From: Planctomycetaceae bacterium | GTDB lineage: Bacteria > Planctomycetota > Planctomycetia > Pirellulales > Pirellulaceae | Direction of reading: 5' to 3' | Assembly (NCBI GenBank): GCA_002726245.1 | Contig: PBSM01000024.1 | Coordinates: 1 to 64,000 of the forward strand | Length of the DNA stretch: 64,000 bases | Shown here: positions 1-64,000 of the stretch, in pieces | Layout: each line of letters starts with the position of its first letter | Position numbering within the stretch: position 1 is the first letter of the stretch | Made by a program: the position numbers and the translations under genes | Notes under the pieces: model-generated | What the model saw: only the letters and a program-made list of their open reading frames with translations | Told to the model about the DNA's origin: nothing | The model's database searches: none

Positions 1-96
1 GAAATAACTGTCCGGTTTTCCGTGGCGTAAGCTTCCAGCTTGCGATAATGCGGGTTCGCAAGCTGGAAGCTTACGCCACTTATTTCTCGAACGATC
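1..96. repeat. Palindromic intergenic repeat, copy 1 of 2
   Basis: A perfect 23-bp inverted repeat (22-44 with 57-79) around a 12-nt loop, inside a 96-bp unit that recurs at 57196-57291 with one mismatch (position 39 against 57234). The unit may start before the window. No ORF is associated. It looks like a REP-type or terminator-like element; at the second copy it lies between two convergent genes. Confidence 0.85.
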
Positions 97-99
97 CTA

Positions 100-188
100 G
101 GTCACTTTCGCCGAAAGTGACCTCGAAAACCATTGGTTTTCGTTCGGCACGTTTTTGTTCGGCTGAAGTCACTTTCGGCGAAAGTGAC
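100..188. repeat. Pair of GTCACTTTCGSCGAAAGTGAC palindromes
   Basis: Two near-identical short palindromes lie at 100-122 and 168-188, separated by 45 bp. Each reads GTCACTTTCG followed by its own complement. They sit between the large palindrome and the 3' end of the cyclase pseudogene. The function is not known; a repeat family or a tandem operator are both possible. Confidence 0.6.
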
Positions 189-201
189 CAACCTCGGGAA
201 G

Positions 202-650
202 CTACTTGCTGCTCAGGGAAAACGCTCCGTCCCACTCGGCAGGTGGTTGGTTCTCGTGTTGGGCCATTTGGTCCAACAGGAAGCGGCTCGGACCATCTTC
301 CGACGGCATCTGCTCGAGGGTCCGTCGCGCCTGATCCCAGTTACCGGCGATGACAGCGTCGAGTGCCTTTTCGTGAAGTGTAATCGTTTCGTTTGTTACA
401 TCGGGCGACACAGCTTCCGGCGGTAACAAACCGAAGACGTTGATGGCAACATCCATCCCCTTGGGTCGAATCCGTGCCAGACGCCTCACACGCCCCTCGG
501 ACGGACTCAACGAGCGTCCCACCCATTCAGCCGTCGCCTCGTCGATACAGATCGGCACTCCAAGCTGCTTCGTCAGCCCCTCCAGTCGCGCCCCCTGATT
601 CACGCCAGGTCCAAAGACTCCGACCTTGGCTTGCTTGGTCGTACCGATCT
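202..650 (-). pseudogene. Displaced C-terminal part of a class III nucleotide cyclase
   Basis: This reading frame continues the cyclase homology domain of the ORF at 600-1517 after a frameshift near 650. It opens with Q-I-G-T-T-K-Q-A-K and V-F-G-P-G-V-N-Q-G-A-R-L-E-G. These are the typical end of the catalytic domain and contain the Asn and Arg (N-Q-G-A-R) that stabilise the transition state. About 110 residues follow, ending at 202. The canonical spacer between H-G-R and Q-I-G is about three residues shorter than usual, which fits a roughly 10-nt deletion better than a one-base read error. Alone this fragment lacks the metal-binding aspartates, so it is presumed non-functional. Confidence 0.8.
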
Positions 651-1517
651 GGCCCGTCCATGTACAACGCCCATCCCCACTGAGAACCCGTGTAGCAAAC
701 TAGAAGAATCCGCACCGCCGTCGAGGAATCCGCGATAGATGTCCAGAGCCGCGCGGCAGGCCGGGACCGGCCCTTCTTCCAAGGTGACAGGCCATCCCCA
801 GAAGCCGAGCGCTGCATCACCTTGGAAATCCGCGATCGTACCGGTTCTGTCCAAGATACCATTGGCCATCACGCCTAGCGCGGCACTCACGCTCTGCAAC
901 AGAGCCTTCAGATCATGCGCCATCAGCTCTGCCTTCTGCGAGAAGCCTCGGACGTCACAGAACAGCACGAAAATGTCACGTTCCGCCGGCGTGAGCACGT
1001 CTTCGTCGTTGATCAAATTCTCAATGACGTTCGGCGAGAAGAAGCTTCTTAACTGAGTCTTCTGCTCCTGTAGCAAACGCACTTGCCGGACTGAACCGAT
1101 AAATTGAGCGACGAGTTCCGTGAAGCGCAAATCCGCCTTTAGCTCATCCTCCGACGCAATCATCCCACCGTCGGCCGCTCCTTTGCTGGAGACATAGAGG
1201 CACCAACCTCGACACGAATCGCCTCGAATCGGCGCACAGAAAGCCCAACCCAAACCATCGGTCATTGTGAACTGCGCACCTCCGGCGTCACCGCTGAAGA
1301 CATGCATGTGACTTGTCAAGCGAGTCAGTGCGGCAAGAATCAGTCGGCGGCTAGGTTGGAATCGTCCTTCGAAATCGGGGCGAGTTTCGACGCGCATCAT
1401 GACCGGCTTCGGAAGCGTGTCCGCAGGAGACCCTTCAGGCGGAAGCTCCGACGATTCGAAATGAGCAACTGCAACACCCTCGGCGGCCGGCATCGTCTTC
1501 AATAAGACACCAGCCAA
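600..1517 (-). pseudogene. GAF plus truncated class III adenylate/guanylate cyclase domain
   Basis: About 305 codons. The first 150 residues look like a GAF sensory domain. The cyclase homology domain starts at V-L-F-C-D-V-R-G-F-S (first metal Asp) and has D-F-Q-G-D-A-A-L-G-F-W-G (second metal Asp). The Lys that normally specifies adenine is an Asp here (A-D-F-Q-G-D). The frame ends in an unrelated tail after V-V-H-G-R-A, just where the rest of the domain continues in another frame (202-650). It appears to start with TTG at 1517 inside the 3' end of the FHA ORF; shifting frame by one base joins the two as E-L-A-F-(Q)-L-A-G-V-L-L-K. The ancestor was therefore one FHA-GAF-cyclase protein of about 620 residues. 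Separating the metal Asps from the catalytic Asn/Arg should abolish cyclase activity. Confidence 0.8.
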
Positions 1518-2017
1518 CTGAACGCCAACTCTTCGTCGGACCGTGACTGAGAGATTAACTCTGGCAAATCAGAAAGCAATTCCATCTGGTGCTGGGCGTT
1601 GGCGAAGGAAACATCATGCAGTTCGCCCGACGTGTACGCCTGCTCCATGACGTCGTCGTTGATCGAATCAGGCCCCTCCTGCCCCGCGAATATCTCGGTC
1701 TCTGCTCGCAAGACGTTCGTTGCCACACCAAATGTCGTTTCACCAATTCGGAACTGATCTCCTTCGTAGATCGACAACGTCTTTCCAACTTGGCCGTCGT
1801 AGACGATTGGGTTGCGAGCCGCTTCGGCGCACTTGACGTGTAGTCGCTCCCCATCCCAATACAAGTCGGCATGCTCGCGAGACACTTTGGCATCCCAAAC
1901 GATCGCCAGTCCTGCCTTGGGGGCCCGTCCGACCCTCAGTACGTCGCCCTGGCGAAGAGTGTGATTGAGTTCGTGTGCGCCATCGATTGAGCGTATATAA
2001 AGCTCGACATTCTCCAT
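1499..2017 (-). CDS. FHA domain protein, N-terminal part of broken FHA-GAF-cyclase
   Basis: 172 codons. Residues 25-100 form a forkhead-associated phosphopeptide-binding domain with the core G-R, K-V-S-R-E-H-A-D and a late G-E-T motif. The C-terminal 50 residues begin the GAF-linker region and stop after E-L-A-F, where one base seems to be missing. The downstream frame (600-1517) resumes the same protein. It may still be translated as a free FHA module that binds phosphothreonine partners. It lies 60 bp downstream of the phosphodiesterase on the same strand, so the two were probably co-transcribed. The FHA call is firm; whether the fragment is functional is unknown. Confidence 0.8.
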   Translation of the reverse strand: MENVELYIRSIDGAHELNHTLRQGDVLRVGRAPKAGLAIVWDAKVSREHADLYWDGERLHVKCAEAARNPIVYDGQVGKTLSIYEGDQFRIGETTFGVATNVLRAETEIFAGQEGPDSINDDVMEQAYTSGELHDVSFANAQHQMELLSDLPELISQSRSDEELAFSWLVSY

Positions 2018-2077
2018 CGTCCGTCATCCTTACTTCAAATTGTCCTCGCCCCATCCGGCCAAGTGACGCAATTACAT

Positions 2078-2842
2078 TTACCACTCGAATTCTTCGTTAG
2101 GCTTTCCGATTATCAGTTCTGGTAGGCCAAGCGATTCAAGTTCCCGTATCACTTGGTCCTGAAACGCCGGCTTGATGTGAACGGCAATGACAGGCAGTTC
2201 GCGTCCTAATTTCGCATACTCTTGCGCGAACAGTTCCGGAGTGAGATGTCGCGCCTTGTCCGCCAGCCAACGCATCCCATTCGGAAACGCTGCTTCTAGA
2301 AAGACCGCTTTTAGATGCGGCTTGCTCGCCGCAACCTGCCAGATTGCATCGGTTGACGACGTGTCGCTGATAAAAGCGACAGCCGACTGATCGTCTTCCA
2401 CGACAAAGCCGAACGTTGGAAGAACATGATTCAGTAAAACCGGTGTCACGGAGAGCGAGCCGATGGTAACCGATTGTTGAGGTTGCAAACCGACAAACCT
2501 GAGGAAGGGCGACTCTTCGTACGACAGACGAATCAAGTCTGGCCACACTCGATCGTTGAAGATATCACGCAACAACGACTCGCGCACCGCATCGCTTCCA
2601 TACACCGTGGGACACGCCTCGCCCAGCTGAAAAACGTTGTCGAGAAAAATCGGCAGCGACGCGACGTGATCCAAATGGGCGTGCGAAAGAAAAACGTGCT
2701 CGATCTTACGCTGTTTGTCCAGGCACGAGACAAAACCGATGCAACCAGCATCGATCGCCAAGTGTTCTTCAATCACGTACGACGCCGTGAACTGCGGCCC
2801 GTTAGGGTTATCGACTGACGAGCCCAGTAGTTTAATCTTCAT
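2078..2842 (-). CDS. Class II-type 3',5'-cyclic-nucleotide phosphodiesterase (MBL fold)
   Basis: About 254 residues from the ATG at 2842, which has GGGAG six bases upstream; the longer ATG at 2881 has no such site. The zinc motif is S-H-A-H-L-D-H-V, as in the PDE1/CpdP class. Further ligands are expected at the His of V-L-L-N-H-V, the Asp of A-F-I-S-D-T-S-S and the His of A-V-H-I-K. No signal peptide is seen, so it should be cytoplasmic. Enzymes of this class hydrolyse cAMP or cGMP to the 5'-nucleotide. It is immediately upstream of the FHA-GAF-cyclase remnant on the same strand, which supports a paired make-and-break cyclic nucleotide switch. Other MBL hydrolases remain possible. Confidence 0.78.
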   Translation of the reverse strand: MKIKLLGSSVDNPNGPQFTASYVIEEHLAIDAGCIGFVSCLDKQRKIEHVFLSHAHLDHVASLPIFLDNVFQLGEACPTVYGSDAVRESLLRDIFNDRVWPDLIRLSYEESPFLRFVGLQPQQSVTIGSLSVTPVLLNHVLPTFGFVVEDDQSAVAFISDTSSTDAIWQVAASKPHLKAVFLEAAFPNGMRWLADKARHLTPELFAQEYAKLGRELPVIAVHIKPAFQDQVIRELESLGLPELIIGKPNEEFEW

Positions 2843-2992
2843 AACACTCCCGCCCATCTTGTCTGCCCACTCAGGCGTCACTGATTGTACCCTATTCCGA
2901 GCAACACGTGAAAGTTACGGTTGAGCGTCGAAGCCAACATGAGATTGGGGAGAAGAAAATGGGACACGGAGAAGAGCAGTCAGTACTTCTTG

Positions 2993-3020
2993 TCCGTGTC
3001 CCAACCCTCTTCAATCATCC
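2993..3020. repeat. Direct repeat, left flank of GxxExxY gene
   Basis: 28-bp unit (tccgYgtcccaac... ending in tcaatcatcc) that recurs at 3513-3540 with two mismatches. It also forms the right arm of a hairpin whose left arm (gggacacgga) is at 2961-2970. The stop codon of the GxxExxY frame lies inside this copy. Confidence 0.75.
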
Positions 3021-3421
3021 ATCAATCCAGTCGAGTGAGCCCTTTCGATCATTGTCGAGAACCTTCCGTTTCAGTTCGGCTGCCGGGCCGAAGTTGAGAA
3101 GTAGGCCGACTTCGATCTTGGTTGCTTTGAGGTAGTTGAGCAGTTGGGCTTCGTGATCGTTGATCAATTGCTTCGCGGCTTTCAATTCTAGAATCACGCA
3201 GTCGTTGACAATGATATCAGCAAAGTACTCGCCGACATGCTCGCCATCGTAGTAGACACGGATCTCCTTCTGTTGTTCGGCGCCAAGCCAGCCTTTGTCA
3301 GTTCGATCCGCAGCGAGTTCTCATAGACCTTCTCACTGAATGCGTAGCCAAGCTTCTTATGTACTTTGTAAAACGCGCCGATGATCTTCTCAGTCAATTC
3401 AGAATGCTTACCTTCAAACAT
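3015..3421 (-). pseudogene. GxxExxY family protein, frameshifted
   Basis: Two frames together make one typical GxxExxY protein of about 130 residues. The first (3194-3421) has E-K-I-I-G-A-F-Y-K-V, L-G-Y-A-F-S-E-K-V-Y-E-N-S and ends aberrantly after K-A-G-L-A. The second (from about 3280 down to 3015) resumes with E-Q-Q-K-E-I, V-Y-Y-D-G, H-E-A-Q-L-L-N-Y-L-K-A-T and G-L-L-L-N-F-G. One base has been lost or gained around 3285-3290. The biochemical role of the family is unknown. The gene lies between 28-bp direct repeats, so it may have moved as a cassette. Confidence 0.85.
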
Positions 3422-3512
3422 GCTTGAGCTCCCCGAGCTTTGGACACGGTCTTCACGGACGACACGGAAAAAGTACGTTCACACATTTTTCTTCGCCGTG
3501 CAATCCGTGTCG

Positions 3513-3540
3513 TCCGCGTCCCAACTCTCTTCAATCATCC
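3513..3540. repeat. Direct repeat, right flank of GxxExxY gene
   Basis: Second copy of the 28-bp unit at 2993-3020 (26 of 28 identical). It belongs to a longer imperfect inverted repeat (ggacacgg at 3442-3449 and tccgtgtcgtccgcgtcc ending at 3521). Confidence 0.75.
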
Positions 3541-3559
3541 GCATCGCTGTGAAAAAGGA

Positions 3560-3976
3560 CTAGTCATTCGTCGCGGATGGCAAGCGGGCGACCGCGATTA
3601 CTAGCAGCACCCAGCCGGCAATCAGTGAGACGCCACCGAGGGGCACCATCATGACGGCGGTCTTGTTACCGTTGAGAACCCAGGCGTATAAGCAGCCGCT
3701 GAACAGCAACACGCCGGTCGTAAAGAACATGGCCGACCAAGAGAGTAGTTTCGTAGAGGACTGCGTTGCAAGCAGGCCGACGGCTAGGAGAGCCAGTGCA
3801 TGGTACATGTGATAGCGCACGGCAACTTCCCAGTTATGCAGCCGCTTCGCCTCCTCTCCGGCGCTTAGCCCCCAGCCTTTGATGGCGTTTTCGAGCCCGT
3901 GCGCACCAAACGCTCCCAGGATCACGGCTAGCGCTCCGAGAATCGATCCAAGCAGCAGTATCTTTTTGTAGCTCAT
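3560..3976 (-). CDS. DUF423 family inner-membrane protein
   Basis: 138 residues from the ATG at 3976; an in-frame upstream extension to 4054 has no family similarity and runs through a terminator hairpin. Four hydrophobic segments are visible, with the family signature G-A-L-A-V-I-L-G-A-F-G-A-H-G-L near the N-terminus and V-R-Y-H-M-Y-H-A-L-A-L in the middle. Length and pattern are normal for DUF423 (YwdK/YgdD-like), a small integral membrane family with no proven function. It lies downstream of the secretin gene but after a terminator, so it is probably transcribed separately. Confidence 0.88.
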   Translation of the reverse strand: MSYKKILLLGSILGALAVILGAFGAHGLENAIKGWGLSAGEEAKRLHNWEVAVRYHMYHALALLAVGLLATQSSTKLLSWSAMFFTTGVLLFSGCLYAWVLNGNKTAVMMVPLGGVSLIAGWVLLVIAVARLPSATND

Positions 3977-4003
3977 GCCTGCGATTCTCGTCGCCGCAGC
4001 GGC

Positions 4004-4046
4004 AAAAGAAAAGCCCGCCGCGCGAGCAACGTCTCGCGAGCGGGCT
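4004..4046 (-). terminator. Rho-independent-type terminator after the pil cluster
   Basis: Read on the minus strand, agcccgctcgcgag (4046-4033) pairs imperfectly with ctcgcgcggcgggct (4026-4012) around a 6-nt loop and is followed by ttttctttt. It starts 33 bp after the secretin stop codon and before the DUF423 start, as expected for the end of the pil transcript. Confidence 0.7.
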
Positions 4047-4078
4047 GACAACATCAGATCAGGGTTGTGTCGCGAAGC

Positions 4079-7000
4079 CTACGGAGTCACTTCGATGCCG
4101 AGCTTCTCTTCTTCTTCCTCTTGGATGATGATTCGTGGAGTGACCATCAGCATGAGGCTCTGTGTATCGCGGCCGATACCGACGTTCTTGAAGAGCCGGT
4201 TGACATAAGGCAACTTGTTGAGCATCGGAACACCTTGCTCGTTGCGAGCTTCCCGCAGACGCTTGATACCGCCCAGCAAGACCGTGCCTCCGTCAGGCAC
4301 ACTCACTGTCGTTGATACCGTCGTGAACGAGAACGTTGGCAACTGAACCGTCGTGCCTTGCGTGGTGGTTTGGGCATTGTTCACACCACCGGTTGGTTCC
4401 CCGTTCGGATCGACGGTGTTGCTACCGGTGTTCGTCGTTGTCTCTCCGGCAAAGGTAAAAGTATCGACATCGCCGATCTGACTAAAGAAGGGCACTAGCG
4501 TCAGCCGCACAAAGCGACGATTCGAAGAAACAACCGCTTGAACGCCGAGCGACGTCCCTTCGCTGAGCACGACGATGACTGGCTGATGAGCTGCGGCGAA
4601 GTCGCCTACGACTGGAATCAGACTTGTCACGAACGGCCGCTGAGACACATCGCTGACCGACGCGGCTTGGCCGTTGAACAACGTGACCTTCGGTGCCTGA
4701 AGAACGTTGCTGCGATCACTGCCGGTCGCGGCTTGGATCAGGAAAAATGCTTCAATATCGCTCAGGATCGCAAAGCCGAAGTTGGCAGCATTCCCCGCGT
4801 TGAAGCCACCGAAGGCCGGTGCTGTGGCCCCGAAGCTGTCTTGCACGAACGAGAAGTCCATATCGGCGGTCGGAGTCCCATCGGGATCCAAGCCGATCGA
4901 AACGCTTGGACCAGAGTCGTCCGAGGGTAACTGTTGGACGTTGTCGTCGATATCGAAGTCGAAATCGACGCCGATCCGCTCAAAGAAGTCATCTTGAAGC
5001 GTGATGAAGCGGACTTCAATTGTCACCTGCAGGTCTTGAAGACGTCGGAGCTGCTCCAACAAGTCGGCGATCTGCTCGTGAACATCCTGCGTTTGACTGA
5101 TAACCAAACTCAAGTTGGTCGGGAACGGCTCGATCGCACCGGGGCCACCGACTTCGTCCCACGTGTCGGGCTGAATCGTGGAAGTAATCAATTCAATCAG
5201 TGTGTCGAAGTCCGCCAGAGCGGCACCACCCATGCTGTCCGTTCCATAGCCGAGCGACTGCGACGGACGGGACTGCGATCCCTTCAGCATTCCATACACA
5301 CCCGATTGAGCGAGGATGGACGAGTTACTCGTGGCCCCGCCCGATTGGTTATTCGCCGCGACCGTCAGCGGTGCCATCGAGACTGGTTGAACGCTGTTAC
5401 CGTAGCCGAGGGCGTTGTGTGCCTCTCGAATCGCGGAAGGCAGGCCAACGTTGTAACCTGGAATAAAGTTCGGAATCGGAATCACGAGGTCCGCCACGTT
5501 GTAGACCTTGTGGTAGACATTCGAATCCCGCATTTGCTCGCTGGTTACTCGCAGTACTTCGTTCTGAATGACATAGCTCAGATGCAAGTGTTGGAGAATC
5601 AGATTCAACGCGCTCTTCAACTGGATAGGCTGGCTTAGCTCAAGCGTGACCGGTAGGTTGCTAGTGACGCCTTCCGAGGCCAGTCCCTCCGGATCTAAGA
5701 AGACGTTAATCCCGGCGAGTTGACCGAGCGTGTCGAGTACGTCCTTGAGCGGCTGATCGCGGAAGCGAACATCGACCGGCGTCTTGAGCGCGTTTTGAAT
5801 CTCCAATTCGACGGGCGACAGACGACGCTGCTGCATTTCAAGACGCTCGAGACGTGTCTTCTTCAACTGTTCCCAACGCTTCAGATCAGGTCCGAAGACG
5901 AGCGGATTCTCGTCGTTGACGTTGGCACTGGAGGCGGCATCGACGTTACCCATACTGATTGTGAAGTTCTTTTCCTTCTCGTCACGGATCCACGCGTCTC
6001 GCGCGAGATTCTTCGCCAATCGGCCCTTCCTCGTGACCAACTTCGTGACGGGCGAGTCGGGATCCAACTCGCGAATCTGCTTGGCGACGACTTCAGCTTC
6101 GGCGAATCGCTCTTCGTCCATGAGTGTGTTGAACTCATCGACTAGCAACCCAATCTGCTGCTGAATCTCAGTCTTCCGTTCGCGTTCTCGGTCGATTCCC
6201 GCAATGACGTCATTGCTTTGCTGTTTGAGGTCGATGTCGCTTTCGTTTTGCCTAACGTAAGCTTCGATGTCGGTGAGTTCTTTCTCAACGATCGACAATA
6301 GTTGCCGTCGCGAAGCAGGTGGCAGGTCGGCTTGACCAACACGATCACGAAGCTGCTGGACCCGCTCGAGAGCACCACGAGGATCGGTGCGGATCATATC
6401 CTCAGCGGCCTTGGTTTCGCCGGTGACCTCTTTGAAGATCTGTTGGCGCAGCAAGTCTTGTTGTGCGGTCACTTCTTCCAACGCCGATGGCTCACGCGGG
6501 TCGCGCACATTCGATGCGGCACTCAAGAGACTAAGTTTGTCCTTGAGTTCTTGTCGCGTTCTCGGATCGAGTTCTTGTTGATACTGCCAGGCTTCTCGGA
6601 ATGCCCGCAGAGCCGCATCGCGATCCTGAGCTGCGAGAGCTCGCATTCCTTCCCGGAACAGTTGAGCGCCGGCCGACTCTGGTAGAGGTGGGGCGGCGCC
6701 CGGCGTTGGGAACTCGACTTGAGCGTAACGGTTGCGAGTTGGGTCGGAGTCCGGGATGTACACACCAGGCTGCACTGCGGACGGACCGGGCTGCACTGCG
6801 TTGCCGATGCCACCCGCGGGCATGATCTCGAAGTTGCCGGCTGGCATGACTCGAGAGCCTTCGCCACGACGACTCATCGCGCTTTGGACTTGAAGCAGAA
6901 CTTCCCACGGTCGCGTTTCACCACGCTGAAACTCCGAGTCGGGAACACGAATGGCCTGAGCCTGCTCGGCGAACTGTTTTGCGCTGGCAAGGTCGCCGCG

Positions 7001-7888
7001 TTGCAGCGCGATCTGAGCCTGTGCAACGAGCCGTAGCGCGGCCAACTTCCGAGGACTGGCGAGTGCTCTTGCCGATCCGAGTTGTGTCGGATCAGTGATC
7101 ACGTTCTGTTCGAAAGCACGATCGGCACGCGAAGGCGCAGTTGATACTTGCGGCAGACGTCGCATCTCGGTTGCGAAGTCGGATAGCTTCGTCGAGAAAG
7201 GGGCGGCCGGTCGCAAGGGAGTGAGCTGGCTGGTGTCGATACTAGCGCGTTGCAGTTGGATCGCCAGATGTCGCGGGGAGTATTCGCCCTGGGCGAAGGT
7301 AGCTCCCGTTCCACGTGCTCGCTGATACCAGACGACTGCCTCGCCTGAGTTACCTTGTTGCAGGGCGGCTCGGCCACGAGCGACATAGTCTCGTGCTTTG
7401 GCTGCTGCGTCGTTCGTGAGAGTGTCAAGTACTTGGTCGCGTGACTGCCCTGGGCGAGTCGTCGCTGGACCGTCCGTCGCAGCACGTGCTCCGTTTGCTC
7501 CAAGTGTGCCAGGCGTGAAGCGTTGGCTCGGCGGTTGAGGACCGGCATTGGCATTGCCTCGCGTGGCCGCGATGTCCCGTCGGACTTTCGTCGGTGTATC
7601 GGCAAAGCGATAGGCTGTCGCATCATAGCGCACGTTCAGAGCCTCGGCGCGACCGACGCACAGGTCGGCGATCTCCAGCCGTCCCGCTTTGAGTGCCTGC
7701 CGTGCTTGCCGCAACCACCTGTCCGCATCGGCCCGACGAGTTGCATCGTCGCGACCGTTGGTTTGCCCGATAGCCGCTGCCGTCGAAACGACTGCGGAGA
7801 TGAGCGAGTGGTTTGCTGCGTGAAGCTGTTCGTGTAGCGCGAACGCTAAAGCGATGCATCCGATGGATACTCTAAAGATCGCTTTCAA
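4079..7888 (-). CDS. pilQ: Secretin (PilQ/GspD superfamily) with long N-terminal repeat region
   Basis: 1269 residues from a TTG at 7888 with AGGAG seven bases upstream; this start gives a clean signal peptide (hydrophobic core C-I-A-L-A-F-A-L, cleavage near L-H-A-A-N). Residues 40-700 hold TPR-like segments (such as G-R-A-A-L-Q-Q-G-N-S-G-E-A-V-V-W-Y) and coiled coil. An STN-type domain follows near 730-820 (V-D-V-R-F-R-D-Q-P-L-K-D-V-L), then an N1-type domain, then the secretin pore domain with V-T-I-E-V-R-F-I-T-L-Q-D and the signature V-P-D-G-G-T-V-L-L-G-G and V-T-P-R-I-I-I near the end. It should form the outer-membrane channel of a type IV pilus or type II secretion-like machine. It is the last gene of the pilM-to-pilQ-ordered cluster. 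Family certain; exact system inferred. Confidence 0.9.
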   Translation of the reverse strand: MKAIFRVSIGCIALAFALHEQLHAANHSLISAVVSTAAAIGQTNGRDDATRRADADRWLRQARQALKAGRLEIADLCVGRAEALNVRYDATAYRFADTPTKVRRDIAATRGNANAGPQPPSQRFTPGTLGANGARAATDGPATTRPGQSRDQVLDTLTNDAAAKARDYVARGRAALQQGNSGEAVVWYQRARGTGATFAQGEYSPRHLAIQLQRASIDTSQLTPLRPAAPFSTKLSDFATEMRRLPQVSTAPSRADRAFEQNVITDPTQLGSARALASPRKLAALRLVAQAQIALQRGDLASAKQFAEQAQAIRVPDSEFQRGETRPWEVLLQVQSAMSRRGEGSRVMPAGNFEIMPAGGIGNAVQPGPSAVQPGVYIPDSDPTRNRYAQVEFPTPGAAPPLPESAGAQLFREGMRALAAQDRDAALRAFREAWQYQQELDPRTRQELKDKLSLLSAASNVRDPREPSALEEVTAQQDLLRQQIFKEVTGETKAAEDMIRTDPRGALERVQQLRDRVGQADLPPASRRQLLSIVEKELTDIEAYVRQNESDIDLKQQSNDVIAGIDRERERKTEIQQQIGLLVDEFNTLMDEERFAEAEVVAKQIRELDPDSPVTKLVTRKGRLAKNLARDAWIRDEKEKNFTISMGNVDAASSANVNDENPLVFGPDLKRWEQLKKTRLERLEMQQRRLSPVELEIQNALKTPVDVRFRDQPLKDVLDTLGQLAGINVFLDPEGLASEGVTSNLPVTLELSQPIQLKSALNLILQHLHLSYVIQNEVLRVTSEQMRDSNVYHKVYNVADLVIPIPNFIPGYNVGLPSAIREAHNALGYGNSVQPVSMAPLTVAANNQSGGATSNSSILAQSGVYGMLKGSQSRPSQSLGYGTDSMGGAALADFDTLIELITSTIQPDTWDEVGGPGAIEPFPTNLSLVISQTQDVHEQIADLLEQLRRLQDLQVTIEVRFITLQDDFFERIGVDFDFDIDDNVQQLPSDDSGPSVSIGLDPDGTPTADMDFSFVQDSFGATAPAFGGFNAGNAANFGFAILSDIEAFFLIQAATGSDRSNVLQAPKVTLFNGQAASVSDVSQRPFVTSLIPVVGDFAAAHQPVIVVLSEGTSLGVQAVVSSNRRFVRLTLVPFFSQIGDVDTFTFAGETTTNTGSNTVDPNGEPTGGVNNAQTTTQGTTVQLPTFSFTTVSTTVSVPDGGTVLLGGIKRLREARNEQGVPMLNKLPYVNRLFKNVGIGRDTQSLMLMVTPRIIIQEEEEEKLGIEVTP

Positions 7889-8238
7889 CGCGATTCTCCT
7901 TGTGCGAGATTCTTTCGACCCAAACGTCCGAGAACTCGGACTTGGCGAACTGCTTGCGAGGATTTTCACCCTTTGTCCTTGCCCCGGCGAGAATTCGCAC
8001 GTTTGATGAGAAGGCAAGTTTGAGGACGATCCCAACCACACAGGCAGCCAACCACGGGTCGTTATGACCGTTGACGGGCGTACTCTTGCTAGAAGAGAGC
8101 GGGATAAATAGCGTCGCGGCCGGAAGCGGTCAAGGTCACTTCGGATAAACACCAAAAAACAGCCGCTCCCGGATGGCAGGAGAGGCTGTGTCGCTTGTCG
8201 GAGGTTGCCGCGGAGCTAGCAGCGAAAAGCGTGACAGG

Positions 8239-10455
8239 TCACTCCTGGTCTCTCGTGTTTTCCATCTCTTCCATGAAATCTTCCATGTCGTCCTCGCTAC
8301 TCCCTGGGGCCTCGACAACAACGGGCGGCGGCGGCGCAAGCCGATCGAAAGCCTCCCAATCATCTAGCTCGTTGCGAACCATGAGGTTTCCGTTGGCATC
8401 CAACATGGCGACCTCGCCAGGTGCCCGCAGCGGCTCATCGCCCTCGACGATAGTTTGACCGGGCAAGACCTCCCCTCCGCGAAGATCGATCACTAACTCG
8501 CTGGATGTCAGTCGATGGTCTGGAATTGTCTTGAAAACAAGGCTGACCGGCTCGATCACATCGGCGGCAATTTCCTTGTTCAACAGCGATCCGCGGAAAG
8601 TATCGACGATCCCGGGAAGGTCGATTGCATACGTCCGATTCCACGCAACGGACATCACCGTGGCCGTTGGCTCGCCATCCGCAGGGATGGTGTATCCAGT
8701 CTTCGTGGGCTTCCTTTCTTTCGTCGTTGGATCGACGGCGGTTGGATCGACGATATCGATTGTTCGACTGGGCAGCTTAACCCCACCCGCGTAAGTGTTT
8801 GGCTTGATAACAACGGAAACAGGCTCCGTGGGCTCGCTCCAATCGCTGGTGAGATAGAATTGCCGAGGCTTGGTCTGTTCCGCGACAGCGAGCTTAGCCA
8901 GTCTGTCACGAACGATTTGATCCAAAATCGAATCATGCGGTGCAGCCTGCGGATTCTGAGGGTGATTCGGATCTTCAATCAGCACCTGCACGCGATAGAT
9001 GTACTTCTTACCGGGCTGGATGGTGTAGTCAAAGAAGCGGACCATCAGGAACTCCGCCTGTGGGCCAACTGGTGCCGCTGTCGCTCCCATGCCCCCCATC
9101 CCCATCATGCCACCCATGCCCATCGTGCCACCCATGCCCATCGTGCCACCCATGCCCATCATCCCCCTGCCCATTCCACCTGCATGCTCTCCCTGGCCTT
9201 CTCCTTCCATTGGCATCGTGGACATCCCCGACCTGTCCCCGATGCTTGGGGCACCAGGCGCACCCGGAACGGGTGCATCATCCGCGACGGGCGTGGCCGT
9301 CGGATCAATGGTTTCGGATTCAGTTGTGACAACAACAGCCTGCTTCTTTGGAACCTCCCGCATGGGAACTTCTGGGTGCAAAGCTAAGGGAGCGAGGTCG
9401 CGCAACATCAGCGGCGGAACTGGCATGGTCAATCTAGGATGCAAATAGTTTGCGTCGGCAATCTCGCCCGGGAAGCCGACAAAGGCTTGAGCCGCCCTTT
9501 TCTGCTCGTTCTCGGTCCAAAAAAGTGTCCGCCATTGTGGTTCGACGTTTGGATCGGCGGGCAACTCGGCTCGCTGTGCCTGAAAACGGAGATACTTCGG
9601 AGCGTCGCGCAGCGGCGAATACCCTTCGGCATTCGCAAAGACGCGCTGGAACTCGTCCCACTGTTGCTGATAGGGCACAAGCACGCGTATAGAGACGACA
9701 TGGGCAGCCCTGCCAACAACTGCGTTAGTCGTTTTCGGGCGGTATCCAACGAACTTCGCCTCGTCCGCTCTGATTCCAGCACCAGCCGCGGCCAACGCTC
9801 CGCCCATCATCTCGCCACCTTCCCTGCCGCCCATCATCTGCATCATTTCTTCCATCCCTTCCATGTCGCCGCTTTCGTCATCTTCTTCCATGCCGCCCAT
9901 CATCTGCATCATTTCTTCCATTCCACCTTCACCGCGTTTTTTGGACTTCTTTTTCCGCTTGGGGCGTTTTTTCGGCGCTTCGATCGTCTTCTGCGCCATG
10001 TTCTCAAGCTTGTCCCAAGGATTCTCTTTGCGCTTCTTCAGCACCAGCGCCCCGATCGCGATTGTGGCTTGAGGCTGCTGGGGCGCGTAGATCTCCGGGT
10101 CGGTGCGGCGGGTGACCGGCGGTGGCGTCGTAGGGGTGATAGGCGTCTTAAACTTGTACGGATTCGCCTTTGTTGGATTGTTCGCCGCCACGACACGCAC
10201 CGCGTGATTCTCTATCGGTGCGTACTCTTCCTTTTCCGCCAGCACGTTGCCTGGAGTGCTCGTAATGTTCTTGTCCGCCCGCTGAACCTGCTGCGAGAGA
10301 TTCGCCGGACTCTTGGAAGAGTCAAGACCAGCGATACCGGAGCCAGCCCAAATGAAGAGAACCAGCAGCACCAATACGAGGCCTAACACCAGCTTCTCAG
10401 AGTGGTGAAAAAAGAAGCCCTGAATATGTTCTTTATCGAGTTTGAACTTCGCCAT
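8239..10455 (-). CDS. Inner-membrane protein at the PilP position of the pil cluster, Met/Gly-rich
   Basis: 738 residues, ATG at 10455 with AGGAG nine bases upstream. A short cytoplasmic N-terminus precedes one membrane helix (about residues 22-44, L-V-L-G-L-V-L-V-L-L-V-L-F-I-W). A basic K/R stretch then leads into two copies of M-E-E-M-M-Q-M-M-G-G, and later into a run of G-M-G-G-T/M repeats near residue 440. The ordered part near 460-560 (F-F-D-Y-T-I-Q-P-G-K-K-Y-I-Y-R-V-Q-V-L) resembles a beta-sandwich. I recognise no named domain. By position between the PilO-like gene and the secretin it would be the periplasmic link (PilP/GspC role), but that is inference. Confidence 0.7.
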   Translation of the reverse strand: MAKFKLDKEHIQGFFFHHSEKLVLGLVLVLLVLFIWAGSGIAGLDSSKSPANLSQQVQRADKNITSTPGNVLAEKEEYAPIENHAVRVVAANNPTKANPYKFKTPITPTTPPPVTRRTDPEIYAPQQPQATIAIGALVLKKRKENPWDKLENMAQKTIEAPKKRPKRKKKSKKRGEGGMEEMMQMMGGMEEDDESGDMEGMEEMMQMMGGREGGEMMGGALAAAGAGIRADEAKFVGYRPKTTNAVVGRAAHVVSIRVLVPYQQQWDEFQRVFANAEGYSPLRDAPKYLRFQAQRAELPADPNVEPQWRTLFWTENEQKRAAQAFVGFPGEIADANYLHPRLTMPVPPLMLRDLAPLALHPEVPMREVPKKQAVVVTTESETIDPTATPVADDAPVPGAPGAPSIGDRSGMSTMPMEGEGQGEHAGGMGRGMMGMGGTMGMGGTMGMGGMMGMGGMGATAAPVGPQAEFLMVRFFDYTIQPGKKYIYRVQVLIEDPNHPQNPQAAPHDSILDQIVRDRLAKLAVAEQTKPRQFYLTSDWSEPTEPVSVVIKPNTYAGGVKLPSRTIDIVDPTAVDPTTKERKPTKTGYTIPADGEPTATVMSVAWNRTYAIDLPGIVDTFRGSLLNKEIAADVIEPVSLVFKTIPDHRLTSSELVIDLRGGEVLPGQTIVEGDEPLRAPGEVAMLDANGNLMVRNELDDWEAFDRLAPPPPVVVEAPGSSEDDMEDFMEEMENTRDQE
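9085..9175 (-). repeat. 21-bp tandem repeat coding for Met/Gly motif
   Basis: Tandem units of the type cccatgcccatcgtgccac lie in the PilP-position gene and encode G-M-G-G-T-M-style heptads. The unit is in frame, so copy number could vary without frameshift. Confidence 0.85.
9825..9921 (-). repeat. 31-bp exact direct repeat inside the PilP-position gene
   Basis: The same 31 bases occur at 9825-9855 and 9891-9921, encoding the two M-E-E-M-M-Q-M-M-G-G blocks. The 66-bp offset keeps frame, pointing to an in-frame duplication. Confidence 0.85.
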
Positions 10456-10529
10456 CTCGTGTCACTCCTAGCCTAATCCCCTGTCGATTTCGGCCCTACC
10501 AACATAACAATTCACAGCCAGTTGCACTA

Positions 10530-12203
10530 CTATTCCGCTGCCAGATCCACACCGGTCGCCGCCGCCTCAGCAGTCAGGTCGTTCTTATCGCTTTCTCCTG
10601 CACCTGCCGCAGCTTGCTCCGCCGGTACTACTTCATCCTCCGCTTCCTTGAGATCGATGCCGAGCCTGTCAACGCCGAGCGCGTCGGGATTATAAATGTA
10701 AATGATCCCGTACAATTCGATCGGCAAATCAAAGCTTGACGAAGCGTTCACGGCCCCACTACCGGCCCCAGCGCCTCCAGCCGCACCATACATCGATTGT
10801 CCGCCCTCTTCACCGAAGCCGCCGCCGCCTTCACCTTCACCGAAGCCTCCGATACCTTCACCAAAGCCACCGCCGCCTTCACCGAAGCCACCGCCGCCTT
10901 CACCAAAGCCACCGCCGCCTTCACCAAAGCCACCGGCACCAAAGCCACCACCACCGGTTGCGCTGGTCTGCTTGTTGAGGCGGACCTGGCGAACCTCCAC
11001 CATTAGCGTCGAATTGCCGCATTCGGCTACTAGTCGATGAATCTCGCGTTGGTCCATCCTGAGTCCAATCCGGATCGGAATTCGCTTGGCAACGACCAGA
11101 AATGCATCATCAGGATTGCGGGCACTCGAGGTCAACGCGTCTCGAACGCGCTGCGCTGGTAGAGGCTTGTAGTCGTTATCGACATACCGCATCTCGGCGG
11201 GATCGGAGCTGCTGCTTCCCGCTTCGCCCATCGTGTCCATTTCTCTTTCGCCGGCACCCGACGCTGCAATCTCGCCGCCACCCATGGACATCTCCGCCAT
11301 GCCGCCTGACATCATCCCCACCATTCCGCCCCCCCCGCCACCAGCGGCAGAGGCATTGAGGCGGGTGATTTGGCCAGTCGTCGGAGGCACAGCGCGGCCA
11401 ATGCGAATGTACTGCAACTCTTTGATGATCGCGTTGTAGCTGGCAGTTGCTGGACCGTTCGTCCGCTTGATGATGTTCATCAGAGCATTCAGCACCCACA
11501 AATCTTCTTGGGCGTACAAGACTTGCAAAGTCGATGGCACTTTCTCGGGCGTGCTGTCCCAGTCATACCGGTTTAGCAACGCCGACTGGTCTCCCGAGTT
11601 CCAATCGACAATCGTCTTTCCGCTGGTGGCAGTGCGCGAAGTCGTGCTTGGGGCGTTCATTTGTCCCGGGCCCTGCATCGTCATCGCATCCTCTCCACCA
11701 CTTCCCGCGGTTGCTGTCGCTTGCCACGGCGAACCGATAATCTGCGCGAGCTTGGGCAATTCTAATTTGATGTAGTCGCGATACTCTTCGCGGAAGTCAC
11801 GCCGCAAAGCGTCTGGGATCCCAGGGCCAAACGCAACCGTCTCGACCGGAGTCATCTCTTCAACTTTCGCGCGGAAATCCGCCTCCAACTCAGTTGGCCA
11901 AACGAGCACAGCCTTTTGTTTCTCGTACTGAGCCTTCCACGCGTCGTAGACGCTGTTTTTCGTTAAATCCACGTTGCCATCCATGCCCTCGTGTGTAGCA
12001 GGGTTGGGGTGTTCTGAAATGTCCACGATGGTCTGCGCCGTCGAATACGCCCCCTCGATTTTCGACTTCCGATCGTCCCGCTCCTTATCCAGCGCGGATT
12101 TGGCCATGAACCAACCCCCCACGGGAAGCAGTGCTAGGATCCCACAGGTGATCCAGAATCTTTGCGCGCGTAATACAGCAAGAATCGGTTTAATCTGGTC
12201 CAC
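10530..12203 (-). CDS. Inner-membrane protein at the PilO position of the pil cluster, Gly-rich
   Basis: 557 residues from a GTG at 12203, 12 bp after the PilM-PilN stop. A 14-residue cytoplasmic tail precedes one membrane helix (about 15-34, F-W-I-T-C-G-I-L-A-L-L-P-V-G-G), then a charged helical stretch, the general layout of PilO. A long insert near residues 425-480 repeats G-G-F-G-E-G-G, encoded by 21-bp tandem repeats, and a second Gly/Met stretch lies near 290-330. The C-terminus (Y-G-I-I-Y-I-Y-N-P) looks beta-rich and could be a ferredoxin-like PilO core. No confident domain match by eye; the call rests on topology and gene order. Confidence 0.7.
   Translation of the reverse strand: MDQIKPILAVLRAQRFWITCGILALLPVGGWFMAKSALDKERDDRKSKIEGAYSTAQTIVDISEHPNPATHEGMDGNVDLTKNSVYDAWKAQYEKQKAVLVWPTELEADFRAKVEEMTPVETVAFGPGIPDALRRDFREEYRDYIKLELPKLAQIIGSPWQATATAGSGGEDAMTMQGPGQMNAPSTTSRTATSGKTIVDWNSGDQSALLNRYDWDSTPEKVPSTLQVLYAQEDLWVLNALMNIIKRTNGPATASYNAIIKELQYIRIGRAVPPTTGQITRLNASAAGGGGGGMVGMMSGGMAEMSMGGGEIAASGAGEREMDTMGEAGSSSSDPAEMRYVDNDYKPLPAQRVRDALTSSARNPDDAFLVVAKRIPIRIGLRMDQREIHRLVAECGNSTLMVEVRQVRLNKQTSATGGGGFGAGGFGEGGGGFGEGGGGFGEGGGGFGEGIGGFGEGEGGGGFGEEGGQSMYGAAGGAGAGSGAVNASSSFDLPIELYGIIYIYNPDALGVDRLGIDLKEAEDEVVPAEQAAAGAGESDKNDLTAEAAATGVDLAAE
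10809..10940 (-). repeat. 21-bp tandem repeat coding for Gly-Phe-Gly-Glu motif
   Basis: About five units of ccttcaccgaagccaccgccg with A/G variation, in frame in the PilO-position gene, encode G-G-G-F-G-E-G. It is an internal coding repeat with no spacers, so not a CRISPR. Confidence 0.88.
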
Positions 12204-12215
12204 AATACTGTTCCT

Positions 12216-14603
12216 CTATTCGTTTCCAGCCTCAACAGCCCCTTCTGGCACCGCTGCTGCGTCTGCTGGTTCAGTGTCCTCTCCGACAGCGGTCGCTTCC
12301 GCGGCCTTCGCGGCAGCTTCCGCTTCAGCCTTCGCGGCAGCTTCTTCTGCCTCTTTGGCCTTTCGTTCTTCTAATGCTATCAATCGATCTCTAAGACGAA
12401 TTTCTTGCCAGCAAAACTGAATCGTAAACGAGTATCGCCGAACCTGGAATGACGCAAGAACTGTCGGTTCACCATCCCCTTCCGTCGGCACCGCGCCAGG
12501 CACGATTTGGGACGTCCCGCTGGAGTACGGATCGTCTCCCTCGTCATCTTCTCCGCCAAAGCCTTCCATTCCCTGCATCGACATCATGTTGCCCGCCCCT
12601 GGTTGTGCTTGAGCAGGGCTAACGTCTGGATTCGGAACCGTCACTGTTTGCGGTTCACCATCGTCGAAGAGTAGGAGCGGGAACTGGATGCCTAACTCCT
12701 TCATTGTGAAAGTTACCAGATTGGGTGTGTTATCTTCGGGATTCATGGTTCCATCTGGCAGTTCGATGGTCCCTTCTTCGAGTTCTTTGAGAAAGCTGAA
12801 GCGGACGTGGTTGGCACCGCGTTCGTTGCGGATGAGACTTCTGTTGTTGTAATAGTGGTATCCCTTCAACTCGATCACCCAACCGGGTCCCGTTGGTCCC
12901 TCGGAACCAGCGGCGGCGACATCCTCAGCAGAGACGGTGACATTCGCGTCGCCTTCGGTGGCCACCGGATCTTCAATTGTGTCGCCTCGCAAATGCCGCT
13001 TTAATTCGCCATACTTACTCTTGACGATGTCGGTGTACCAGCTCTCTAGAGTCGGGAAATACTCGGATTCGACGTAGTCGATATAAAAGACAGGTCGCTG
13101 ATCCATCGGCAAGGTCTTGTAATCGACATAGGCTCCTCGTTCGATGCCCTCGGGCCACGGCAACGACTGGTTGATCGCTCGCATCAGTTCGAGCCACAGA
13201 ATCCGGCGGTCACCTGCACCAACGACTTCTTCGCCGATTTCCTTGATGAAGGTAAGCTGCGCTTCCTTGTCCTTGTGCTCGGCGTGGTGCCCATCGCTTG
13301 TCTTCTTGACAATCTTCACCTTCTCCTCTGGACCGCTCCAAGTCTCGCCGTCTTGCTCGTAGTCCGGCTTTACTTTCGACCAGACGTTGTAGTGGAAGAA
13401 GAAGTTGAACGAGCAGGCAAGCATCAACGCCGCTAGCGAAGCAACCGCCCACGGCTTTTTTGCCTTGATGATCCGTTTGGTTAGAATCTCTCGCGGCAAT
13501 AGACTCGTTGACAGTCGTGCCTTGCCGAGCCCCTGCAGACACAGACCGTAGCTCACGCCGAACGCCATGCTGTTCTCGGCGAACTGCGGCGACGACAGCA
13601 CTGAAGGCCCTGATAGCTCGTTGAACCTTTCGAACTCGATGACGTCGTAGCCAAGGTTCTTGGCGATGTATTGTTGCAAGCCAGGCAGTTTCACCGTGTT
13701 ACCAAGCAGCACAACACCCTTGATCGTGGCCTTGCGATCGATACCCTGGAAGAAACCGATGGAGCGCTGAACTTCGGTGACGAGATCATTGAAGATTGGC
13801 CGCATCGCTTGGAACACCGTCTTGGGGTCTTCCGCCTGACGAGCGTTGCGTTTCAGATGCTCAGCCTTGGCAAACGTCAGCTTCAACTCCTTCGTCAACT
13901 GCTTCGTAAAATGGTTGCCACCCAGCGGAATGCTTCGCTGCCACATACGAAAGCCGTTCGTGATCACGAGATCGGTTGAATCTGTTCCCATCGCTAACAC
14001 GACGATCGACTCGGGCGGATCGTCCGGGTCGAACAGGTCTTCGTCAGGACCCTCCGTCAGGATGTCATGGGAGACGAAGTTGTAGATTGCCATCGGTGCA
14101 AGCTGCACGATGTCAAGCTGAATGTCCGCCTTGTCAAACGGCTTCAACGACCGGTGCACTTGATCACGCTTCATCGCGAACAGACCTACTTCGGCATCGA
14201 TCAGGAAGCCATCGATTTCTTCGCCGCCCACAAGCCGCTCGAAATCCCAGATCACTTCTTCGAGAGGGAACGGGATCTGTTGCCGAGCTTCGAACTGAAC
14301 GATGGCCGGCAGTTTCTTAGTGTCCACTGGTGGCGGTTTGAAGAACTTTGCCAGACCGCTCTGCCCAGGGACGGAGATCGCAACTTTGTCCTCTTTTCGC
14401 GAGATCTTATTACGGGAGAGAAAGGTCTCGAGCGCATCGCGAATCAGTTGTTCCGGCTCGGCTTCAGGCTGGCTGAGGATCTTCGGATACTCGATGTAGT
14501 CGAAGGCATCAGCCACAACTTGCCCGTCCTCGACGGTACATCGCAGCGCTTTGATCGCGCACTGTCCAATGTCGATACCCCAACAACGATTAATCTTAGC
14601 CAT
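12216..14603 (-). CDS. pilM: PilM-PilN fusion, type IV pilus inner-membrane platform protein
   Basis: 795 residues, ATG at 14603 with GGAG six bases upstream. Residues 1-370 are an actin-like PilM ATPase fold: G-I-D-I-G-Q-C-A-I-K-A-L (phosphate 1), V-A-I-S-V-P-G-Q-S, F-E-A-R-Q-Q-I-P-F-P-L-E-E-V-I-W-D and V-V-L-L-G-N-T-V-K-L-P-G-L near the end. At about 370-410 comes T-S-L-L-P-R-E-I and one membrane helix (A-V-A-S-L-A-A-L-M-L-A-C-S-F), which is how PilN proteins begin, then a periplasmic region with W-L-E-L-M-R-A-I-N-Q-S-L-P. The C-terminus is acidic and Ala/Glu-rich. In most bacteria PilM is a separate cytoplasmic protein that binds the PilN tail, so the fusion hard-wires that contact. First gene of the cluster. 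Confidence 0.88.
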   Translation of the reverse strand: MAKINRCWGIDIGQCAIKALRCTVEDGQVVADAFDYIEYPKILSQPEAEPEQLIRDALETFLSRNKISRKEDKVAISVPGQSGLAKFFKPPPVDTKKLPAIVQFEARQQIPFPLEEVIWDFERLVGGEEIDGFLIDAEVGLFAMKRDQVHRSLKPFDKADIQLDIVQLAPMAIYNFVSHDILTEGPDEDLFDPDDPPESIVVLAMGTDSTDLVITNGFRMWQRSIPLGGNHFTKQLTKELKLTFAKAEHLKRNARQAEDPKTVFQAMRPIFNDLVTEVQRSIGFFQGIDRKATIKGVVLLGNTVKLPGLQQYIAKNLGYDVIEFERFNELSGPSVLSSPQFAENSMAFGVSYGLCLQGLGKARLSTSLLPREILTKRIIKAKKPWAVASLAALMLACSFNFFFHYNVWSKVKPDYEQDGETWSGPEEKVKIVKKTSDGHHAEHKDKEAQLTFIKEIGEEVVGAGDRRILWLELMRAINQSLPWPEGIERGAYVDYKTLPMDQRPVFYIDYVESEYFPTLESWYTDIVKSKYGELKRHLRGDTIEDPVATEGDANVTVSAEDVAAAGSEGPTGPGWVIELKGYHYYNNRSLIRNERGANHVRFSFLKELEEGTIELPDGTMNPEDNTPNLVTFTMKELGIQFPLLLFDDGEPQTVTVPNPDVSPAQAQPGAGNMMSMQGMEGFGGEDDEGDDPYSSGTSQIVPGAVPTEGDGEPTVLASFQVRRYSFTIQFCWQEIRLRDRLIALEERKAKEAEEAAAKAEAEAAAKAAEATAVGEDTEPADAAAVPEGAVEAGNE

Positions 14604-14743
14604 GATTCACTCCACAAAAGGCGAACGCCTACGACCGGTCCGGTCGCCGGTTGTCGCATGAACACGCGGCTTCGCCAGAGAAGCGAGAATTGATGTAATG
14701 TGCGTCATTCAGACATGAAGCCGCTATCCCCTGTTCCTTTCCT

Positions 14744-14773
14744 ACTTTACTGACGTTGAAAGGCGGTTGTCAA
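14744..14773 (-). promoter_or_regulatory. Sigma-70-type promoter for the pil cluster
   Basis: On the minus strand TTGACA (14773-14768), an 18-nt spacer and TAAAGT (14749-14744). Start of transcription would fall near 14737, leaving about 130 nt of leader before the pilM ATG at 14603. Inferred by sequence match only. Confidence 0.6.
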
Positions 14774-14914
14774 CAGTTTTTATCGGATCTGGACGCGCGT
14801 TCACGAGGCTCGCGGCATCCTATGTCGGATATCTCGACTTCTCGACGGGATGGCGTCACACAGGTATCGTGGGTGCTGACGACCGATCCCAAACTCTCAA
14901 CGAGACTTATCGCG

Positions 14915-17758
14915 ATGAAGTTCCAGGAACTCATCATCCTATTGCCATGTCACAGCTTGGAGGATTTTCCAACGCACCACGAAGGCGAGGAGGCGGACGG
15001 CCTGCTCGCGAACTGGACAGCGTTGTGGCACCCAGCGTTAATCGCCGCCGCTGGCTCCGCACCGAGCTGGCATCGCGTGGATGACCCTCCATCCGAGCTA
15101 CAAGACCGCTTGCTGGCGGTCCCCTCGGTGAGCATCGATCAACTGGCCACGGGCTTCATCCAGCGTGCCAAGGACGAAGGTGCCTGCCTGATCTGCCGGC
15201 TACACGATCGACGCGAGATTCTTTCACTCGCATTCGAGGCTCTCGACGGCGAAGCGCCCCCAATCGACGAAGAGGTTGTCGCGGACTTTCTCGCGCTCGG
15301 GTACTGCTACCTCCAAGTTCAGTTGCTCACCCGACAGATGCGCTACTCGAGCAATCTTGACGAAACGCATTTCAACGACCAACTGATCGCCGGTGCACAA
15401 GCTGCAGCGGCCGGCGACTTCGATCTCGCGCGAAACAAATTGAGCGCCTGTTTCGATCTGCTGGCGGAAGAACGCGACCACTATTATTCCGTCGATGCTT
15501 ACCTGATCGACCTCACGCTGACCGCCGAACAAACGTTGGGTGCCACGCTCAAGAGCGAACTCGAATCGACGACTCCACTTAATCTTCTCATGTCAGCCGA
15601 GCTGATCGAGAAACTTGTCGAGCACGAGCCCGACACAAAAGACGCGATCGTGAAGGCCTTGGCCGAAGAGCGAGTTGGATTGATCGCCGGCGAAGACACG
15701 GCCTTGCGCCTGCCGTTGCTGTCTTGCGAGTCGATCCTACGTGAGTTTCGCCGTGGCATGACCAAGGCTGAGTCGCTGCTCGGGCGGCCTATTCACGTGC
15801 ATGGTCGCCGCCGGTTCGGCCTGACACCTTTCCTCCCGCAGGTGCTCGACAAACTTGGGTTTGATGGCTCGTTACACGCCACGATGGATGACGGGCGTTT
15901 TCCTTTGGGCACCCAAATCAAAACTCGCTGGGAAGGCGCTGACGGAGCTGCCATCGACGCGATCGCTCGCGCGCCGCTCGACGCCAACAAGCCGGAGACG
16001 TTCTTGAACTTGGCGACGAAGCTCGGCGAGTCCATGGATGTGGATCACGTGGGGACATTGATGTTCGCGCGTTGGCCGGCGCACGCGAGCGTTTGGTACG
16101 ACGACTTGCGTCGCTGCACGAAGTACGGTGCCGCGCTCGGCAAGTTTGTCACCGTCGAAGCCTACTTCCGCGACACCTATATGCCGGGGCATCTTGATCG
16201 CTTCGAAGCCGATCAATACCAATCCCCATACCTCAAGCAATCGATCATCCGCCGCGAACCGGATCCTCTTTCGACGATCCAGCGATACTGGCGACGGCAA
16301 GTCGAGGCAACCGCGACGCAATCTCTCGCGGCGCTCGCCTCGCTGATTCGAGGCCAGCAAACCAATGTTCCGAGCGAATCGCTGCTCGAGTCGATCGACC
16401 TCGCTTCCGAAGACACAGATGCTTCCATTGACGAAGAACTCTCGGAACAGCTCGAAACCGCACAAGCGGCGTTCGCGGATTGCCTCCCGAGAACTGACGG
16501 TGATCCCGAAGACGGCTATCTCGTGCTGAACCCGTTCAGTGTCGTGCGCCGGGTCGGAGTCGAAATGTCAGCGCTGACCGCGCTGCCCAAGGTCGAGAAG
16601 CCGATCTACTCGGCTTCCGAGATGTCCGCGTTGAAGTACGTCGTGGTCGATGTGCCGCCGATGGGGTTCGTGTGGGTGTCACCTGATAAACAGAAGCTAA
16701 AGCAAAAGCCGTCGCCACTGCTCGTTGACGACCAGCGGACCAACGAAGGCTCCGTTGTCTTGCGAAACGAGTTCCTCGAAGCTTCCATCAACCCGACGAC
16801 CGGCGCGATGGGCTCGTTGAAGGACTACTCAAAACGCGGCAATCGTCTGTCTCAGCAGTTGGGGCTTCGTGTTCCAGGCACGCGCGGCGCGTCTGGTGAT
16901 ACCTGGAGCAATTCCAACGACAACGCGATCTACTCCGTCATGGCCGCCGACTCCGTGGAAGTTTCTCAAGCGACATCGACGTTCGGCGAAGTCACGGTAT
17001 TCGGAAGCCTGCTAGATCGCGAGGGCAAGCTGCAAGCGAAGTATCGTGAAACGTTCCGACTCTGGCGAGGCACTCGGATCCTACACCTGGAAGTAACGAT
17101 CGATCCCGTGATCGAGCCAGCCGCTGATCCGTGGAACGCGTATTACGCTTGTCGCTTCGCGTGGGCTGACGAAGTCTCTCAGCTCTCGCGCGGCGTGAAT
17201 CAGTGCCGCCACGAAGCATCACGCAAGCAGTTCGAAGCCCCGTTGTACATCGATATCCATAACGGCGAGATGAATACGACCATTCTGACCGGCGGCTTGC
17301 CGTATCATCGACGAGTTGGTGATCGGATGCTTGATACGTTGCTGGCAGTTCGTGGAGAGCGCGAGCAAACGTTCCACTTGGGAATAGGTATCGACGTCCC
17401 GCACCCTCATCACGAAGCGATCAGTCTGCTCGCGCCCACGACTGCCGTCCGCCAATCCGCTCCGCCGCCGCAATCCGGGACGTCAAGCTGGCTGTTCCAC
17501 ATTGATGCCCGCAACATTGCCGCCACACATTGGGAGCCGCTTGTCGAGAACGACGCCATCACAGGCTTTCGCGTTCGCTTATTGGAAACCAGCGGCCGCG
17601 CCGCCCGCGCTCGCCTGAGCGCCTTCCGCTCCATCGCCTCCGCCCGTCACATGGACTTCGCCGGTCAATCCCGTGGCGAATGCCAGATCAACGAAGGCCG
17701 CGTCCAATTGGAATTGGCCGCAAACGAATGGCTGGAAGTCGAAGTTCTGTGGGAATAG
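14915..17758 (+). CDS. Glycoside hydrolase family 38-like protein
   Basis: 947 residues from the ATG at 14915 (M-K-F-Q-E-L-I-I-L-L-P-C-H); upstream in-frame codons to 14756 look non-coding. The middle carries a GH38-like pattern: L-L-M-S-A-E-L-I-E-K-L, E-E-R-V-G-L-I-A-G-E-D-T, C-E-S-I-L-R-E-F-R-R-G and F-G-L-T-P-F-L-P-Q-V-L. The C-terminal third has the alpha-mannosidase beta-sandwich pattern V-L-R-N-E-F-L-E-A-S-I-N-P-T-T-G-A-M-G-S-L. The spot that holds the nucleophile Asp in active GH38 enzymes (W-x-P-D-x-F-G) reads H-G-R-R-R-F-G, so mannosidase activity is doubtful. No signal peptide is evident. It stands alone, divergent from the pil cluster. Confidence 0.72.
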   Translation: MKFQELIILLPCHSLEDFPTHHEGEEADGLLANWTALWHPALIAAAGSAPSWHRVDDPPSELQDRLLAVPSVSIDQLATGFIQRAKDEGACLICRLHDRREILSLAFEALDGEAPPIDEEVVADFLALGYCYLQVQLLTRQMRYSSNLDETHFNDQLIAGAQAAAAGDFDLARNKLSACFDLLAEERDHYYSVDAYLIDLTLTAEQTLGATLKSELESTTPLNLLMSAELIEKLVEHEPDTKDAIVKALAEERVGLIAGEDTALRLPLLSCESILREFRRGMTKAESLLGRPIHVHGRRRFGLTPFLPQVLDKLGFDGSLHATMDDGRFPLGTQIKTRWEGADGAAIDAIARAPLDANKPETFLNLATKLGESMDVDHVGTLMFARWPAHASVWYDDLRRCTKYGAALGKFVTVEAYFRDTYMPGHLDRFEADQYQSPYLKQSIIRREPDPLSTIQRYWRRQVEATATQSLAALASLIRGQQTNVPSESLLESIDLASEDTDASIDEELSEQLETAQAAFADCLPRTDGDPEDGYLVLNPFSVVRRVGVEMSALTALPKVEKPIYSASEMSALKYVVVDVPPMGFVWVSPDKQKLKQKPSPLLVDDQRTNEGSVVLRNEFLEASINPTTGAMGSLKDYSKRGNRLSQQLGLRVPGTRGASGDTWSNSNDNAIYSVMAADSVEVSQATSTFGEVTVFGSLLDREGKLQAKYRETFRLWRGTRILHLEVTIDPVIEPAADPWNAYYACRFAWADEVSQLSRGVNQCRHEASRKQFEAPLYIDIHNGEMNTTILTGGLPYHRRVGDRMLDTLLAVRGEREQTFHLGIGIDVPHPHHEAISLLAPTTAVRQSAPPPQSGTSSWLFHIDARNIAATHWEPLVENDAITGFRVRLLETSGRAARARLSAFRSIASARHMDFAGQSRGECQINEGRVQLELAANEWLEVEVLWE

Positions 17759-17838
17759 CGGCCGAGATGCACGGGCAGTCGTAGTGCCGCCGATCACGCT
17801 TGATGATTCAAGTTGGTGCCGATCCCGCAACGCCAGCC

Positions 17839-19086
17839 TTAGAAGGACTCAGCGAGTTCTCGCGCGTCTTCTGAACGAGAAGTTGGCGGTGCGATCCGAG
17901 ACGAGGCGGAGCGTAGTACGACCCGCGTCACTTCCGGCGGGCAGTTGATGCGGATGGGTTCGAGTCCGGAGATCCCTCGGCTGACGTGAAGCAGTGTCGG
18001 ACGTTCATAGAATGTGCCGCTGGCGTATTTGACGCCGAAGTGACTGGGGGCAACGATCGGCCCGATCATCGGCAGACGAATCTGGCCGCCATGTGTGTGG
18101 CCCGCCAGCATCAAATCGAAATCGTTCGACCTTGCCCACGAGAGTTGGTCAGGTGAATGTGACAATAGAATGCGTAGGACACCGCTATTGTCTTCAAGCT
18201 CGGCTCGCGACGGAACGAATGGCGCTGGACCAAACCACGGAAGTTCGTTGCCGGCGAGAAGCACTTGTCGACCATCGACCGTGATCACGTTGCACCGACC
18301 TCCGAGGTCGATGAAACCGCAGTCGGTGACCCTTCGACGAAGAGCCGCGACGTCGCGCACGCGTTTGTCGTGATTTCCTAAGATGAAATACTTGCTGTGA
18401 CGAGCGCGCAAGCGACCAAGCGTTGGAGCGATCCAGTCGAGACAACGCTCTTTGTCGATGATGTCGCCTGTCACGACGACAAGATCTGCTTCGATGTCGT
18501 TGACCCGATCGATCACGAAGTCGAAGTAAGCCCGTTCTATCTTGCCGGTGAAATGTAGATCGGACAAATGCAAGATCGAAAGACCGTCGAGTCCCTCGTC
18601 CAACCGGGCGAGTTCGAATTCCTTCTCGCTTACCGTTAGCGCGGTGACCTCGTTCTCCGGCACAAGAGACAAGAGTTTCGAAGTCATTCCGGCAACGAGC
18701 GGTACGCTCAGTTCTCGGGCGACGTCGTATCGAACGGTGGTTGATGCAAGGACCCCCGAAGGCGGCTTCTCGTGAAAACGCCGCCAACTCCATCGGCTTG
18801 CGACATAGACAAGCATCCCGCAGGCAATGGCGAAGTACACGGCATCCACGAAATGGCCCGCAGAGAGCCTTGACAGGGGCCTTGCCACTTGGCCTGACAT
18901 CGCCAAACGCCAACACCATGCAACTGGCATCGCGACGACAGCGAGAATCTGCATCATCTCGGTAGCCTTGATCAATCGGCGCGGAATCCCAAGGGCGTGG
19001 ACGCGATTGAAGAGGGCAACCCACAACGCCAAATGCCCCAACAAGCCGAGAGCTAGCAATGTGTAAGCGAGTGCGATTTCGATCAA
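17839..19086 (-). CDS. Membrane-anchored metallophosphoesterase
   Basis: 415 residues, apparent TTG start at 19086. The N-terminal 120 residues contain about four hydrophobic helices. The catalytic domain (about 165-390) has the full calcineurin-like set: L-S-D-L-H-F, V-V-V-T-G-D-I-I-D, F-I-L-G-N-H-D, L-L-S-H-S-P-D and L-A-G-H-T-H-G-G-Q-I-R-L-P. This layout matches the YkuE/YaeI-type phosphodiesterases, some of which act on UDP-sugar or lipid substrates at the membrane; the substrate here is unknown. It ends 80 bp from the GH38-like gene in convergent orientation and follows the PAS-GAF-REC gene on the same strand by 48 bp. Confidence 0.85.
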   Translation of the reverse strand: MIEIALAYTLLALGLLGHLALWVALFNRVHALGIPRRLIKATEMMQILAVVAMPVAWCWRLAMSGQVARPLSRLSAGHFVDAVYFAIACGMLVYVASRWSWRRFHEKPPSGVLASTTVRYDVARELSVPLVAGMTSKLLSLVPENEVTALTVSEKEFELARLDEGLDGLSILHLSDLHFTGKIERAYFDFVIDRVNDIEADLVVVTGDIIDKERCLDWIAPTLGRLRARHSKYFILGNHDKRVRDVAALRRRVTDCGFIDLGGRCNVITVDGRQVLLAGNELPWFGPAPFVPSRAELEDNSGVLRILLSHSPDQLSWARSNDFDLMLAGHTHGGQIRLPMIGPIVAPSHFGVKYASGTFYERPTLLHVSRGISGLEPIRINCPPEVTRVVLRSASSRIAPPTSRSEDARELAESF

Positions 19087-19134
19087 ACGTTCACTCCATC
19101 GATCCGGATCGGGCCAGGATTACCGCCGATTCCG

Positions 19135-20847
19135 CTACGATTGCGGAACTCGACCGTAAACTTCCAACATGGCCTCGACCGTCTCGAGCAATTGATCCAG
19201 GCGGAACGGTTTGTAAAGAATCGCCTTCGCATGCAGCCCAGCTTGGCGTGCTTTTACGATCGAGTGGCCGGGATCGTACCCAAAACCGGTCATTAGCACC
19301 AAGGGCACTGGATCGAGGACGTCTTTCAATCGTGTGAGCAATTCATAGCCGCTGAGATCAGGTAGACGAATGTCAGCGATGATCACGTCATAGTCAACGT
19401 TCGGCCCGCTGTTTCGGACCATGAAGACCGCCTCGCCACCTTCGTGTGCCGTCTCGACTTCGCAGCCGTATCGCTCGAGAAGTCCATGAGCGTCGTTTCG
19501 GACGCTATCATCCGCGTCAACCACGAGCACTCGACAGCCGCGCAGCTTGGAGTGCTTCTTGAGATCGGGTGAAGCCGGCACCGCCTCGGCGGGAGCCATC
19601 GTCTGTCCCACATTGTGAATGACTTGCTTGATGTCACGCGCGTTCTTCAGGATCCGCTGTAAACGCTCGACCACCTCTGGTTCGTGTCCGATGTACCGTT
19701 CCATGACATTGACTGCATCGTTCAGAATCTCATCGACTGGCATCGCGACCGCACCGTGAATCGCCTCGCAGCTCTCTTGTGCCGTGCTAGCACTTTGCGC
19801 GGCCATCAGTTCGAGGGTGTTCAGGGCAACGGCAACGTCGCGCGAGAAGATCTCGAGGAATTGCAGATCGCTTTCACCAAACGCACGCGGCTCGGGGCTT
19901 TCGACGTTGAAAGTGCCGATGACCTGATCGTGCAAGATCAGCGGAACCGTCAGAGAACTCTTCGCACCTTGGAAACCGGTCAGATAGAGCGGGTCTTCGA
20001 CCGTATCTTCACAGAGATAACTCTTCCCTGTCGCCGCGACAAAGCCGGTCACTCCATTGTCGGATGGTTCGGCATACAGCGGTCGATTCGCGGCCGCGTC
20101 ATCGATGCCGTAGGAGAGAAGTGGCTCCAGTTGGCTGGCCTTTTCGTCCAGCACGCGAATCTCGACGACATCAAAGCTCAGGAGGTCTTGGGTATAGTGC
20201 AGGATGTTGGACTTAAGCAACTCGATTCTCTCGTCCACGCCCATATTGAAGACTTCGTCTGGCGTTAGATCGCCGAGTTCGATGCCAGCCTTGTGGATGG
20301 CCGCCAGCTTTTGCTGCTGCAGCATCTCGGCCGTGACATCCCGAACGGTGACGATCAGGTGTCGCGATTCACCCTCGGTACCAGCGATCGGGGCGGCGTG
20401 AGTCTGGAAGTATCGATCACCGGATCGCAGGGTCGAACTACTCGCTTGGCCTGTCGCCAGCGCCGTATGGAAGGGGCAAAAGTCGGGGCCGAGTATCTCT
20501 GGATTTCCCATTGCCGGATAGAAGCTCAACCCGGTGACATCTTCCGCGCCACACCACTCGTTGAAGCGAGTGTTTGTCCAGAGGATCGAATTGTCAACAT
20601 CAACGAGCGCGACACCGTCGGGCATTCCATCCAGGATCCGCTCATTCTGAAGGAGCCGCCCCAACTGGAAGGCCTCCGCGAGATGATTTTGCGCGACATA
20701 CAAGCCGTCAAAGTCATCGCGTGCGAGTTGGGCGAGAGCTTGCAGCGAAGTCGGAACCCTAACGATCTCGCACCCTTCGCGTAGCTGATCCGCTTCGGAA
20801 TCGCGATCTAAGTCTGTTACACAGAGGATTTTGGGTCTTTGTGACAA
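19135..20847 (-). CDS. PAS-GAF-response regulator receiver protein
   Basis: 570 residues from a TTG at 20847 with GAGGAG about ten bases upstream. Order of domains: an N-terminal receiver-like segment without phosphorylation site (about 1-65), a PAS domain (about 70-175, D-G-V-A-L-V-D-V-D-N-S-I-L-W-T-N), a helical linker, a GAF domain (about 200-350, L-I-L-H-D-Q-V-I-G-T-F-N-V-E-S), and a C-terminal receiver (about 445-565) with V-V-D-A-D-D, phospho-acceptor Asp in I-I-A-D-I-R-L-P-D, Thr in V-L-M-T-G-F and Lys in Y-K-P-F. No histidine kinase, GGDEF or DNA-binding domain is present, so it likely works as a sensing adaptor in a phosphorelay. Probably transcribed with the metallophosphoesterase. 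Confidence 0.85.
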   Translation of the reverse strand: MSQRPKILCVTDLDRDSEADQLREGCEIVRVPTSLQALAQLARDDFDGLYVAQNHLAEAFQLGRLLQNERILDGMPDGVALVDVDNSILWTNTRFNEWCGAEDVTGLSFYPAMGNPEILGPDFCPFHTALATGQASSSTLRSGDRYFQTHAAPIAGTEGESRHLIVTVRDVTAEMLQQQKLAAIHKAGIELGDLTPDEVFNMGVDERIELLKSNILHYTQDLLSFDVVEIRVLDEKASQLEPLLSYGIDDAAANRPLYAEPSDNGVTGFVAATGKSYLCEDTVEDPLYLTGFQGAKSSLTVPLILHDQVIGTFNVESPEPRAFGESDLQFLEIFSRDVAVALNTLELMAAQSASTAQESCEAIHGAVAMPVDEILNDAVNVMERYIGHEPEVVERLQRILKNARDIKQVIHNVGQTMAPAEAVPASPDLKKHSKLRGCRVLVVDADDSVRNDAHGLLERYGCEVETAHEGGEAVFMVRNSGPNVDYDVIIADIRLPDLSGYELLTRLKDVLDPVPLVLMTGFGYDPGHSIVKARQAGLHAKAILYKPFRLDQLLETVEAMLEVYGRVPQS

Positions 20848-21321
20848 CCCCGGGAATCTCCTCTAAATCAACTCAGGCATGGCCCAGCGAATTATAAAAG
20901 TCGGTCATGACCTGAACAACCGCTTAACCACCATACAGTCGCTAGTTTTTCCATCGGTTCGCCGATTTCGGTAAGTTGATTGAGTGTGACAGTTTCGCGC
21001 GCATTCTTGCATCTCTTCCACGCCTCGCCAACACTATCCCAGACGTTCGTTACGACCGGAGAGTCACAGAGCAGCCGCTGGCCTGAACTCGCTTGAGGGC
21101 GGCAGTTGTCGGACGCAAACAGCCGCAACTCATGCCGTTTTTTGAAGCTCAGGTAAAGGTGATCGCACTTCACACTCAAGTCCGATGTTACCGATGTCGC
21201 AGCTCTTGACCATCGCGCGCAACAGGCTCTATAGTAACGAATTACGGCGATCTGCAACGTCGCGGCGCGACAACAGACGACGACCGGCTTCTGCTTTTCC
21301 TAACTACTCCTTTCTATCGCA
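20848..21321. other. 474-bp gap between divergent genes
   Basis: It holds the leader of the PAS-GAF-REC gene and a promoter match for the tsaC fusion. A minus-strand frame of 121 codons (20892-21257) crosses it; its second half has plausible composition, but I recognise no family and do not call it. Nothing resembling a structured RNA was seen. Confidence 0.5.
21206..21235 (+). promoter_or_regulatory. Sigma-70-type promoter upstream of the tsaC fusion
   Basis: TTGACC (21206-21211), 18-nt spacer, TATAGT (21230-21235). Transcription would start near 21242, about 80 nt before the ATG at 21322. Confidence 0.55.
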
Positions 21322-22491
21322 ATGGCAGCCGCAATCATCAATGTTCGGACAGCGGACGATCCGCGCGACGCTATCCATCGCGCCGTGCAAGCGTTGGCCG
21401 AGGGTAAGCTGGTCGCGGTACCGACTGAAACCGTGTATGGAGTTGCCGCAAGTGCTTTGAACGAAGAGGCTGTCGCGAGACTATCCCGTTTGAAACAACG
21501 AGCAGCGGACCAGCCGTTCACATTGGCGATCAAGAGTGCTGACGATGCCCGAGACTACGTTCCGTGTATCCCAGCAATCGGCGAGCGCCTTGCCAGGCGA
21601 TGTTGGCCGGGGCCGGTAACGCTAGTCGTCGACAGCGATCACCCCGACAGTTTGCTGAAGCAGTTGCCGGATTCGGTCCAACAGGCGGTCTGTCCGCAAG
21701 GAACGCTCGGCTTGCGAGTTCCCGCGCACGAAGTCGTTCTGGCCGTAGCTCGATTGACCGCTGGTCCGTTGGTGTTGACAAGTGCGAATCGACGCGGCAG
21801 GCCGGAAGCCAACAGTTCCGAGGAGGTGGCCGCCGCCTTGGGAGACGAGATCGATCTGATCTTGGACGACGGGCCGAGCAAGTTCGGACAGCCCTCGTCG
21901 GTCGTCCGCGCTGGCAGCGACGGCCTGAAGTTGCTCCGCTCCGGTGTCATTAACGAGCAGGCTCTGAGCCGCTTAGCCGGCTACATCTTAGTATTCGTCT
22001 GTACCGGCAACACCTGTCGTAGCCCCATGGCAGAGGCGTTGATGCGTCGCCGCGTGGCCGAGCACTTGAAGTGTTCGATCGCCGATTTGGAAGAACAAGG
22101 CGTAATGATCGTATCAGCAGGCATTGCCGCCCACGCGGGCGACCGGGCGAGCCTGGAATCGGCTCAGGTGGTCAAAGAACGAGGTTTGGACCTGTCCAGT
22201 CACGAAAGCCAGCCTCTCGGCGAACGCTTGGTTCGTTTCGCGGATCTCGTTCTCACGCTGACTCGGGGCCACCGCGAAGCCATCGTGGGACAGTGGCCTG
22301 ATGCCGCCGAGAGGGTTAAACTATTGTGTGGTGACGGTTCAAACGTCGCTGATCCCATCGGCGGCCCGATTGAACTCTATCGCCGTTGTGCCGATCAGAT
22401 TGATGCGAACTTAGGGGCATGGTTGGACGAGATCGACTTCTCCTCGCTTCCGCCCGGAAATCCGACCGACAGCGAGGGATCAGGAGCCTGA
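21322..22491 (+). CDS. TsaC/Sua5 threonylcarbamoyl-AMP synthase fused to a low-MW phosphatase (YwlE-like)
   Basis: 389 residues. Residues 1-205 are the YrdC/TsaC fold that makes threonylcarbamoyl-AMP for t6A37 of ANN-decoding tRNAs: V-A-V-P-T-E-T-V-Y-G-V-A, S-R-L-K-Q-R, L-A-R-R-C-W-P-G-P-V-T-L-V and P-L-V-L-T-S-A-N. Residues 222-370 are a low-molecular-weight protein phosphatase with catalytic loop C-T-G-N-T-C-R-S-P-M-A-E and the acid Asp in V-A-D-P-I-G-G. In tyrosine phosphatases the loop usually reads C-x-G-N-I-C-R-S; the Thr seen here is the residue that selects phosphoarginine in YwlE of Bacillus. rpiB follows after 4 bp, copying the neighbours ywlC, ywlE and ywlF of Bacillus. No Shine-Dalgarno is obvious. 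Confidence 0.9.
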   Translation: MAAAIINVRTADDPRDAIHRAVQALAEGKLVAVPTETVYGVAASALNEEAVARLSRLKQRAADQPFTLAIKSADDARDYVPCIPAIGERLARRCWPGPVTLVVDSDHPDSLLKQLPDSVQQAVCPQGTLGLRVPAHEVVLAVARLTAGPLVLTSANRRGRPEANSSEEVAAALGDEIDLILDDGPSKFGQPSSVVRAGSDGLKLLRSGVINEQALSRLAGYILVFVCTGNTCRSPMAEALMRRRVAEHLKCSIADLEEQGVMIVSAGIAAHAGDRASLESAQVVKERGLDLSSHESQPLGERLVRFADLVLTLTRGHREAIVGQWPDAAERVKLLCGDGSNVADPIGGPIELYRRCADQIDANLGAWLDEIDFSSLPPGNPTDSEGSGA

Positions 22492-22495
22492 TACG

Positions 22496-22942
22496 ATGCA
22501 AATCGCCATTGGTAGCGACCACCGCGGATACAACATGAAAGTCAAGCTCGCGGAACTACTTGGCGAGTTCGGACATTCGGTAACCGACGAGGGCACCGAC
22601 AGCGTCGAAAGCTGCGACTATCCTGACGTGGCGGCTGCCGTCGCGCGGAAAGTCGCTTCGGGCGAATCGGATCGCGGCATCTTGATTTGCGGTACAGGCA
22701 TCGGCATGGCGATGACGGCGAACAAATTCCCTGGTGCGAGAGCGGCAACTTGCCACGACGAAGTGACTGCCGAGATCTGCCGGCGGCATAACAACGTCAA
22801 TGTGCTCTGCCTGTCTGGTGATCTGCTGGGCGAAAGCCGACTCGACAACTTGGTGAAGATCTGGTTGGAGACGGAGTTCGAAGGCGGACGCCACGCTCGC
22901 CGTCTCGACAAGATCGCCGAGATCGAACGCCAGCACTGCTAG
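22496..22942 (+). CDS. rpiB: Ribose-5-phosphate isomerase B
   Basis: 148 residues, the normal RpiB length; ATG at 22496 with AGGAG upstream inside the end of the previous gene. Interconverts ribose 5-phosphate and ribulose 5-phosphate in the pentose phosphate pathway. Visible motifs: I-A-I-G-S-D-H-R-G-Y, G-I-L-I-C-G-T-G-I-G-M-A-M-T-A-N-K (anion-binding loop with the catalytic Cys), R-H-N-N-V-N-V-L-C-L-S-G-D. A related allose-6-phosphate activity cannot be excluded. Translationally close to the TsaC-phosphatase fusion, so likely one operon. Confidence 0.93.
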   Translation: MQIAIGSDHRGYNMKVKLAELLGEFGHSVTDEGTDSVESCDYPDVAAAVARKVASGESDRGILICGTGIGMAMTANKFPGARAATCHDEVTAEICRRHNNVNVLCLSGDLLGESRLDNLVKIWLETEFEGGRHARRLDKIAEIERQHC

Positions 22943-23068
22943 GCTTTGTCAGAAAACTGTAGCCACGCGTACTGCGGCCGGATTCTCTCAAGAGTGCGCC
23001 GCAGCTTGACGACAACGAAGAAGTACCCGTGTCTCAGTGCGCGCCGATCGAACCTGGACGGAAACGCC

Positions 23069-23455
23069 ATGGATCAGATTCAGTTCCCCGAAGTCGTTCA
23101 ACAGTGGGTCAACGATATCCTTACGTGGGTTGGCTTTGGAACGATTGTCGGTCTGCTGGCGAAGGCCATCATGCCGGGCCGGGACCCGGGCGGAGCGATC
23201 GCGACATTGGCGATGGGGATCGGTGGGAGCGTGATTGGCTGCGGGATCGTTTCTTATTTCCATGAGGGACACCGCGTCACGCCGATCAGTCCACTCGGTC
23301 TCGCCGTCGCCACGGGCGGAGCCTTCGTGATTCTCTGCTTCTACAAGCTTCTCGGCGGTTACTTCTTCGTCGAAGGCGGAGTCCCCCGCCGCCGAGTCCG
23401 GCGCCCCTACTATCGCAGTCGCCGCCGCGCGGACCTGGTTGACTACGACGATTAA
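23069..23455 (+). CDS. GlsB/YeaQ/YmgE-family small membrane protein
   Basis: 128 residues from the ATG at 23069. Three hydrophobic stretches carry the family pattern: W-V-G-F-G-T-I-V-G-L-L-A-K-A-I-M-P-G-R-D-P-G-G (residues 16-40), then M-G-I-G-G-S-V-I-G-C-G-I and A-T-G-G-A-F-V-I-L. The C-terminus is strongly basic (R-R-R-V-R-R, R-R-R). The family was once labelled transglycosylase-associated; its members are small stress-linked membrane proteins without known chemistry. It stands alone after rpiB, about 125 bp downstream. Confidence 0.8.
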   Translation: MDQIQFPEVVQQWVNDILTWVGFGTIVGLLAKAIMPGRDPGGAIATLAMGIGGSVIGCGIVSYFHEGHRVTPISPLGLAVATGGAFVILCFYKLLGGYFFVEGGVPRRRVRRPYYRSRRRADLVDYDD

Positions 23456-23572
23456 GCGCCGGGCCAGTGCTTGCATCTCGAAGCGATCGCGCCCTGAACT
23501 TGCCTTCGACGGCGTAGCGGCCGATAATCGAACCGTGTTCGGACGTTGATCGCGTTTCTGAGAATTAAAGCT

Positions 23573-24514
23573 ATGCGTAAAAGCAGCCTTTGCATCGCGT
23601 GCCTCTCGGTCGTGTCTCTCGCCCTGGTCGTTCATGCGCAGAATCGCAAGGCGGCGAAACGGGCAAAGTTGCCGACGTTTCAGGCGAATCAGACGAGTCG
23701 CTTCTTCTTCGATGATGTGCTCGCACAGCTACAAGGTGAGCGACCGGCGAGTCCGAACGCGTCGGTCGCAACTGTCGAAACTCCTGGAGCGCCAGATGCA
23801 GCAACTGTCGGCGAGTCCTACGCTTGGTCCAAGATCATCTCACCTTCGACGGTGGAAGATGAAGTCAAGAAGCTCAAGAACGCGATAAACACAAGCATCA
23901 CGACGCCCACGGAATTCGCCGGCAAGGGATACAAGGAGATTCGGCGCGACTTTTCAATCCTCGCGATGGTCTTTGCCATCATCAACGAATACGACGCCGA
24001 TGTCCGCTGGAAAAAGGATGCCGCCGCGGCCCGCGATATCTTCGCGCGAACAGCGGCGAATGCCAAGGCGGGCGGCAACATCAACGTCTATAAAGAATCC
24101 AAGAGACGTAACGACGAACTCACGGATCTGATGGGCGGCTCGTCGCTCGGAAACCAACCCGAAGAGCAGGCCAATAACTGGGAACAAATCGCCGATCGCA
24201 ACCCACTCATGCAACGCCTAGTCACCGGCGCCGAGGAGAATCTCTCCAAGTGGACTTCCAACGAAGATGAGTTCTCGAACAACATCGAGGAGGTACTGCA
24301 CGAAGCTGAGATCGTCGCCGCGATCGGTGAAGTGTTAATACGTGAGGGCATGGAAGATGGCGACGATGAGGAATATGCGGCGTTCGCGAAGCTAATGGAG
24401 ACCAGCGCGCTTGACATCGTGGCAGCCGTGAAGCTGAATGACGCCGATCAGGCTCGAAAGGCCAACGGCGAAATCGCCAAGGCCTGCTCGAACTGTCACG
24501 ACAATTACCGCTAG
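23573..24514 (+). CDS. Exported c-type cytochrome with C-terminal heme site
   Basis: 313 residues from the ATG at 23573. Signal peptide over the first 21 residues or so (L-C-I-A-C-L-S-V-V-S-L-A-L-V-V-H-A, cut after H-A). The body is helical and the only heme motif, C-S-N-C-H, comes six residues before the end (C-S-N-C-H-D-N-Y-R). This is the layout of class II (cytochrome c') proteins, where the heme motif closes a four-helix bundle. The N-terminal half (to about residue 90) is low complexity and does not belong to that fold. Periplasmic. The partner and ligand are unknown. Confidence 0.75.
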   Translation: MRKSSLCIACLSVVSLALVVHAQNRKAAKRAKLPTFQANQTSRFFFDDVLAQLQGERPASPNASVATVETPGAPDAATVGESYAWSKIISPSTVEDEVKKLKNAINTSITTPTEFAGKGYKEIRRDFSILAMVFAIINEYDADVRWKKDAAAARDIFARTAANAKAGGNINVYKESKRRNDELTDLMGGSSLGNQPEEQANNWEQIADRNPLMQRLVTGAEENLSKWTSNEDEFSNNIEEVLHEAEIVAAIGEVLIREGMEDGDDEEYAAFAKLMETSALDIVAAVKLNDADQARKANGEIAKACSNCHDNYR

Positions 24515-24630
24515 CATTCCTGGGTAATCCGCTCTAGCGGCACACTTCTCGTTTGGTTAACATTCCGCCGCGCGCCACACCGGTCCCTTCGCGTGCGTCC
24601 CCTCGGGAAGATCTTCCTCTTCGATTGTAT

Positions 24631-24680
24631 GTAGCCGTTCGCTCCGCGAATGAGTGTGTTTTTGCGGAGCGAAAAGCCAC
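24631..24680. repeat. Short palindrome (gtagccgttcgctccgcg family)
   Basis: gtagccgttcgctccgc at 24631 pairs with gcggagcgaaaagccac ending at 24680. A weaker relative lies at 36036-36085. It sits 44 bp upstream of the next gene's start, in its leader. Confidence 0.6.
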
Positions 24681-24723
24681 AACCTGTACTACCACCGTTC
24701 GTCGCAACACAAAGGAGATGCTG

Positions 24724-25863
24724 ATGCGTTCGCGTCTGAACTCGATCTTCGTCCTTACGATTGCGATAACTGCTCTGCTGACGCCGGCCAGCCTGCCGCG
24801 GACGAATGCCGAAACCAATTGGACGCGCTTCATCCCGTTCAACCGCGTCGAAGCGGACTCTCGCAAGGACTACACATTACGTCAGGAGCATGGCCCGTGG
24901 TTGATCTTGGCCGCCACATTTGCGGCCAAAGACGGTGCTGAAGAGCAAGCTCGTGAGTTGGTCTTGGAGCTTCGAAAGCGATATAAGCTGGAGGCCTATA
25001 TTGATGTTCGTGAGTTCGATTTCACGGAGGCAATTCAAGGCAAGACGATCGACCGATATACGGGCGGCCCGGCACGCATGAAGTATGCGAACTTCAGCCA
25101 CCACAAGTCGTTCGCCGTGTTGGTAGGTAACTTCGAATCGTTCGACGATCCCGAGTTGCCGGCGACGCTGAAGAAGATCAAGTACGCCCGTCCAGATTGT
25201 TTGGATCTGTCAAAACGTGAATGGTCGGCTCAGCGATTCATTGGTCTGCGCGAGTTGCAAAGGCGTATCAACCGTGATCCGGCCAAGCATCGCAAGGGGT
25301 CGATGGGCAACGCCTTCGTCACACGCAACCCGCACCTGCCCGAAGAGTACTTTGCTACGACCGGTTTGGATGAATTCGTCATCAGCCTTAATCAAAACGT
25401 GAAGTACAGCTTGTTGAACAACCCGAAGGCATACACCGTGAAAGTGGCGTCCTTTGGCGGCAAAGATACGATGAACGTCAAAGAGATAGAGACGATTGAA
25501 AGAACCGGCCGAGTTTCCAATAAGCTGGAGATCGCCGCGGATCAGGCACATCGGCTGACGTTGGCGCTGCGTGCCAAGGGCGTCGAAGCGTACGAGTTCC
25601 ATGATCGCCTGGAGAGCATCGTCACGGTTGGCAGCTTCGATTCCGTCGGCGAACCTCGCGCGGACGGAAAGATCGAGATCAACCCGACGGTGCATCGGAT
25701 CATGCAGATGTACAGTGCTAATCGCCAACCGCTGCCAGGGCAAACTAGTCTTGGCCTCCAGCCGAGGACACTCCATGGAATCGCTTTTGGTGTCCAAGCG
25801 ATCCCAGTCATCGTGCCGCGTCGCTCGATCGCCGCCGACTATGCGAGACGCTCGGCTCGCTAG
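24724..25863 (+). CDS. Exported protein with SPOR-like repeats
   Basis: 379 residues from the ATG at 24724, which has AAGGAG six bases upstream (an ATG at 24718 is too close to that site). Signal peptide of about 29 residues ending in R-T-N-A-E. Three segments have the SPOR-like pattern of a short strand, a helix and a second strand: G-P-W-L-I-L-A-A-T-F (about 50-105), F-A-V-L-V-G-N-F (about 125-150) and Y-T-V-K-V-A-S-F followed by A-L-R-A-K-G-V-E-A-Y and I-V-T-V-G-S-F (about 240-310). SPOR domains bind denuded peptidoglycan; whether these do is open. I recognise no named family, and it may be planctomycete-specific. Confidence 0.65.
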   Translation: MRSRLNSIFVLTIAITALLTPASLPRTNAETNWTRFIPFNRVEADSRKDYTLRQEHGPWLILAATFAAKDGAEEQARELVLELRKRYKLEAYIDVREFDFTEAIQGKTIDRYTGGPARMKYANFSHHKSFAVLVGNFESFDDPELPATLKKIKYARPDCLDLSKREWSAQRFIGLRELQRRINRDPAKHRKGSMGNAFVTRNPHLPEEYFATTGLDEFVISLNQNVKYSLLNNPKAYTVKVASFGGKDTMNVKEIETIERTGRVSNKLEIAADQAHRLTLALRAKGVEAYEFHDRLESIVTVGSFDSVGEPRADGKIEINPTVHRIMQMYSANRQPLPGQTSLGLQPRTLHGIAFGVQAIPVIVPRRSIAADYARRSAR

Positions 25864-25987
25864 TGCTTTGTCAGAACTTAGTATTGGGGTCGAGGGACCG
25901 GCGGGCTTGCGCCCGACCGCTACTATTGTTAGCGGAACGGCGCCAGCCGTCCGGTATCAACCCCAAGTCTTAGCGTTGACGAAGCAC
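25863..25987. repeat. MITE-like element with imperfect terminal inverted repeats
   Basis: The ends gtgctttgtcagaacttag (from 25863) and cttagcgttgacgaagcac (to 25987) are imperfect inverted repeats. Inside them ttggggt and accccaa, and accgg and ccggt, continue the pairing. It has no ORF and starts in the stop codon of the SPOR-like gene. A lone end-like sequence (ggctttgtcagaa) follows the rpiB stop at 22942. Confidence 0.6.
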
Positions 25988-26067
25988 CAGGCTGTCGATC
26001 TACTGTTCTCCTGCCGACGTGTGCCACGTGGCGACGAACTGCAACGCGGCCGTTAGAATAGTCTGTC

Positions 26068-27987
26068 ATGCTGACAGACCTAATTCTTGGAACTGCCGGG
26101 CACATCGATCACGGCAAAACTTCGCTCATTCGCGCGCTGACCGGTACCGATACAGATCGGCTTCCTGAAGAGAAACGCCGCGGCATTACGATCGAGCTTG
26201 GGTTCGCCGAACTCGAACTCGGCGAATATCGACTCGGAATTGTCGATGTTCCGGGGCACGAGCGGTTCGTCCGGACGATGCTTGCCGGTGCGACCGGGAT
26301 GGATGTCGCATTGCTGGTCGTGGCCGCCGACGACTCGGTCAAGCAACAAACTCGCGAGCATCTGGAGATTCTGAGACTGCTTGATCTCGAATGCGGTGTG
26401 ATCGCCTTGACGAAGTGCGATCTCGTCGATGAAGACTGGCTGTCGCTGGTTGAAGAAGAGATCCGCGAGTTGGTTGCCGATTCATTCCTGGCCGAAGCGC
26501 CGATCGTGCGAACAAGCGCCACTTCGGGTGTCGGGCTCGACGAGCTTCGCGAGAAGCTAACTCAAGCCGCCGAGAGGGCCGCTGACGACAAGCGTGCTCA
26601 GTTGATCCAAGCTCCCTTCCGGATGGCGATTGATCGCACCTTCACGATTGCCGGCCATGGGACAGTCGTCACGGGTAGTATCAGCAGTGGGACGGGCAAC
26701 GTCGGCGACGAACTGTTGATCGAGCCAGGGAACGTCCGCGTGCGTGTCCGTGGCCTACAGAATCATGACCGCTCAGCCGATTCCGTCCACCGCGGTCAGC
26801 GCGCTGCGATCAACCTCGCGGGTGTGCATCACGACGAAACGCAGCGTGGACAGGAACTCTGTTCGCCGGGGCATCTTGTTCCGAGTCGCTTGCTAACCGT
26901 GGAGCTATCATTGCTCGCCTCGGCACCGCGTCCGGTCAAGGATCGCACTCGAGTTCGCATCCATGTCGGAACGGCTGAGCTCCTGGCGTCGATTCGGTTG
27001 CTTGATTGCGACCTCTTGGAGCCTGGAGCCAGTTGCCACGCACAACTCTTCCTGAGCGGGCCGGCAGTCACTGTCTGGGGACAGCCGTTCGTAGTACGTA
27101 GCGAATCGCCGGTGTCCACGATCGGTGGTGGGCGTGTGGTCGATCCGAACGCGGAAAGGAACCGTCGCGCGGACGACGAGACCCTGCGAATGGTGCGTTC
27201 CTTGGCGTCGCGAGATGCAACCGCACGTGCCTCGGCCGCCTTGTATTTCGCAGGCCTGCGAGACTGGCATCCCAATGATCTGCCTCGCACGGCCGGCATC
27301 GAAGACATCGACACGGCTTGCGAATCGTTGCGAGGTAGCGGCGACTTGTTGGAGATCGATGTTTCGCCAACACGCGCGATCCGGCTTCATCGTCTCGTGC
27401 TCGCCCGGCTGTGCAACCGTGTTGAGGGCGTCTTGGAGAACCTACATCAGCGGTATCCTCTGCGGACGGCGATCGAGCGAAACGAAATTGCCAACATGTT
27501 TCGTTATCTGAGCGATGAAGCTCTGTTGACGAGCGCCCTGAAGCAGATGCAGGCCGATGGTCGCTTGAAGTTTGGTGCCAAGGGAGTCGCATTGGTCGGC
27601 CATGGGCCCAAACTGTCACAGAACGAACAGAAGCTATTGGGCAAGCTGATCGAAACGATGCAAGAGGCTGGGCTGCAACCTCCGTCGGTTGCCGAGTGCC
27701 GCAAGATGGCTACGAAGAATCAGGACTCCGTCGCACAATTGCTATCCCTGGCGGTAGCAAATGGTGAGCTTGTCGAGCTCTCTTCCGACTTCTACCTGCA
27801 CGCTGATGTTGATCGGCAGGCGCAAGAACGGTTGCGGAGGGAACTCGATAACGGTGGCTTAACCATGAGCCAGATCCGAGAAATCCTGGAGACAACTCGC
27901 AAGTACTCCGTTCCCTACTGCGAGTACTTAGACCGCATCGGTTTCACGCGTCGCGATGGCGATGTGCGCGTGCTGGCGGACTCGTAG
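26068..27987 (+). CDS. selB: Selenocysteine-specific elongation factor SelB
   Basis: 639 residues, normal SelB length. GTPase motifs: [10 protein letters not shown] (P-loop), [23 protein letters not shown] and S-A-T-S-G-V-G. Two EF-Tu-like beta barrels follow (G-H-G-T-V-V-T-G-S), and the C-terminal 250 residues hold winged-helix repeats that bind the SECIS hairpin. SelB delivers Sec-tRNA to UGA codons. The extra C-terminal winged helices and the I-T-I-E-L pattern separate it from EF-Tu. No selA, selD or tRNA-Sec is visible in the window. Convergent with the ATP-grasp gene; a palindromic repeat fills the space. Confidence 0.93.
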
Positions 27988-27991
27988 CGTC

Positions 27992-28117
27992 AAAGTAGCC
28001 TCACGCTCCGCGTGAGGAGAGCGGCGCGTCGAGCAGTAGATGCATTGATAACGGTCCTCACTCGCATTACGTCTTTCCAATTGCCGCCTTCATCACGCGG
28101 AGCGTGATGGCTACTTT
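27992..28117. repeat. REPIN-like element (aaagtagcc family), copy A
   Basis: Two outward-facing hairpins: left arm aaagtagcctcacgctccgc with cgtgagg, right arm tcacgcggagcgtga ending ggctacttt, in inverted orientation around about 65 bp of unrelated sequence. It fits exactly between the selB stop (27987) and the stop of the ATP-grasp gene (28118). Related elements are at 32339, 34358 and 56604, with a single hairpin at 50743. Confidence 0.85.
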
Positions 28118-29143
28118 CTACTCCCGCCAGGCTGCGCGATAGCGCAGGCCGAGGTTCAGAATTTGCTGGATGAGTTCGTTGTACTCAATCCCGACGGCGT
28201 GAGCGGATTCGGCGAGGTCTTCGCCGTAGGAGAGATTGGGATTGGGGTTGGCTTCAAGAGCGAAGATGCGATCGTCGGCGGTAACGCGAAAGTCCATGCG
28301 GGCATAGCCAGTCATGAACAAGGCTTTGTAGATGCGTTTGGACAAGCGAACGATTTTAGTGGAGAGCTCCTTGGGCAGGTCCTTCGCTTCTTCGGTCTTC
28401 ACGCCCAGCTCTTTCTGATGCTGGTAGTCCCATTTCACCTTCGCGGTCGCGATGTTGGGTTCGCCTTCGGGCAGCTTCGTCATTAGCAGCTCCCAAATGG
28501 GCAAGATCTGTGCTCGCCGATTTCCCAGCACTCCGACGTAGAACTCGCGGCCTTCAATGTACTCCTCGACCAGCGCGTCGGTCTTGACCTCGTCATAAAA
28601 GAATTGTACGCGTTCGACGAGCTCTTCAGGCGTTTGCACGATCGACTTCTTGCTTAGTCCGAAGGAAGCATCTTCAGTTGCCGATTTGACGAACAGCGGA
28701 TAGCTGGCCTTCTTCGGAGGGACGATCTTGCTGCCGAGTTCATACACGACGAACTGCGGCGTCGGGATGCGATGATAGTGCAGGATCTGTTTGCAGAGGA
28801 CTTTGTCATGCGCAAGCATCAGCCCCCGCGGATTGCAGCCTGTGTAAGGCTGCTTCATTAGCTCGAGATAAGACGCGACGTGCTGGTCGTAGACGGCAAC
28901 GCCGTGGAATTCTTCGAGTAAGTTGAAGACGATGTTTGGCTTCCACTCGACCAACGCTTTGCGGATCACGCCGCTATCATTGCTAACGCCCAGCTTCAGC
29001 AGATCGTGCCCCAGTTCGCGGAGAGTTTGGCAAACGTCGTACTCCGTTTTCCAGTTGAGGATCTCCTCGTCCGGACGGCCCTCCATGCTGTCGGGCGGAA
29101 CGAGTTCTTCGTCCATCAGGGCCATCACGCGTAGCTTCTTCAT
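28118..29143 (-). CDS. ATP-grasp ligase, D-Ala-D-Ala ligase-like
   Basis: 341 residues, ATG at 29143. The N-terminal region has E-Y-D-V-C-Q-T-L-R-E-L-G-H and N-L-L-E-E-F; the ATP-grasp core has P-L-F-V-K-S-A-T-E-D-A-S-F-G (ATP-binding Lys and Gly-rich loop), V-E-E-Y-I-E-G-R-E-F-Y-V-G-V-L-G, M-D-F-R-V (metal) and F-A-L-E-A-N-P-N-P-N-L (metal). This is the D-alanine-D-alanine-ligase fold, but the context is not cell-wall synthesis. It overlaps the metallopeptidase gene by 4 nt (ATGA), so the two are translationally coupled. Such ligases join a carboxylate to an amine with ATP. The substrate is unknown; a peptide or amino-acid ligase paired with a peptidase is a reasonable guess. Confidence 0.85.
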   Translation of the reverse strand: MKKLRVMALMDEELVPPDSMEGRPDEEILNWKTEYDVCQTLRELGHDLLKLGVSNDSGVIRKALVEWKPNIVFNLLEEFHGVAVYDQHVASYLELMKQPYTGCNPRGLMLAHDKVLCKQILHYHRIPTPQFVVYELGSKIVPPKKASYPLFVKSATEDASFGLSKKSIVQTPEELVERVQFFYDEVKTDALVEEYIEGREFYVGVLGNRRAQILPIWELLMTKLPEGEPNIATAKVKWDYQHQKELGVKTEEAKDLPKELSTKIVRLSKRIYKALFMTGYARMDFRVTADDRIFALEANPNPNLSYGEDLAESAHAVGIEYNELIQQILNLGLRYRAAWRE

Positions 29144-30216
29144 AACGCCACTCGATGATGACCTCCGTGCAAGTAGTTCATCGTCTGCACGGTCAACATG
29201 ACGAGCGAGTCGCGTTTTGTGTGGCGTTCCGAACGCCGCAAACGCAATCGCAACTGGCGGGCACGATCAATCATCTCATTCAAGACCTGATCGATCGTGT
29301 ATTGATACTGGCCTGTCCATTCGCCGATTGCTTGTCGCAAATAACGACGATGTTTGCGGAGAAACGCGGAGGCCGCTGTGTTGCAGTGGTGCTCGGGAGT
29401 GTCGGAAAAGAGTTTTTGCAGATCGCGATCGTAGAAAGTTGGATGTCCCACGCCGTAACGTTCCTTTTTCTCTTCGTAGTGCTCTCGGAGTGTCTTCGTG
29501 ATGGTACGCACAGAATCGACATGACGCCGCGTCTTGACTTGCTGCTTCTTGCCTGAAACGTCCGCGATCAAGCGATCGACGTATTCGAGTTTCTTGAGCG
29601 CCGGCCAGCCATCATACTGGGAACGCCACGGCGAACGGGGGCGTGCCCAAACCGCAAACGTTTCCGCGAAATCCTCGGCCGGATGAGCCTGGGCATACCA
29701 CATGTCGAGGTGCTGGACATAGGATTTACTGTACGGTTTCGGTGAGTAGTGCTCGGGATAAGGTTCCGATGAACTCCCGAAAACATTCTTCCAGGAACGG
29801 CGACGTCCCAGACGATAAGCGTTATCGATTGCGTGCCCGGCTTCGTGCCGAAGGATACGCATGCACCAAGCCTTGGTACCTCCCTCGACTTCGAGCATCT
29901 GCTTTCGCTCTAGCCTTTCGAGACGTGGATGCGCGAGGTAAAACGGAATTGCGACTCCCGGCACACCATCCGGTGTAAACCATTCGTCGGACAGCCAGCA
30001 ATGCGGTCGGAAGTTCAAGCCGCGGTCGGACAATTCGTCGTACAGTTGTGCGATGCGATGTTCGAGACGAGTGCCCTCAATGCGCACACCGAGATCGCAA
30101 AGGCGCAAGTCCAGAAGCTCTTCGTCCGTATAATCGATCCAATACAGACCGCGTTTGCGTCTGTTGATCGACACTGGACGAGCGGCTTTCGCGCGGCGTT
30201 TCGTGGTGCGTCTCAT
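29140..30216 (-). CDS. Putative zinc-binding metallopeptidase
   Basis: 358 residues from the ATG at 30216; the frame stays open to 30312, but the extra residues lie in the divergent promoter region. The first 25 residues are highly basic (R-R-T-T-K-R-R-A-K). Zinc motif H-E-A-G-H in I-L-R-H-E-A-G-H-A-I-D-N-A-Y, with a downstream acidic ligand candidate in A-E-D-F-A-E-T-F-A-V-W. No signal peptide, so probably cytoplasmic. The family (putative zinc-binding metallopeptidase, gluzincin-like) has no known substrate. It is the first gene of a two-gene unit with the ATP-grasp ligase and is divergent from the terpene cyclase gene. Confidence 0.8.
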   Translation of the reverse strand: MRRTTKRRAKAARPVSINRRKRGLYWIDYTDEELLDLRLCDLGVRIEGTRLEHRIAQLYDELSDRGLNFRPHCWLSDEWFTPDGVPGVAIPFYLAHPRLERLERKQMLEVEGGTKAWCMRILRHEAGHAIDNAYRLGRRRSWKNVFGSSSEPYPEHYSPKPYSKSYVQHLDMWYAQAHPAEDFAETFAVWARPRSPWRSQYDGWPALKKLEYVDRLIADVSGKKQQVKTRRHVDSVRTITKTLREHYEEKKERYGVGHPTFYDRDLQKLFSDTPEHHCNTAASAFLRKHRRYLRQAIGEWTGQYQYTIDQVLNEMIDRARQLRLRLRRSERHTKRDSLVMLTVQTMNYLHGGHHRVAL

Positions 30217-30451
30217 AGTCGTTCGTCGAGGGAGAAACTCAAATATCTTTATTCGGCGAGTTTCTATCACTTGGCCACATTTTATGGGGGTATCCGCACG
30301 CGGGCCACTCATTTGTTACGCATTTTTCCTAACCGGAACCCGATGGTTGCGGAGTGGGCAGGTCGACAGGCTGCAAGGGTGGATTTAGACTTGATAGGCT
30401 CCCCTTCCTCCACTGGCAACCCCTCCTGTACATTCGCAGCAAGATCGAACC

Positions 30452-32335
30452 ATGGACTCGAAGGCAATAGATCCGAAACGCATAGCCAACGCCTACGAAA
30501 AGGCTCGGCTCGATCTGCTCGAACAACGGGACGGCAACGGTCACTGGGTTGGCGAGCTTTCCACGTCAGCTCTATCGACGGCGACCGCCGTCAGCGCGCT
30601 GGCGCTGGTTGAACGCCACGGCGAGATGGACGCCAAGTCAGGCCGCTATCAAAACGAGTTGCTTGAAACCGAGCTGAGCGAGCTGATTGTTGGCGGCATC
30701 GAGTGGCTCGCGGACCATCAGAACGAAGATGGCGGTTGGGGTGACACGGACAAGAGCTATTCGAACATTTCGACGACGATGCTCGCGGTTGCGGCGTTCC
30801 ATTTGACGGGTGTGCCGTGCAAGCACGCGGATTTGTTGGAGCGAGCCGAAGCCTATATCGAGCGGCAAGGTGGAATCCAAGGTCTCAAGAAGCGATACGG
30901 CAAAGACAAGACGTTTGCAGTTCCGATCCTTGCCAACTGTGCGATGGCGGGAATTGTGCCGTGGAAGGCTGTCTCCCCCCTGCCCTTCGAGCTGGCATGC
31001 TTTCCGCAAAGCTTCTATCGCTTCCTACGCATGCCGGTCGTCAGCTACGCAATCCCCGCACTCGTCGCAATTGGCCAGGCTCGCTACTTCCATCAGCCAC
31101 CACTGAACCCGATCACGCGCTTTGCTCGGAAGCTGACTGTCTCGAAGAGCCTGGACGTTTTGCATCAAATGCAGCCGGAAAGCGGCGGGTATCTCGAGGC
31201 AATTCCACTCACGAGCTTTGTGTTGATGAGTCTCGCTTCGACCGGCCGAGTCGATCATCCGGTGGCGCAGAAGGCGTTCGATTTCCTGCTATCGACGATC
31301 CGTCCCGATGGAAGTTGGCCGATCGATACGAATCTCGCCACGTGGAATACGACTCTATCGCTGAATGCGTTGGCCGGTGCGGGCGAAGACATCGCCGAGC
31401 GAGCGAGCCTCGACTGGTTGCTCGATTGCCAGCATCGCGAAGTCCATTCGTTCACCGGAGCCGAGCCGGGAGGCTGGGGCTGGAGCGATCTGAGCGGGGC
31501 CGTACCAGACTCAGACGACACGCCGAGTGCATTACTGACCCTCGCCGAGTGGATTCGCTCGCCATCGTGCAGTGAGGCCGATCAAGCTCGCATTAAGGAC
31601 GCCGCGCTTGCAGGTGTGGGTTGGCTGTTGGACCTACAGAACGGCAACGGCGGTTGGCCGACGTTCTGTCGAGGTTGGGGGAAGCTGCCTTTCGATCGAA
31701 GCGGCTCTGACTTAACGGCCCACGCACTTCGGGCACTGCATGCTTGGCGAGACGCTTTCGACGACGACGAGTTCGTGTCACGTTATGACAGTGCGTTCGA
31801 AAAGGGACAGCAGTACTTGCTTCGAACCCAACGTTGCGACGGCAGTTGGCTGCCACTTTGGTTCGGCAACCAAGATGTTCCCGAAGAAGAAAACCCTGTC
31901 TATGGCACGGCAAAAGTTCTGATGGCTTACCGCGATCTAGGGATGCTCGAAACGAACGAAGCGCAACGGGGTTTAGAGTGGCTGCGGTCGAATCAAAATC
32001 GAGACGACGGCTGGGGTGGAGGAGCTTCAGTCGAGAAACGGACTGGCAACGGCATCGTGAGTAGCGTCGAGGAAACTGCGTTGGCGGTCGAGACTTTGCT
32101 TGGAGCCGACGCTGAATCACTACAACCCACAGTAACGAAAGGACTTCGGTGGCTGGTCGAAACCGTCGAGCGAGGTGGACACACCGAGACCTCGCCTATT
32201 GGTTTTTACTTCGCCAAGCTGTGGTATCATGAGAAGCTCTACCCCCTGATCTTCACGGTCTCGGCGCTAGGTCGAGCCGTGACACGCCTGCCAGTCAAAT
32301 CTGAAGGAACTGACGCCGCCCACCTGAGTTGCTAA
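30452..32335 (+). CDS. Squalene-hopene cyclase-like terpene cyclase
   Basis: 627 residues, close to the normal SHC length (about 630). The general-acid motif D-x-D-D is present (V-P-D-S-D-D-T-P-S). QW-type repeats are plentiful: Q-N-E-D-G-G-W-G-D, P-D-G-S-W-P, G-G-W-G-W-S, Q-N-G-N-G-G-W-P, C-D-G-S-W-L-P-L-W-F-G, N-Q-N-R-D-D-G-W-G-G-G. The C-terminus S-P-I-G-F-Y-F-A-K-L-W-Y matches the family end. SHCs cyclise squalene at the inner membrane by protonation. No squalene synthase genes are adjacent; next to it is a polyprenyl synthase fusion, so the substrate could be another linear polyprenyl. It starts the plus-strand cluster. Confidence 0.87.
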   Translation: MDSKAIDPKRIANAYEKARLDLLEQRDGNGHWVGELSTSALSTATAVSALALVERHGEMDAKSGRYQNELLETELSELIVGGIEWLADHQNEDGGWGDTDKSYSNISTTMLAVAAFHLTGVPCKHADLLERAEAYIERQGGIQGLKKRYGKDKTFAVPILANCAMAGIVPWKAVSPLPFELACFPQSFYRFLRMPVVSYAIPALVAIGQARYFHQPPLNPITRFARKLTVSKSLDVLHQMQPESGGYLEAIPLTSFVLMSLASTGRVDHPVAQKAFDFLLSTIRPDGSWPIDTNLATWNTTLSLNALAGAGEDIAERASLDWLLDCQHREVHSFTGAEPGGWGWSDLSGAVPDSDDTPSALLTLAEWIRSPSCSEADQARIKDAALAGVGWLLDLQNGNGGWPTFCRGWGKLPFDRSGSDLTAHALRALHAWRDAFDDDEFVSRYDSAFEKGQQYLLRTQRCDGSWLPLWFGNQDVPEEENPVYGTAKVLMAYRDLGMLETNEAQRGLEWLRSNQNRDDGWGGGASVEKRTGNGIVSSVEETALAVETLLGADAESLQPTVTKGLRWLVETVERGGHTETSPIGFYFAKLWYHEKLYPLIFTVSALGRAVTRLPVKSEGTDAAHLSC

Positions 32336-32338
32336 CGC

Positions 32339-32464
32339 AAAGTAGCCCTCACACTCCGTGTGAGGAAAGCGGCAGCGGGAAGTACGATGAATCGCGATTC
32401 AACGATGTTTTACAACCCAAGTCGATCGTACTCCCGCATACCTCACGCGGAGCGTGAGGTATGC
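32339..32464. repeat. REPIN-like element, copy B
   Basis: Left hairpin aaagtagccctcacac-tcc-gtgtgagg (32339-32365) and right hairpin catacctcacgc-gga-gcgtgaggtatg (about 32436-32464). In the left arm both sides of a stem pair changed (cacgc/gcgtg to cacac/gtgtg), so the pairing is kept. The right end has lost the usual ggctacttt. Confidence 0.82.
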
Positions 32465-32499
32465 GATTCTTGCTTGTAGGAGAAGAAAGAGGATTCATC

Positions 32500-34362
32500 T
32501 TGGCCACTGCACCACCGACGATACAACTGGAAGATGGGCCCGCGCCGGTCGCGAGTGAACCGAAACGCAGATCCCGCCGTCGAAAGACGGCTCACCTGAA
32601 GCTGGTCCCCGAGACGCGAGAGCTGCGTAATAGTATGCGCGCGAAGTGCGCGGTGATCACCGCCAAGCTCGACAAGTCGCTGCCGTTGTCCAAAGACGAC
32701 ATGGAAAGAATCGCTCGCGGCCTGCTTGACGAGTTGGGGATGGCCGAGGGATACGTCGGCTGGACGATGGTGGTGCTGGCGTCTGAATTCTACCGCGATC
32801 AGATCGCGGCGATTCCGCCGGAACGACGTCTCTTCCTGCTTCCGCACTGCCTGAAGCATGCCGAAGGTTGCCCGGCCGATTACGACGAGTTTGGGCTCGC
32901 GTGCAAGGAATGCGGAGCGTGCAGTATCGCGGATTTCCGCGGCATTGCCGACGAGATGGGATACAAAGTCCTGGTCGCGGAAGGATCGCCGATCGTTCTG
33001 AAGATCATTGTCAGCGGCTACGTCGATGCGATCGTCGGCGTTGCGTGTTTGAACGTGCTGGAAAAGGCAATCGACAAGTTGCTGCTCGCCGGCATTCCGT
33101 GCATGGCCGTGCCGTTGCTGTCGAGCGACTGCCGCAACACATCGGTCGATGAAGACTGGGTGAGCGAGATGGTCAGCCTGCAACAAGCGGAAGCGGCACC
33201 TCAAACCCGCAGCTACGTCCATCTGATGCGCGCCGCCTCGCAGATGTTCGAGCCTGACGAGCTGGATCGCCTCGCACCACGAGCGCGTGGCGGCAAACGC
33301 TTGGCTGAAGTCAACGGACAAGGAGTCGCCAGGCTCGACCCACTGGCCGGCACTGAAGCGATCGTCTACGACTTTCTCGCCAAAGGCGGCAAGCATTCGC
33401 GCCCCTTCATCACACTTGCGGTCTACGACGCGTTAACCGGTGGCAAGGGAACGCAGCCCGACGGAGCGGAACACATCGCCGCCTTCCCGGATGCCATTCG
33501 CCGCGCCGCAATGTCGATCGAGACCTTCCACAAAGCGTCGCTCGTTCACGACGATATTGAAGATGACGATGCGTTTCGTTACGGCGAAGAGACGATTCAC
33601 CGAAAGTATGGCGTCCCAACCGCGATCAACGTGGGCGACTACATGATCGGCTTGGGCTATCGTCTTGTCAGTCGCGAAACGAAAGAACTCGGCTCGGACG
33701 TTGTTGCCGGTATTCTGAACAACCTCGCCGAAGCTCACATGAAGTTGTCCGAGGGTCAAGGCTGTGAGTTGTTGTGGCGCGACGCGAAAGACAAGCGACT
33801 CAAACCGCTTGATGCGTTGAAGATCTACGCCTTGAAAACGTCTCCGGCTTTCGAAGCGGCTTTGTACTCGGGCGTTCGCGCCGCAGGCCCTGCCGACGAC
33901 TATGTCGAACCGATTCGACTCTTTGCCCGCAACATGGGAGTCGCCTTCCAGATCCTCAACGACCTGAAAGACTGGCAAGGTGACAGTGACAACAAGATGT
34001 CGGTCGGTTGCGATACGCTCGGTGGTCGGCCCACATTACTCTGGGCGTTGGCACTTGAAGGCTTGCCGGATGCGGAGCGCGAAGAACTGCTGTCGTTGGT
34101 GAGCGACGAGGCAGCCAGCGCCGACTATCGCGTCACACGCGTCCACCAACTCTACGAACAAGCGGACGTCTTCGAGCAGGCTCATCGCTTGGTCGATAAG
34201 CATCAGCAACGGGCCGAGTCGATTGCCGACGAGATCGAACCGGAAGAGCTGCGGCGACTGTTCTATTACTTGATCGACACGGTTTTGGAACGGCCAACAG
34301 AACCAACGCCTCTGGAGGTTCTCTCGCAGCCGGTCACGCAGTTGTCGGTTGGGTCAATGTAG
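32500..34362 (+). CDS. DUF116 domain fused to polyprenyl synthetase
   Basis: About 620 residues. I prefer the TTG at 32500, preceded by AAAGAGG seven bases upstream; the in-frame ATG at 32461 lies inside the repeat. Residues about 75-240 are a DUF116 domain with the Cys cluster L-P-H-C-L-K, G-C-P-A, C-K-E-C-G-A-C-S-I and P-L-L-S-S-D-C-R-N-T, likely binding a metal or Fe-S centre. Residues about 285-600 are an all-helical trans-prenyltransferase: G-G-K-H-S-R-P, first Asp motif H-D-D-I-E-D-D-D, and the second motif reads N-D-L-K-D instead of D-D-x-x-D. It would elongate allylic diphosphates with IPP, unless the Asn weakens Mg binding. Its stop codon is provided by the next repeat. Confidence 0.87.
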   Translation: MATAPPTIQLEDGPAPVASEPKRRSRRRKTAHLKLVPETRELRNSMRAKCAVITAKLDKSLPLSKDDMERIARGLLDELGMAEGYVGWTMVVLASEFYRDQIAAIPPERRLFLLPHCLKHAEGCPADYDEFGLACKECGACSIADFRGIADEMGYKVLVAEGSPIVLKIIVSGYVDAIVGVACLNVLEKAIDKLLLAGIPCMAVPLLSSDCRNTSVDEDWVSEMVSLQQAEAAPQTRSYVHLMRAASQMFEPDELDRLAPRARGGKRLAEVNGQGVARLDPLAGTEAIVYDFLAKGGKHSRPFITLAVYDALTGGKGTQPDGAEHIAAFPDAIRRAAMSIETFHKASLVHDDIEDDDAFRYGEETIHRKYGVPTAINVGDYMIGLGYRLVSRETKELGSDVVAGILNNLAEAHMKLSEGQGCELLWRDAKDKRLKPLDALKIYALKTSPAFEAALYSGVRAAGPADDYVEPIRLFARNMGVAFQILNDLKDWQGDSDNKMSVGCDTLGGRPTLLWALALEGLPDAEREELLSLVSDEAASADYRVTRVHQLYEQADVFEQAHRLVDKHQQRAESIADEIEPEELRRLFYYLIDTVLERPTEPTPLEVLSQPVTQLSVGSM

Positions 34363-34486
34363 CCCTCACGATCCGCGTGAGGAAAAGCGGAACTACTTGT
34401 GAACTTGACCGGCGGTTCAAGCGTGTCTAGCAAATCAAGGTTGATCGCCGCACCGCTTACATCACGCGGAGCGTGAGGGCTACTTT
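34358..34486. repeat. REPIN-like element, copy C
   Basis: Left hairpin gtagccctcacgatccgcgt with gagg and right hairpin tcacgcggagcgtga with gggctacttt, inverted around about 70 bp. The TAG of gtagcc is the stop codon of the DUF116-polyprenyl synthase gene (34360-34362). The element ends 12 bp before the next start codon. Confidence 0.85.
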
Positions 34487-34497
34487 AAGGACGAGAC

Positions 34498-35052
34498 ATG
34501 ATGGTCACCCCTTCGCGACGCGCCACACCCGAACTGATTGCTTTGAGCGAGTTGTTCTACTCAACGCTCGACGAGCTTGGCGACTTTCAGGAAATTAACG
34601 AAAGCGAGTTACCCGTAACGCCTCGCAATCTCTTGTGGCATGACGGGCACATGACCGTCACCGTCGAGGCTCATCACAACTCATCCGTTGACGTCCGCGT
34701 CCTCGACACGCACACTACACCGACCCACTACTCTCACCGCATCCTATTGACGCGGCAATCGGACGATCGCGTCGTTCAGTTCGGCATTGTTCGCCTCAAC
34801 TCGACTTTCCTCGGTGAGGACGTTCGCGCGGAGATCGAAGGCCAGCAAACGCCACTCGGCCGGATTCTGATTGAGCACAACGTACTTCGCCACGTGCGTC
34901 CTCTTTCTTTGTGGCGAATCGAACCGGGCCCGGATCTCGTCGAAGCGTTCGGATTAGAAAATCCAGAAACTTGTTACGGCCGCACCGCGTTGATCTACTG
35001 CAACGGTCTGCCGGCCGTTGAATTGCTCGAAATCGTCACGCCGGTTGAGTAG
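34498..35052 (+). CDS. Chorismate lyase (UbiC)-like protein
   Basis: 184 residues, like chorismate pyruvate-lyases (about 165-200). The C-terminal half carries the recognisable core: T-P-L-G-R-I-L-I-E-H-N-V-L-R, then Y-G-R-T-A-L-I-Y-C-N-G and P-A-V-E-L-L-E-I-V-T-P, with an Arg and Glu at positions expected for chorismate binding and catalysis. UbiC splits chorismate to 4-hydroxybenzoate and pyruvate, which feeds prenylated quinones. Here it follows a polyprenyl synthase, so an aromatic head group for a prenyl chain is a natural guess. The start may be at 34498 or the adjacent ATG at 34501. No strong Shine-Dalgarno: the repeat ends 12 bp upstream. Confidence 0.72.
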   Translation: MMVTPSRRATPELIALSELFYSTLDELGDFQEINESELPVTPRNLLWHDGHMTVTVEAHHNSSVDVRVLDTHTTPTHYSHRILLTRQSDDRVVQFGIVRLNSTFLGEDVRAEIEGQQTPLGRILIEHNVLRHVRPLSLWRIEPGPDLVEAFGLENPETCYGRTALIYCNGLPAVELLEIVTPVE

Positions 35053-35056
35053 CGTC

Positions 35057-35115
35057 GTTGGAGTCCCGCCTTCAGGCGGCTCGATCAGAAGACCGCCTAA
35101 AGGCGGGACTCCAAC
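35057..35115. repeat. Palindrome of the gttggagtcccgcc family
   Basis: gttggagtcccgccttcagg at 35057 pairs with its inverted copy ending ggcgggactccaac at 35115 around a 13-nt loop. It starts 5 bp after the chorismate-lyase stop. A half copy (ttggagtcccggctt) forms the last codons of the FAD enzyme at 37366-37380. Confidence 0.8.
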
Positions 35116-35186
35116 GCCGCGTTTGGCTTGCTCCCGGCCGCCGGATAGAATAGACGTGTCTCGTTTCCTGACCTGGAGTTGCATAC

Positions 35187-35961
35187 ATGCCTCCCCGTTT
35201 CCCGGCATGGATCCGTTTATCGAAGGCAAAGGTGGCAGGACTTTCATGCTCGCTTCATCATGACGATGAGCGAAAGGCTACTAGAGCAACTTCGGCCGCA
35301 CTATGTCGTTGACATCGAAGAGTATATTTATCTGACACGTGACGTGACCGGCGAGCAGGCGGTAGTCAGGCCAGACGTTGCCGTTTCGCAGGCGGATGGG
35401 AACTGGGGGTCGCCGGAGACAACGGCTGCTGCGACCCTAGAACCCGTTCTGCTCACGGTTCCGATGCAAGAGCGATTCGAGCAACACTACATTGCGATAC
35501 GGCGAAGGAAACGCCAGCAGGTTGTCACGATTATCGAATTGCTTTCTCCTTGGAACAAAGCAGCCGACGGTTACGACAAGTATTTGCTCAAACGCGATAG
35601 CATCTTTGGATCGCGCGTTCACTTGCTCGAACTAGATCTGCTTCGTGGTGGCAAGCGTCTTCCGACGGTCGAACCGTTGCCTGTGGCCGATTACTACTCG
35701 TTCCTGTGCCGAACCGAGAGATTGCCGCACGTCGAAGTCTTGGCGTGGCCAATGCGGCAAGCGCTGCCGGCGGTTCGCGTGCCACTGACGAATGGTGACT
35801 CAGACGCGGCGCTCGATCTTCAAGACGTCTTCACGACCGTCTACGATCGCGGCGGATACGATTACGCCCTCGATTACGATCTCGGTGAGTTATCGCCTTC
35901 GGTGACCGACGACGAAGCTGCCTGGATTCAACGCGTACTACAAGAACGCGGTGCTGGCTGA
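35187..35961 (+). pseudogene. DUF4058 family protein, frameshifted at the N-terminus
   Basis: The main frame from about 35230 to 35961 gives a DUF4058 body: W-Q-D-F-H-A-R-F-I, L-R-P-H-Y-V-V-D-I-E-E-Y, R-P-D-V-A-V, V-V-T-I-I-E-L-L-S-P-W-N-K, L-L-E-L-D-L-L-R-G-G. The usual start (M-P-x-x-F-P-G-M-D-P-F-I-E-G-K) is split over two other frames: ATG-CCT-CCC at 35187, then F-P-G-M-D-P-F-I-E-G-K one frame on, then the body. Two single-base losses, near 35200 and 35231, explain it. Internal ATGs at 35261 and 35267 might still give a shortened protein. Function of the family unknown; it is often found in degraded or multicopy form. Confidence 0.8.
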
Positions 35962-36035
35962 CCTCTCGTGACACAGCTTTCCTAGCCCGGTACAATGTGG
36001 TCAGACGATTCGCAGCGCGCCCGCGTTGCATCTCA

Positions 36036-36085
36036 TAGTCGTTGTTCGCCCCGCGAACAAAACGATTGGTTTGCGGAACTACGAC
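36036..36085. repeat. Imperfect palindrome (tagtcgttgttcgccccgcg)
   Basis: gttcgccccgcgaac at 36042-36056 is itself a small palindrome, and the block tagtcgt at the start mirrors actacga at the end. It is a weak relative of the element at 24631-24680. It lies 50 bp upstream of the FAD enzyme gene. Confidence 0.45.
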
Positions 36086-36135
36086 ATTGAAGATCGTCCC
36101 ACACCGAACTTGCTCGCCCAGCCGAGATCAACTCG

Positions 36136-37383
36136 ATGAAAGATCTGTACGATTGCGTCGTCATTGGAGGTGGTCCCGGGGGGTGCACGACGGCAGCGTT
36201 GCTGGCGGAAGCTCGTTGCTCGACGTTGTTGATCGAACGCGAGAAGGTGCCGCGATTTCATGTCGGCGAGTCGTTGATGCCGGAGACGTATTGGGTGTTC
36301 GAGCGTCTGGGCGTGTTGGAGAAGATGAAGCAAAGCAGCTTCATCAAGAAGCTCAGCGTTGCATTCGTCAGCCACAGCGGAGCCGAATCGAATCCGTTTT
36401 TTTTCAAAGAGCATGATCCGCGAGAGTGCAGCCAGACCTGGCAGGTTGAACGTGGCGAGTTCGACAAGATGCTGTTCGACAATGCAGCGGAGAAGGGCGC
36501 GGATTGTGTCGATGAAACGCGCGTGCTCGATGTGCTCTTCGAGGGTGATCGCGCGGTTGGAGTCAAGCTGCAGTTGGCCGACGGCTCATCGAGCGAAGTT
36601 GGTTGCAAAGTCGTTGTCGATGCAACTGGGCAACAAGCTCTACTGGCGAATCGCCTGGGCTTGAAAGTCGATTACCCCGATCTGCAGAAAGTCGCGATCT
36701 GGGGTTACTACCACAATGCCCGTCGCGATCCAGGCGAACATGGCGGCGCAACGATCATCATGCACACCAGCGGGAAGAAGTCTTGGTTCTGGTACATCCC
36801 GCTGCGAGAAGACATCACCAGCATCGGAGTCGTTGGCGAACGCGATTATCTAGTGCAAGGCCGCGGTGCGCCCGAAGAGATCTTTGAAGACGAGCTCGTG
36901 AAGTGCCCTGCCCTTGTTGATCGTTTGATGAACGCCGAGCTAACCAGCGAGTTTCGGGTCGCCAAGGAGTTCTCGTACAAAACAACGAAGCGCGCCGGCG
37001 ATGGCTGGGTGCTGGTTGGAGATGCTTGGGGCTTCATCGATCCGATCTATTCATCAGGCGTCTACTTCGCCCTCAAGTCCGGTGAGCACGCTGCCGATGC
37101 AATCGTGGCAGGCTTACGAATGGGCGACACGTCGGCCGCACAGCTCGGCGGCTGGCTCGACGACTTCCACGGCGGAACCAAACTGATTCGCAAACTCGTC
37201 GATGCTTACTACACCAACGAATTCAGCTTCGGCCGCTTCATGAAGGCTCATCCCGAACACCGCGGCAAGCTCACCGATCTCCTCATCGGCCGCATCTTCC
37301 ACGACGACGCGGGCAAGATCTTCGACGACATGGAGCCGGCACTTGCGGAAGCGAAACAAGCCGCGTTGGAGTCCCGGCTTTAA
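36136..37383 (+). CDS. FAD-dependent oxidoreductase, flavin halogenase/geranylgeranyl reductase-like
   Basis: 415 residues. The N-terminal Rossmann motif is V-I-G-G-G-P-G-G-C-T-T-A, followed by P-R-F-H-V-G-E-S-L-M-P. The FAD-binding second motif is V-L-V-G-D-A-W-G-F-I-D-P-I-Y-S-S-G-V-Y-F-A. Near residue 220 is W-F-W-Y-I-P, which matches the W-x-W-x-I-P motif used to mark flavin-dependent halogenases; related hydroxylases and prenyl reductases share the fold. It could halogenate, hydroxylate or reduce the product of the neighbouring prenyl genes. The last codons (L-E-S-R-L-stop) are made by a half copy of the gttggagtcccg repeat, so the original C-terminus may have been different. Confidence 0.83.
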   Translation: MKDLYDCVVIGGGPGGCTTAALLAEARCSTLLIEREKVPRFHVGESLMPETYWVFERLGVLEKMKQSSFIKKLSVAFVSHSGAESNPFFFKEHDPRECSQTWQVERGEFDKMLFDNAAEKGADCVDETRVLDVLFEGDRAVGVKLQLADGSSSEVGCKVVVDATGQQALLANRLGLKVDYPDLQKVAIWGYYHNARRDPGEHGGATIIMHTSGKKSWFWYIPLREDITSIGVVGERDYLVQGRGAPEEIFEDELVKCPALVDRLMNAELTSEFRVAKEFSYKTTKRAGDGWVLVGDAWGFIDPIYSSGVYFALKSGEHAADAIVAGLRMGDTSAAQLGGWLDDFHGGTKLIRKLVDAYYTNEFSFGRFMKAHPEHRGKLTDLLIGRIFHDDAGKIFDDMEPALAEAKQAALESRL

Positions 37384-37644
37384 CCGGTCTTGAGCGCGAC
37401 CTAGCCAGCCTTGAGCGCGAACCGTGACAGATCGTTGCCCACGGATGGCAAAGCCGCTCCGAGGACGAAGAGACAGTCAGTAGTTCCAAGTTTGGCAACC
37501 ACGACGGGGAGCACGACCCCTTCCACGCCGACCCTGCAGCGCTCGATCTGTGCGTTATCAGTGCTAGCCCCGGATTATTCACGTGGAGCGGAACGAGGTT
37601 GCACAACGTGTTGACGGAACAGCGCACACGCATCAAATCGTCCT

Positions 37645-39087
37645 TTGCCTTGGGGCAGTGAACGATCTGCGACGTGTGGCGTACTCAATAAGTGGCTCGT
37701 CGAAGAACAGCTTCGTGTGTTAGAACAAAAAAAACTTCGCATGAAAGAACAAGAGGGTGATCCACGGCGGAGCCACGGATCAAGCATAGCGAGAGACGAG
37801 AATCAGAAAGGAAGCAATGTCACGGAAACGAGCAAGGACGCGGGCGGGTTGTTGGCAGGGTTGGCGAATCTATTTGAGCCACAGAACATCGCCGGCTTCT
37901 TGGAAGAGGACGAACCGGATTACGAGTTGATCGGCGCGGGCACGGGTACCATCACCGTCGATGTTTGGATCGATGAGCTGGACTCCTTGCAAGATGCTCA
38001 TTCGCGGCAAATCATCAAGCGGGCCAAGAAGTTGCGATGTACGTTCGATGCAGTCGACTTCTCGCCCGAAGGCGACGTCTCGGCGAACTGCCGCGTGCCG
38101 GAGGGAGTCTATGAGGTGTTTCTCTCACTGGACTTCACGGGTTTCGGCTTCGGTGGTGGATGTACCTGTGCCCGGTCTCACGATGAGGAACCGTGCGAGC
38201 ACACCTATCGCCTGGCAAGGTATCTGGTAGCGGAACTGACCGACCGCTCATCGCCGCTGCGATCCCAAATCGCCGGTGGGTACGCTGTCGAGTCGCAGCC
38301 TGACGCCATTGCTTACACACCTGCGATTCTCGAAGAACTCGATCACTTCATCAGCACGCGCCCGGACCCACAAGACGACGACTACGATAGCGATGAATCG
38401 GAAGCTACCCGTCTGGCGTGGAGACTCGACGCGAACCACAACGGCCTGCAGCTCGTCCCTCTCAAGCAACGACCCAAAAAGCGAGGCGGCGGTTGGACCA
38501 AAGGCCAGCGTGTTGCCTTGGACACGCTGCGAAACTCGCCGGAGCTGATCAACTCGCCCGCGGATCAGAAGGTCGTCGCGGCGATGCGGACGCAGGCGAG
38601 CTACGGTTACTCCTATCAAACCAAGCTCGTTTTCGACATCGTCGAAGCCATCGACGCGCTCGTCGGACACGATCAGGTGTTCGTGGATGATGAAACCGTC
38701 GAGGTGAGACGTTTTTCGTTTGGCATCCGGGTTGTTGAAGAAAGCGGGAGAGTGTGTTTGACGATTGCATTCCCAGTGGAACCGAACGAAGGTTTACGGC
38801 TGTCACTTTATGGGCACGGAATCGTCGCTCGCAGCGATTCGCGGCCGGTCGTGTGGGTGTGCCGCTGCGATCACGCGCAAAGCGAATTGGCAAGAACGCT
38901 CGTCGATCACATGCCGTACCCCCGCGAGCGGCTCGACGATTTAAGGCAACGCTTGCTGAAGATCCGCGAGACAACTCCCGTCGAGTTGCCGCCATCGCTC
39001 GCCGGGCCGATCGTTCCAGCCGACACGACGCCAGTGGCGTTGCTACGATCGCGGAGGCAAGGACATTTGGAATGTGGGATGGCGTGA
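37645..39087 (+). pseudogene. SWIM zinc-finger protein, N-terminal remnant of an SNF2-type helicase
   Basis: 480 codons; the first 60 or so are probably not native, and a start near 37741 is also possible. A SWIM-type motif lies near residues 175-195: C-T-C-A-R-S-H and C-E-H-T-Y-R-L-A. The rest resembles the N-terminal half of SWIM-containing SNF2 helicases: W-R-L-D-A-N, a P-A-D-Q-K-V-V-A segment, Y-G-Y-S-Y, and L-V-G-H-D-Q-V-F. The frame ends at 39087, but the same protein seems to run on in the +1 frame for about 55 residues (R-M-F-L-P-G-E-G-A-L-L-Y-G, C-R-R-D-A-H-E-E-V). No helicase ATPase motifs are found downstream, so the motor part is gone. Confidence 0.68.
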
Positions 39088-39220
39088 AGGACGCAAAAGG
39101 GCGCATGTTCCTGCCCGGCGAAGGGGCTTTGCTCTACGGCGACACGCGCGACGACAAGCCGATTCAATGCCGGCGCGACGCCCACGAGGAAGTCACGAAG
39201 GCGCGGATGAAGCACAAGGC

Positions 39221-39685
39221 GAATCTGTTGAATTACTCGGACTGCCTGATCTCGTCCAGTCAAAGAAGACGCAACGCGACAAGGACTGGCCGATGTTGGC
39301 GCGGCTGCTGGAAACCGACTACCTGACGCATCGCGAGAATACAACTGAATCACAGATTCTCTTATGGCTGAACGAACTGCGAAGCCCGCAGTTCCTTGTC
39401 GAAGCTGCCGGGCTATTTGCGGAGGAAGCTGAGCGATCCGCTGCTGATCGGCCCTTGCTGCGGGATGCGATCAGTGGTGATGAGGAAGCTTTGCGCCGCG
39501 GCCTGCTGCTCGAAGAGCTTGCAGAACGCGACGCCGACCGTGGGTATTGGGCTCCGCTTCGCGCAGAATTGGAACGCTGCGAAGGTCCAAACGTAGCGGT
39601 TAAGCTGAACCTGCTCTCGCGCGCTTTGCTGCTTGCCAGTTCATTCCTGCGACCGCAGCGAACAACAGCCCGCCGCCGAAGTTGA
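39221..39685 (+). pseudogene. Remnant of an unidentified protein (nucleotidyltransferase-like C-terminus)
   Basis: From about 39221 a third frame reads V-E-L-L-G-L-P-D-L-V-Q-S-K-K-T-Q-R-D-K-D-W-P-M and continues helical and acidic to about 39583. The L-V-x-x-K-K-x-x-R-x-K-D-W pattern is reminiscent of the C-terminal part of nucleotidyltransferase-type antitoxin-like proteins, but I cannot name a family. It has no start of its own. The last 30 codons overlap the 3' end of the TRAP permease on the other strand and look like antisense of it, so the true end was probably lost. Confidence 0.5.
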
Positions 39686-42143
39686 CGACCACGCCGATGG
39701 TTGGGCCGCCGAAGTCGGGGGCGAGCAACAACGCGGCGGCGATGAATAGCAGGAGACGCTCCCACCAGGAGAGGGCGGCTTTGAAGTAGCCGGTTACGCC
39801 CGCAGCCAAGGAGAGGACACCAAGACTCGCGGCGAGGACCGCGATCGTCACGCTGCCGATGTCTGGCGGGCCGCCATTCGGTCCCATCAAGAGTAGTGCC
39901 GGACGGTATACAAACATGAACGGCAACGTGAAGCCGACTAATGAGAATCGAAACGCCGCTAGCGCAGTCGGCATGATCTTCGCTTCCGCAATCGACGCGC
40001 TCGCATAAGCTGCCAACGCAACAGGTGGCGTCACCATCGACATCATCCCGAAGTAGAAGATGAACATGTGAGCTGCCAGCGGATCGACTCCGAGTTCGCC
40101 GAGCAGCGCTCCCATGAGTGTCGCCATCAACAGGTAACAGACGACCGATGGCACGCCCATGCCGAGCACGAGCGAACAAAACATGATCCCGATCAATGCC
40201 AACAATCGATTCGTATCGACCACGCTCTTGATCGCCGCGCCGAAGTCATTCGCCATCGGTGTTGTCTGGACGATGCCGATGATGATGCCGACACAGGCAC
40301 TCGCGGCCACCAGCGAGACGCCGTTCTTGGCGGCTTTCAAAAATGCCTTGACGACTTCCGGACGCCAAATCGGGTGAATCAGCCCAAAGATCAACAGGCC
40401 AAACATGCCCATGACGGTCGAGTCTAATAGCGATTCGAAAGCCAAGCAGAACGAGAGATGGCCATCAGGATGCCGCCACGAATCGGCGAGGAAGACGTTA
40501 AGCAGGTTGAGTGCATCTGGGAGGTGGCCCGCGAGAAACACGGTGAACTGGTGCAAGACGATGACGACGAAGAACGTGACGATGGCGAAAACGCGAGGAC
40601 GAAAACCGAGATCGAGTTGCTTGCGCAGCGTTGTCATAAACAGGATGAACACGAGCGATCCCGTCACGGCCTTGAACGCCGTCAGGCCCATGACCAGCAA
40701 CCCGACGAGAACGAACAACGCACCGAAGAAGACGAGTCCCTCGAACTGCCAAATCGACTTCGTTTCGTCATCTTTTGGTTCTTCCGCGGTCGCCGTGCCG
40801 ATGCGCAGGGCATAGAAATGCACGATTAGCAACAGCGATCCGTAGTACAGCAGAGCCGGGATGAGGGCGGACTTAGCGATTTCGAGGAAAGTAACTTCGG
40901 GCTGGCCTGGCGGGCGTCTGACAAACTCCAGCATCATGTAAGCGCCCGCACCCATCACCGGCGGCATCAACGCTCCGCCTGCTGCCGCTGCGGCGGTGAT
41001 CCCGCCCGCGATATCCGGCTTGAACCCGGAGTTGCACATCATTGGGATCGTGAAGCTGCCGGTCGTGACTGCGTTCGCGACCGCACTGCCGGAAAGCGAC
41101 CCCATCAAGCCGCTTCCCAAGACCGAGACTTTGGCTGGTCCACCAGGACTCTTTCCAAAGACTCGCTGCGAAAAACCGATGATGAACTGAGTCGCCCCCG
41201 ACATTTCGAGGAATGAGCCGAATACGACAAATAGGAAGACGAACTGAAACATCACACGCGCCGCAGGGCCGAGCACGCCCGTGCTTTGCAAGAACGTGGC
41301 GCTTGTGATCTGGCGAGTGTTTTGGCCGGGGTGCGGCAGCAGCCAGCTAGGTAACTCCGGCACGCGAGCAAGTGTTCCGACACTCGACTCGATCACCGAG
41401 ACGCCTGGTTTGTCCCCCGCAAGTCCGCTGGGATCGGCCTTGATGAGTGGAACGTTCTTGTTCTCCAAGTCTCGGCGAAACTGCACGTCCCAGATCCGCT
41501 CGCCTCTCTCGGTGACCGACACGTTGCGGCCGCCGATTATCGTTAGAGCGCGCAACGCCTTTTGAATGTCACCTGTGTTGCAATCAAACGCCAGCGGCTC
41601 CGTTGATTCACCCTCGTAGGTCAGAACGAACGTGCCACCATCCGCCGCGCCGGTGATCGCCAGGTTCTGAACTTCGCTGTGCGGCTTCGTAAAGTAGCAA
41701 TAATACGAATGCACAACAAAGAACAACGCCAGGGCAGGCACGATCCAACCGATGCTGCGGCGTGTCGCCTCGAAGACCAGCAGGAGGCCGATGAACCCAA
41801 CCCAGACATCAAGCGATGTCTCGCGAGCGGGGCGGTCGCCAAGTGATTTGCCGCCTTGCCAAAACTGCTCAAAGAAGGACCACGGCTCGGTCTGGACGAA
41901 GATGTAACAGCAACACGCGGCAGCCGCCAGCGCGAGAAGAACATCCATCCAACGCAGCCACTTCACATCCTTGAAGCGATTGTCGATCGGGTAGGTCAGA
42001 AAGCAGAGGACCAACCCGATGCCGATAAAGATCGCCAGCTTCGACTGCGTTTGCAGGAAGCCGTAGTTCACCGCGAGGAGCGTGTAGAGGCAAAGCAGAA
42101 CGCCAAACAGCGTTACTGTGGTCTTGATAGTCCGATCGAACAC
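39600..42143 (-). CDS. TRAP transporter fused permease (TAXI type) with inserted extracellular domain
   Basis: 847 residues, ATG at 42143. The protein combines the small and large TRAP membrane subunits, with more than 15 hydrophobic helices. Core motifs of the large subunit: G-S-G-L-M-G-S-L-S-G-S-A-V-A-N-A-V-T-T-G-S-F-T-I-P, G-G-A-L-M-P-P-V-M-G-A-G-A and M-V-T-P-P-V-A-L-A-A-Y-A. Between helices, residues about 155-262 form a non-membrane insert (G-T-F-V-L-T-Y-E-G, I-Q-K-A-L-R-A-L, I-G-G-R-N-V-S-V) not usual in the family. It uses a sodium or proton gradient to import a carboxylate-type solute delivered by the adjacent binding protein, 9 bp upstream. Confidence 0.9.
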   Translation of the reverse strand: MFDRTIKTTVTLFGVLLCLYTLLAVNYGFLQTQSKLAIFIGIGLVLCFLTYPIDNRFKDVKWLRWMDVLLALAAAACCCYIFVQTEPWSFFEQFWQGGKSLGDRPARETSLDVWVGFIGLLLVFEATRRSIGWIVPALALFFVVHSYYCYFTKPHSEVQNLAITGAADGGTFVLTYEGESTEPLAFDCNTGDIQKALRALTIIGGRNVSVTERGERIWDVQFRRDLENKNVPLIKADPSGLAGDKPGVSVIESSVGTLARVPELPSWLLPHPGQNTRQITSATFLQSTGVLGPAARVMFQFVFLFVVFGSFLEMSGATQFIIGFSQRVFGKSPGGPAKVSVLGSGLMGSLSGSAVANAVTTGSFTIPMMCNSGFKPDIAGGITAAAAAGGALMPPVMGAGAYMMLEFVRRPPGQPEVTFLEIAKSALIPALLYYGSLLLIVHFYALRIGTATAEEPKDDETKSIWQFEGLVFFGALFVLVGLLVMGLTAFKAVTGSLVFILFMTTLRKQLDLGFRPRVFAIVTFFVVIVLHQFTVFLAGHLPDALNLLNVFLADSWRHPDGHLSFCLAFESLLDSTVMGMFGLLIFGLIHPIWRPEVVKAFLKAAKNGVSLVAASACVGIIIGIVQTTPMANDFGAAIKSVVDTNRLLALIGIMFCSLVLGMGVPSVVCYLLMATLMGALLGELGVDPLAAHMFIFYFGMMSMVTPPVALAAYASASIAEAKIMPTALAAFRFSLVGFTLPFMFVYRPALLLMGPNGGPPDIGSVTIAVLAASLGVLSLAAGVTGYFKAALSWWERLLLFIAAALLLAPDFGGPTIGVVVNFGGGLLFAAVAGMNWQAAKRARAGSA

Positions 42144-42152
42144 CGACGACTC

Positions 42153-43256
42153 CTACTCAGACTCGTCGGCCGACGCGTCGCTGCCATCACCCTGCCAGAT
42201 ACCGATCTCTTTGTAGAAGCGGATTGCGCCGTCGTGAAAAGGTGTGCCGGTAAAGCGAGCGGCGTTGGCTTCGCTGATCGCATCACCCGTTCCCGCATGC
42301 TGCTTGCCGACTTGCTCACGATTCTCCCAGAGCGTCTTGGTGATCTGGTAAATCAAGTCCTCATCTTCGTCGATCGTCGTAATGAGGTGAGTCGTGCCGA
42401 CATCGATCGCCTGGAAGTCGTCGGTCATGCCAGCGTAGGTCGCTCTGCCTTCCGAGTTCTTTGCAGGAATCATGGCGTCTTGCAGGAACGGATACTTGTC
42501 GGTGTCTTCGATCAAACGCAGCCGCGCCTCTTCGTCATAACTGATGAAACGAATCGACTGTGTCGAACAAGCTTGCGAGAGAGCCGGAAGCGGAATCGCG
42601 CCGCCCATGAACGCCGCGTCGATGTTGCCATCTGCCAGAGCGCCAACCGAATCGCTGTAGATCTGGTTCTCCGGCGTGAAGTCTTCATAAGTGACACCAT
42701 GCTCGGCCAGGAGTGGCTTGAGAAATATCTCGAATCCTGCGCCCGCCGGCCCGACGGCAACTCGCTTGCCTTTCAAATCGGCGATTGTCTGAATGCCGGA
42801 GTCTTCCTTCGCGACGAACACGCCGACGTTTTTCGCCAGCGTGAGAACCGTGCGGATCTCGTACTCTTTATCCCAATCGGCTGCCCCGTTAATCGCATGA
42901 TAGGTGATCGCGGAGTTCGCCATGGCGAGCCGCACATCGCCGGAGTCCAATTCGCGGATATTCTGTTTCGATCCCTTGGTGCCCTTGGATTTAATCTCCC
43001 AGTCGTTGTCGCCACCGTTTTCGTTCAACACGTTGGCAAGTGCGTCGCCGACTTGCCGGAAGGCACCACCAACGGGAGCTGTTCCGACCAAGACTTCCTC
43101 GGTGGTAGCGCTAACTTCACCACCCCCGCCAGTCGTTGTCGGTCCAGGTCCGGGACCGGTGTTGGATCCGGAATTACACCCGCCACAGCCAACAATGCCA
43201 ACGAGCATCACGCCGCTGATCGCGAATCGTAACTGTGTTACTGGGAGTATTCTCAT
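42153..43256 (-). CDS. TAXI-family TRAP solute-binding lipoprotein
   Basis: 367 residues from the ATG at 43256. Lipoprotein signal peptide: M-R-I-L-P-V, hydrophobic core and lipobox V-G-I-V-G-C, then a Gly/Thr/Pro linker. The binding domain has T-A-P-V-G-G-A-F-R-Q-V-G-D-A-L-A-N-V, I-R-E-L-D-S-G-D-V-R-L-A-M-A-N-S, I-A-D-L-K-G-K-R-V-A-V-G-P-A-G-A-G and H-L-I-T-T-I-D-E-D, all typical of TAXI proteins. It is tethered outside the inner membrane and hands solute to the permease encoded next. Substrates in this family include glutamate-like or other carboxylates; not decidable here. Confidence 0.9.
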   Translation of the reverse strand: MRILPVTQLRFAISGVMLVGIVGCGGCNSGSNTGPGPGPTTTGGGGEVSATTEEVLVGTAPVGGAFRQVGDALANVLNENGGDNDWEIKSKGTKGSKQNIRELDSGDVRLAMANSAITYHAINGAADWDKEYEIRTVLTLAKNVGVFVAKEDSGIQTIADLKGKRVAVGPAGAGFEIFLKPLLAEHGVTYEDFTPENQIYSDSVGALADGNIDAAFMGGAIPLPALSQACSTQSIRFISYDEEARLRLIEDTDKYPFLQDAMIPAKNSEGRATYAGMTDDFQAIDVGTTHLITTIDEDEDLIYQITKTLWENREQVGKQHAGTGDAISEANAARFTGTPFHDGAIRFYKEIGIWQGDGSDASADESE

Positions 43257-43406
43257 CACGGATCCCTCTTTGCTTTGCGAGGGGTGGTGTCCGCTACGGG
43301 ACGGTGGGAATCGTTCATTCAGGACACGGCATCGTAACACGTGAATGCGCTTGCGGCTAGGGTCGCGACGCGGCCAAACGTCGACTAAACTCTTCCACAC
43401 TCGTCA

Positions 43407-43479
43407 TTAACCGCGAGCCGGAGGCGTGTGTTTCTGTGCGTGCGTGCCAGCGAGCGCACACCTCTGGCTTGCGGTTAAA
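43407..43479. repeat. Palindrome of the ttaaccgcragccggaggcg family, copy 1
   Basis: ttaaccgcgagccggaggcg (43407) pairs imperfectly with the block ending ggcttgcggttaa (43479). The longer and perfect relative is at 62132-62196. It lies in the divergent region between the TAXI lipoprotein and DUF3311 genes. Confidence 0.75.
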
Positions 43480-43515
43480 CGATTTGAATCACCGCCACAC
43501 CGATCGCAATCCGAC

Positions 43516-43746
43516 ATGAAGTACTTCGTTTGGAGTTTAGTCGCACTGCTGGTTGTCCTGCATCAGGATTACTGGCAGTGGGACAACGCGACGCTCGACT
43601 TCGGTTTCTTGCCGAGGTCGTTGACGTATCACGCGTGTATCTCGATCGCGGCGGCCGGGGTGTGGGTGATGGCGACGCAGTTTTGCTGGCCGGAAGGATT
43701 GGAAGAGCCGGTTGCGGACGCCGAGGCGGAGGATGCGAAAGCATGA
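43516..43746 (+). CDS. DUF3311 family small membrane protein
   Basis: 76 residues from the ATG at 43516. Two hydrophobic segments with the family pattern V-L-H-Q-D-Y-W-Q-W-D and L-T-Y-H-A-C-I-S-I-A-A-A-G-V-W-V-M-A, then an acidic tail. DUF3311 proteins are small partner subunits regularly encoded just before a sodium:solute symporter. That is the case here: the stop overlaps the next start as ATGA. Role is likely assembly or stability of the symporter. Confidence 0.85.
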   Translation: MKYFVWSLVALLVVLHQDYWQWDNATLDFGFLPRSLTYHACISIAAAGVWVMATQFCWPEGLEEPVADAEAEDAKA

Positions 43747-45281
43747 TCCAGCTTGGAGTCGTCTTCGTCTATCTTGCGCTGCTGGTTGGTCTCGGCTTGT
43801 CGGCGAATCGGCTGTTTCGTGGCACAGCGAAGGACTACATGCTGGCCAGCTATTCGATCGGCCCGTTTCTGCTCTTGATGTCTCTGTTCGGAACTACGAT
43901 GACAGCGTTCGCGCTGGTTGGCTCGACGGGCAAGGCTTATCAGCTTGGCGTGGGTGTCTATGGCTTGCTCGCGTCGGCCAGTGGAATCGTACATTCGCTC
44001 AGTTTTGTCGTGATCGGTGTGCCGCTGTGGTCGCTTGGTCGGAAGTACGGTTACACGACTCAGATTCAGTTCTTCCGCGATCGTCTTGATAACAACTTCA
44101 TTGGTTATTTGCTCTTTCCGATTCTCGTCTTCCTCGTCATCGGGTATCTGATGGTAGGTGTGCTAGCCGGCGGTGCGGTCGTCGAAGCTGTGACGGCTGG
44201 AGCTTTCGGAGGTGCCGGCGGCGTCCCGTCGCAACTGGCATCGGCTGTGATCTGTGGAGTTGTGTTGACTTACGTCTTCTTCGGCGGGATGCGAGGAACT
44301 GCGTGGGCCAACGCGTTTCAAACGATCGTGTTTATGGTGCTTGGAGTCGTTACATTCTTCGTGATTGCCAAAGCGATCGGTGGCAGCAGCAGTCTGATCG
44401 AGAACATGCGCATCGCCACTCAGCAAGTTCCCGAGATCCAACTGGCTCGTGCGAAAGTTCCACCTTCGGTGTTCTTCTCGTTCTTGTTGATCCCACTGTC
44501 CGTCGGAATGTTCCCGCATATCTTCCAGCACTGGCTAACAGCGCGCAGCGCGAACGCATTCAAACTGCCGATCATCGTGCATCCAATCTTCATCCTAATC
44601 GTGTGGCTGCCCTGCGTGCTGCTCGGCGTTTGGGCAAGTGGACCGGAGTCAGGTATACCGGCCGGCACACCTGCGAACGATGTTCTCGGTGCCCTTGTAA
44701 AAGAACATGCCGGCGCGTGGCTGGGCGGTCTGCTGACCGCCGGCATCCTTGCAGCGATCATGTCATCGCTCGACAGTCAGTTCCTGTGCGTTGGCACGAT
44801 GTTCACCGAAGACATCCTGCTGCATAACAAGAGAGCCGATGAACCTGTTGATGAAGCGAAGACAGTTAAGGCGGCAGGTGGGTTCATCATTGCGGTCGTG
44901 GCTGCGACATACGTGCTTAGCCTGCTGCTTCCGCGTTCTGTGTTTGACCTTGGCGTCTGGTCGTTCGCAGGATTCACGGGACTGTTCCCGCTGGTCTTTG
45001 CCGCGATCTATTGGTGTAGGCTCACCGCGGCCGGAGCAATCGCGAGTGTCTTGGCGACGCTTGGCACTTGGTTGGTGCTCTTTTATCGATCCGACTTTGG
45101 TGCCAACCCGCGTTATAGCTTTCCAGAAGCACCGATCAAGATCGGAGAGGCGACGATCATCCCGCCCTTTCATCCAGTCGTGACGATCTTCGCACTCTCG
45201 ACGCTCGTACTCGTCGTCGTCTCTTTGGTCACGAGGCCACCAAGCCCAAAGACACTACAACGCTTCTTCTCTGCGGTTTAG
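43743..45281 (+). CDS. Sodium:solute symporter (SSS family)
   Basis: 512 residues, about 13 membrane helices, the standard SSS fold. Start ATG at 43743 overlaps the DUF3311 stop. Visible family features: L-V-G-L-G-L-S-A-N-R, M-L-A-S-Y-S-I-G-P-F-L-L-L-M-S-L-F-G-T-T-M-T-A-F, Q-F-F-R-D-R, Y-V-F-F-G-G-M-R-G-T-A-W-A-N-A-F-Q, and G-I-L-A-A-I-M-S-S-L-D-S-Q-F-L. The DUF3311 pairing resembles pantothenate/other organic-acid symporters of the PanF branch. Substrate not known. A CehA/McbA hydrolase gene follows after about 90 bp and may act on an imported compound. Confidence 0.9.
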   Translation: MIQLGVVFVYLALLVGLGLSANRLFRGTAKDYMLASYSIGPFLLLMSLFGTTMTAFALVGSTGKAYQLGVGVYGLLASASGIVHSLSFVVIGVPLWSLGRKYGYTTQIQFFRDRLDNNFIGYLLFPILVFLVIGYLMVGVLAGGAVVEAVTAGAFGGAGGVPSQLASAVICGVVLTYVFFGGMRGTAWANAFQTIVFMVLGVVTFFVIAKAIGGSSSLIENMRIATQQVPEIQLARAKVPPSVFFSFLLIPLSVGMFPHIFQHWLTARSANAFKLPIIVHPIFILIVWLPCVLLGVWASGPESGIPAGTPANDVLGALVKEHAGAWLGGLLTAGILAAIMSSLDSQFLCVGTMFTEDILLHNKRADEPVDEAKTVKAAGGFIIAVVAATYVLSLLLPRSVFDLGVWSFAGFTGLFPLVFAAIYWCRLTAAGAIASVLATLGTWLVLFYRSDFGANPRYSFPEAPIKIGEATIIPPFHPVVTIFALSTLVLVVVSLVTRPPSPKTLQRFFSAV

Positions 45282-45373
45282 AATCTTCCTCCTTGAGACC
45301 CTAGTCCGTAGTCGCTGCTTTCGTCAGCGGGTGAGGTGACGATAATGAAGTTCGCCAGAAACAAGGAGCCGAT

Positions 45374-47458
45374 ATGAACCGCTTGCCTCACATCGCTTGC
45401 TTGACTCTCGTGTTGGTTTCGCTGACCGTCGCCGCACGTTCCGAGCATGCAATGCTCACCGACCACATGCACCATCTTCGAGCCGAAGGGCCTCGCGAAT
45501 GGAGCGACTTTCCCGAGACGCCAGAAGCGAGCCAGTTGCAGTTGGAATTCGATGCGAAGCCAAACGCTACAGCCGCCACGCTCCGGCTCCGTCAACAAGA
45601 TATCAAGCAGCAATGGCAAGTTTTGCTCAACGAGAAGGAACTCGGTCGGCTACACGTCGATGAAAACGACATGGTCGTGTACTTCGATGTGCCGCCGGGG
45701 ACGCTGGTTGAGGGGAAGAACCTGCTTCTCGTGAAGCAGCGCGGAACGAAACTCGACGACGTACGAGTTGGTGAGATCTCGCTGGAACCACGCGCGCCCA
45801 ACGAGGTTCTTTCGGAGAGAACCATCAAAGTCGATGTCCGCGATCTCGACGGCGGACAATCCACGCCATGTCGCATCACCGTCGTCGGTGAAACCGGGGC
45901 ATTGCAAAGCGTCCATGCCATGGATGGCGTTCACGTTGCTGTACGGCCTGGGATCATTTACACATCGACGGGACAAGCGAAGATCGGGCTACCAAGCGGT
46001 CGCTACACGATCTACACCGGCAGAGGCTTCGAATACTCCGTGCACAAGACGGAAATCGACCTGACCGAATCGGAGGGTGCAAGCCTTCTGTTCGGCATTC
46101 GTCGCGAAGTTCCCACCAACGGCTACGTTGCTTGCGACACACATGTTCATACGCGAACGCATTCCGGCCACGGAGACGCGACAGTTCAAGAGCGGATGAT
46201 CACGCTTGCCGGTGAGGGGATCGAGTTGCCGATTGCGACCGATCACAACGTTCACATCGACCACGAGCCGTTTGCACGCGAGTTGAACGTGCGTCAGTAC
46301 TTCACGCCGGTTATCGGCAACGAAGTGACAACGCGCACGGGCCACTTCAACATCTTTCCCGTTGTCGCCGGTTCGAATATGCCTGACTACAAGTCCGAGG
46401 TTTGGCAGACCACACTCGACAACATTTTTGCGACGCCCGGAGCCAAAGTCGCGATCTTGAATCACGCTCGCGATGTACATGGCGGCACAACGCCGTTCGG
46501 CCCGAAGCACTTCAATGATGCGGTCGGCGAGAACCTGGACGATTGGCATATGGGCTTCAACGCCATGGAAGTCATTAATTCAGGAGCGACGCAAACCGAC
46601 GTCATGCAGTTGTTCCGAGATTGGATGGCACTGCTCAACCGAGGCCATACGGTCACACCGGTTGGCAGCAGCGATTCGCACGATGTCGCGCGGCACTTCG
46701 TCGGGCAAGGGCGGATTTACATTCGTTGCGACGATCGCGATCCCGGCAATATCGACGTCGAGCAGGCCGTCAACAACTTCCTGCAAGGCCGAGTGATGGT
46801 CAGCTATGGGCTGCTGGCTGAAATGAAAGTTAACCAACGCTACGGACCCGGCGAATTGGCTCGCGTCGTTGGCGACGAAGTGGCAGTCGATTTACGCGTA
46901 CTCGGTCCACATTGGACGAAGGCTGACAAGATCATGCTCTTCGCCAACGGGCAATTGGTGCGCGAGGAAGCAATCGCCAACGTCATCGGCGATCGGCTGC
47001 CGACCGGTGTCTTGTGGGCGGATCGCTGGACGATTCCAAGACCTCAACACGATGTCCATTTAGTTGCGATCGCAACGGGCCCCGGAATCAAAGAGCTGTA
47101 CTGGCGAACCGCTAAGCCCTATCAACCCGATACGCCGGACCCGACCACCAGGACGGTTGGCTGCAGCGGCGCAATCTGGCTGGACGTTGACGGAGACGGC
47201 AAGCGAACTTCAGCTCACGACTATGCGAGGCGCGTTCTCGAAGACGCACCGACCGACACGGCGAAGATGCTGCACGTTCTGAAGAGTTACGATTCGGCTG
47301 TCGCAAGGCAGGTGGCACACGGACTGAGCATCTCCGGCGCCCCGGTTTCCACGATTCAAGACACGATGCTCAACGAAGCCGCTCCCGCGACGAGACAGGG
47401 CTTCACGCAATACATGAACGCCTGGCGACGAAATGCGATAGCGCGTGCTGGCGAGTAG
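45374..47458 (+). CDS. CehA/McbA-type PHP-domain metallohydrolase, exported
   Basis: 694 residues, ATG at 45374 with AAGGAG five bases upstream. Signal peptide of about 22 residues (C-L-T-L-V-L-V-S-L-T-V-A-A-R-S-E). The first 250 residues are beta-rich. The PHP catalytic domain (about 255-480) has D-T-H-V-H-T-R-T-H-S-G-H-G-D, A-T-D-H-N-V-H-I-D-H, I-G-N-E-V-T-T, N-H-A-R-D-V-H-G and S-S-D-S-H-D-V: the full set of metal ligands. CehA and McbA hydrolyse carbaryl, but most members act on unknown esters or phosphoesters. Periplasmic. Confidence 0.85.
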   Translation: MNRLPHIACLTLVLVSLTVAARSEHAMLTDHMHHLRAEGPREWSDFPETPEASQLQLEFDAKPNATAATLRLRQQDIKQQWQVLLNEKELGRLHVDENDMVVYFDVPPGTLVEGKNLLLVKQRGTKLDDVRVGEISLEPRAPNEVLSERTIKVDVRDLDGGQSTPCRITVVGETGALQSVHAMDGVHVAVRPGIIYTSTGQAKIGLPSGRYTIYTGRGFEYSVHKTEIDLTESEGASLLFGIRREVPTNGYVACDTHVHTRTHSGHGDATVQERMITLAGEGIELPIATDHNVHIDHEPFARELNVRQYFTPVIGNEVTTRTGHFNIFPVVAGSNMPDYKSEVWQTTLDNIFATPGAKVAILNHARDVHGGTTPFGPKHFNDAVGENLDDWHMGFNAMEVINSGATQTDVMQLFRDWMALLNRGHTVTPVGSSDSHDVARHFVGQGRIYIRCDDRDPGNIDVEQAVNNFLQGRVMVSYGLLAEMKVNQRYGPGELARVVGDEVAVDLRVLGPHWTKADKIMLFANGQLVREEAIANVIGDRLPTGVLWADRWTIPRPQHDVHLVAIATGPGIKELYWRTAKPYQPDTPDPTTRTVGCSGAIWLDVDGDGKRTSAHDYARRVLEDAPTDTAKMLHVLKSYDSAVARQVAHGLSISGAPVSTIQDTMLNEAAPATRQGFTQYMNAWRRNAIARAGE

Positions 47459-47677
47459 GCAGGCCAAAACGCGGCACCGGAAGAGTTTTCCATCAGTATT
47501 GTAAACCTGTTCACTAAGTGTCCGTCGGCATGCAATGCCAGTGAACCGTCGTAAGTGCTTGGATATCAGTCCGTTGCGGACGATGTTCTGCGGCGGACGT
47601 ACTTTGGCCCGACGTGTGCAATACCATTGCGTCGCCCCTCACCTCTCTCAAGTCTCATCTTCACAAAGGAGTGTGTC

Positions 47678-48064
47678 ATGCTCGTCTTAACACGCAAAAA
47701 CCAAGAAACGATCCGTATCGGTGACAACATCACGATCTCGATTCTGAAGGTTAAAGGCAACTCGGTCCGCGTCGGAATCGATGCCCCACGGGACATCCGA
47801 GTCATCCGCGGCGAACTTCCGACGTTCGAGTCGATGGAAGAGTTCGACGTTCAGATCGAGGAGCCAACTCCGGTCGAAGCGAGCAGCGACTCAAGCGACG
47901 AGGAGACCGCGGTTTCGGAGCTTGAATGGGTGGTGATGAAGAAACTCGCCGGCCGCAAGAAGAACGCGTGCCTTCCGGTGCGACGGTGCTTGCAGACGGC
48001 CTTGCGGAGAGAATCGGGAAGCCAAGCTACCGAAGCGACGATCCTGAAGGCCGCTTGTTCGTGA
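47678..48064 (+). CDS. csrA: CsrA RNA-binding regulator with long C-terminal extension
   Basis: 128 residues from the ATG at 47678, AAAGGAG six bases upstream. The first 60 residues are a canonical CsrA: M-L-V-L-T-R-K, E-T-I-R-I-G-D-N-I-T-I, R-V-G-I-D-A-P-R-D-I-R-V-I-R-G-E-L, including the RNA-contacting Arg of V-I-R-G-E. CsrA dimers bind A-N-G-G-A hairpins in mRNA leaders and usually block translation. The last 65 residues, first acidic (E-E-P-T-P-V-E-A-S-S-D-S-S-D-E-E) then basic and Cys-containing, are not part of the family (usual length 60-80). A second, short CsrA is at 52596-52847. Confidence 0.9.
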   Translation: MLVLTRKNQETIRIGDNITISILKVKGNSVRVGIDAPRDIRVIRGELPTFESMEEFDVQIEEPTPVEASSDSSDEETAVSELEWVVMKKLAGRKKNACLPVRRCLQTALRRESGSQATEATILKAACS

Positions 48065-48615
48065 GTACTCAGTACTCTCGATCGATCTGAACAATGCGCA
48101 GGTCTGGCGAGAGTACGTAAGTAGAAGTTCTACCATAGGCGATGAGATTCAGGCTACGGAACAAAGGGCCAGCACCAATGATGACAATGTCATTCATGAT
48201 ATGGCGTCGGGTCAAAGTATTGGAGCGGCGTGTAAGTCGATTGGCAACAGGGGTGTACGCTCGATGGTGAAATACGTGGAAGTCGCAGGCACCATCGGCG
48301 GTTTGGGGCAGGCATGCAACCGGCTGGGACGATCACTACGCCGTCAACTCGTCCACAGCGTGCAGCCTGTGCGTCTTGTGCCGGATGTTCCGTGTGGTAA
48401 TCGACCAAGTTCGGCCGAAATCCCGGCAGCATGAGATGCGGGAAGTGCCGCAATTTGCAGTGTTTGAGCGTCGGCTGGGTTTTTTGACCGGACGGGGTTC
48501 GACGTTTCGCGGACGCATGTCGGCCAGATAGTGGTGCGCTCCAGTGATGCAACGCAAATGGGTGCAAACGACAACATCGCGAGACTGACACCAGCCGAAT
48601 GCACGGCATTTCCGC
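48065..48615. other. 551-bp gap without a recognised gene
   Basis: Overlapping short frames exist on both strands (the longest is 139 codons on the minus strand, 48190-48609), all rich in Arg, Pro, His and Cys and without any motif I know. The region may hold a decayed gene. No structured RNA was recognised. Confidence 0.5.
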
Positions 48616-50622
48616 CTATCGCAGCACATCGCGACGCTCCCAGGAGGCAGGGACTGCCTCGATCGTTCCTCTTAACTGAGTTTCTCTCATTTGGGCCCAC
48701 GCAATCCGTTGGTGCTCTAACAGAATCCGACGCACTTCAAGGATCGCTGTCGGATGCTGATGCACAGCCATGTGATCGGCTTCGACGGTGATCTCTGAAG
48801 CGACATCTTCCAAATGGGCGCTGCCGAACTCAACAATCCCGTCGCTGCCGGCAGCCAGCGTTCCCACCAGTCCCTCGTTCGCAACCAGTCCCACGATGTT
48901 GTGATGAGTCGTCCGCGGTGACCGCAGCGCTCGCAGCATTACTGGCAACACGGGTGAATCAGGCGACAGCGAATCGATACTCGTCGAAATCGTCAGCAAG
49001 TCCGTATTCCTGAAGAAGCCAGGATTCTCGCGATTCAGCCGATGCGTTGCCGAGACCATCATCTCGGGTAACGCAATCAGCTTCCTCGCCAACCACCGTG
49101 TAAAGTCGTTTGCGAAGTTGCTTCCGTGGTGTGGTGTGGCGATCGTGATCACGCGTCGAATCGACGGATCGGCTCGAAAGAAGACTGTCTCCGCCAGCCT
49201 TTGCCGCGTCTGGTCATCTGCCCGCAACGCCTCGAAAGGCTTGTCACTGAGGAGTCGCCAGAATCCGTCTCCACTGTCAATTGTCTGCAGTTTAGAAACC
49301 AGACCGCCCATGCTGTGTCCAACGAGAACCATCTGATCGAGTGCCGGAATCGAACGCCTCGGATCAAGTTCCTGCTTCATTTCGGCAAGGTGCTCGCGCA
49401 TTTGTCGAGCACTGATCCAGAACGGTTGCCCAGTGGGATAGAGATAAAACCAGAATTGGTACTTGTCACGAATCTCCGGGAACGAACGCAGCTCGTTGAA
49501 CATCTCCATCCAGGTGACGGGACTCGACCAGAGTCCATGCACCATAACGACCGGAATCTTGTTCGGATCGTAAGGCTCCAGCATGAACAGCCCACGCAGC
49601 GACTCGGCACTCCCCGGATTCAATAACGCCCAGGTCGCAACGTTCTTTCGTTCCTCGAACTTTGGATTGTCGAGGAAGTACGCCAGTGGAGTTGTCAGGT
49701 CGGTCTCAAGCGGAACGCGGCGGTCGTTTACGAAGATGTCTTTCGAAACCAGCGGGTCGTGCAGTTCGAGTACACAGTGCCGGACGCCGTCGCCCCCCTG
49801 CCCTTCTCTGGGAAGCACGCGCAGAAACGCTGTCACCGCGAAGCTCAATCCAGGCGGATAGTACTTCTCGGCGGGATTGGCATGTTCGTGTTCGTGCCGA
49901 ACGGCAACTAAGGGAACGCCTAACCCGTAGGTATGATGCCGAGTTGACAGGCCTTGGATCTCGTAATCGGAAACGAACTCGAATCGCTCGAAGTCATCAT
50001 TGTGCCAGGGCCCGGAGGCAACAACATCGACATGGAATGTTTGCTGCTCCGTCTGAATCGTGTACTTGCCGCCCGGTCGTAACTGTCCTTGTTCGTTCGC
50101 CAACCGCAGCGCACCTTCGAGCGCAGCGTTATAGAGATCTGAGGCACCTCGGAATTGCGGATCGTACGGATTCCGATACCGATCAAACGCAGGATTGAAC
50201 AAGTACCAATAGGCATGCGCCACGGCACCGCCATAGAGGTTCAAGGCGGTCCCTTTCTTTCCTGAGGCGTCTGCTTTCTTGCCGTTGATGTAAGCCAGTT
50301 CGGCAATCGAATAGAGCTTCTCCGCTGACGGCGCAGTCGCGACTTCCTGCTGAAGAGATGCAAAGACAACACCGGCGTCTTCCTTCTCCAGGTCATACCG
50401 TCGGAGCAGTTGTTGCGTCCTTGGCGTCGGTTTTGGCCCCGCGTAGGCCAGCAGTTGCAGAGGCCCCTCGAGAGGGTTGCGAGGTACTTTTCGCAACGCA
50501 ATGTACTCGTTCGAAGCGCAGCCACCCGTCGCGCATAAAACCAGCGCAAGTCCGGCTTGAAGAACGCACTTCCAGCGAACTCGACGACCAATCGAGCGAT
50601 CGGCTGTTCCGTGACCCAACAT
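48616..50622 (-). CDS. Alpha/beta-hydrolase lipoprotein (lipase/esterase)
   Basis: 668 residues from the ATG at 50622; this start gives a lipoprotein signal peptide (A-L-V-L-C-A-T-G-G-C), while the frame upstream to 50781 only crosses a repeat. The middle 200 residues lack a known domain. The hydrolase domain begins near V-V-M-V-H-G-L-W-S-S (oxyanion), with the nucleophile elbow V-L-V-G-H-S-M-G-G and a likely catalytic His in A-D-H-M-A-V-H or in T-P-H-H-G-S. It is predicted to sit on the outer leaflet or outer membrane. Substrate lipid or ester unknown. It is divergent from the DegT gene. Confidence 0.83.
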   Translation of the reverse strand: MLGHGTADRSIGRRVRWKCVLQAGLALVLCATGGCASNEYIALRKVPRNPLEGPLQLLAYAGPKPTPRTQQLLRRYDLEKEDAGVVFASLQQEVATAPSAEKLYSIAELAYINGKKADASGKKGTALNLYGGAVAHAYWYLFNPAFDRYRNPYDPQFRGASDLYNAALEGALRLANEQGQLRPGGKYTIQTEQQTFHVDVVASGPWHNDDFERFEFVSDYEIQGLSTRHHTYGLGVPLVAVRHEHEHANPAEKYYPPGLSFAVTAFLRVLPREGQGGDGVRHCVLELHDPLVSKDIFVNDRRVPLETDLTTPLAYFLDNPKFEERKNVATWALLNPGSAESLRGLFMLEPYDPNKIPVVMVHGLWSSPVTWMEMFNELRSFPEIRDKYQFWFYLYPTGQPFWISARQMREHLAEMKQELDPRRSIPALDQMVLVGHSMGGLVSKLQTIDSGDGFWRLLSDKPFEALRADDQTRQRLAETVFFRADPSIRRVITIATPHHGSNFANDFTRWLARKLIALPEMMVSATHRLNRENPGFFRNTDLLTISTSIDSLSPDSPVLPVMLRALRSPRTTHHNIVGLVANEGLVGTLAAGSDGIVEFGSAHLEDVASEITVEADHMAVHQHPTAILEVRRILLEHQRIAWAQMRETQLRGTIEAVPASWERRDVLR

Positions 50623-50742
50623 GATGGCAGATATGAATCGAAGGCCTCGTCGCCAACGAGCAGCAGAAAAGACTTGGCTACCCGCTAGACTTCGGAGAGA
50701 ACGGCGAGACACAATAGCTACGAGGCTGAGTTGGAACAAGAG

Positions 50743-50779
50743 CAAGTAGCCATCACGCGGAGCGTGATGGCTACTTTGC
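50743..50779. repeat. Single REP hairpin of the aaagtagcc family
   Basis: caagtagccatcacgc-gga-gcgtgatggctacttt: a nearly perfect palindrome with one unpaired base. It is half of a REPIN-like element. It ends 7 bp before the DegT start codon. Confidence 0.82.
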
Positions 50780-50786
50780 ACGAGCT

Positions 50787-51917
50787 ATGAGCGAGCTAGC
50801 AATCAACGGCGGAACTCCCACCATTCCTGATGGCCCGCCTGCGTGGCCACTCCGCGACGATGCAGTTCGCCAGGCGATGCTTGCCGCGTACGAGGACGGT
50901 GATTGGGGACGCTATCACGGCAAGCATGTCGAACGCCTGACGAAGCAACTCGTCGAATTACACGGCATCGACCACGTGCTTCCTTGCTGCAGTGGCACAA
51001 TCGCCGTCGAACTCGCTCTCCGCGGCTTGAAGATCGGGGACGGCGACGAAGTGATTCTCGCTGGGTACGACTTCGGAGCGAACTTCCGTTGCATCGAGGC
51101 GGTCGGCGCGAGACCGGTGCTCGTCGATATCGACCCGGCAACGTGGTGCCTCGACGCGAGTCGAGTTGAAGAAGCGATCAGCACCGAAACGCGAGCAATA
51201 CTAGTCTCGCATCTACACGGCGGTCTCGCCGCGATGAGCGAATTGCGAGAACTTGCGGATAAGCACAACTTGCGAATTGTGGAAGACGCCTGCCAAGCGC
51301 AAGGCGCAACGATCGCCGGTCGTGTGGCCGGCACCTGGGGCGACGTCGGCGTCATCAGCTTCGGCGGCAGCAAGATTCTGACGGCTGGCCGCGGCGGAGC
51401 GATCACCACGCCACACGAGGAAGTGTTTCAACGAGCGAAGATCTTCAACGACCGCGGGAACGAAGCCTTCCCGTTGAGCGAGCTGCAAGCGGCTGTGCTG
51501 CTTCCGCAATTGGAACGGCTCGACGAACGAAACGGGCTACGGCAGCAAGCAGTTCAGAAATTGCTCGCCGAGTGCGGCGAGTTACAAGGTATGACGCCTG
51601 TCCAGTTGGACGGTGCCGGAAACGCCGCGAGCTTCTACAAGTTGGCTTGGCTTTACGACGAACAGGTGAACGCCCAAAGCCGCGACGCGTTCATCGCTGC
51701 GATCCAAGCCGAAGGCGTCGCGATCGATGCTGGCTTCCGTGGTTTCGTTCGCCGCGGTGCAAGTCGGTGTCGCCGAGTTGGCGATCTGAATCACAGTTCA
51801 CGAGCTGCTGACCAGACAGTTCTGTTGCACCACCCGGTCTTGCTCGGCAGCGATTCCGATTTGCAACTCGTTGCCACCGCGATCAAGAAAGTCCTCAAGG
51901 CGTTTGCTCAACGATGA
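50787..51917 (+). CDS. DegT/DnrJ/EryC1/StrS-family PLP aminotransferase
   Basis: 376 residues. The family begins with L-A-I-N-G-G-T-P; P-C-C-S-G-T-I-A-V-E-L-A-L binds phosphate, V-E-D-A-C-Q-A-Q-G-A carries the PLP-contacting Asp and Gln, and the Schiff-base Lys is in S-F-G-G-S-K-I-L-T-A-G-R-G-G. Such enzymes transfer an amino group from Glu or Gln to keto-sugars, or act on cyclitols as in L-glutamine:scyllo-inosose aminotransferases, which also begin with this L-A-x-x-G-G-x-P pattern. No sugar-nucleotide pathway genes are adjacent. Its stop overlaps the surE start (ATGA). A hairpin lies where a ribosome-binding site would be. Confidence 0.87.
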   Translation: MSELAINGGTPTIPDGPPAWPLRDDAVRQAMLAAYEDGDWGRYHGKHVERLTKQLVELHGIDHVLPCCSGTIAVELALRGLKIGDGDEVILAGYDFGANFRCIEAVGARPVLVDIDPATWCLDASRVEEAISTETRAILVSHLHGGLAAMSELRELADKHNLRIVEDACQAQGATIAGRVAGTWGDVGVISFGGSKILTAGRGGAITTPHEEVFQRAKIFNDRGNEAFPLSELQAAVLLPQLERLDERNGLRQQAVQKLLAECGELQGMTPVQLDGAGNAASFYKLAWLYDEQVNAQSRDAFIAAIQAEGVAIDAGFRGFVRRGASRCRRVGDLNHSSRAADQTVLLHHPVLLGSDSDLQLVATAIKKVLKAFAQR

Positions 51918-52603
51918 AGTTCCTGCTGACGAACGACGATGGTATCGACTCGCCTGGAATCAAAGCGTTGGAAGCGGCCGCGAGCCGCATTGGCCAAGTG
52001 ACGGTCATCGCACCCGATGGAGAGCTGACCGGCTGCAGTCATCGTGTTACGAGTCATGAGGCGTTAAATGTGACCGAACGTTCGCCGCGTCATTACGCGG
52101 TCGATGGCACACCTGCGGACTGTGTTCGGCTCGGCTTAGTGCACTTGGCGAAAGATGCCGATTGGGTTCTGTCAGGAGTAAATGACGGAGCAAACCTCGG
52201 CATCAATCTGCTGATGTCGGGCACGCTCGCTGCAACCCGTGAAGCAACGTTGTTCGAGCGATCAGCGATTGGCCTATCGCACTATCGACGGTCTGGGCAA
52301 GTGGTCGATTGGGAAGCAGCGACCGAAGCAACCGAACGTGTGCTTCGCGAGTTACTTGCGAAGACACCGACGCCGCGCGCGTACTGGAACGTTAACTTTC
52401 CGGCGGTGTTGACCGAAGGCAAGCGGGGTGTCTGCTACTGCGAAGTGGATCAGAACCCGTTGCCGGTTGAGTACCGCGACGAGAATTCGTCGTATCGATA
52501 CTGTGGTGTCTACCCGGAGCGAAAGCGAACGACAGGAACGGACGTGGACGTTTGCTTTTCAGGTAGCATTGCGGTCAGTCTGGTGAACGTGACGATCAGT
52601 TGA
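51914..52603 (+). CDS. surE: 5'/3'-nucleotidase SurE
   Basis: 229 residues, ATG at 51914 overlapping the DegT stop. Starts with the diagnostic F-L-L-T-N-D-D-G-I-D-S-P-G-I metal-binding loop, then V-I-A-P-D-G-E-L-T-G-C-S-H-R-V-T, D-G-T-P-A-D-C-V-R-L-G, L-S-G-V-N-D-G-A-N-L-G and Y-S-G-T-like L-M-S-G-T-L-A-A-T-R-E-A. SurE dephosphorylates nucleoside 5' and 3' monophosphates and short polyphosphate, with divalent metal. Slightly shorter than the usual 250 residues but all active-site parts are present. It converges on the second csrA and overlaps it by 8 bp. Confidence 0.93.
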   Translation: MKFLLTNDDGIDSPGIKALEAAASRIGQVTVIAPDGELTGCSHRVTSHEALNVTERSPRHYAVDGTPADCVRLGLVHLAKDADWVLSGVNDGANLGINLLMSGTLAATREATLFERSAIGLSHYRRSGQVVDWEAATEATERVLRELLAKTPTPRAYWNVNFPAVLTEGKRGVCYCEVDQNPLPVEYRDENSSYRYCGVYPERKRTTGTDVDVCFSGSIAVSLVNVTIS

Positions 52604-52847
52604 CTGGCAAGTTCGCATCGACTTCAAACTCCGCGACGAACGGGAGCGGCGTTGCCGGCTGTTCCGATCCGGCATCGCCTTCCGCGAATTCGCGGCGGAT
52701 CTTGTCCAACTCGCCGCGCATGATGTGAACATCGTTCGGGGCTTCGATGCCGATCGATACTCGATTACCCGCAATACGATTGATCACGATCGTGATATTG
52801 TCGTCGATGACCAACTTCTGACCGACTTTTCTACTGAGTACTAACAT
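52596..52847 (-). CDS. csrA: CsrA RNA-binding regulator (short paralog)
   Basis: 83 residues, ATG at 52847 preceded by GGAGG at seven bases. M-L-V-L-S-R-K-V-G-Q-K, N-I-T-I-V-I-N-R-I-A-G-N-R-V-S-I-G-I-E-A-P, I-M-R-G-E-L: complete CsrA core with normal length. Together with the longer paralog at 47678 the cell has two CsrA proteins within 5 kb. The strong GGAGG of its own leader is a plausible CsrA target, so autoregulation is possible (inference). Confidence 0.93.
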   Translation of the reverse strand: MLVLSRKVGQKLVIDDNITIVINRIAGNRVSIGIEAPNDVHIMRGELDKIRREFAEGDAGSEQPATPLPFVAEFEVDANLPVN

Positions 52848-53169
52848 CTTCCTTCCTCCCTGATACGCCGCGTGCCGACTTGAGATGACTCGGCTTCATT
52901 GCCGACGGCCCGCGACTAGCGAATTGAAGAGAACTGATAACGTTTAGAAGCAAAGAACATGCCGGGAGTTCCATATGTCGCACCAATTATCCGCGAAGCC
53001 GAGCGTCAGTAGGAAGTTAGCGTGCCAACTCATCTCGCCCGCCGCCTGTCGCCGCTAGCGAGATGTGCGATCCTGCATCTCGTTGCGAGATTTGGTGTAT
53101 CATTCCGATCATATATCCACTCGCCGCCGCTGAAAGCACGCCACTGCTTGCAACTTGCAGGAACAAGAC
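52848..53169. other. 322-bp gap between divergent csrA and TPR genes
   Basis: It holds the csrA ribosome-binding site at the left. At 53059-53091 two overlapping hairpins (cgagatg with catctcg, and atctcg with cgagat) share one arm and cannot form together. No ORF is supported. Confidence 0.5.
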
Positions 53170-54060
53170 ATGAGTCATGGAATCAGGTTCGTCGTTCTAG
53201 CCGCCGGAATTGCCGTTTTGTTTCCGACGGCGAGCCACTCGCAGGAATCCGCCGCTGCACTGTTGAAAAAGGCGAATGTAGCGGTGGCGAAGAACGACAG
53301 CTCCGAAGCGGTTCGGCTGGCAAGTGCGGTGATCCAGCAAGTTGGAGAGTCCGCCGCCGAACTGTTAGAGCAGGCTAGTGCGGCGGCGAAGGCTGACAGT
53401 GCCGAAGCAGTTCGCTTGGCGAGTGCAGCGATCCAGCAAGTGAGAGCGTCGGCTTCGACTTATTACTTGCGCGGCCGTGAGCAGTTTCGATTGGGAAAGA
53501 TCAAGGAGTCGGTGTCGGACTTTGACCAGTATGTCAAGTTGGAACCCAAACGCGAATCTCGTCAGTGGGAGCGGGGCATCGCGATGTACTACGCCAAAGA
53601 GTACGATCGAGGTGCCAAGCAGTTCGAGCTGTACCAGACTTTCCACGACAACGACGTTGAGAACTCGGTTTGGCGTTATCTGTGCATGGTCTCGACGCAC
53701 GGGATCGAGAAGTCTCGCAAGGTGATGTTGCCGATCGAGAATGATCGCCGTGTTCCGATGATGCAAGTCTTTGAGCTGTATCGTGGCAACTTGAAATCAG
53801 AGGAAGTGCTCGCTGCTTGCAAGCGTGACGCTCCACCAGCCGAAGTACTTGCCGGCCGATTGTTTTATGCTCATCTATATCTCGGGCTGTACCACGAAGT
53901 TGCCGGCCAAGCCGACCTTGCCGCGAAGTACATCAAGTTGGCGGCCGACAAGGAACTGGCGGACAATCCACGCATCAACCGTTACATGTGGGATGTGGCC
54001 AGAATTCACGCGGAGTTGATGGAGAAGAAGCCGGCTCAACGCGAGACAAACGGAAAGTAA
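53170..54060 (+). CDS. Exported TPR-like protein with duplicated N-terminal segment
   Basis: 296 residues from the ATG at 53170. Signal peptide of about 23 residues (V-V-L-A-A-G-I-A-V-L-F-P-T-A-S-H-S). A 34-residue segment is present twice in tandem (S-A-A-A-L-L-K-K-A-N near 27 and S-A-A-E-L-L-E-Q-A-S near 61, each ending A-V/A-I-Q-Q-V). TPR-like helices follow: Y-Y-L-R-G-R-E-Q-F-R-L-G-K-I-K-E-S-V-S-D-F-D-Q-Y-V-K-L-E-P. Periplasmic scaffold or interaction protein; no enzyme motif. The MFS gene starts 6 bp after its stop, so the two may be co-transcribed. Confidence 0.75.
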   Translation: MSHGIRFVVLAAGIAVLFPTASHSQESAAALLKKANVAVAKNDSSEAVRLASAVIQQVGESAAELLEQASAAAKADSAEAVRLASAAIQQVRASASTYYLRGREQFRLGKIKESVSDFDQYVKLEPKRESRQWERGIAMYYAKEYDRGAKQFELYQTFHDNDVENSVWRYLCMVSTHGIEKSRKVMLPIENDRRVPMMQVFELYRGNLKSEEVLAACKRDAPPAEVLAGRLFYAHLYLGLYHEVAGQADLAAKYIKLAADKELADNPRINRYMWDVARIHAELMEKKPAQRETNGK

Positions 54061-54066
54061 CGACGG

Positions 54067-55365
54067 ATGACGCTAGTCGAGAGCCGGGCGAAACGAGTGA
54101 GCATACTCTGTGCGCTATACGTCGCGCAGGGAATTCCTTGGGGCTTCATGACGGTGGCTCTGATCAGCTATCTCGCGGCTCGTGGTGTAAGCGATACTGA
54201 CGCTGGCAAGTTGACCGCTGTCGTACTCGTGCCTTGGACGTTCAAGCTCGTCTGGGGACCGCTGATCGATACCATGACGATTCGGTCGATGGGCCGCCGT
54301 CGTCCATGGATCATCGGTGCCGAACTGATGATGGCGCTATCGCTCTTGGGCCTGTTGTGGATGGGCGACTTGAGTGACAACCTACAGATGTTGGGCTGGA
54401 TGTTCTTTATTCACAACTGTTTCTCGTCGCTTCAGGACGTCGCGACCGACGCGCTTGCCGTGGATATCCTGCCGCCGGATGAACAGGGTCGCACCAACGG
54501 CATGATGTGGGGAGCGAAGCTGATCGGCAAAGCGTTCGGTGCCTCGGTCATGGCGATGGCGATCGCCACTTGGGGGCTTCCCTCGGCTGTGCTCATTCAG
54601 TTCGTGGCACTGATCGGCATCATGCTGTTTCCAATATTGATGCTGGAGCGGCCCGGCGAGAAGCGTTTTCCGTGGAGCAAAGGGCAGGCGAATCTGTCGG
54701 ACTCCGGTTCCAGCGTGCGTAACCCGGTCGATGTCTTCAAGGATCTTTTTCAAGCCTTCTCTTTGATCACGACTTCGGTGTTCGTCTTGTTTGGCACGAT
54801 CCACACGATTGGCTGGGGCATCGTCGAGGTAGTCACCAAGACGCTTTACACTCAGCAACTCGATTGGACTTTTGTTCAGGTTTCGAACTTCACAGGATTG
54901 GCCGTCTTCGCCGAAATGGCGGGAGCCATCGGCGGAGGTTATCTGGCTGATCGTTTCGGAAGGCGCAAGATCATGACGATTGGGTTTGGCGGCTACGGAT
55001 TACTAGCGATTGTCTTCGGATGTTGTCCACATTTGTGGAGCGAACGTTGGTTTGCTGCGGGTTACTTGTTTCTGAATCCAGGGTTGCTCGCGATGGGAGC
55101 TGTTGGATACTTGTCGATGGGGATGAGAATCTCGTGGACGAAAGCTGCGGCGACAGTGTTTACGGTCTTCATGACAGTCTCGAATATTGCCCATGTGTTG
55201 GGTAACTCGCTGGTCGGACCGTTGCGCGATGGTTATGCCCTTACCTACGAGCAGACATTTATGGTCGCTGGGATCGCGATGTTCCTGCCGCTGTTCTTGC
55301 TTCCGCTGGTGGTACCCGAGCAAGTTGATCGCAGAAAGGATTTGGAATTGAAGGCCCTGTCTTGA
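54067..55365 (+). CDS. MFS transporter, AmpG-like
   Basis: 432 residues with about 12 membrane helices. The start of the protein (I-L-C-A-L-Y-V-A-Q-G-I-P-W-G-F) and the A-helix loop (F-K-L-V-W-G-P-L-I-D, G-R-R-R-P-W-I), plus L-Q-D-V-A-T-D-A-L-A-V-D-I-L in helix 4, match the AmpG/acetyl-CoA transporter branch of MFS. AmpG imports anhydromuropeptides for cell-wall recycling; related members carry other solutes. No ampD, nagZ or anmK gene is next to it; an M20D amidohydrolase follows 40 bp downstream. Confidence 0.82.
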   Translation: MTLVESRAKRVSILCALYVAQGIPWGFMTVALISYLAARGVSDTDAGKLTAVVLVPWTFKLVWGPLIDTMTIRSMGRRRPWIIGAELMMALSLLGLLWMGDLSDNLQMLGWMFFIHNCFSSLQDVATDALAVDILPPDEQGRTNGMMWGAKLIGKAFGASVMAMAIATWGLPSAVLIQFVALIGIMLFPILMLERPGEKRFPWSKGQANLSDSGSSVRNPVDVFKDLFQAFSLITTSVFVLFGTIHTIGWGIVEVVTKTLYTQQLDWTFVQVSNFTGLAVFAEMAGAIGGGYLADRFGRRKIMTIGFGGYGLLAIVFGCCPHLWSERWFAAGYLFLNPGLLAMGAVGYLSMGMRISWTKAAATVFTVFMTVSNIAHVLGNSLVGPLRDGYALTYEQTFMVAGIAMFLPLFLLPLVVPEQVDRRKDLELKALS

Positions 55366-55404
55366 CTTGGATAGATCCAGCGGACAAATCGTGTACTTGC
55401 ACTC

Positions 55405-56607
55405 ATGAGAGTTACGGATATGACGAACAAGACTTATTACGATGAAGCACGCGAGATCCACGACTGGATCACTCAACTACGACGGCAACTACATCGCTTT
55501 CCGGAGTTGATGTACGAGGAAGTGAAGACGAGCGAACTGGTTCGCCAGACGCTCGACGAGCTCGGCATCTTGTATCGGCATCCGATGGCGAAGACCGGGC
55601 TGGTGGCTTCGCTCGGCAACGGGCAAGGACCCTGCGTCGCTCTGCGGGCGGACATGGACGCCTTGCCAATCCACGAAGAAGCGGATGTGTCCTTCCGCAG
55701 CGAATACGACGGCAAAATGCACGCTTGCGGGCACGACTGTCACACGGCAATGCTGCTTGGTGCGGCTCGCCTGTTGAAGCAGCGCGAAGCTGAGATCAAC
55801 GGCACGGTGAAGCTTATCTTTCAACCCGCCGAGGAAGGTGGCGCGGGCGGCCAATTGATGCGCGACGAAGGTGCCTTACAGAATCCAGCGGTCCAGAGGA
55901 TCTTCGGGCTGCACGTTTGGCCGCAGTTGCCGACGCAATCCATTGGTTCACGGGCGGGCGTGTTTCTGGCGGCGTCAGCGTTTCTAGAGATGACTGTCCG
56001 AGGACGTGGTGGTCACGCGGCAATGCCGCATCTCACGATCGATCCCGTCTCGGTAGCGGCGAAGATCATCAGCGAACTCCAGACAATTGTCTCCCGAGAG
56101 CTTGATCCGCTTGACTCAGGAGTGGTCAGCATCGCCGCGATTCACGGCGGCGATGCCTGCAACGTCATCCCACCGGAAGTGCGGATGAAAGGGACCGTTC
56201 GCGCGCTGTCGATGGACGTGCTCATGCATCTGCAACAGCGCGTTCGAGAGATTTCGCATAACATTGCGGAGGCACATCGTTGCGAACTCGAGATAGCCTT
56301 CCCCGGCAACGACTACCCGCCGACGGTTAACGATGGAGAGTGTTGGAACGTGGCCAAGGAGTTGGCAGCGGAACTGAACAGCGACGAGCAGGTTGCCGAG
56401 TTACCGGCGGTGATGGGCGGCGAGGATTTCGCCTACTATACGGAGGAAGTACCGGGCTGCTTCGTAGCGATCGGAGTTCGCAACGAGGAGCAGGGAGCAA
56501 CCTTCGGCCTCCATCATCCGAAATTCAAAGTCGATGAGGATGCCCTACCCCTTGGTACGGCGTTGCACGTTGCGTTCGCGATGAAATCGTTGAACGATTT
56601 AATGTAG
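55405..56607 (+). CDS. M20D family amidohydrolase (N-acyl-amino-acid hydrolase)
   Basis: 400 residues; ATG at 55405, with 55420 as an alternative. Family motifs: R-R-Q-L-H-R-F-P-E-L, R-A-D-M-D-A-L-P-I, M-H-A-C-G-H-D-C-H-T-A (metal Cys and His), F-Q-P-A-E-E-G-G-A-G, G-L-H-V-W-P, M-G-G-E-D-F-A-Y-Y and the C-terminal H-H-P-K-F. These enzymes remove acyl groups from amino acids, such as hippurate, N-acetyl-amino acids or N-acetyl-diaminopimelate. The exact substrate is not decidable. The stop codon TAG (after L-N-D-L-M) belongs to a REPIN-like element. Confidence 0.9.
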   Translation: MRVTDMTNKTYYDEAREIHDWITQLRRQLHRFPELMYEEVKTSELVRQTLDELGILYRHPMAKTGLVASLGNGQGPCVALRADMDALPIHEEADVSFRSEYDGKMHACGHDCHTAMLLGAARLLKQREAEINGTVKLIFQPAEEGGAGGQLMRDEGALQNPAVQRIFGLHVWPQLPTQSIGSRAGVFLAASAFLEMTVRGRGGHAAMPHLTIDPVSVAAKIISELQTIVSRELDPLDSGVVSIAAIHGGDACNVIPPEVRMKGTVRALSMDVLMHLQQRVREISHNIAEAHRCELEIAFPGNDYPPTVNDGECWNVAKELAAELNSDEQVAELPAVMGGEDFAYYTEEVPGCFVAIGVRNEEQGATFGLHHPKFKVDEDALPLGTALHVAFAMKSLNDLM

Positions 56608-56726
56608 CCCTCACGCTCCGCGTGATGTAAGCGGCGTCAAGTTCCGGGTCGATTGCGGGTCGAGATCGACCGGGGAGTTCGCGTTACCACCGCTTCCGCT
56701 ATCCTCACGCGGAGCGTGAGGGCTAC
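56604..56726. repeat. REPIN-like element, copy D
   Basis: gtagccctcacgctccgcgt with gatg on the left and tcacgcggagcgtga with gggctac on the right. The TAG at the left end is the stop codon of the amidohydrolase, and the right end is 10 bp before the next start. Confidence 0.85.
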
Positions 56727-56735
56727 AATGTGGCG

Positions 56736-57185
56736 ATGACGAAGCCGACTCCAGAACCACTCGATCCAGCGATGGTTGCCGAACTAGCCCGGAAAGTTGT
56801 CCAAGAGGACCGCTTTCCGCAACTGGCATCGATTGATGGCGATCAGCCACGTCTTCGCCCGGTCTCTCCGGTGCGAACCGATGGCTTTACGGTTTACGTT
56901 GCGAATCTTCGCAACTATCACAAGACGGTCGAGATCGAAGCCAATCCGAAGGTCGAGTTATGCTATCTCGACGAGGGACACAATCAGGTGCGCATCACAG
57001 GCGTTGCCGAGGTCGTTACCGATCGCGAACTGCTTCAGCAGATTTGGGACGACAATCCGCTCTTGCGCCAATACCTTGGATCAATCGACAACCCCGAGCT
57101 GATCATGTATCGCATCGTGCCATCGCGAGTGCGCTACATGCAGGAATGGGCACTCGAATACTACGACGTACCCTTAGATCGTTAG
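56736..57185 (+). CDS. Pyridoxamine 5'-phosphate oxidase-family flavin-binding protein
   Basis: 149 residues from the ATG at 56736 (a GTG at 56730 is also in frame). The split-barrel pattern is visible: F-P-Q-L-A-S-I-D-G-D-Q-P-R-L-R-P-V-S-P, F-T-V-Y-V-A-N-L-R-N-Y-H-K-T-V-E-I-E-A-N-P-K-V-E-L-C-Y-L and V-R-I-T-G-V-A-E-V-V-T-D. Members bind FMN or F420/heme and often reduce or sense small molecules; the PdxH-specific substrate residues were not identified, so true pyridoxine synthesis is not implied. Cytoplasmic. Confidence 0.8.
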   Translation: MTKPTPEPLDPAMVAELARKVVQEDRFPQLASIDGDQPRLRPVSPVRTDGFTVYVANLRNYHKTVEIEANPKVELCYLDEGHNQVRITGVAEVVTDRELLQQIWDDNPLLRQYLGSIDNPELIMYRIVPSRVRYMQEWALEYYDVPLDR

Positions 57186-57195
57186 GATCGTTCCG

Positions 57196-57291
57196 GAAAT
57201 AACTGTCCGGTTTTCCGTGGCGTAAGCTTCCAGTTTGCGATAATGCGGGTTCGCAAGCTGGAAGCTTACGCCACTTATTTCTCGAACGATC
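57196..57291. repeat. Palindromic intergenic repeat, copy 2 of 2
   Basis: Same 96-bp unit as positions 1-96, one mismatch (T at 57234), which turns one stem G-C pair into a wobble pair. The 23-bp arms are 57217-57239 and 57252-57274. It lies exactly between the convergent stops of the PNPOx-like gene (57185) and the HMGL-like gene (57298), where a two-way terminator would be. Confidence 0.85.
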
Positions 57292-57297
57292 GTTAGT

Positions 57298-58710
57298 TCA
57301 CACGCCGTCGAGTTTGCCTTGGTACTTCTCCCAGTACTCGGGCATCAGCTCTTGGACCTTGGCTTCCAATTCTTCGTCACTGATCGCGGTCATGCGGCCT
57401 TCGACTTCGTATTGGTCCATCACCCAGCGGGCCACTTTGTGAACCTTGATCTTGCTGATGCGATCCGCATCCTTCAGACCGAAGAACTCGTTAACCCAGT
57501 GAGCAACACCGTCGGCACCGCTCTTATCCGTCAAAGCGACGCGGGGCGGACGGTTCAACAGCTTCGTGGTGTCGAATATGTTGTAGATTCGCTCGTCGCT
57601 GCGCAGCCCGCCCGCGTGGATCCCGGCCCGCGTCGTGTTGAAATGCTTACCGACTAGCGGATAGTTCTCCGGAATCGGGAAGTCGATCGAACGCATGTAT
57701 TTCGCCATCTCCGTGATCACTTCGGTTTGAATGCCGCAGAGATCTTCTTTGAGCGAAATGTACTCGATGATCGCGCCTTCAACCGGCGGGTTCCCGCAGC
57801 GCTCGCCGAATCCGAACAGAGTGCCGTTCAACGCGTCACAGCCGTACAGCCACGCGGTCGCTCCGTTGGCATGCGTGCGATGGAAGTCGTTGTGACCGTG
57901 CCATTCGAGCCGATCACTCGGCACGCCGCATTCCTGATTCAGCTTGTAAATCATCTTGGGAACGCTGCGCGGCAACTCGGCGCCAGGATAATGCAGGCCG
58001 AAGCCCATCGTGTCGCAGATGCGAATCTTGACACCTTGATCTTCGGGCACCTGTTCGCTCATCCGCATCAACCGATCTACAAACGGCATCACAAATCCGT
58101 CCCAGTCAGCACGTGTCACGTCTTCCAAGTGACAGCGAGGCCGCACGCCAGCTTCAAATGCAGCATCGACCACTTCGCAGTACGAGTCCATACACTCCTG
58201 ACGACTCTTGAACTTCAGCTTGTTGAAGATGTGGTAGTCCGACGAACTGGTCAGCATGCCCGTCTCTTTCAAACCAGCTTCCTTGACCAGGCGGAAGTCG
58301 CCTTTGACCGCGCGGATCCAGCCGGTGCACTCAGGGAACTCGTGCCCCAGCTCACGACAACGATCCAGCGTTTCGCGGTCATTCTTTGTGTAGAGGAAGA
58401 ACTCGGTTTGACGGATCACGCCGTTCGGGCCGCCAAGCTTGGCGAGCAAATCGTAGAGATGGACCATCTGGTCGATCGTATAAGGTGGGCGAGCCTGTTG
58501 CCCATCGCGGAAAGTCGTGTCGGTGATGAAGATGTCGCGTTTCTTCGCCGAGTTGGGATCGAATTCGACAGGTTGGCCGTCGATGTATTCGATGAGCGGT
58601 CCATCGAAACGGATCTTGGGAGGAAGGCTGTAGTCGAAGACATCTTCCAGCAAATTCGGCTCAGTAGTATCGACCAGTTCATGTGTCTTGCGTGTATCAA
58701 CGACTGACAT
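57298..58710 (-). CDS. HMGL-like enzyme: isopropylmalate/homocitrate/(Re)-citrate synthase family
   Basis: 470 residues from the ATG at 58710 with AAGGAG six bases upstream (the frame is open to 58740). TIM-barrel signature D-T-T-F-R-D-G-Q-Q-A-R-P-P-Y (metal Asp and catalytic Arg), metal ligands in E-W-H-G-H-N-D-F-H, and G-F-G-E-R-C-G-N-P-P-V-E-G. The family condenses acetyl-CoA with a 2-oxo acid. It has no C-terminal LeuA regulatory domain. The D-T-T-F-R-D-G-Q-Q-A start and length near 455-470 are as I recall for (Re)-citrate synthases, so that role is possible; leucine or lysine synthesis are alternatives. An acyl carrier protein gene is 142 bp upstream on the same strand. Confidence 0.78.
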   Translation of the reverse strand: MSVVDTRKTHELVDTTEPNLLEDVFDYSLPPKIRFDGPLIEYIDGQPVEFDPNSAKKRDIFITDTTFRDGQQARPPYTIDQMVHLYDLLAKLGGPNGVIRQTEFFLYTKNDRETLDRCRELGHEFPECTGWIRAVKGDFRLVKEAGLKETGMLTSSSDYHIFNKLKFKSRQECMDSYCEVVDAAFEAGVRPRCHLEDVTRADWDGFVMPFVDRLMRMSEQVPEDQGVKIRICDTMGFGLHYPGAELPRSVPKMIYKLNQECGVPSDRLEWHGHNDFHRTHANGATAWLYGCDALNGTLFGFGERCGNPPVEGAIIEYISLKEDLCGIQTEVITEMAKYMRSIDFPIPENYPLVGKHFNTTRAGIHAGGLRSDERIYNIFDTTKLLNRPPRVALTDKSGADGVAHWVNEFFGLKDADRISKIKVHKVARWVMDQYEVEGRMTAISDEELEAKVQELMPEYWEKYQGKLDGV

Positions 58711-58771
58711 AGTTCGCTCCTTGGTGGCTTGATTCAACATTGCTTATGGATCGAATTGCCCCCAACGAACT

Positions 58772-58826
58772 AAGGTGACAACGAATATGCAACGTACAAA
58801 CGAATTCGCTCATTCGTTGTCACCTT
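58772..58826. repeat. 15-bp inverted repeat between ACP and HMGL-like genes
   Basis: aaggtgacaacgaat (58772-58786) and attcgttgtcacctt (58812-58826) are perfect complements around a 25-nt loop. There is no T-run. It could be a REP element, an operator or an mRNA processing hairpin between the two co-directional genes. Confidence 0.65.
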
Positions 58827-58852
58827 AATTCGTCGAGGGCTATCTCTCTGTT

Positions 58853-59107
58853 TTACACCTCGACGCCTTGTTCCTTACAAATACCTTCGATGAATTCCGC
58901 GGCTGAGCCGACGGTGGTGACAGCCAACGCGGCGTCTTCCTCCATCTCGATGCCGAACTCTTCCTCGAACATGGCGACCAGCTCGATTGATTGTACGCTT
59001 TCGGCGCCCAGATCGGCACTAAAGTTATTCTCCGGTTTAATATCGCCCGCGTCGAGTTGCAAAACGCGAGCGGTCACTTCAATGACACGATCCTGAACAC
59101 TAGCCAT
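58853..59107 (-). CDS. Acyl carrier protein
   Basis: 84 residues, the standard ACP size, acidic, four-helix pattern. ATG at 59107 with AGGAG nine bases upstream. The phosphopantetheine site reads D-L-G-A-E-S-V-Q-S-I-E-L-V instead of the usual D-S-L; the Ser of E-S-V is the expected attachment residue. It is probably not the housekeeping fatty-acid ACP, because no fab genes are near and the motif is altered. It lies 12 bp downstream of the GlmU-like gene and upstream of the HMGL-like gene, all minus strand. Confidence 0.88.
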   Translation of the reverse strand: MASVQDRVIEVTARVLQLDAGDIKPENNFSADLGAESVQSIELVAMFEEEFGIEMEEDAALAVTTVGSAAEFIEGICKEQGVEV

Positions 59108-59119
59108 TCTTTCATTCTC

Positions 59120-60409
59120 CTAGGAACGTTGAGCACGCAGCGCGCGGCGACCCTTCTTGATGGCATCCATCCGCGGCTCCGCAGTGATCTTAAATATTTC
59201 TTCCCACATCGCTTCTTGAGCAGATGTCCATTCGTGATCTCGTCGTCCCATCGCGGTCTTGGCCGTTTCGAAGAGCTTTCGCTTACCGAAGCCTTTGGTC
59301 ACGACGCCTTCCAGGAACCACGCGAACGAAGGAATGAACTTTGGTAGAGGCTTGCCTGTGCCGGCGATCAGCGCCATCGCACCAACATACGAACCGGTGT
59401 TGAACAACGTCCCGATCGACGTCTTCGTATGATCGCCAATCAGCGAACCAACCTTGCGCGAGCCCGTGTCAATGGGGTTCTTGCCATCGAGCATCACAGA
59501 AACGTCAGAGTAGTCATTCTTCAGATCGCTATTGGTGGTTAGCGCGCCGAGGTTGACCCATTCGCCGACGTAGGCGTGGCCCAGAAAGCCATCGTGGTAC
59601 TTGTTCGAGTAGCCTTGAATAATCGATTCTTCGACTTCGCCTCCAACGCGGCACACCGGGCCGATCGAATTGCCTTCGCGGCACTTCGCGCCCAACAAGA
59701 TCGACTTCTTACCGATGTAGCAGGGCCCCTCGATTCTCGTGAAGGGATGAATCTCGGCACCTTCATCGATAAAGACTGGACCGTGTTCGGCATCAATGAC
59801 GACCATCGGATGGACGCTTGCATCTTTCCCGATGTAGACGTCGCTGCGACTGCCGCGAATCGCCGAGGGCTCTTCAACATGCCCGTCGTTGCCGGCTTGG
59901 CCAGCGGCTGTGAAGTCCTTCGTAAGTTGCTCGGGGTTGTTAAGAATCAAGTCCCAAGTGTAGTTCCATGTCGCAACTTTTTCCTCGTATCGTGGACACG
60001 CTTCGTGCGCCGAATCAATCAAGCCATCGATCGAATCGGTGATGAGCTTGCCAAGGTCTTCCCTCGCGATGCGTGCGAACAGGCAGTCGCCATTCTCGTC
60101 GAACGCGACTTGGCTCGGCCCCGTGGGCTCAATGTCAAAACTCTCTGCCTTCACGCGGGCATTCACCAACAGCAGGTCTTCGCCGGCGAGACTTGCGGAG
60201 TTGTTGATTGACCAACTGGACTGCTCACGATAAACGTCCGCCATGTAGTCGGGCACGAAACCCACCACATCGCTGGCACCAATCTTCGCGATCAGCTTCT
60301 CGCCCAGAGACGTCATCCCGCAGCGAAGCTCCCAAATCGGACGGCAAAGGGCAACGGGATCGAAGTTGATTCGCGATTCCGTTTGGCGGTCGAAGAGAAC
60401 TAGCCGCAT
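59120..60409 (-). CDS. GlmU-like sugar nucleotidyltransferase with left-handed beta-helix
   Basis: 429 residues, ATG at 60409 with GGAG eight bases upstream, inside the nagB remnant. The N-terminal 180 residues form a divergent nucleotidyltransferase-like domain without the clear GlmU loop (only L-C-R-P-I-W-E-L-R is notable). From about residue 195 hexapeptide repeats of a left-handed beta-helix follow: [60 protein letters not shown]. The C-terminal part resembles acyltransferases of GlmU. Probably sugar nucleotide activation or acetylation; substrate unknown. The nagB remnant hints at amino-sugars. Confidence 0.8.
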
Positions 60410-60687
60410 GTGGCAACTCCAGGAGGTAGAAGTACTTCGGCTGCCATGCCTCTAGCTGTCGCAGGCAGGCCTTCGTATTCATCCAGGTTGAACGTCGTGA
60501 CTTGGCTGAAGTCGAGGTTCTCTTTGCGAGCGATGTCGGTCAAGCACTTATAGAGGTCTTCGGGCGTTGCTCCAGTCGCCAGGCCCAAAATGGCGTTGGG
60601 CTTCTGTCGCACGACTTCAGCCACGATCTCGGCGCCACGTTGCGACATCGCTTCGTAATCTTCCTCGACCTTAACAGACATTAGCAT
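60400..60687 (-). pseudogene. Truncated glucosamine-6-phosphate deaminase (nagB) remnant
   Basis: 95 codons (ATG at 60687 after AGGAG, or 60681). The first 75 residues are typical NagB N-terminus: [31 protein letters not shown]. After G-L-P-A-T the family sequence stops and 20 unrelated codons end at 60400. A full enzyme has about 260 residues, so the catalytic His and the rest of the active site are missing. The piece still carries the ribosome-binding site of the GlmU-like gene, whose ATG overlaps its stop by 10 bp. Confidence 0.82.
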
Positions 60688-60872
60688 TCAACTCCTGGAT
60701 TGGATTCTCACTGTGGAGGTCCCGGTATGCACGTACTCAAAGGAGACCAGTCGGTATGTCCGAGCCTGCCAGCTTACGACACGCGGAATCGGAAATCAAG
60801 CCGCGCCGCAAAGTCACGTCCTGGCCGACGTGATTGCTAGAATCGCTTTGCTGAGGCCAGCTTAGCCATCGG

Positions 60873-62099
60873 TTACTTACCGACACAGTACAACACGCGC
60901 TGCGAGCGAATTAGCAACTCACCTTGACTGGGAGTCACACAGGCTCGAAAGGTTTCCTCATCTGCGATGTCGAGCTGGTTCTTCGCGACGACTTCCAGAT
61001 TCTCACCGGGCCGCAGCACAAACACGTCGCCGCTTTCATTGGGGATATACGCCAATCCATTCGCCGCGATCGGTGAAGCGGAGAACTTTCCTTCGAGCCG
61101 TGTCTTGCCGAGTTCCTTGCCGGTTGCGGCATCGTAGGAAGTGGCAACACCCGGGCGGTGGCTGACGACGACGAGATATTGGCCGATGACGACTGGCGAC
61201 GGCAGATCACGCCCGCCTTTGCGAGCCGTCTGCCACACCTGGCCGGCTTCATCGATCGTACCCGTGCCGCCGGGTTTCATTGCGAGCATGTTGCCAGAAC
61301 GCCCACCGACAGCGATAAGGATGTCCTTGAACTTGGTCACCGTCGGTGTACCACGACCTTGATGACCGCCAGCGAACCACAGTTCCTCACCGGTTTTTGC
61401 TTCGTAGGAATTCACGCCCTGATCGCCGTTGATAACGACTTCCGTGCGCTGCGGGGTCTCGACCAACAACGGTGACGACCATCCACGATGCTTCTCGCGA
61501 GGAGTCTCCCAAACGGTCTTGCCCGTCTGTTTGTCGAGCCCGACGATCGAGGCCTTATCTTCCGCGTCGCAGTTCTGGATCACCAGGTCTTCGTAAATGA
61601 TCGGCGACGACGCGGTTCCCCAGGGCCCTTCGAATTTGCCTAGGTCGCGTGACCAGAGCTTCTCGCCATCGAAGTCGTAGCAGTGAATGCCTCCGCGCCC
61701 GAAGAACGCGACGACGTGTTTGCCATCGGTCGCGCAAGTCGCCGATGCGTATTGATTCATTCCATTCGTCTTCTCCGGCTCGCCGGTCCACGCGACATCG
61801 TGCCACAGAAGCTTGCCGGACTCGCGATCGAGACACATCACGACTCGATTTCGTCCACCCTCGGTCGCTGCTGTCAAGAAGATCTGGTCGCCCCAGACGA
61901 CAGGCGACGATTGGCCTTGGCCAATCAACTCGGTCTTCCAGCGAACATTGGAGTTATCCCATTGCACGGGAAGATCGGTTGCGGAACTGACACCAGTTCC
62001 CGCCGGCCCGCGCCAACGCGGCCAGTTCGATTCGGCATGCGAGACGGAGAGGAGTAGTAGGGATGCGCCGAGTGTGAGAAATCGGTGGAGTGAGCACAT
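60873..62099 (-). CDS. Exported PQQ-binding-like beta-propeller protein
   Basis: 408 residues. ATG at 62099; signal peptide of about 22 residues (F-L-T-L-G-A-S-L-L-L-L-S-V-S-H-A). Begins N-W-P-R-W-R-G-P-A-G-T-G, the typical opening of planctomycete PQQ-like propeller proteins. Propeller blades recur as W-x-T-E-L-I-G-Q-G-Q-S-S-P-V-V-W-G-D, L-D-R-E-S-G-K-L-L-W, G-L-D-K-Q-T-G-K-T-V-W, S-Y-E-A-K-T-G-E-E-L-W-F and S-Y-D-A-A-T-G-K-E-L-G. No Trp-docking or catalytic residues of quinoprotein dehydrogenases were noted, so it is likely a binding or scaffolding propeller. Confidence 0.85.
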   Translation of the reverse strand: MCSLHRFLTLGASLLLLSVSHAESNWPRWRGPAGTGVSSATDLPVQWDNSNVRWKTELIGQGQSSPVVWGDQIFLTAATEGGRNRVVMCLDRESGKLLWHDVAWTGEPEKTNGMNQYASATCATDGKHVVAFFGRGGIHCYDFDGEKLWSRDLGKFEGPWGTASSPIIYEDLVIQNCDAEDKASIVGLDKQTGKTVWETPREKHRGWSSPLLVETPQRTEVVINGDQGVNSYEAKTGEELWFAGGHQGRGTPTVTKFKDILIAVGGRSGNMLAMKPGGTGTIDEAGQVWQTARKGGRDLPSPVVIGQYLVVVSHRPGVATSYDAATGKELGKTRLEGKFSASPIAANGLAYIPNESGDVFVLRPGENLEVVAKNQLDIADEETFRACVTPSQGELLIRSQRVLYCVGK

Positions 62100-62131
62100 G
62101 GGAGGCTTTCAGTAGTCGGAGTGCGGGACTT

Positions 62132-62196
62132 CGTTTAACCGCAAGCCGGAGGCGTGCGCTTTGGGAGAGCGCACGCCTCCGGCTTGCGGTTAAACG
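62132..62196. repeat. 29-bp perfect hairpin of the ttaaccgcragccggaggcg family, copy 2
   Basis: cgtttaaccgcaagccggag and nine further bases pair perfectly with the block ending ggcttgcggttaaacg at 62196 around a 7-nt loop. It lies between the stop of the upstream hydrolase (62211) and the start of the propeller gene (62099). A diverged copy is at 43407. Confidence 0.85.
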
Positions 62197-62210
62197 AAGA
62201 GTGGTCTGTG

Positions 62211-64000
62211 TTATGGATTGTCCGAGGCGGCGAAGCGCTCGGCTGACCGTTGTTCTTGTTGCTTCATAATGCGAGGGACATCTTCTTCAAGCAAGTACCC
62301 GTCGGCCGCAAGTTGCTGACAATATCGCTTCAGGTCGGCGAGGTACTTCTCTTGCGAGCCGTAACGCTCCTCTAAGGATAATCGGGGATCACCGCTCGCG
62401 TCACGGTCAGCCTTCGTCGCCGGAAATGGAATGTAGGAACCGTTGAGTCCGACGAGTTCGTTTTCCGGGCCCGCGTCGGCTCTTCGCAAACTCCATCCGG
62501 TAAACGTGGCCAGCGGAACAGCAACTTCCGGCGGTAGCAGACAACCAAGGTCGTTCCCATCCTTGCCGCTACCAGGAACCAGCGCCGCGTAACGCCCCGA
62601 CAGACGAGGTGGCTGAAGATCGATGATGCCTTCTGCGTGCCAACGCTTGCCGAAATCCAATAAGTTCGGCTCATTCATTACTTCGGGATAGCGAATGCCT
62701 GGAATCGCGGGAAAGCGAGTGGAACTCCGCGTGAAGTATCGAAGCGTGCCGTCGCGCAGCATTGGGTAGACACTCGCTGGTGGAGGCGTGTTATCGCGAC
62801 ACCACCTGTCCAATGCCGAAAGAAGGGATCGCAAGAACGGTTTGTAATCGCCAGGATTTGCGAGGGTCTGGCCTTTGCCTTGGCTCGGCGGAAAACTGGC
62901 GGGACCATGCTGAGTACCGCCGAAGGCATAAACGCGCACGTTGTCCGGCAGCTCCGCGTCTTTGCGACCTAAAGTGTCGGTATGGACCAGCGAACCGCTG
63001 CGCGTCCAATACTCGGTCGATGACTGCGTGTGCATGATCTTCGGTGCGGTCAGCGATTCCGTTGCCCGCCGCAAAATGCCATCGTGCCGCTTACTGAGAG
63101 AATCCGTTTGCATTTCATACGCGAATGGGAAGCGATCTGTGCCGAAATCCCAGAGCTCATGCTGCGTGGCGTATGCGGTCGGCTGGGCGAAGCGATGGTT
63201 GAACGAGCCCAGCCCGCCTCCGGCCACGTGCGGGATGAGGCCGTCGAATACGGGACGTCCCTTGGTGTCGGCATTGAATCCCGAGTAAAGGTATTCGCGC
63301 AGAAACCTCCCGCTTTGCGAGACGCCAAATCCGTGAGCTCGCTTAATCACCGGCTGGTCACCCAACAGTAACGGATTCTTGTCCCCTTCACCTTGCTTGA
63401 AGGCGGCGATCAGGTCCCGCACCGAGGCGAAGCAAACGCCATGCACAAGCGGATCTTGTGCTTCGTAGATCACTTCATACAAATAGCCGGGGCGAAAGCC
63501 ACCACGAAGTTCTAACTCGACTTTCGGCAACTGTCCCGGCTCCGCGTTCTCCACTTCATCGAGATGCAAGCGAAACTGATTGTGGGGGATCGGGACTCGC
63601 TTATCGAGCGGTGTCAGCCGCCAAGTTAGCGTCGCGCCCGCGAAGCCTCGTGCCGTGGGACGATAGGCACCGTGATTCGATTTGTTGACGGGAAGCCGAT
63701 CCGTTTCCTTGTCCGGGCAAAGCTCGTAACGCACGAGGCCGGTAATCGGCTCTTTGTCGTTCGTTGCAACAGGGGCGAACAACTGCAGTCGATTCCCGCC
63801 AGGAAGCAATTCGCCATCCCAACCGCTCCACACGATCGTATAGCCCTTTCGCAACAGATATCCGTTGCCCGCATCATTAGGAGCGTTCCCGCCCGGGGCA
63901 TCGTTGAAGAATCGCAACGCCAACTTGTTGCCACGGTTGTTGACGTCGTACAGGAGTGCCTGATTCCCTTTCGCAAGCTTCATCGGCGCGAGGATATAGA
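62211..64000 (-). CDS. Alpha/beta hydrolase domain-containing protein, 5' end outside window
   Basis: Partial: 590 codons from an internal ATG at 63983, but the frame is open to the window end (Y-I-L-A-P before it), so the true start is beyond 64000. The sequence has the pattern of the long alpha/beta-hydrolase-domain family: Y-D-V-N-N-R-G-N-K-L-A-L-R-F-F-N, Y-T-I-V-W-S-G-W, F-G-V-S-Q-S-G-R-F-L-R-E-Y (nucleophile elbow) and F-G-G-T-Q-H-G-P (likely catalytic His). Function unproven; probably a secreted esterase or lactonase. Confidence 0.8.
   Translation of the reverse strand, partial: YILAPMKLAKGNQALLYDVNNRGNKLALRFFNDAPGGNAPNDAGNGYLLRKGYTIVWSGWDGELLPGGNRLQLFAPVATNDKEPITGLVRYELCPDKETDRLPVNKSNHGAYRPTARGFAGATLTWRLTPLDKRVPIPHNQFRLHLDEVENAEPGQLPKVELELRGGFRPGYLYEVIYEAQDPLVHGVCFASVRDLIAAFKQGEGDKNPLLLGDQPVIKRAHGFGVSQSGRFLREYLYSGFNADTKGRPVFDGLIPHVAGGGLGSFNHRFAQPTAYATQHELWDFGTDRFPFAYEMQTDSLSKRHDGILRRATESLTAPKIMHTQSSTEYWTRSGSLVHTDTLGRKDAELPDNVRVYAFGGTQHGPASFPPSQGKGQTLANPGDYKPFLRSLLSALDRWCRDNTPPPASVYPMLRDGTLRYFTRSSTRFPAIPGIRYPEVMNEPNLLDFGKRWHAEGIIDLQPPRLSGRYAALVPGSGKDGNDLGCLLPPEVAVPLATFTGWSLRRADAGPENELVGLNGSYIPFPATKADRDASGDPRLSLEERYGSQEKYLADLKRYCQQLAADGYLLEEDVPRIMKQQEQRSAERFAASDNP

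Follow-up and report, generated by a model that had tools for sequence, protein, structure and literature searches.

Nearly all descriptions of protein arginine phosphorylation come from Gram-positive bacteria; Chlamydia, too, has kept McsA and McsB (PMC11708050). In Bacillus subtilis, the TsaD protein is a target of this modification: McsB phosphorylates it on the arginine R282, YwlE protects it, and ClpCP degrades it (PMC7546277). The glutamates with which ClpC binds phosphoarginine (pArg) are E32 and E106 (PMC12583610). In YwlE and in Staphylococcus aureus PtpB, Thr at position 5 of the P-loop selects phosphoarginine and Ile phosphotyrosine, and a Thr-to-Ile exchange shifts the activity (PMC8001253). 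This bears out a first reading of the present locus (the sequence-only reading), which had held that Thr selects phosphoarginine in YwlE and that tyrosine phosphatases usually have Ile. For the family of threonylcarbamoyl-AMP (TC-AMP) synthases, the named architectures are TsaC, Sua5, HypF and TobZ, and both family papers are silent on planctomycetes and on any fusion to a phosphatase (PMC10321239, PMC9654439).

The planctomycete protein described here resembles YwlE and PtpB in its CTGNTCRS loop, DP general acid, fold and best sequence matches, in the presence of McsB and ClpC, and in having tsaC and rpiB as neighbours, but it is fused behind TsaC, reads DPIGG rather than DPFGG, has a planctomycete host and is known here from its sequence. 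With the TsaC/YwlC/Sua5 synthases it shares the fold, the KxR...SxN catalytic tetrad and the status of sole copy found in its genome; its C-terminal partner, however, is a phosphatase instead of a SUA5 domain. Known domains and a known arginine system thus occur in an architecture and a phylum for which we found no description: our search for literature on arginine phosphorylation in Planctomycetota or on an LMWPc and Sua5 fusion returned none, subscription journals lying mostly outside its reach. We propose that the protein is probably a bifunctional TC-AMP synthase and YwlE-type phosphoarginine phosphatase that erases McsA/McsB marks.

A TsaC-YwlE fusion in one reading frame

In a 64,000-nucleotide stretch of DNA (the window, to which all positions refer), a TsaC half and a YwlE-type half are encoded in a single open frame without internal stop (Table 1). 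The sequence-only reading had claimed exactly this arrangement, with the loop CTGNTCRS, and had placed rpiB 4 bp downstream; both stand. Pfam matches the protein with Sua5_yciO_yrdC at residues 24-208 (E 1.4e-46) and LMWPc at residues 224-368 (E 2.2e-25), and TIGR00057 (L-threonylcarbamoyladenylate synthase) exceeds its cut-off. On rpiB, TIGR01120 reaches 170.2 bits against a cut-off of 138.65. The AlphaFold2 model of the fusion was built from an alignment of 22 relatives; its halves led Foldseek to Sua5 and YwlE, with YwlE top-ranked among the phosphatases.

Table 1. Features of the fusion locus, with positions in the window
Feature	Position	Strand	Basis
TsaC-YwlE fusion gene, 389 aa	21322..22491	+	ORF; Pfam/NCBIfam domains; AlphaFold2 mean pLDDT 94.6; Foldseek, domains similar to Sua5 and YwlE
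TsaC (Sua5/YrdC) domain, sole PF01300 match in the 89%-complete assembly	21391..21945	+	profile search
KxR half of TsaC catalytic tetrad, K58-Q-R60	21493..21501	+	sequence; motif named in PMC10321239, PMC9654439
SxN half of TsaC catalytic tetrad, S154-A-N156	21781..21789	+	sequence
LMW phosphatase domain, YwlE type	21991..22425	+	closest solved structure: arginine phosphatase YwlE, 4pic (E 3.8e-25)
Phosphatase P-loop CTGNTCRS, C227-S234	22000..22023	+	sequence; specificity Thr231 = 22012-22014
General acid D344-P345 (DPIGG)	22351..22356	+	sequence
rpiB, ribose-5-phosphate isomerase B, 148 aa	22496..22942	+	ORF, Pfam/NCBIfam; starts 4 bp past fusion stop

The fusion is widespread across Planctomycetota. 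We fetched 130 regions, the window's own included, from genomes drawn across the phylum and selected for their resemblance to the full-length fusion protein, and the two halves share one frame in every one of them, which rules out a chance frameshift or an assembly or annotation accident as the cause of the fusion. In a scan of a larger collection, the named relatives among the matches listed belong to Planctomycetota, the nearest being titled Planctomycetota, Pirellulales and Planctomycetaceae; no other named phylum appears among the matches listed, and a protein of Monoglobus (Clostridia) is the one case that we found outside. One contig (L112) is titled Candidatus Kuenenia stuttgartiensis; its fusion is 45% identical to the window's and ranks among the Pirellulales matches, and the contig is probably mislabelled.

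Gene order around the fusion

Of the 120 loci with enough downstream sequence, 78 have rpiB after the fusion in the same orientation. Related arrangements occur in Firmicutes. Acetoanaerobium (Clostridia) has the order prmC-prfA-tsaC-ywlE-rpiB-upp (names by sequence), with the CTGNTCRS loop and with McsB on the same record, and in Listeria tsaC and ywlE are adjacent and unfused, with a 4-bp overlap. For B. subtilis, the sequence-only reading had described ywlC, ywlE and ywlF as close neighbours; ywlC and ywlE are indeed near each other but not adjacent, ywlD being directly upstream of ywlE (PMC10448178).

The Monoglobus pectinilyticus protein (508 aa, CTGNTCRS, encoded upstream of rimI and tsaD) likewise has a TsaC-type domain joined to an LMW phosphatase of the Thr type, but it carries a full SUA5 domain (PF03481) between the halves and is therefore probably a separate fusion event. 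The LMW-PTP of T. tengcongensis (4egs) is also of the Thr type and is the second-best PDB sequence match to our phosphatase half; its deposited molecule name, RpiB, suggests a fusion to the other neighbour instead. Taken together, the gene orders of Planctomycetota and Firmicutes, the clostridial fusion and the name of 4egs indicate a cluster that is common to two phyla and prone to fusion. The ancient link that the sequence-only reading had suggested thus finds support in the shared gene order and the second fusion, and for t6A and arginine phosphorylation in the B. subtilis TsaD case; its pentose-phosphate part consists in the adjacency of rpiB only.

Other genes of the window include selB, the selenocysteine-specific elongation factor, near the fusion (26068-27987, + strand; TIGR00475 over cut-off), and a 322-aa protein (23546-24514, + strand) with a C-terminal match of the cytochrome c' type (PF01322) that ends in the haem motif CSNCHDNYR. 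ARAGORN found no tRNA genes in the window.

Loss of the TsaC active site beside a separate Sua5

The window protein has all four residues of the tetrad (K58, R60, S154 and N156), as do 91 of the 130 fusions in full. We were not able to find a second TsaC or Sua5 in the window's genome, where a single PF01300 match was obtained from an assembly that is 89% complete and could thus be missing another. The fusion with intact tetrad is likewise the only TsaC found in 19 sister genomes. Among sister genomes with an intact tetrad, further PF01300 matches are HypF-sized or HypF-like, except in one genome (G324).

Other lineages show a different picture. In all 16 sampled genomes of family f3 the fused tetrad is lost, and each of them also has a stand-alone Sua5-type protein whose tetrad is intact; the same combination is found in L092 (the window's nearest named relative among the matches listed), in Rhodopirellula and in Neorhodopirellula. 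Across the genomes tested, those with a lost tetrad had a separate Sua5 in 32 cases and lacked it in 2, as compared with 1 and 20 for those with an intact tetrad (Fisher p 9e-12, kinship ignored). This count omits genomes with a single substitution, and the conclusion is the same whichever way these are counted. The new observation is therefore that, where a separate full-length Sua5 is present, the active site of the fused TsaC is usually lost while the phosphatase half is conserved. Since the lost tetrad tracks the separate Sua5, the TsaC half presumably becomes dispensable once such a protein is present, although the order of events is inferred.

The two halves of the protein differ accordingly in their conservation: among f3 fusions, sequence identity is 32% in the TsaC half and 59% in the phosphatase half, as compared with 40% and 38% among fusions with intact tetrad. 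The Cys, Thr, Arg and Asp of the phosphatase are retained in 16 of 16 f3 proteins. One of the most decayed TsaC forms (G024) is still predicted to fold, with a pLDDT of 92.0, and matches Sua5 structures. The phosphatase half thus appears to stay under selection while joined to a dead TsaC domain that is predicted to be folded. Such repeated decay of TsaC with the phosphatase kept implies that t6A synthesis on the same chain is not required for the role of the phosphatase, and the lineages with dead TsaC provide a natural separation of both functions.

Two genomes have lost the fused tetrad (G274, loci L188 and L111, assembly 99% complete; and G314, locus L419), and a search of both assemblies for a separate TsaC or Sua5 found none. 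In several further loci (L202, L215, L220, L228 and others) the sole fused TsaC reads KxS...SxN, with Ser for the Arg of KxR, a form of the tetrad that may still work.

Why the two halves are joined

The fusion may have arisen as a neutral by-product of operon order, in which a lost stop codon joined tsaC to its neighbour ywlE and the halves remained uncoupled; we consider the chances of this evenly balanced. The unfused tsaC and ywlE neighbours of Firmicutes, overlapping by 4 bp in Listeria, are what such a merger would start from, the TsaC half decays beside a separate Sua5 while the phosphatase is kept, and the name of 4egs hints that the other boundary of the cluster can fuse too. A merger without consequence fits less well with the persistence of the fusion throughout a phylum, with the retention of a dead TsaC domain that is predicted to fold (though under much reduced sequence constraint), and with the fact that loss of the TsaC domain is never seen, among loci picked by similarity to the whole fusion. 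The clostridial Sua5-YwlE fusion, which has a SUA5 domain in addition, and the standing of TsaD as a McsB/YwlE target in B. subtilis (PMC7546277) also argue against it. Neutral operon fusion is a strong answer to the question why the halves are fused, and it is compatible with, and no competitor to, the function assigned to each of them.

Alternatively, the TsaC half, live or dead, may serve the phosphatase as a module for regulation or targeting, which docks it to the t6A machinery or stabilises it and was kept after Sua5 took over catalysis. Retention of the decayed domain in 16 of 16 sampled f3 genomes, in Rhodopirellula and in Neorhodopirellula favours this, as does the Sua5 fold modelled for the most decayed form; the conservation of the TsaC half is low, however (32% against 59%), and the decayed forms, having lost catalytic-site residues, are unlikely to sense anything through that site. 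Overall we regard such a module as rather doubtful. The more specific version, in which t6A synthesis and arginine phosphorylation are physically coupled in Planctomycetota, the TsaC half placing the phosphatase at the t6A machinery with TsaD as a target, as in B. subtilis, and dead TsaC serving for docking or regulation after the Sua5 takeover, is somewhat more doubtful still. Speculatively, the coupling could consist in the removal of phosphate from TsaD. The TsaD motif GGVAANxxLR has its Arg in 15 of 15 aligned proteins; B. subtilis lies outside this alignment, and the motif Arg is not equated with R282.

An arginine-phosphorylation gene set in the genome and the phylum

The sequence-only reading had proposed searching the genome for a McsB-type kinase and ClpC, and we were able to find both. 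McsB matches solved McsB with an E-value of about 1e-86 and scores over the NF002194 cut-off. Directly upstream of it lies a McsA-like protein (NF053706, E 5e-35, under the Bacillus-tuned cut-off of that model). ClpC (860 aa) has two Clp_N repeats and a UVR motif, and it keeps both pArg-site glutamates, E32 and, by alignment, E108, in GTEH motifs. In the B. subtilis control, PF00217 and PF02861 gave no match though the species has McsB and ClpC, so the control is uninformative for both families.

An absence of arginine kinase from every genome with the fusion, which had been named as speaking against the proposal, is not what we observe: of the 130 fusion genomes, 124 have McsB, and the other six are drafts with a completeness of 73-93%. 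McsB is nearly universal in the phylum, with or without the fusion (280 of 294 Planctomycetota genomes). Given this equal background rate, co-occurrence speaks for an arginine-phosphorylation system being present but says little on what the phosphatase prefers, and we dropped it as proof of phosphoarginine specificity. Together with McsA, McsB and ClpC, the fusion points to a candidate arginine-phosphorylation system outside Gram-positive bacteria, in which Planctomycetota show writer, activator, reader and candidate eraser.

Some planctomycete genomes encode the kinase but no recognised eraser. In two McsB genomes of family f44 (G088 and G275, 99-100% complete) no LMW-PTP domain was found, which further weakens the co-occurrence of kinase and phosphatase as evidence; the genomes G138 and G032 likewise have McsB, and a search of them for an LMW-PTP domain found none.

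The phosphatase half as a candidate arginine phosphatase

The phosphatase half has the LMW-PTP fold, the C(X)4CR(S/T) P-loop and the DP general acid. Among solved structures its best relatives by sequence include YwlE (4pic, 3.8e-25; 1zgg, 3.5e-21), as compared with 9.1e-13 for the best tyrosine-type structure, 2cwd. The signature of tyrosine phosphatases, Ile at P-loop position 5 together with DPYY, is absent; the window protein has Thr and DPIGG instead, with Ile at residue 346 where the YwlE equivalent is Phe. Of the 130 fusions, 106 have Thr at position 5, 14 have Ser and 10 have Leu, Ile or Met; the P-loop Cys is kept in all and the general acid in 129. A count of Thr over the 80 named loci of the collection scan was discarded as circular, the search pattern having been NTCRSPMA.

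Non-fused members of the LMW-PTP family in sister genomes are of the tyrosine type (Ile, DPYYGG) or of arsenate-reductase types. Four genomes (G220, G274, G095 and G002) allow a direct comparison: their non-fused LMW-PTPs read C[ML]GNICRS with DPYYGG, and the fused domain of each reads CTGNTCRS. In the window's genome, the sole other family member found is arsenate-reductase-like (CTGNSCRS).

On this evidence the fused phosphatase half is very probably an eraser of protein arginine phosphorylation. That it is instead an ordinary tyrosine (or broad) phosphatase, in which an inherited Thr means nothing for specificity, is quite improbable: ten fusions do tolerate Leu, Ile or Met in an otherwise intact protein, and the Pfam family is named after phosphotyrosine, but Thr or Ser occupies the position in 120 of 130 fusions and Thr in all 16 f3 fusions with a dead TsaC half, the non-fused tyrosine-type enzymes of sister genomes keep Ile and DPYY, the Thr-to-Ile exchange shifts the activity of YwlE and PtpB (PMC8001253), and the genome holds the McsA/McsB/ClpC set.

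For the bifunctional enzyme that we propose, the N-terminal half would convert threonine, bicarbonate and ATP into TC-AMP for t6A37 of tRNA, which we infer from the intact tetrad and from its being the only TsaC found. In the Cys-based C-terminal half, C227 would attack the phosphorus and D344 would protonate the leaving group, and Thr231, judging from YwlE and PtpB, would favour phosphoarginine over phosphotyrosine. This half may erase the marks of the McsA/McsB kinase encoded elsewhere in the genome, and their removal would spare proteins from ClpC, whose N-domain has both pArg-site glutamates. The fusion would thus be a concrete link between protein arginine phosphorylation and core tRNA modification.

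The arginine phosphorylation suggested by the sequence-only reading agrees with the McsA/McsB/ClpC set and the YwlE-like sequence, and less well with the ten fusions in which Leu, Ile or Met takes the place of the specificity Thr despite McsB in their genomes. We could not find a Thr-type LMW-PTP elsewhere in the genomes of these ten. They comprise five loci of family f16 (L236, L243, L274, L289 and L290) and those of G001, G008, G031, G093 and G169, and they represent a possible natural switch of specificity.
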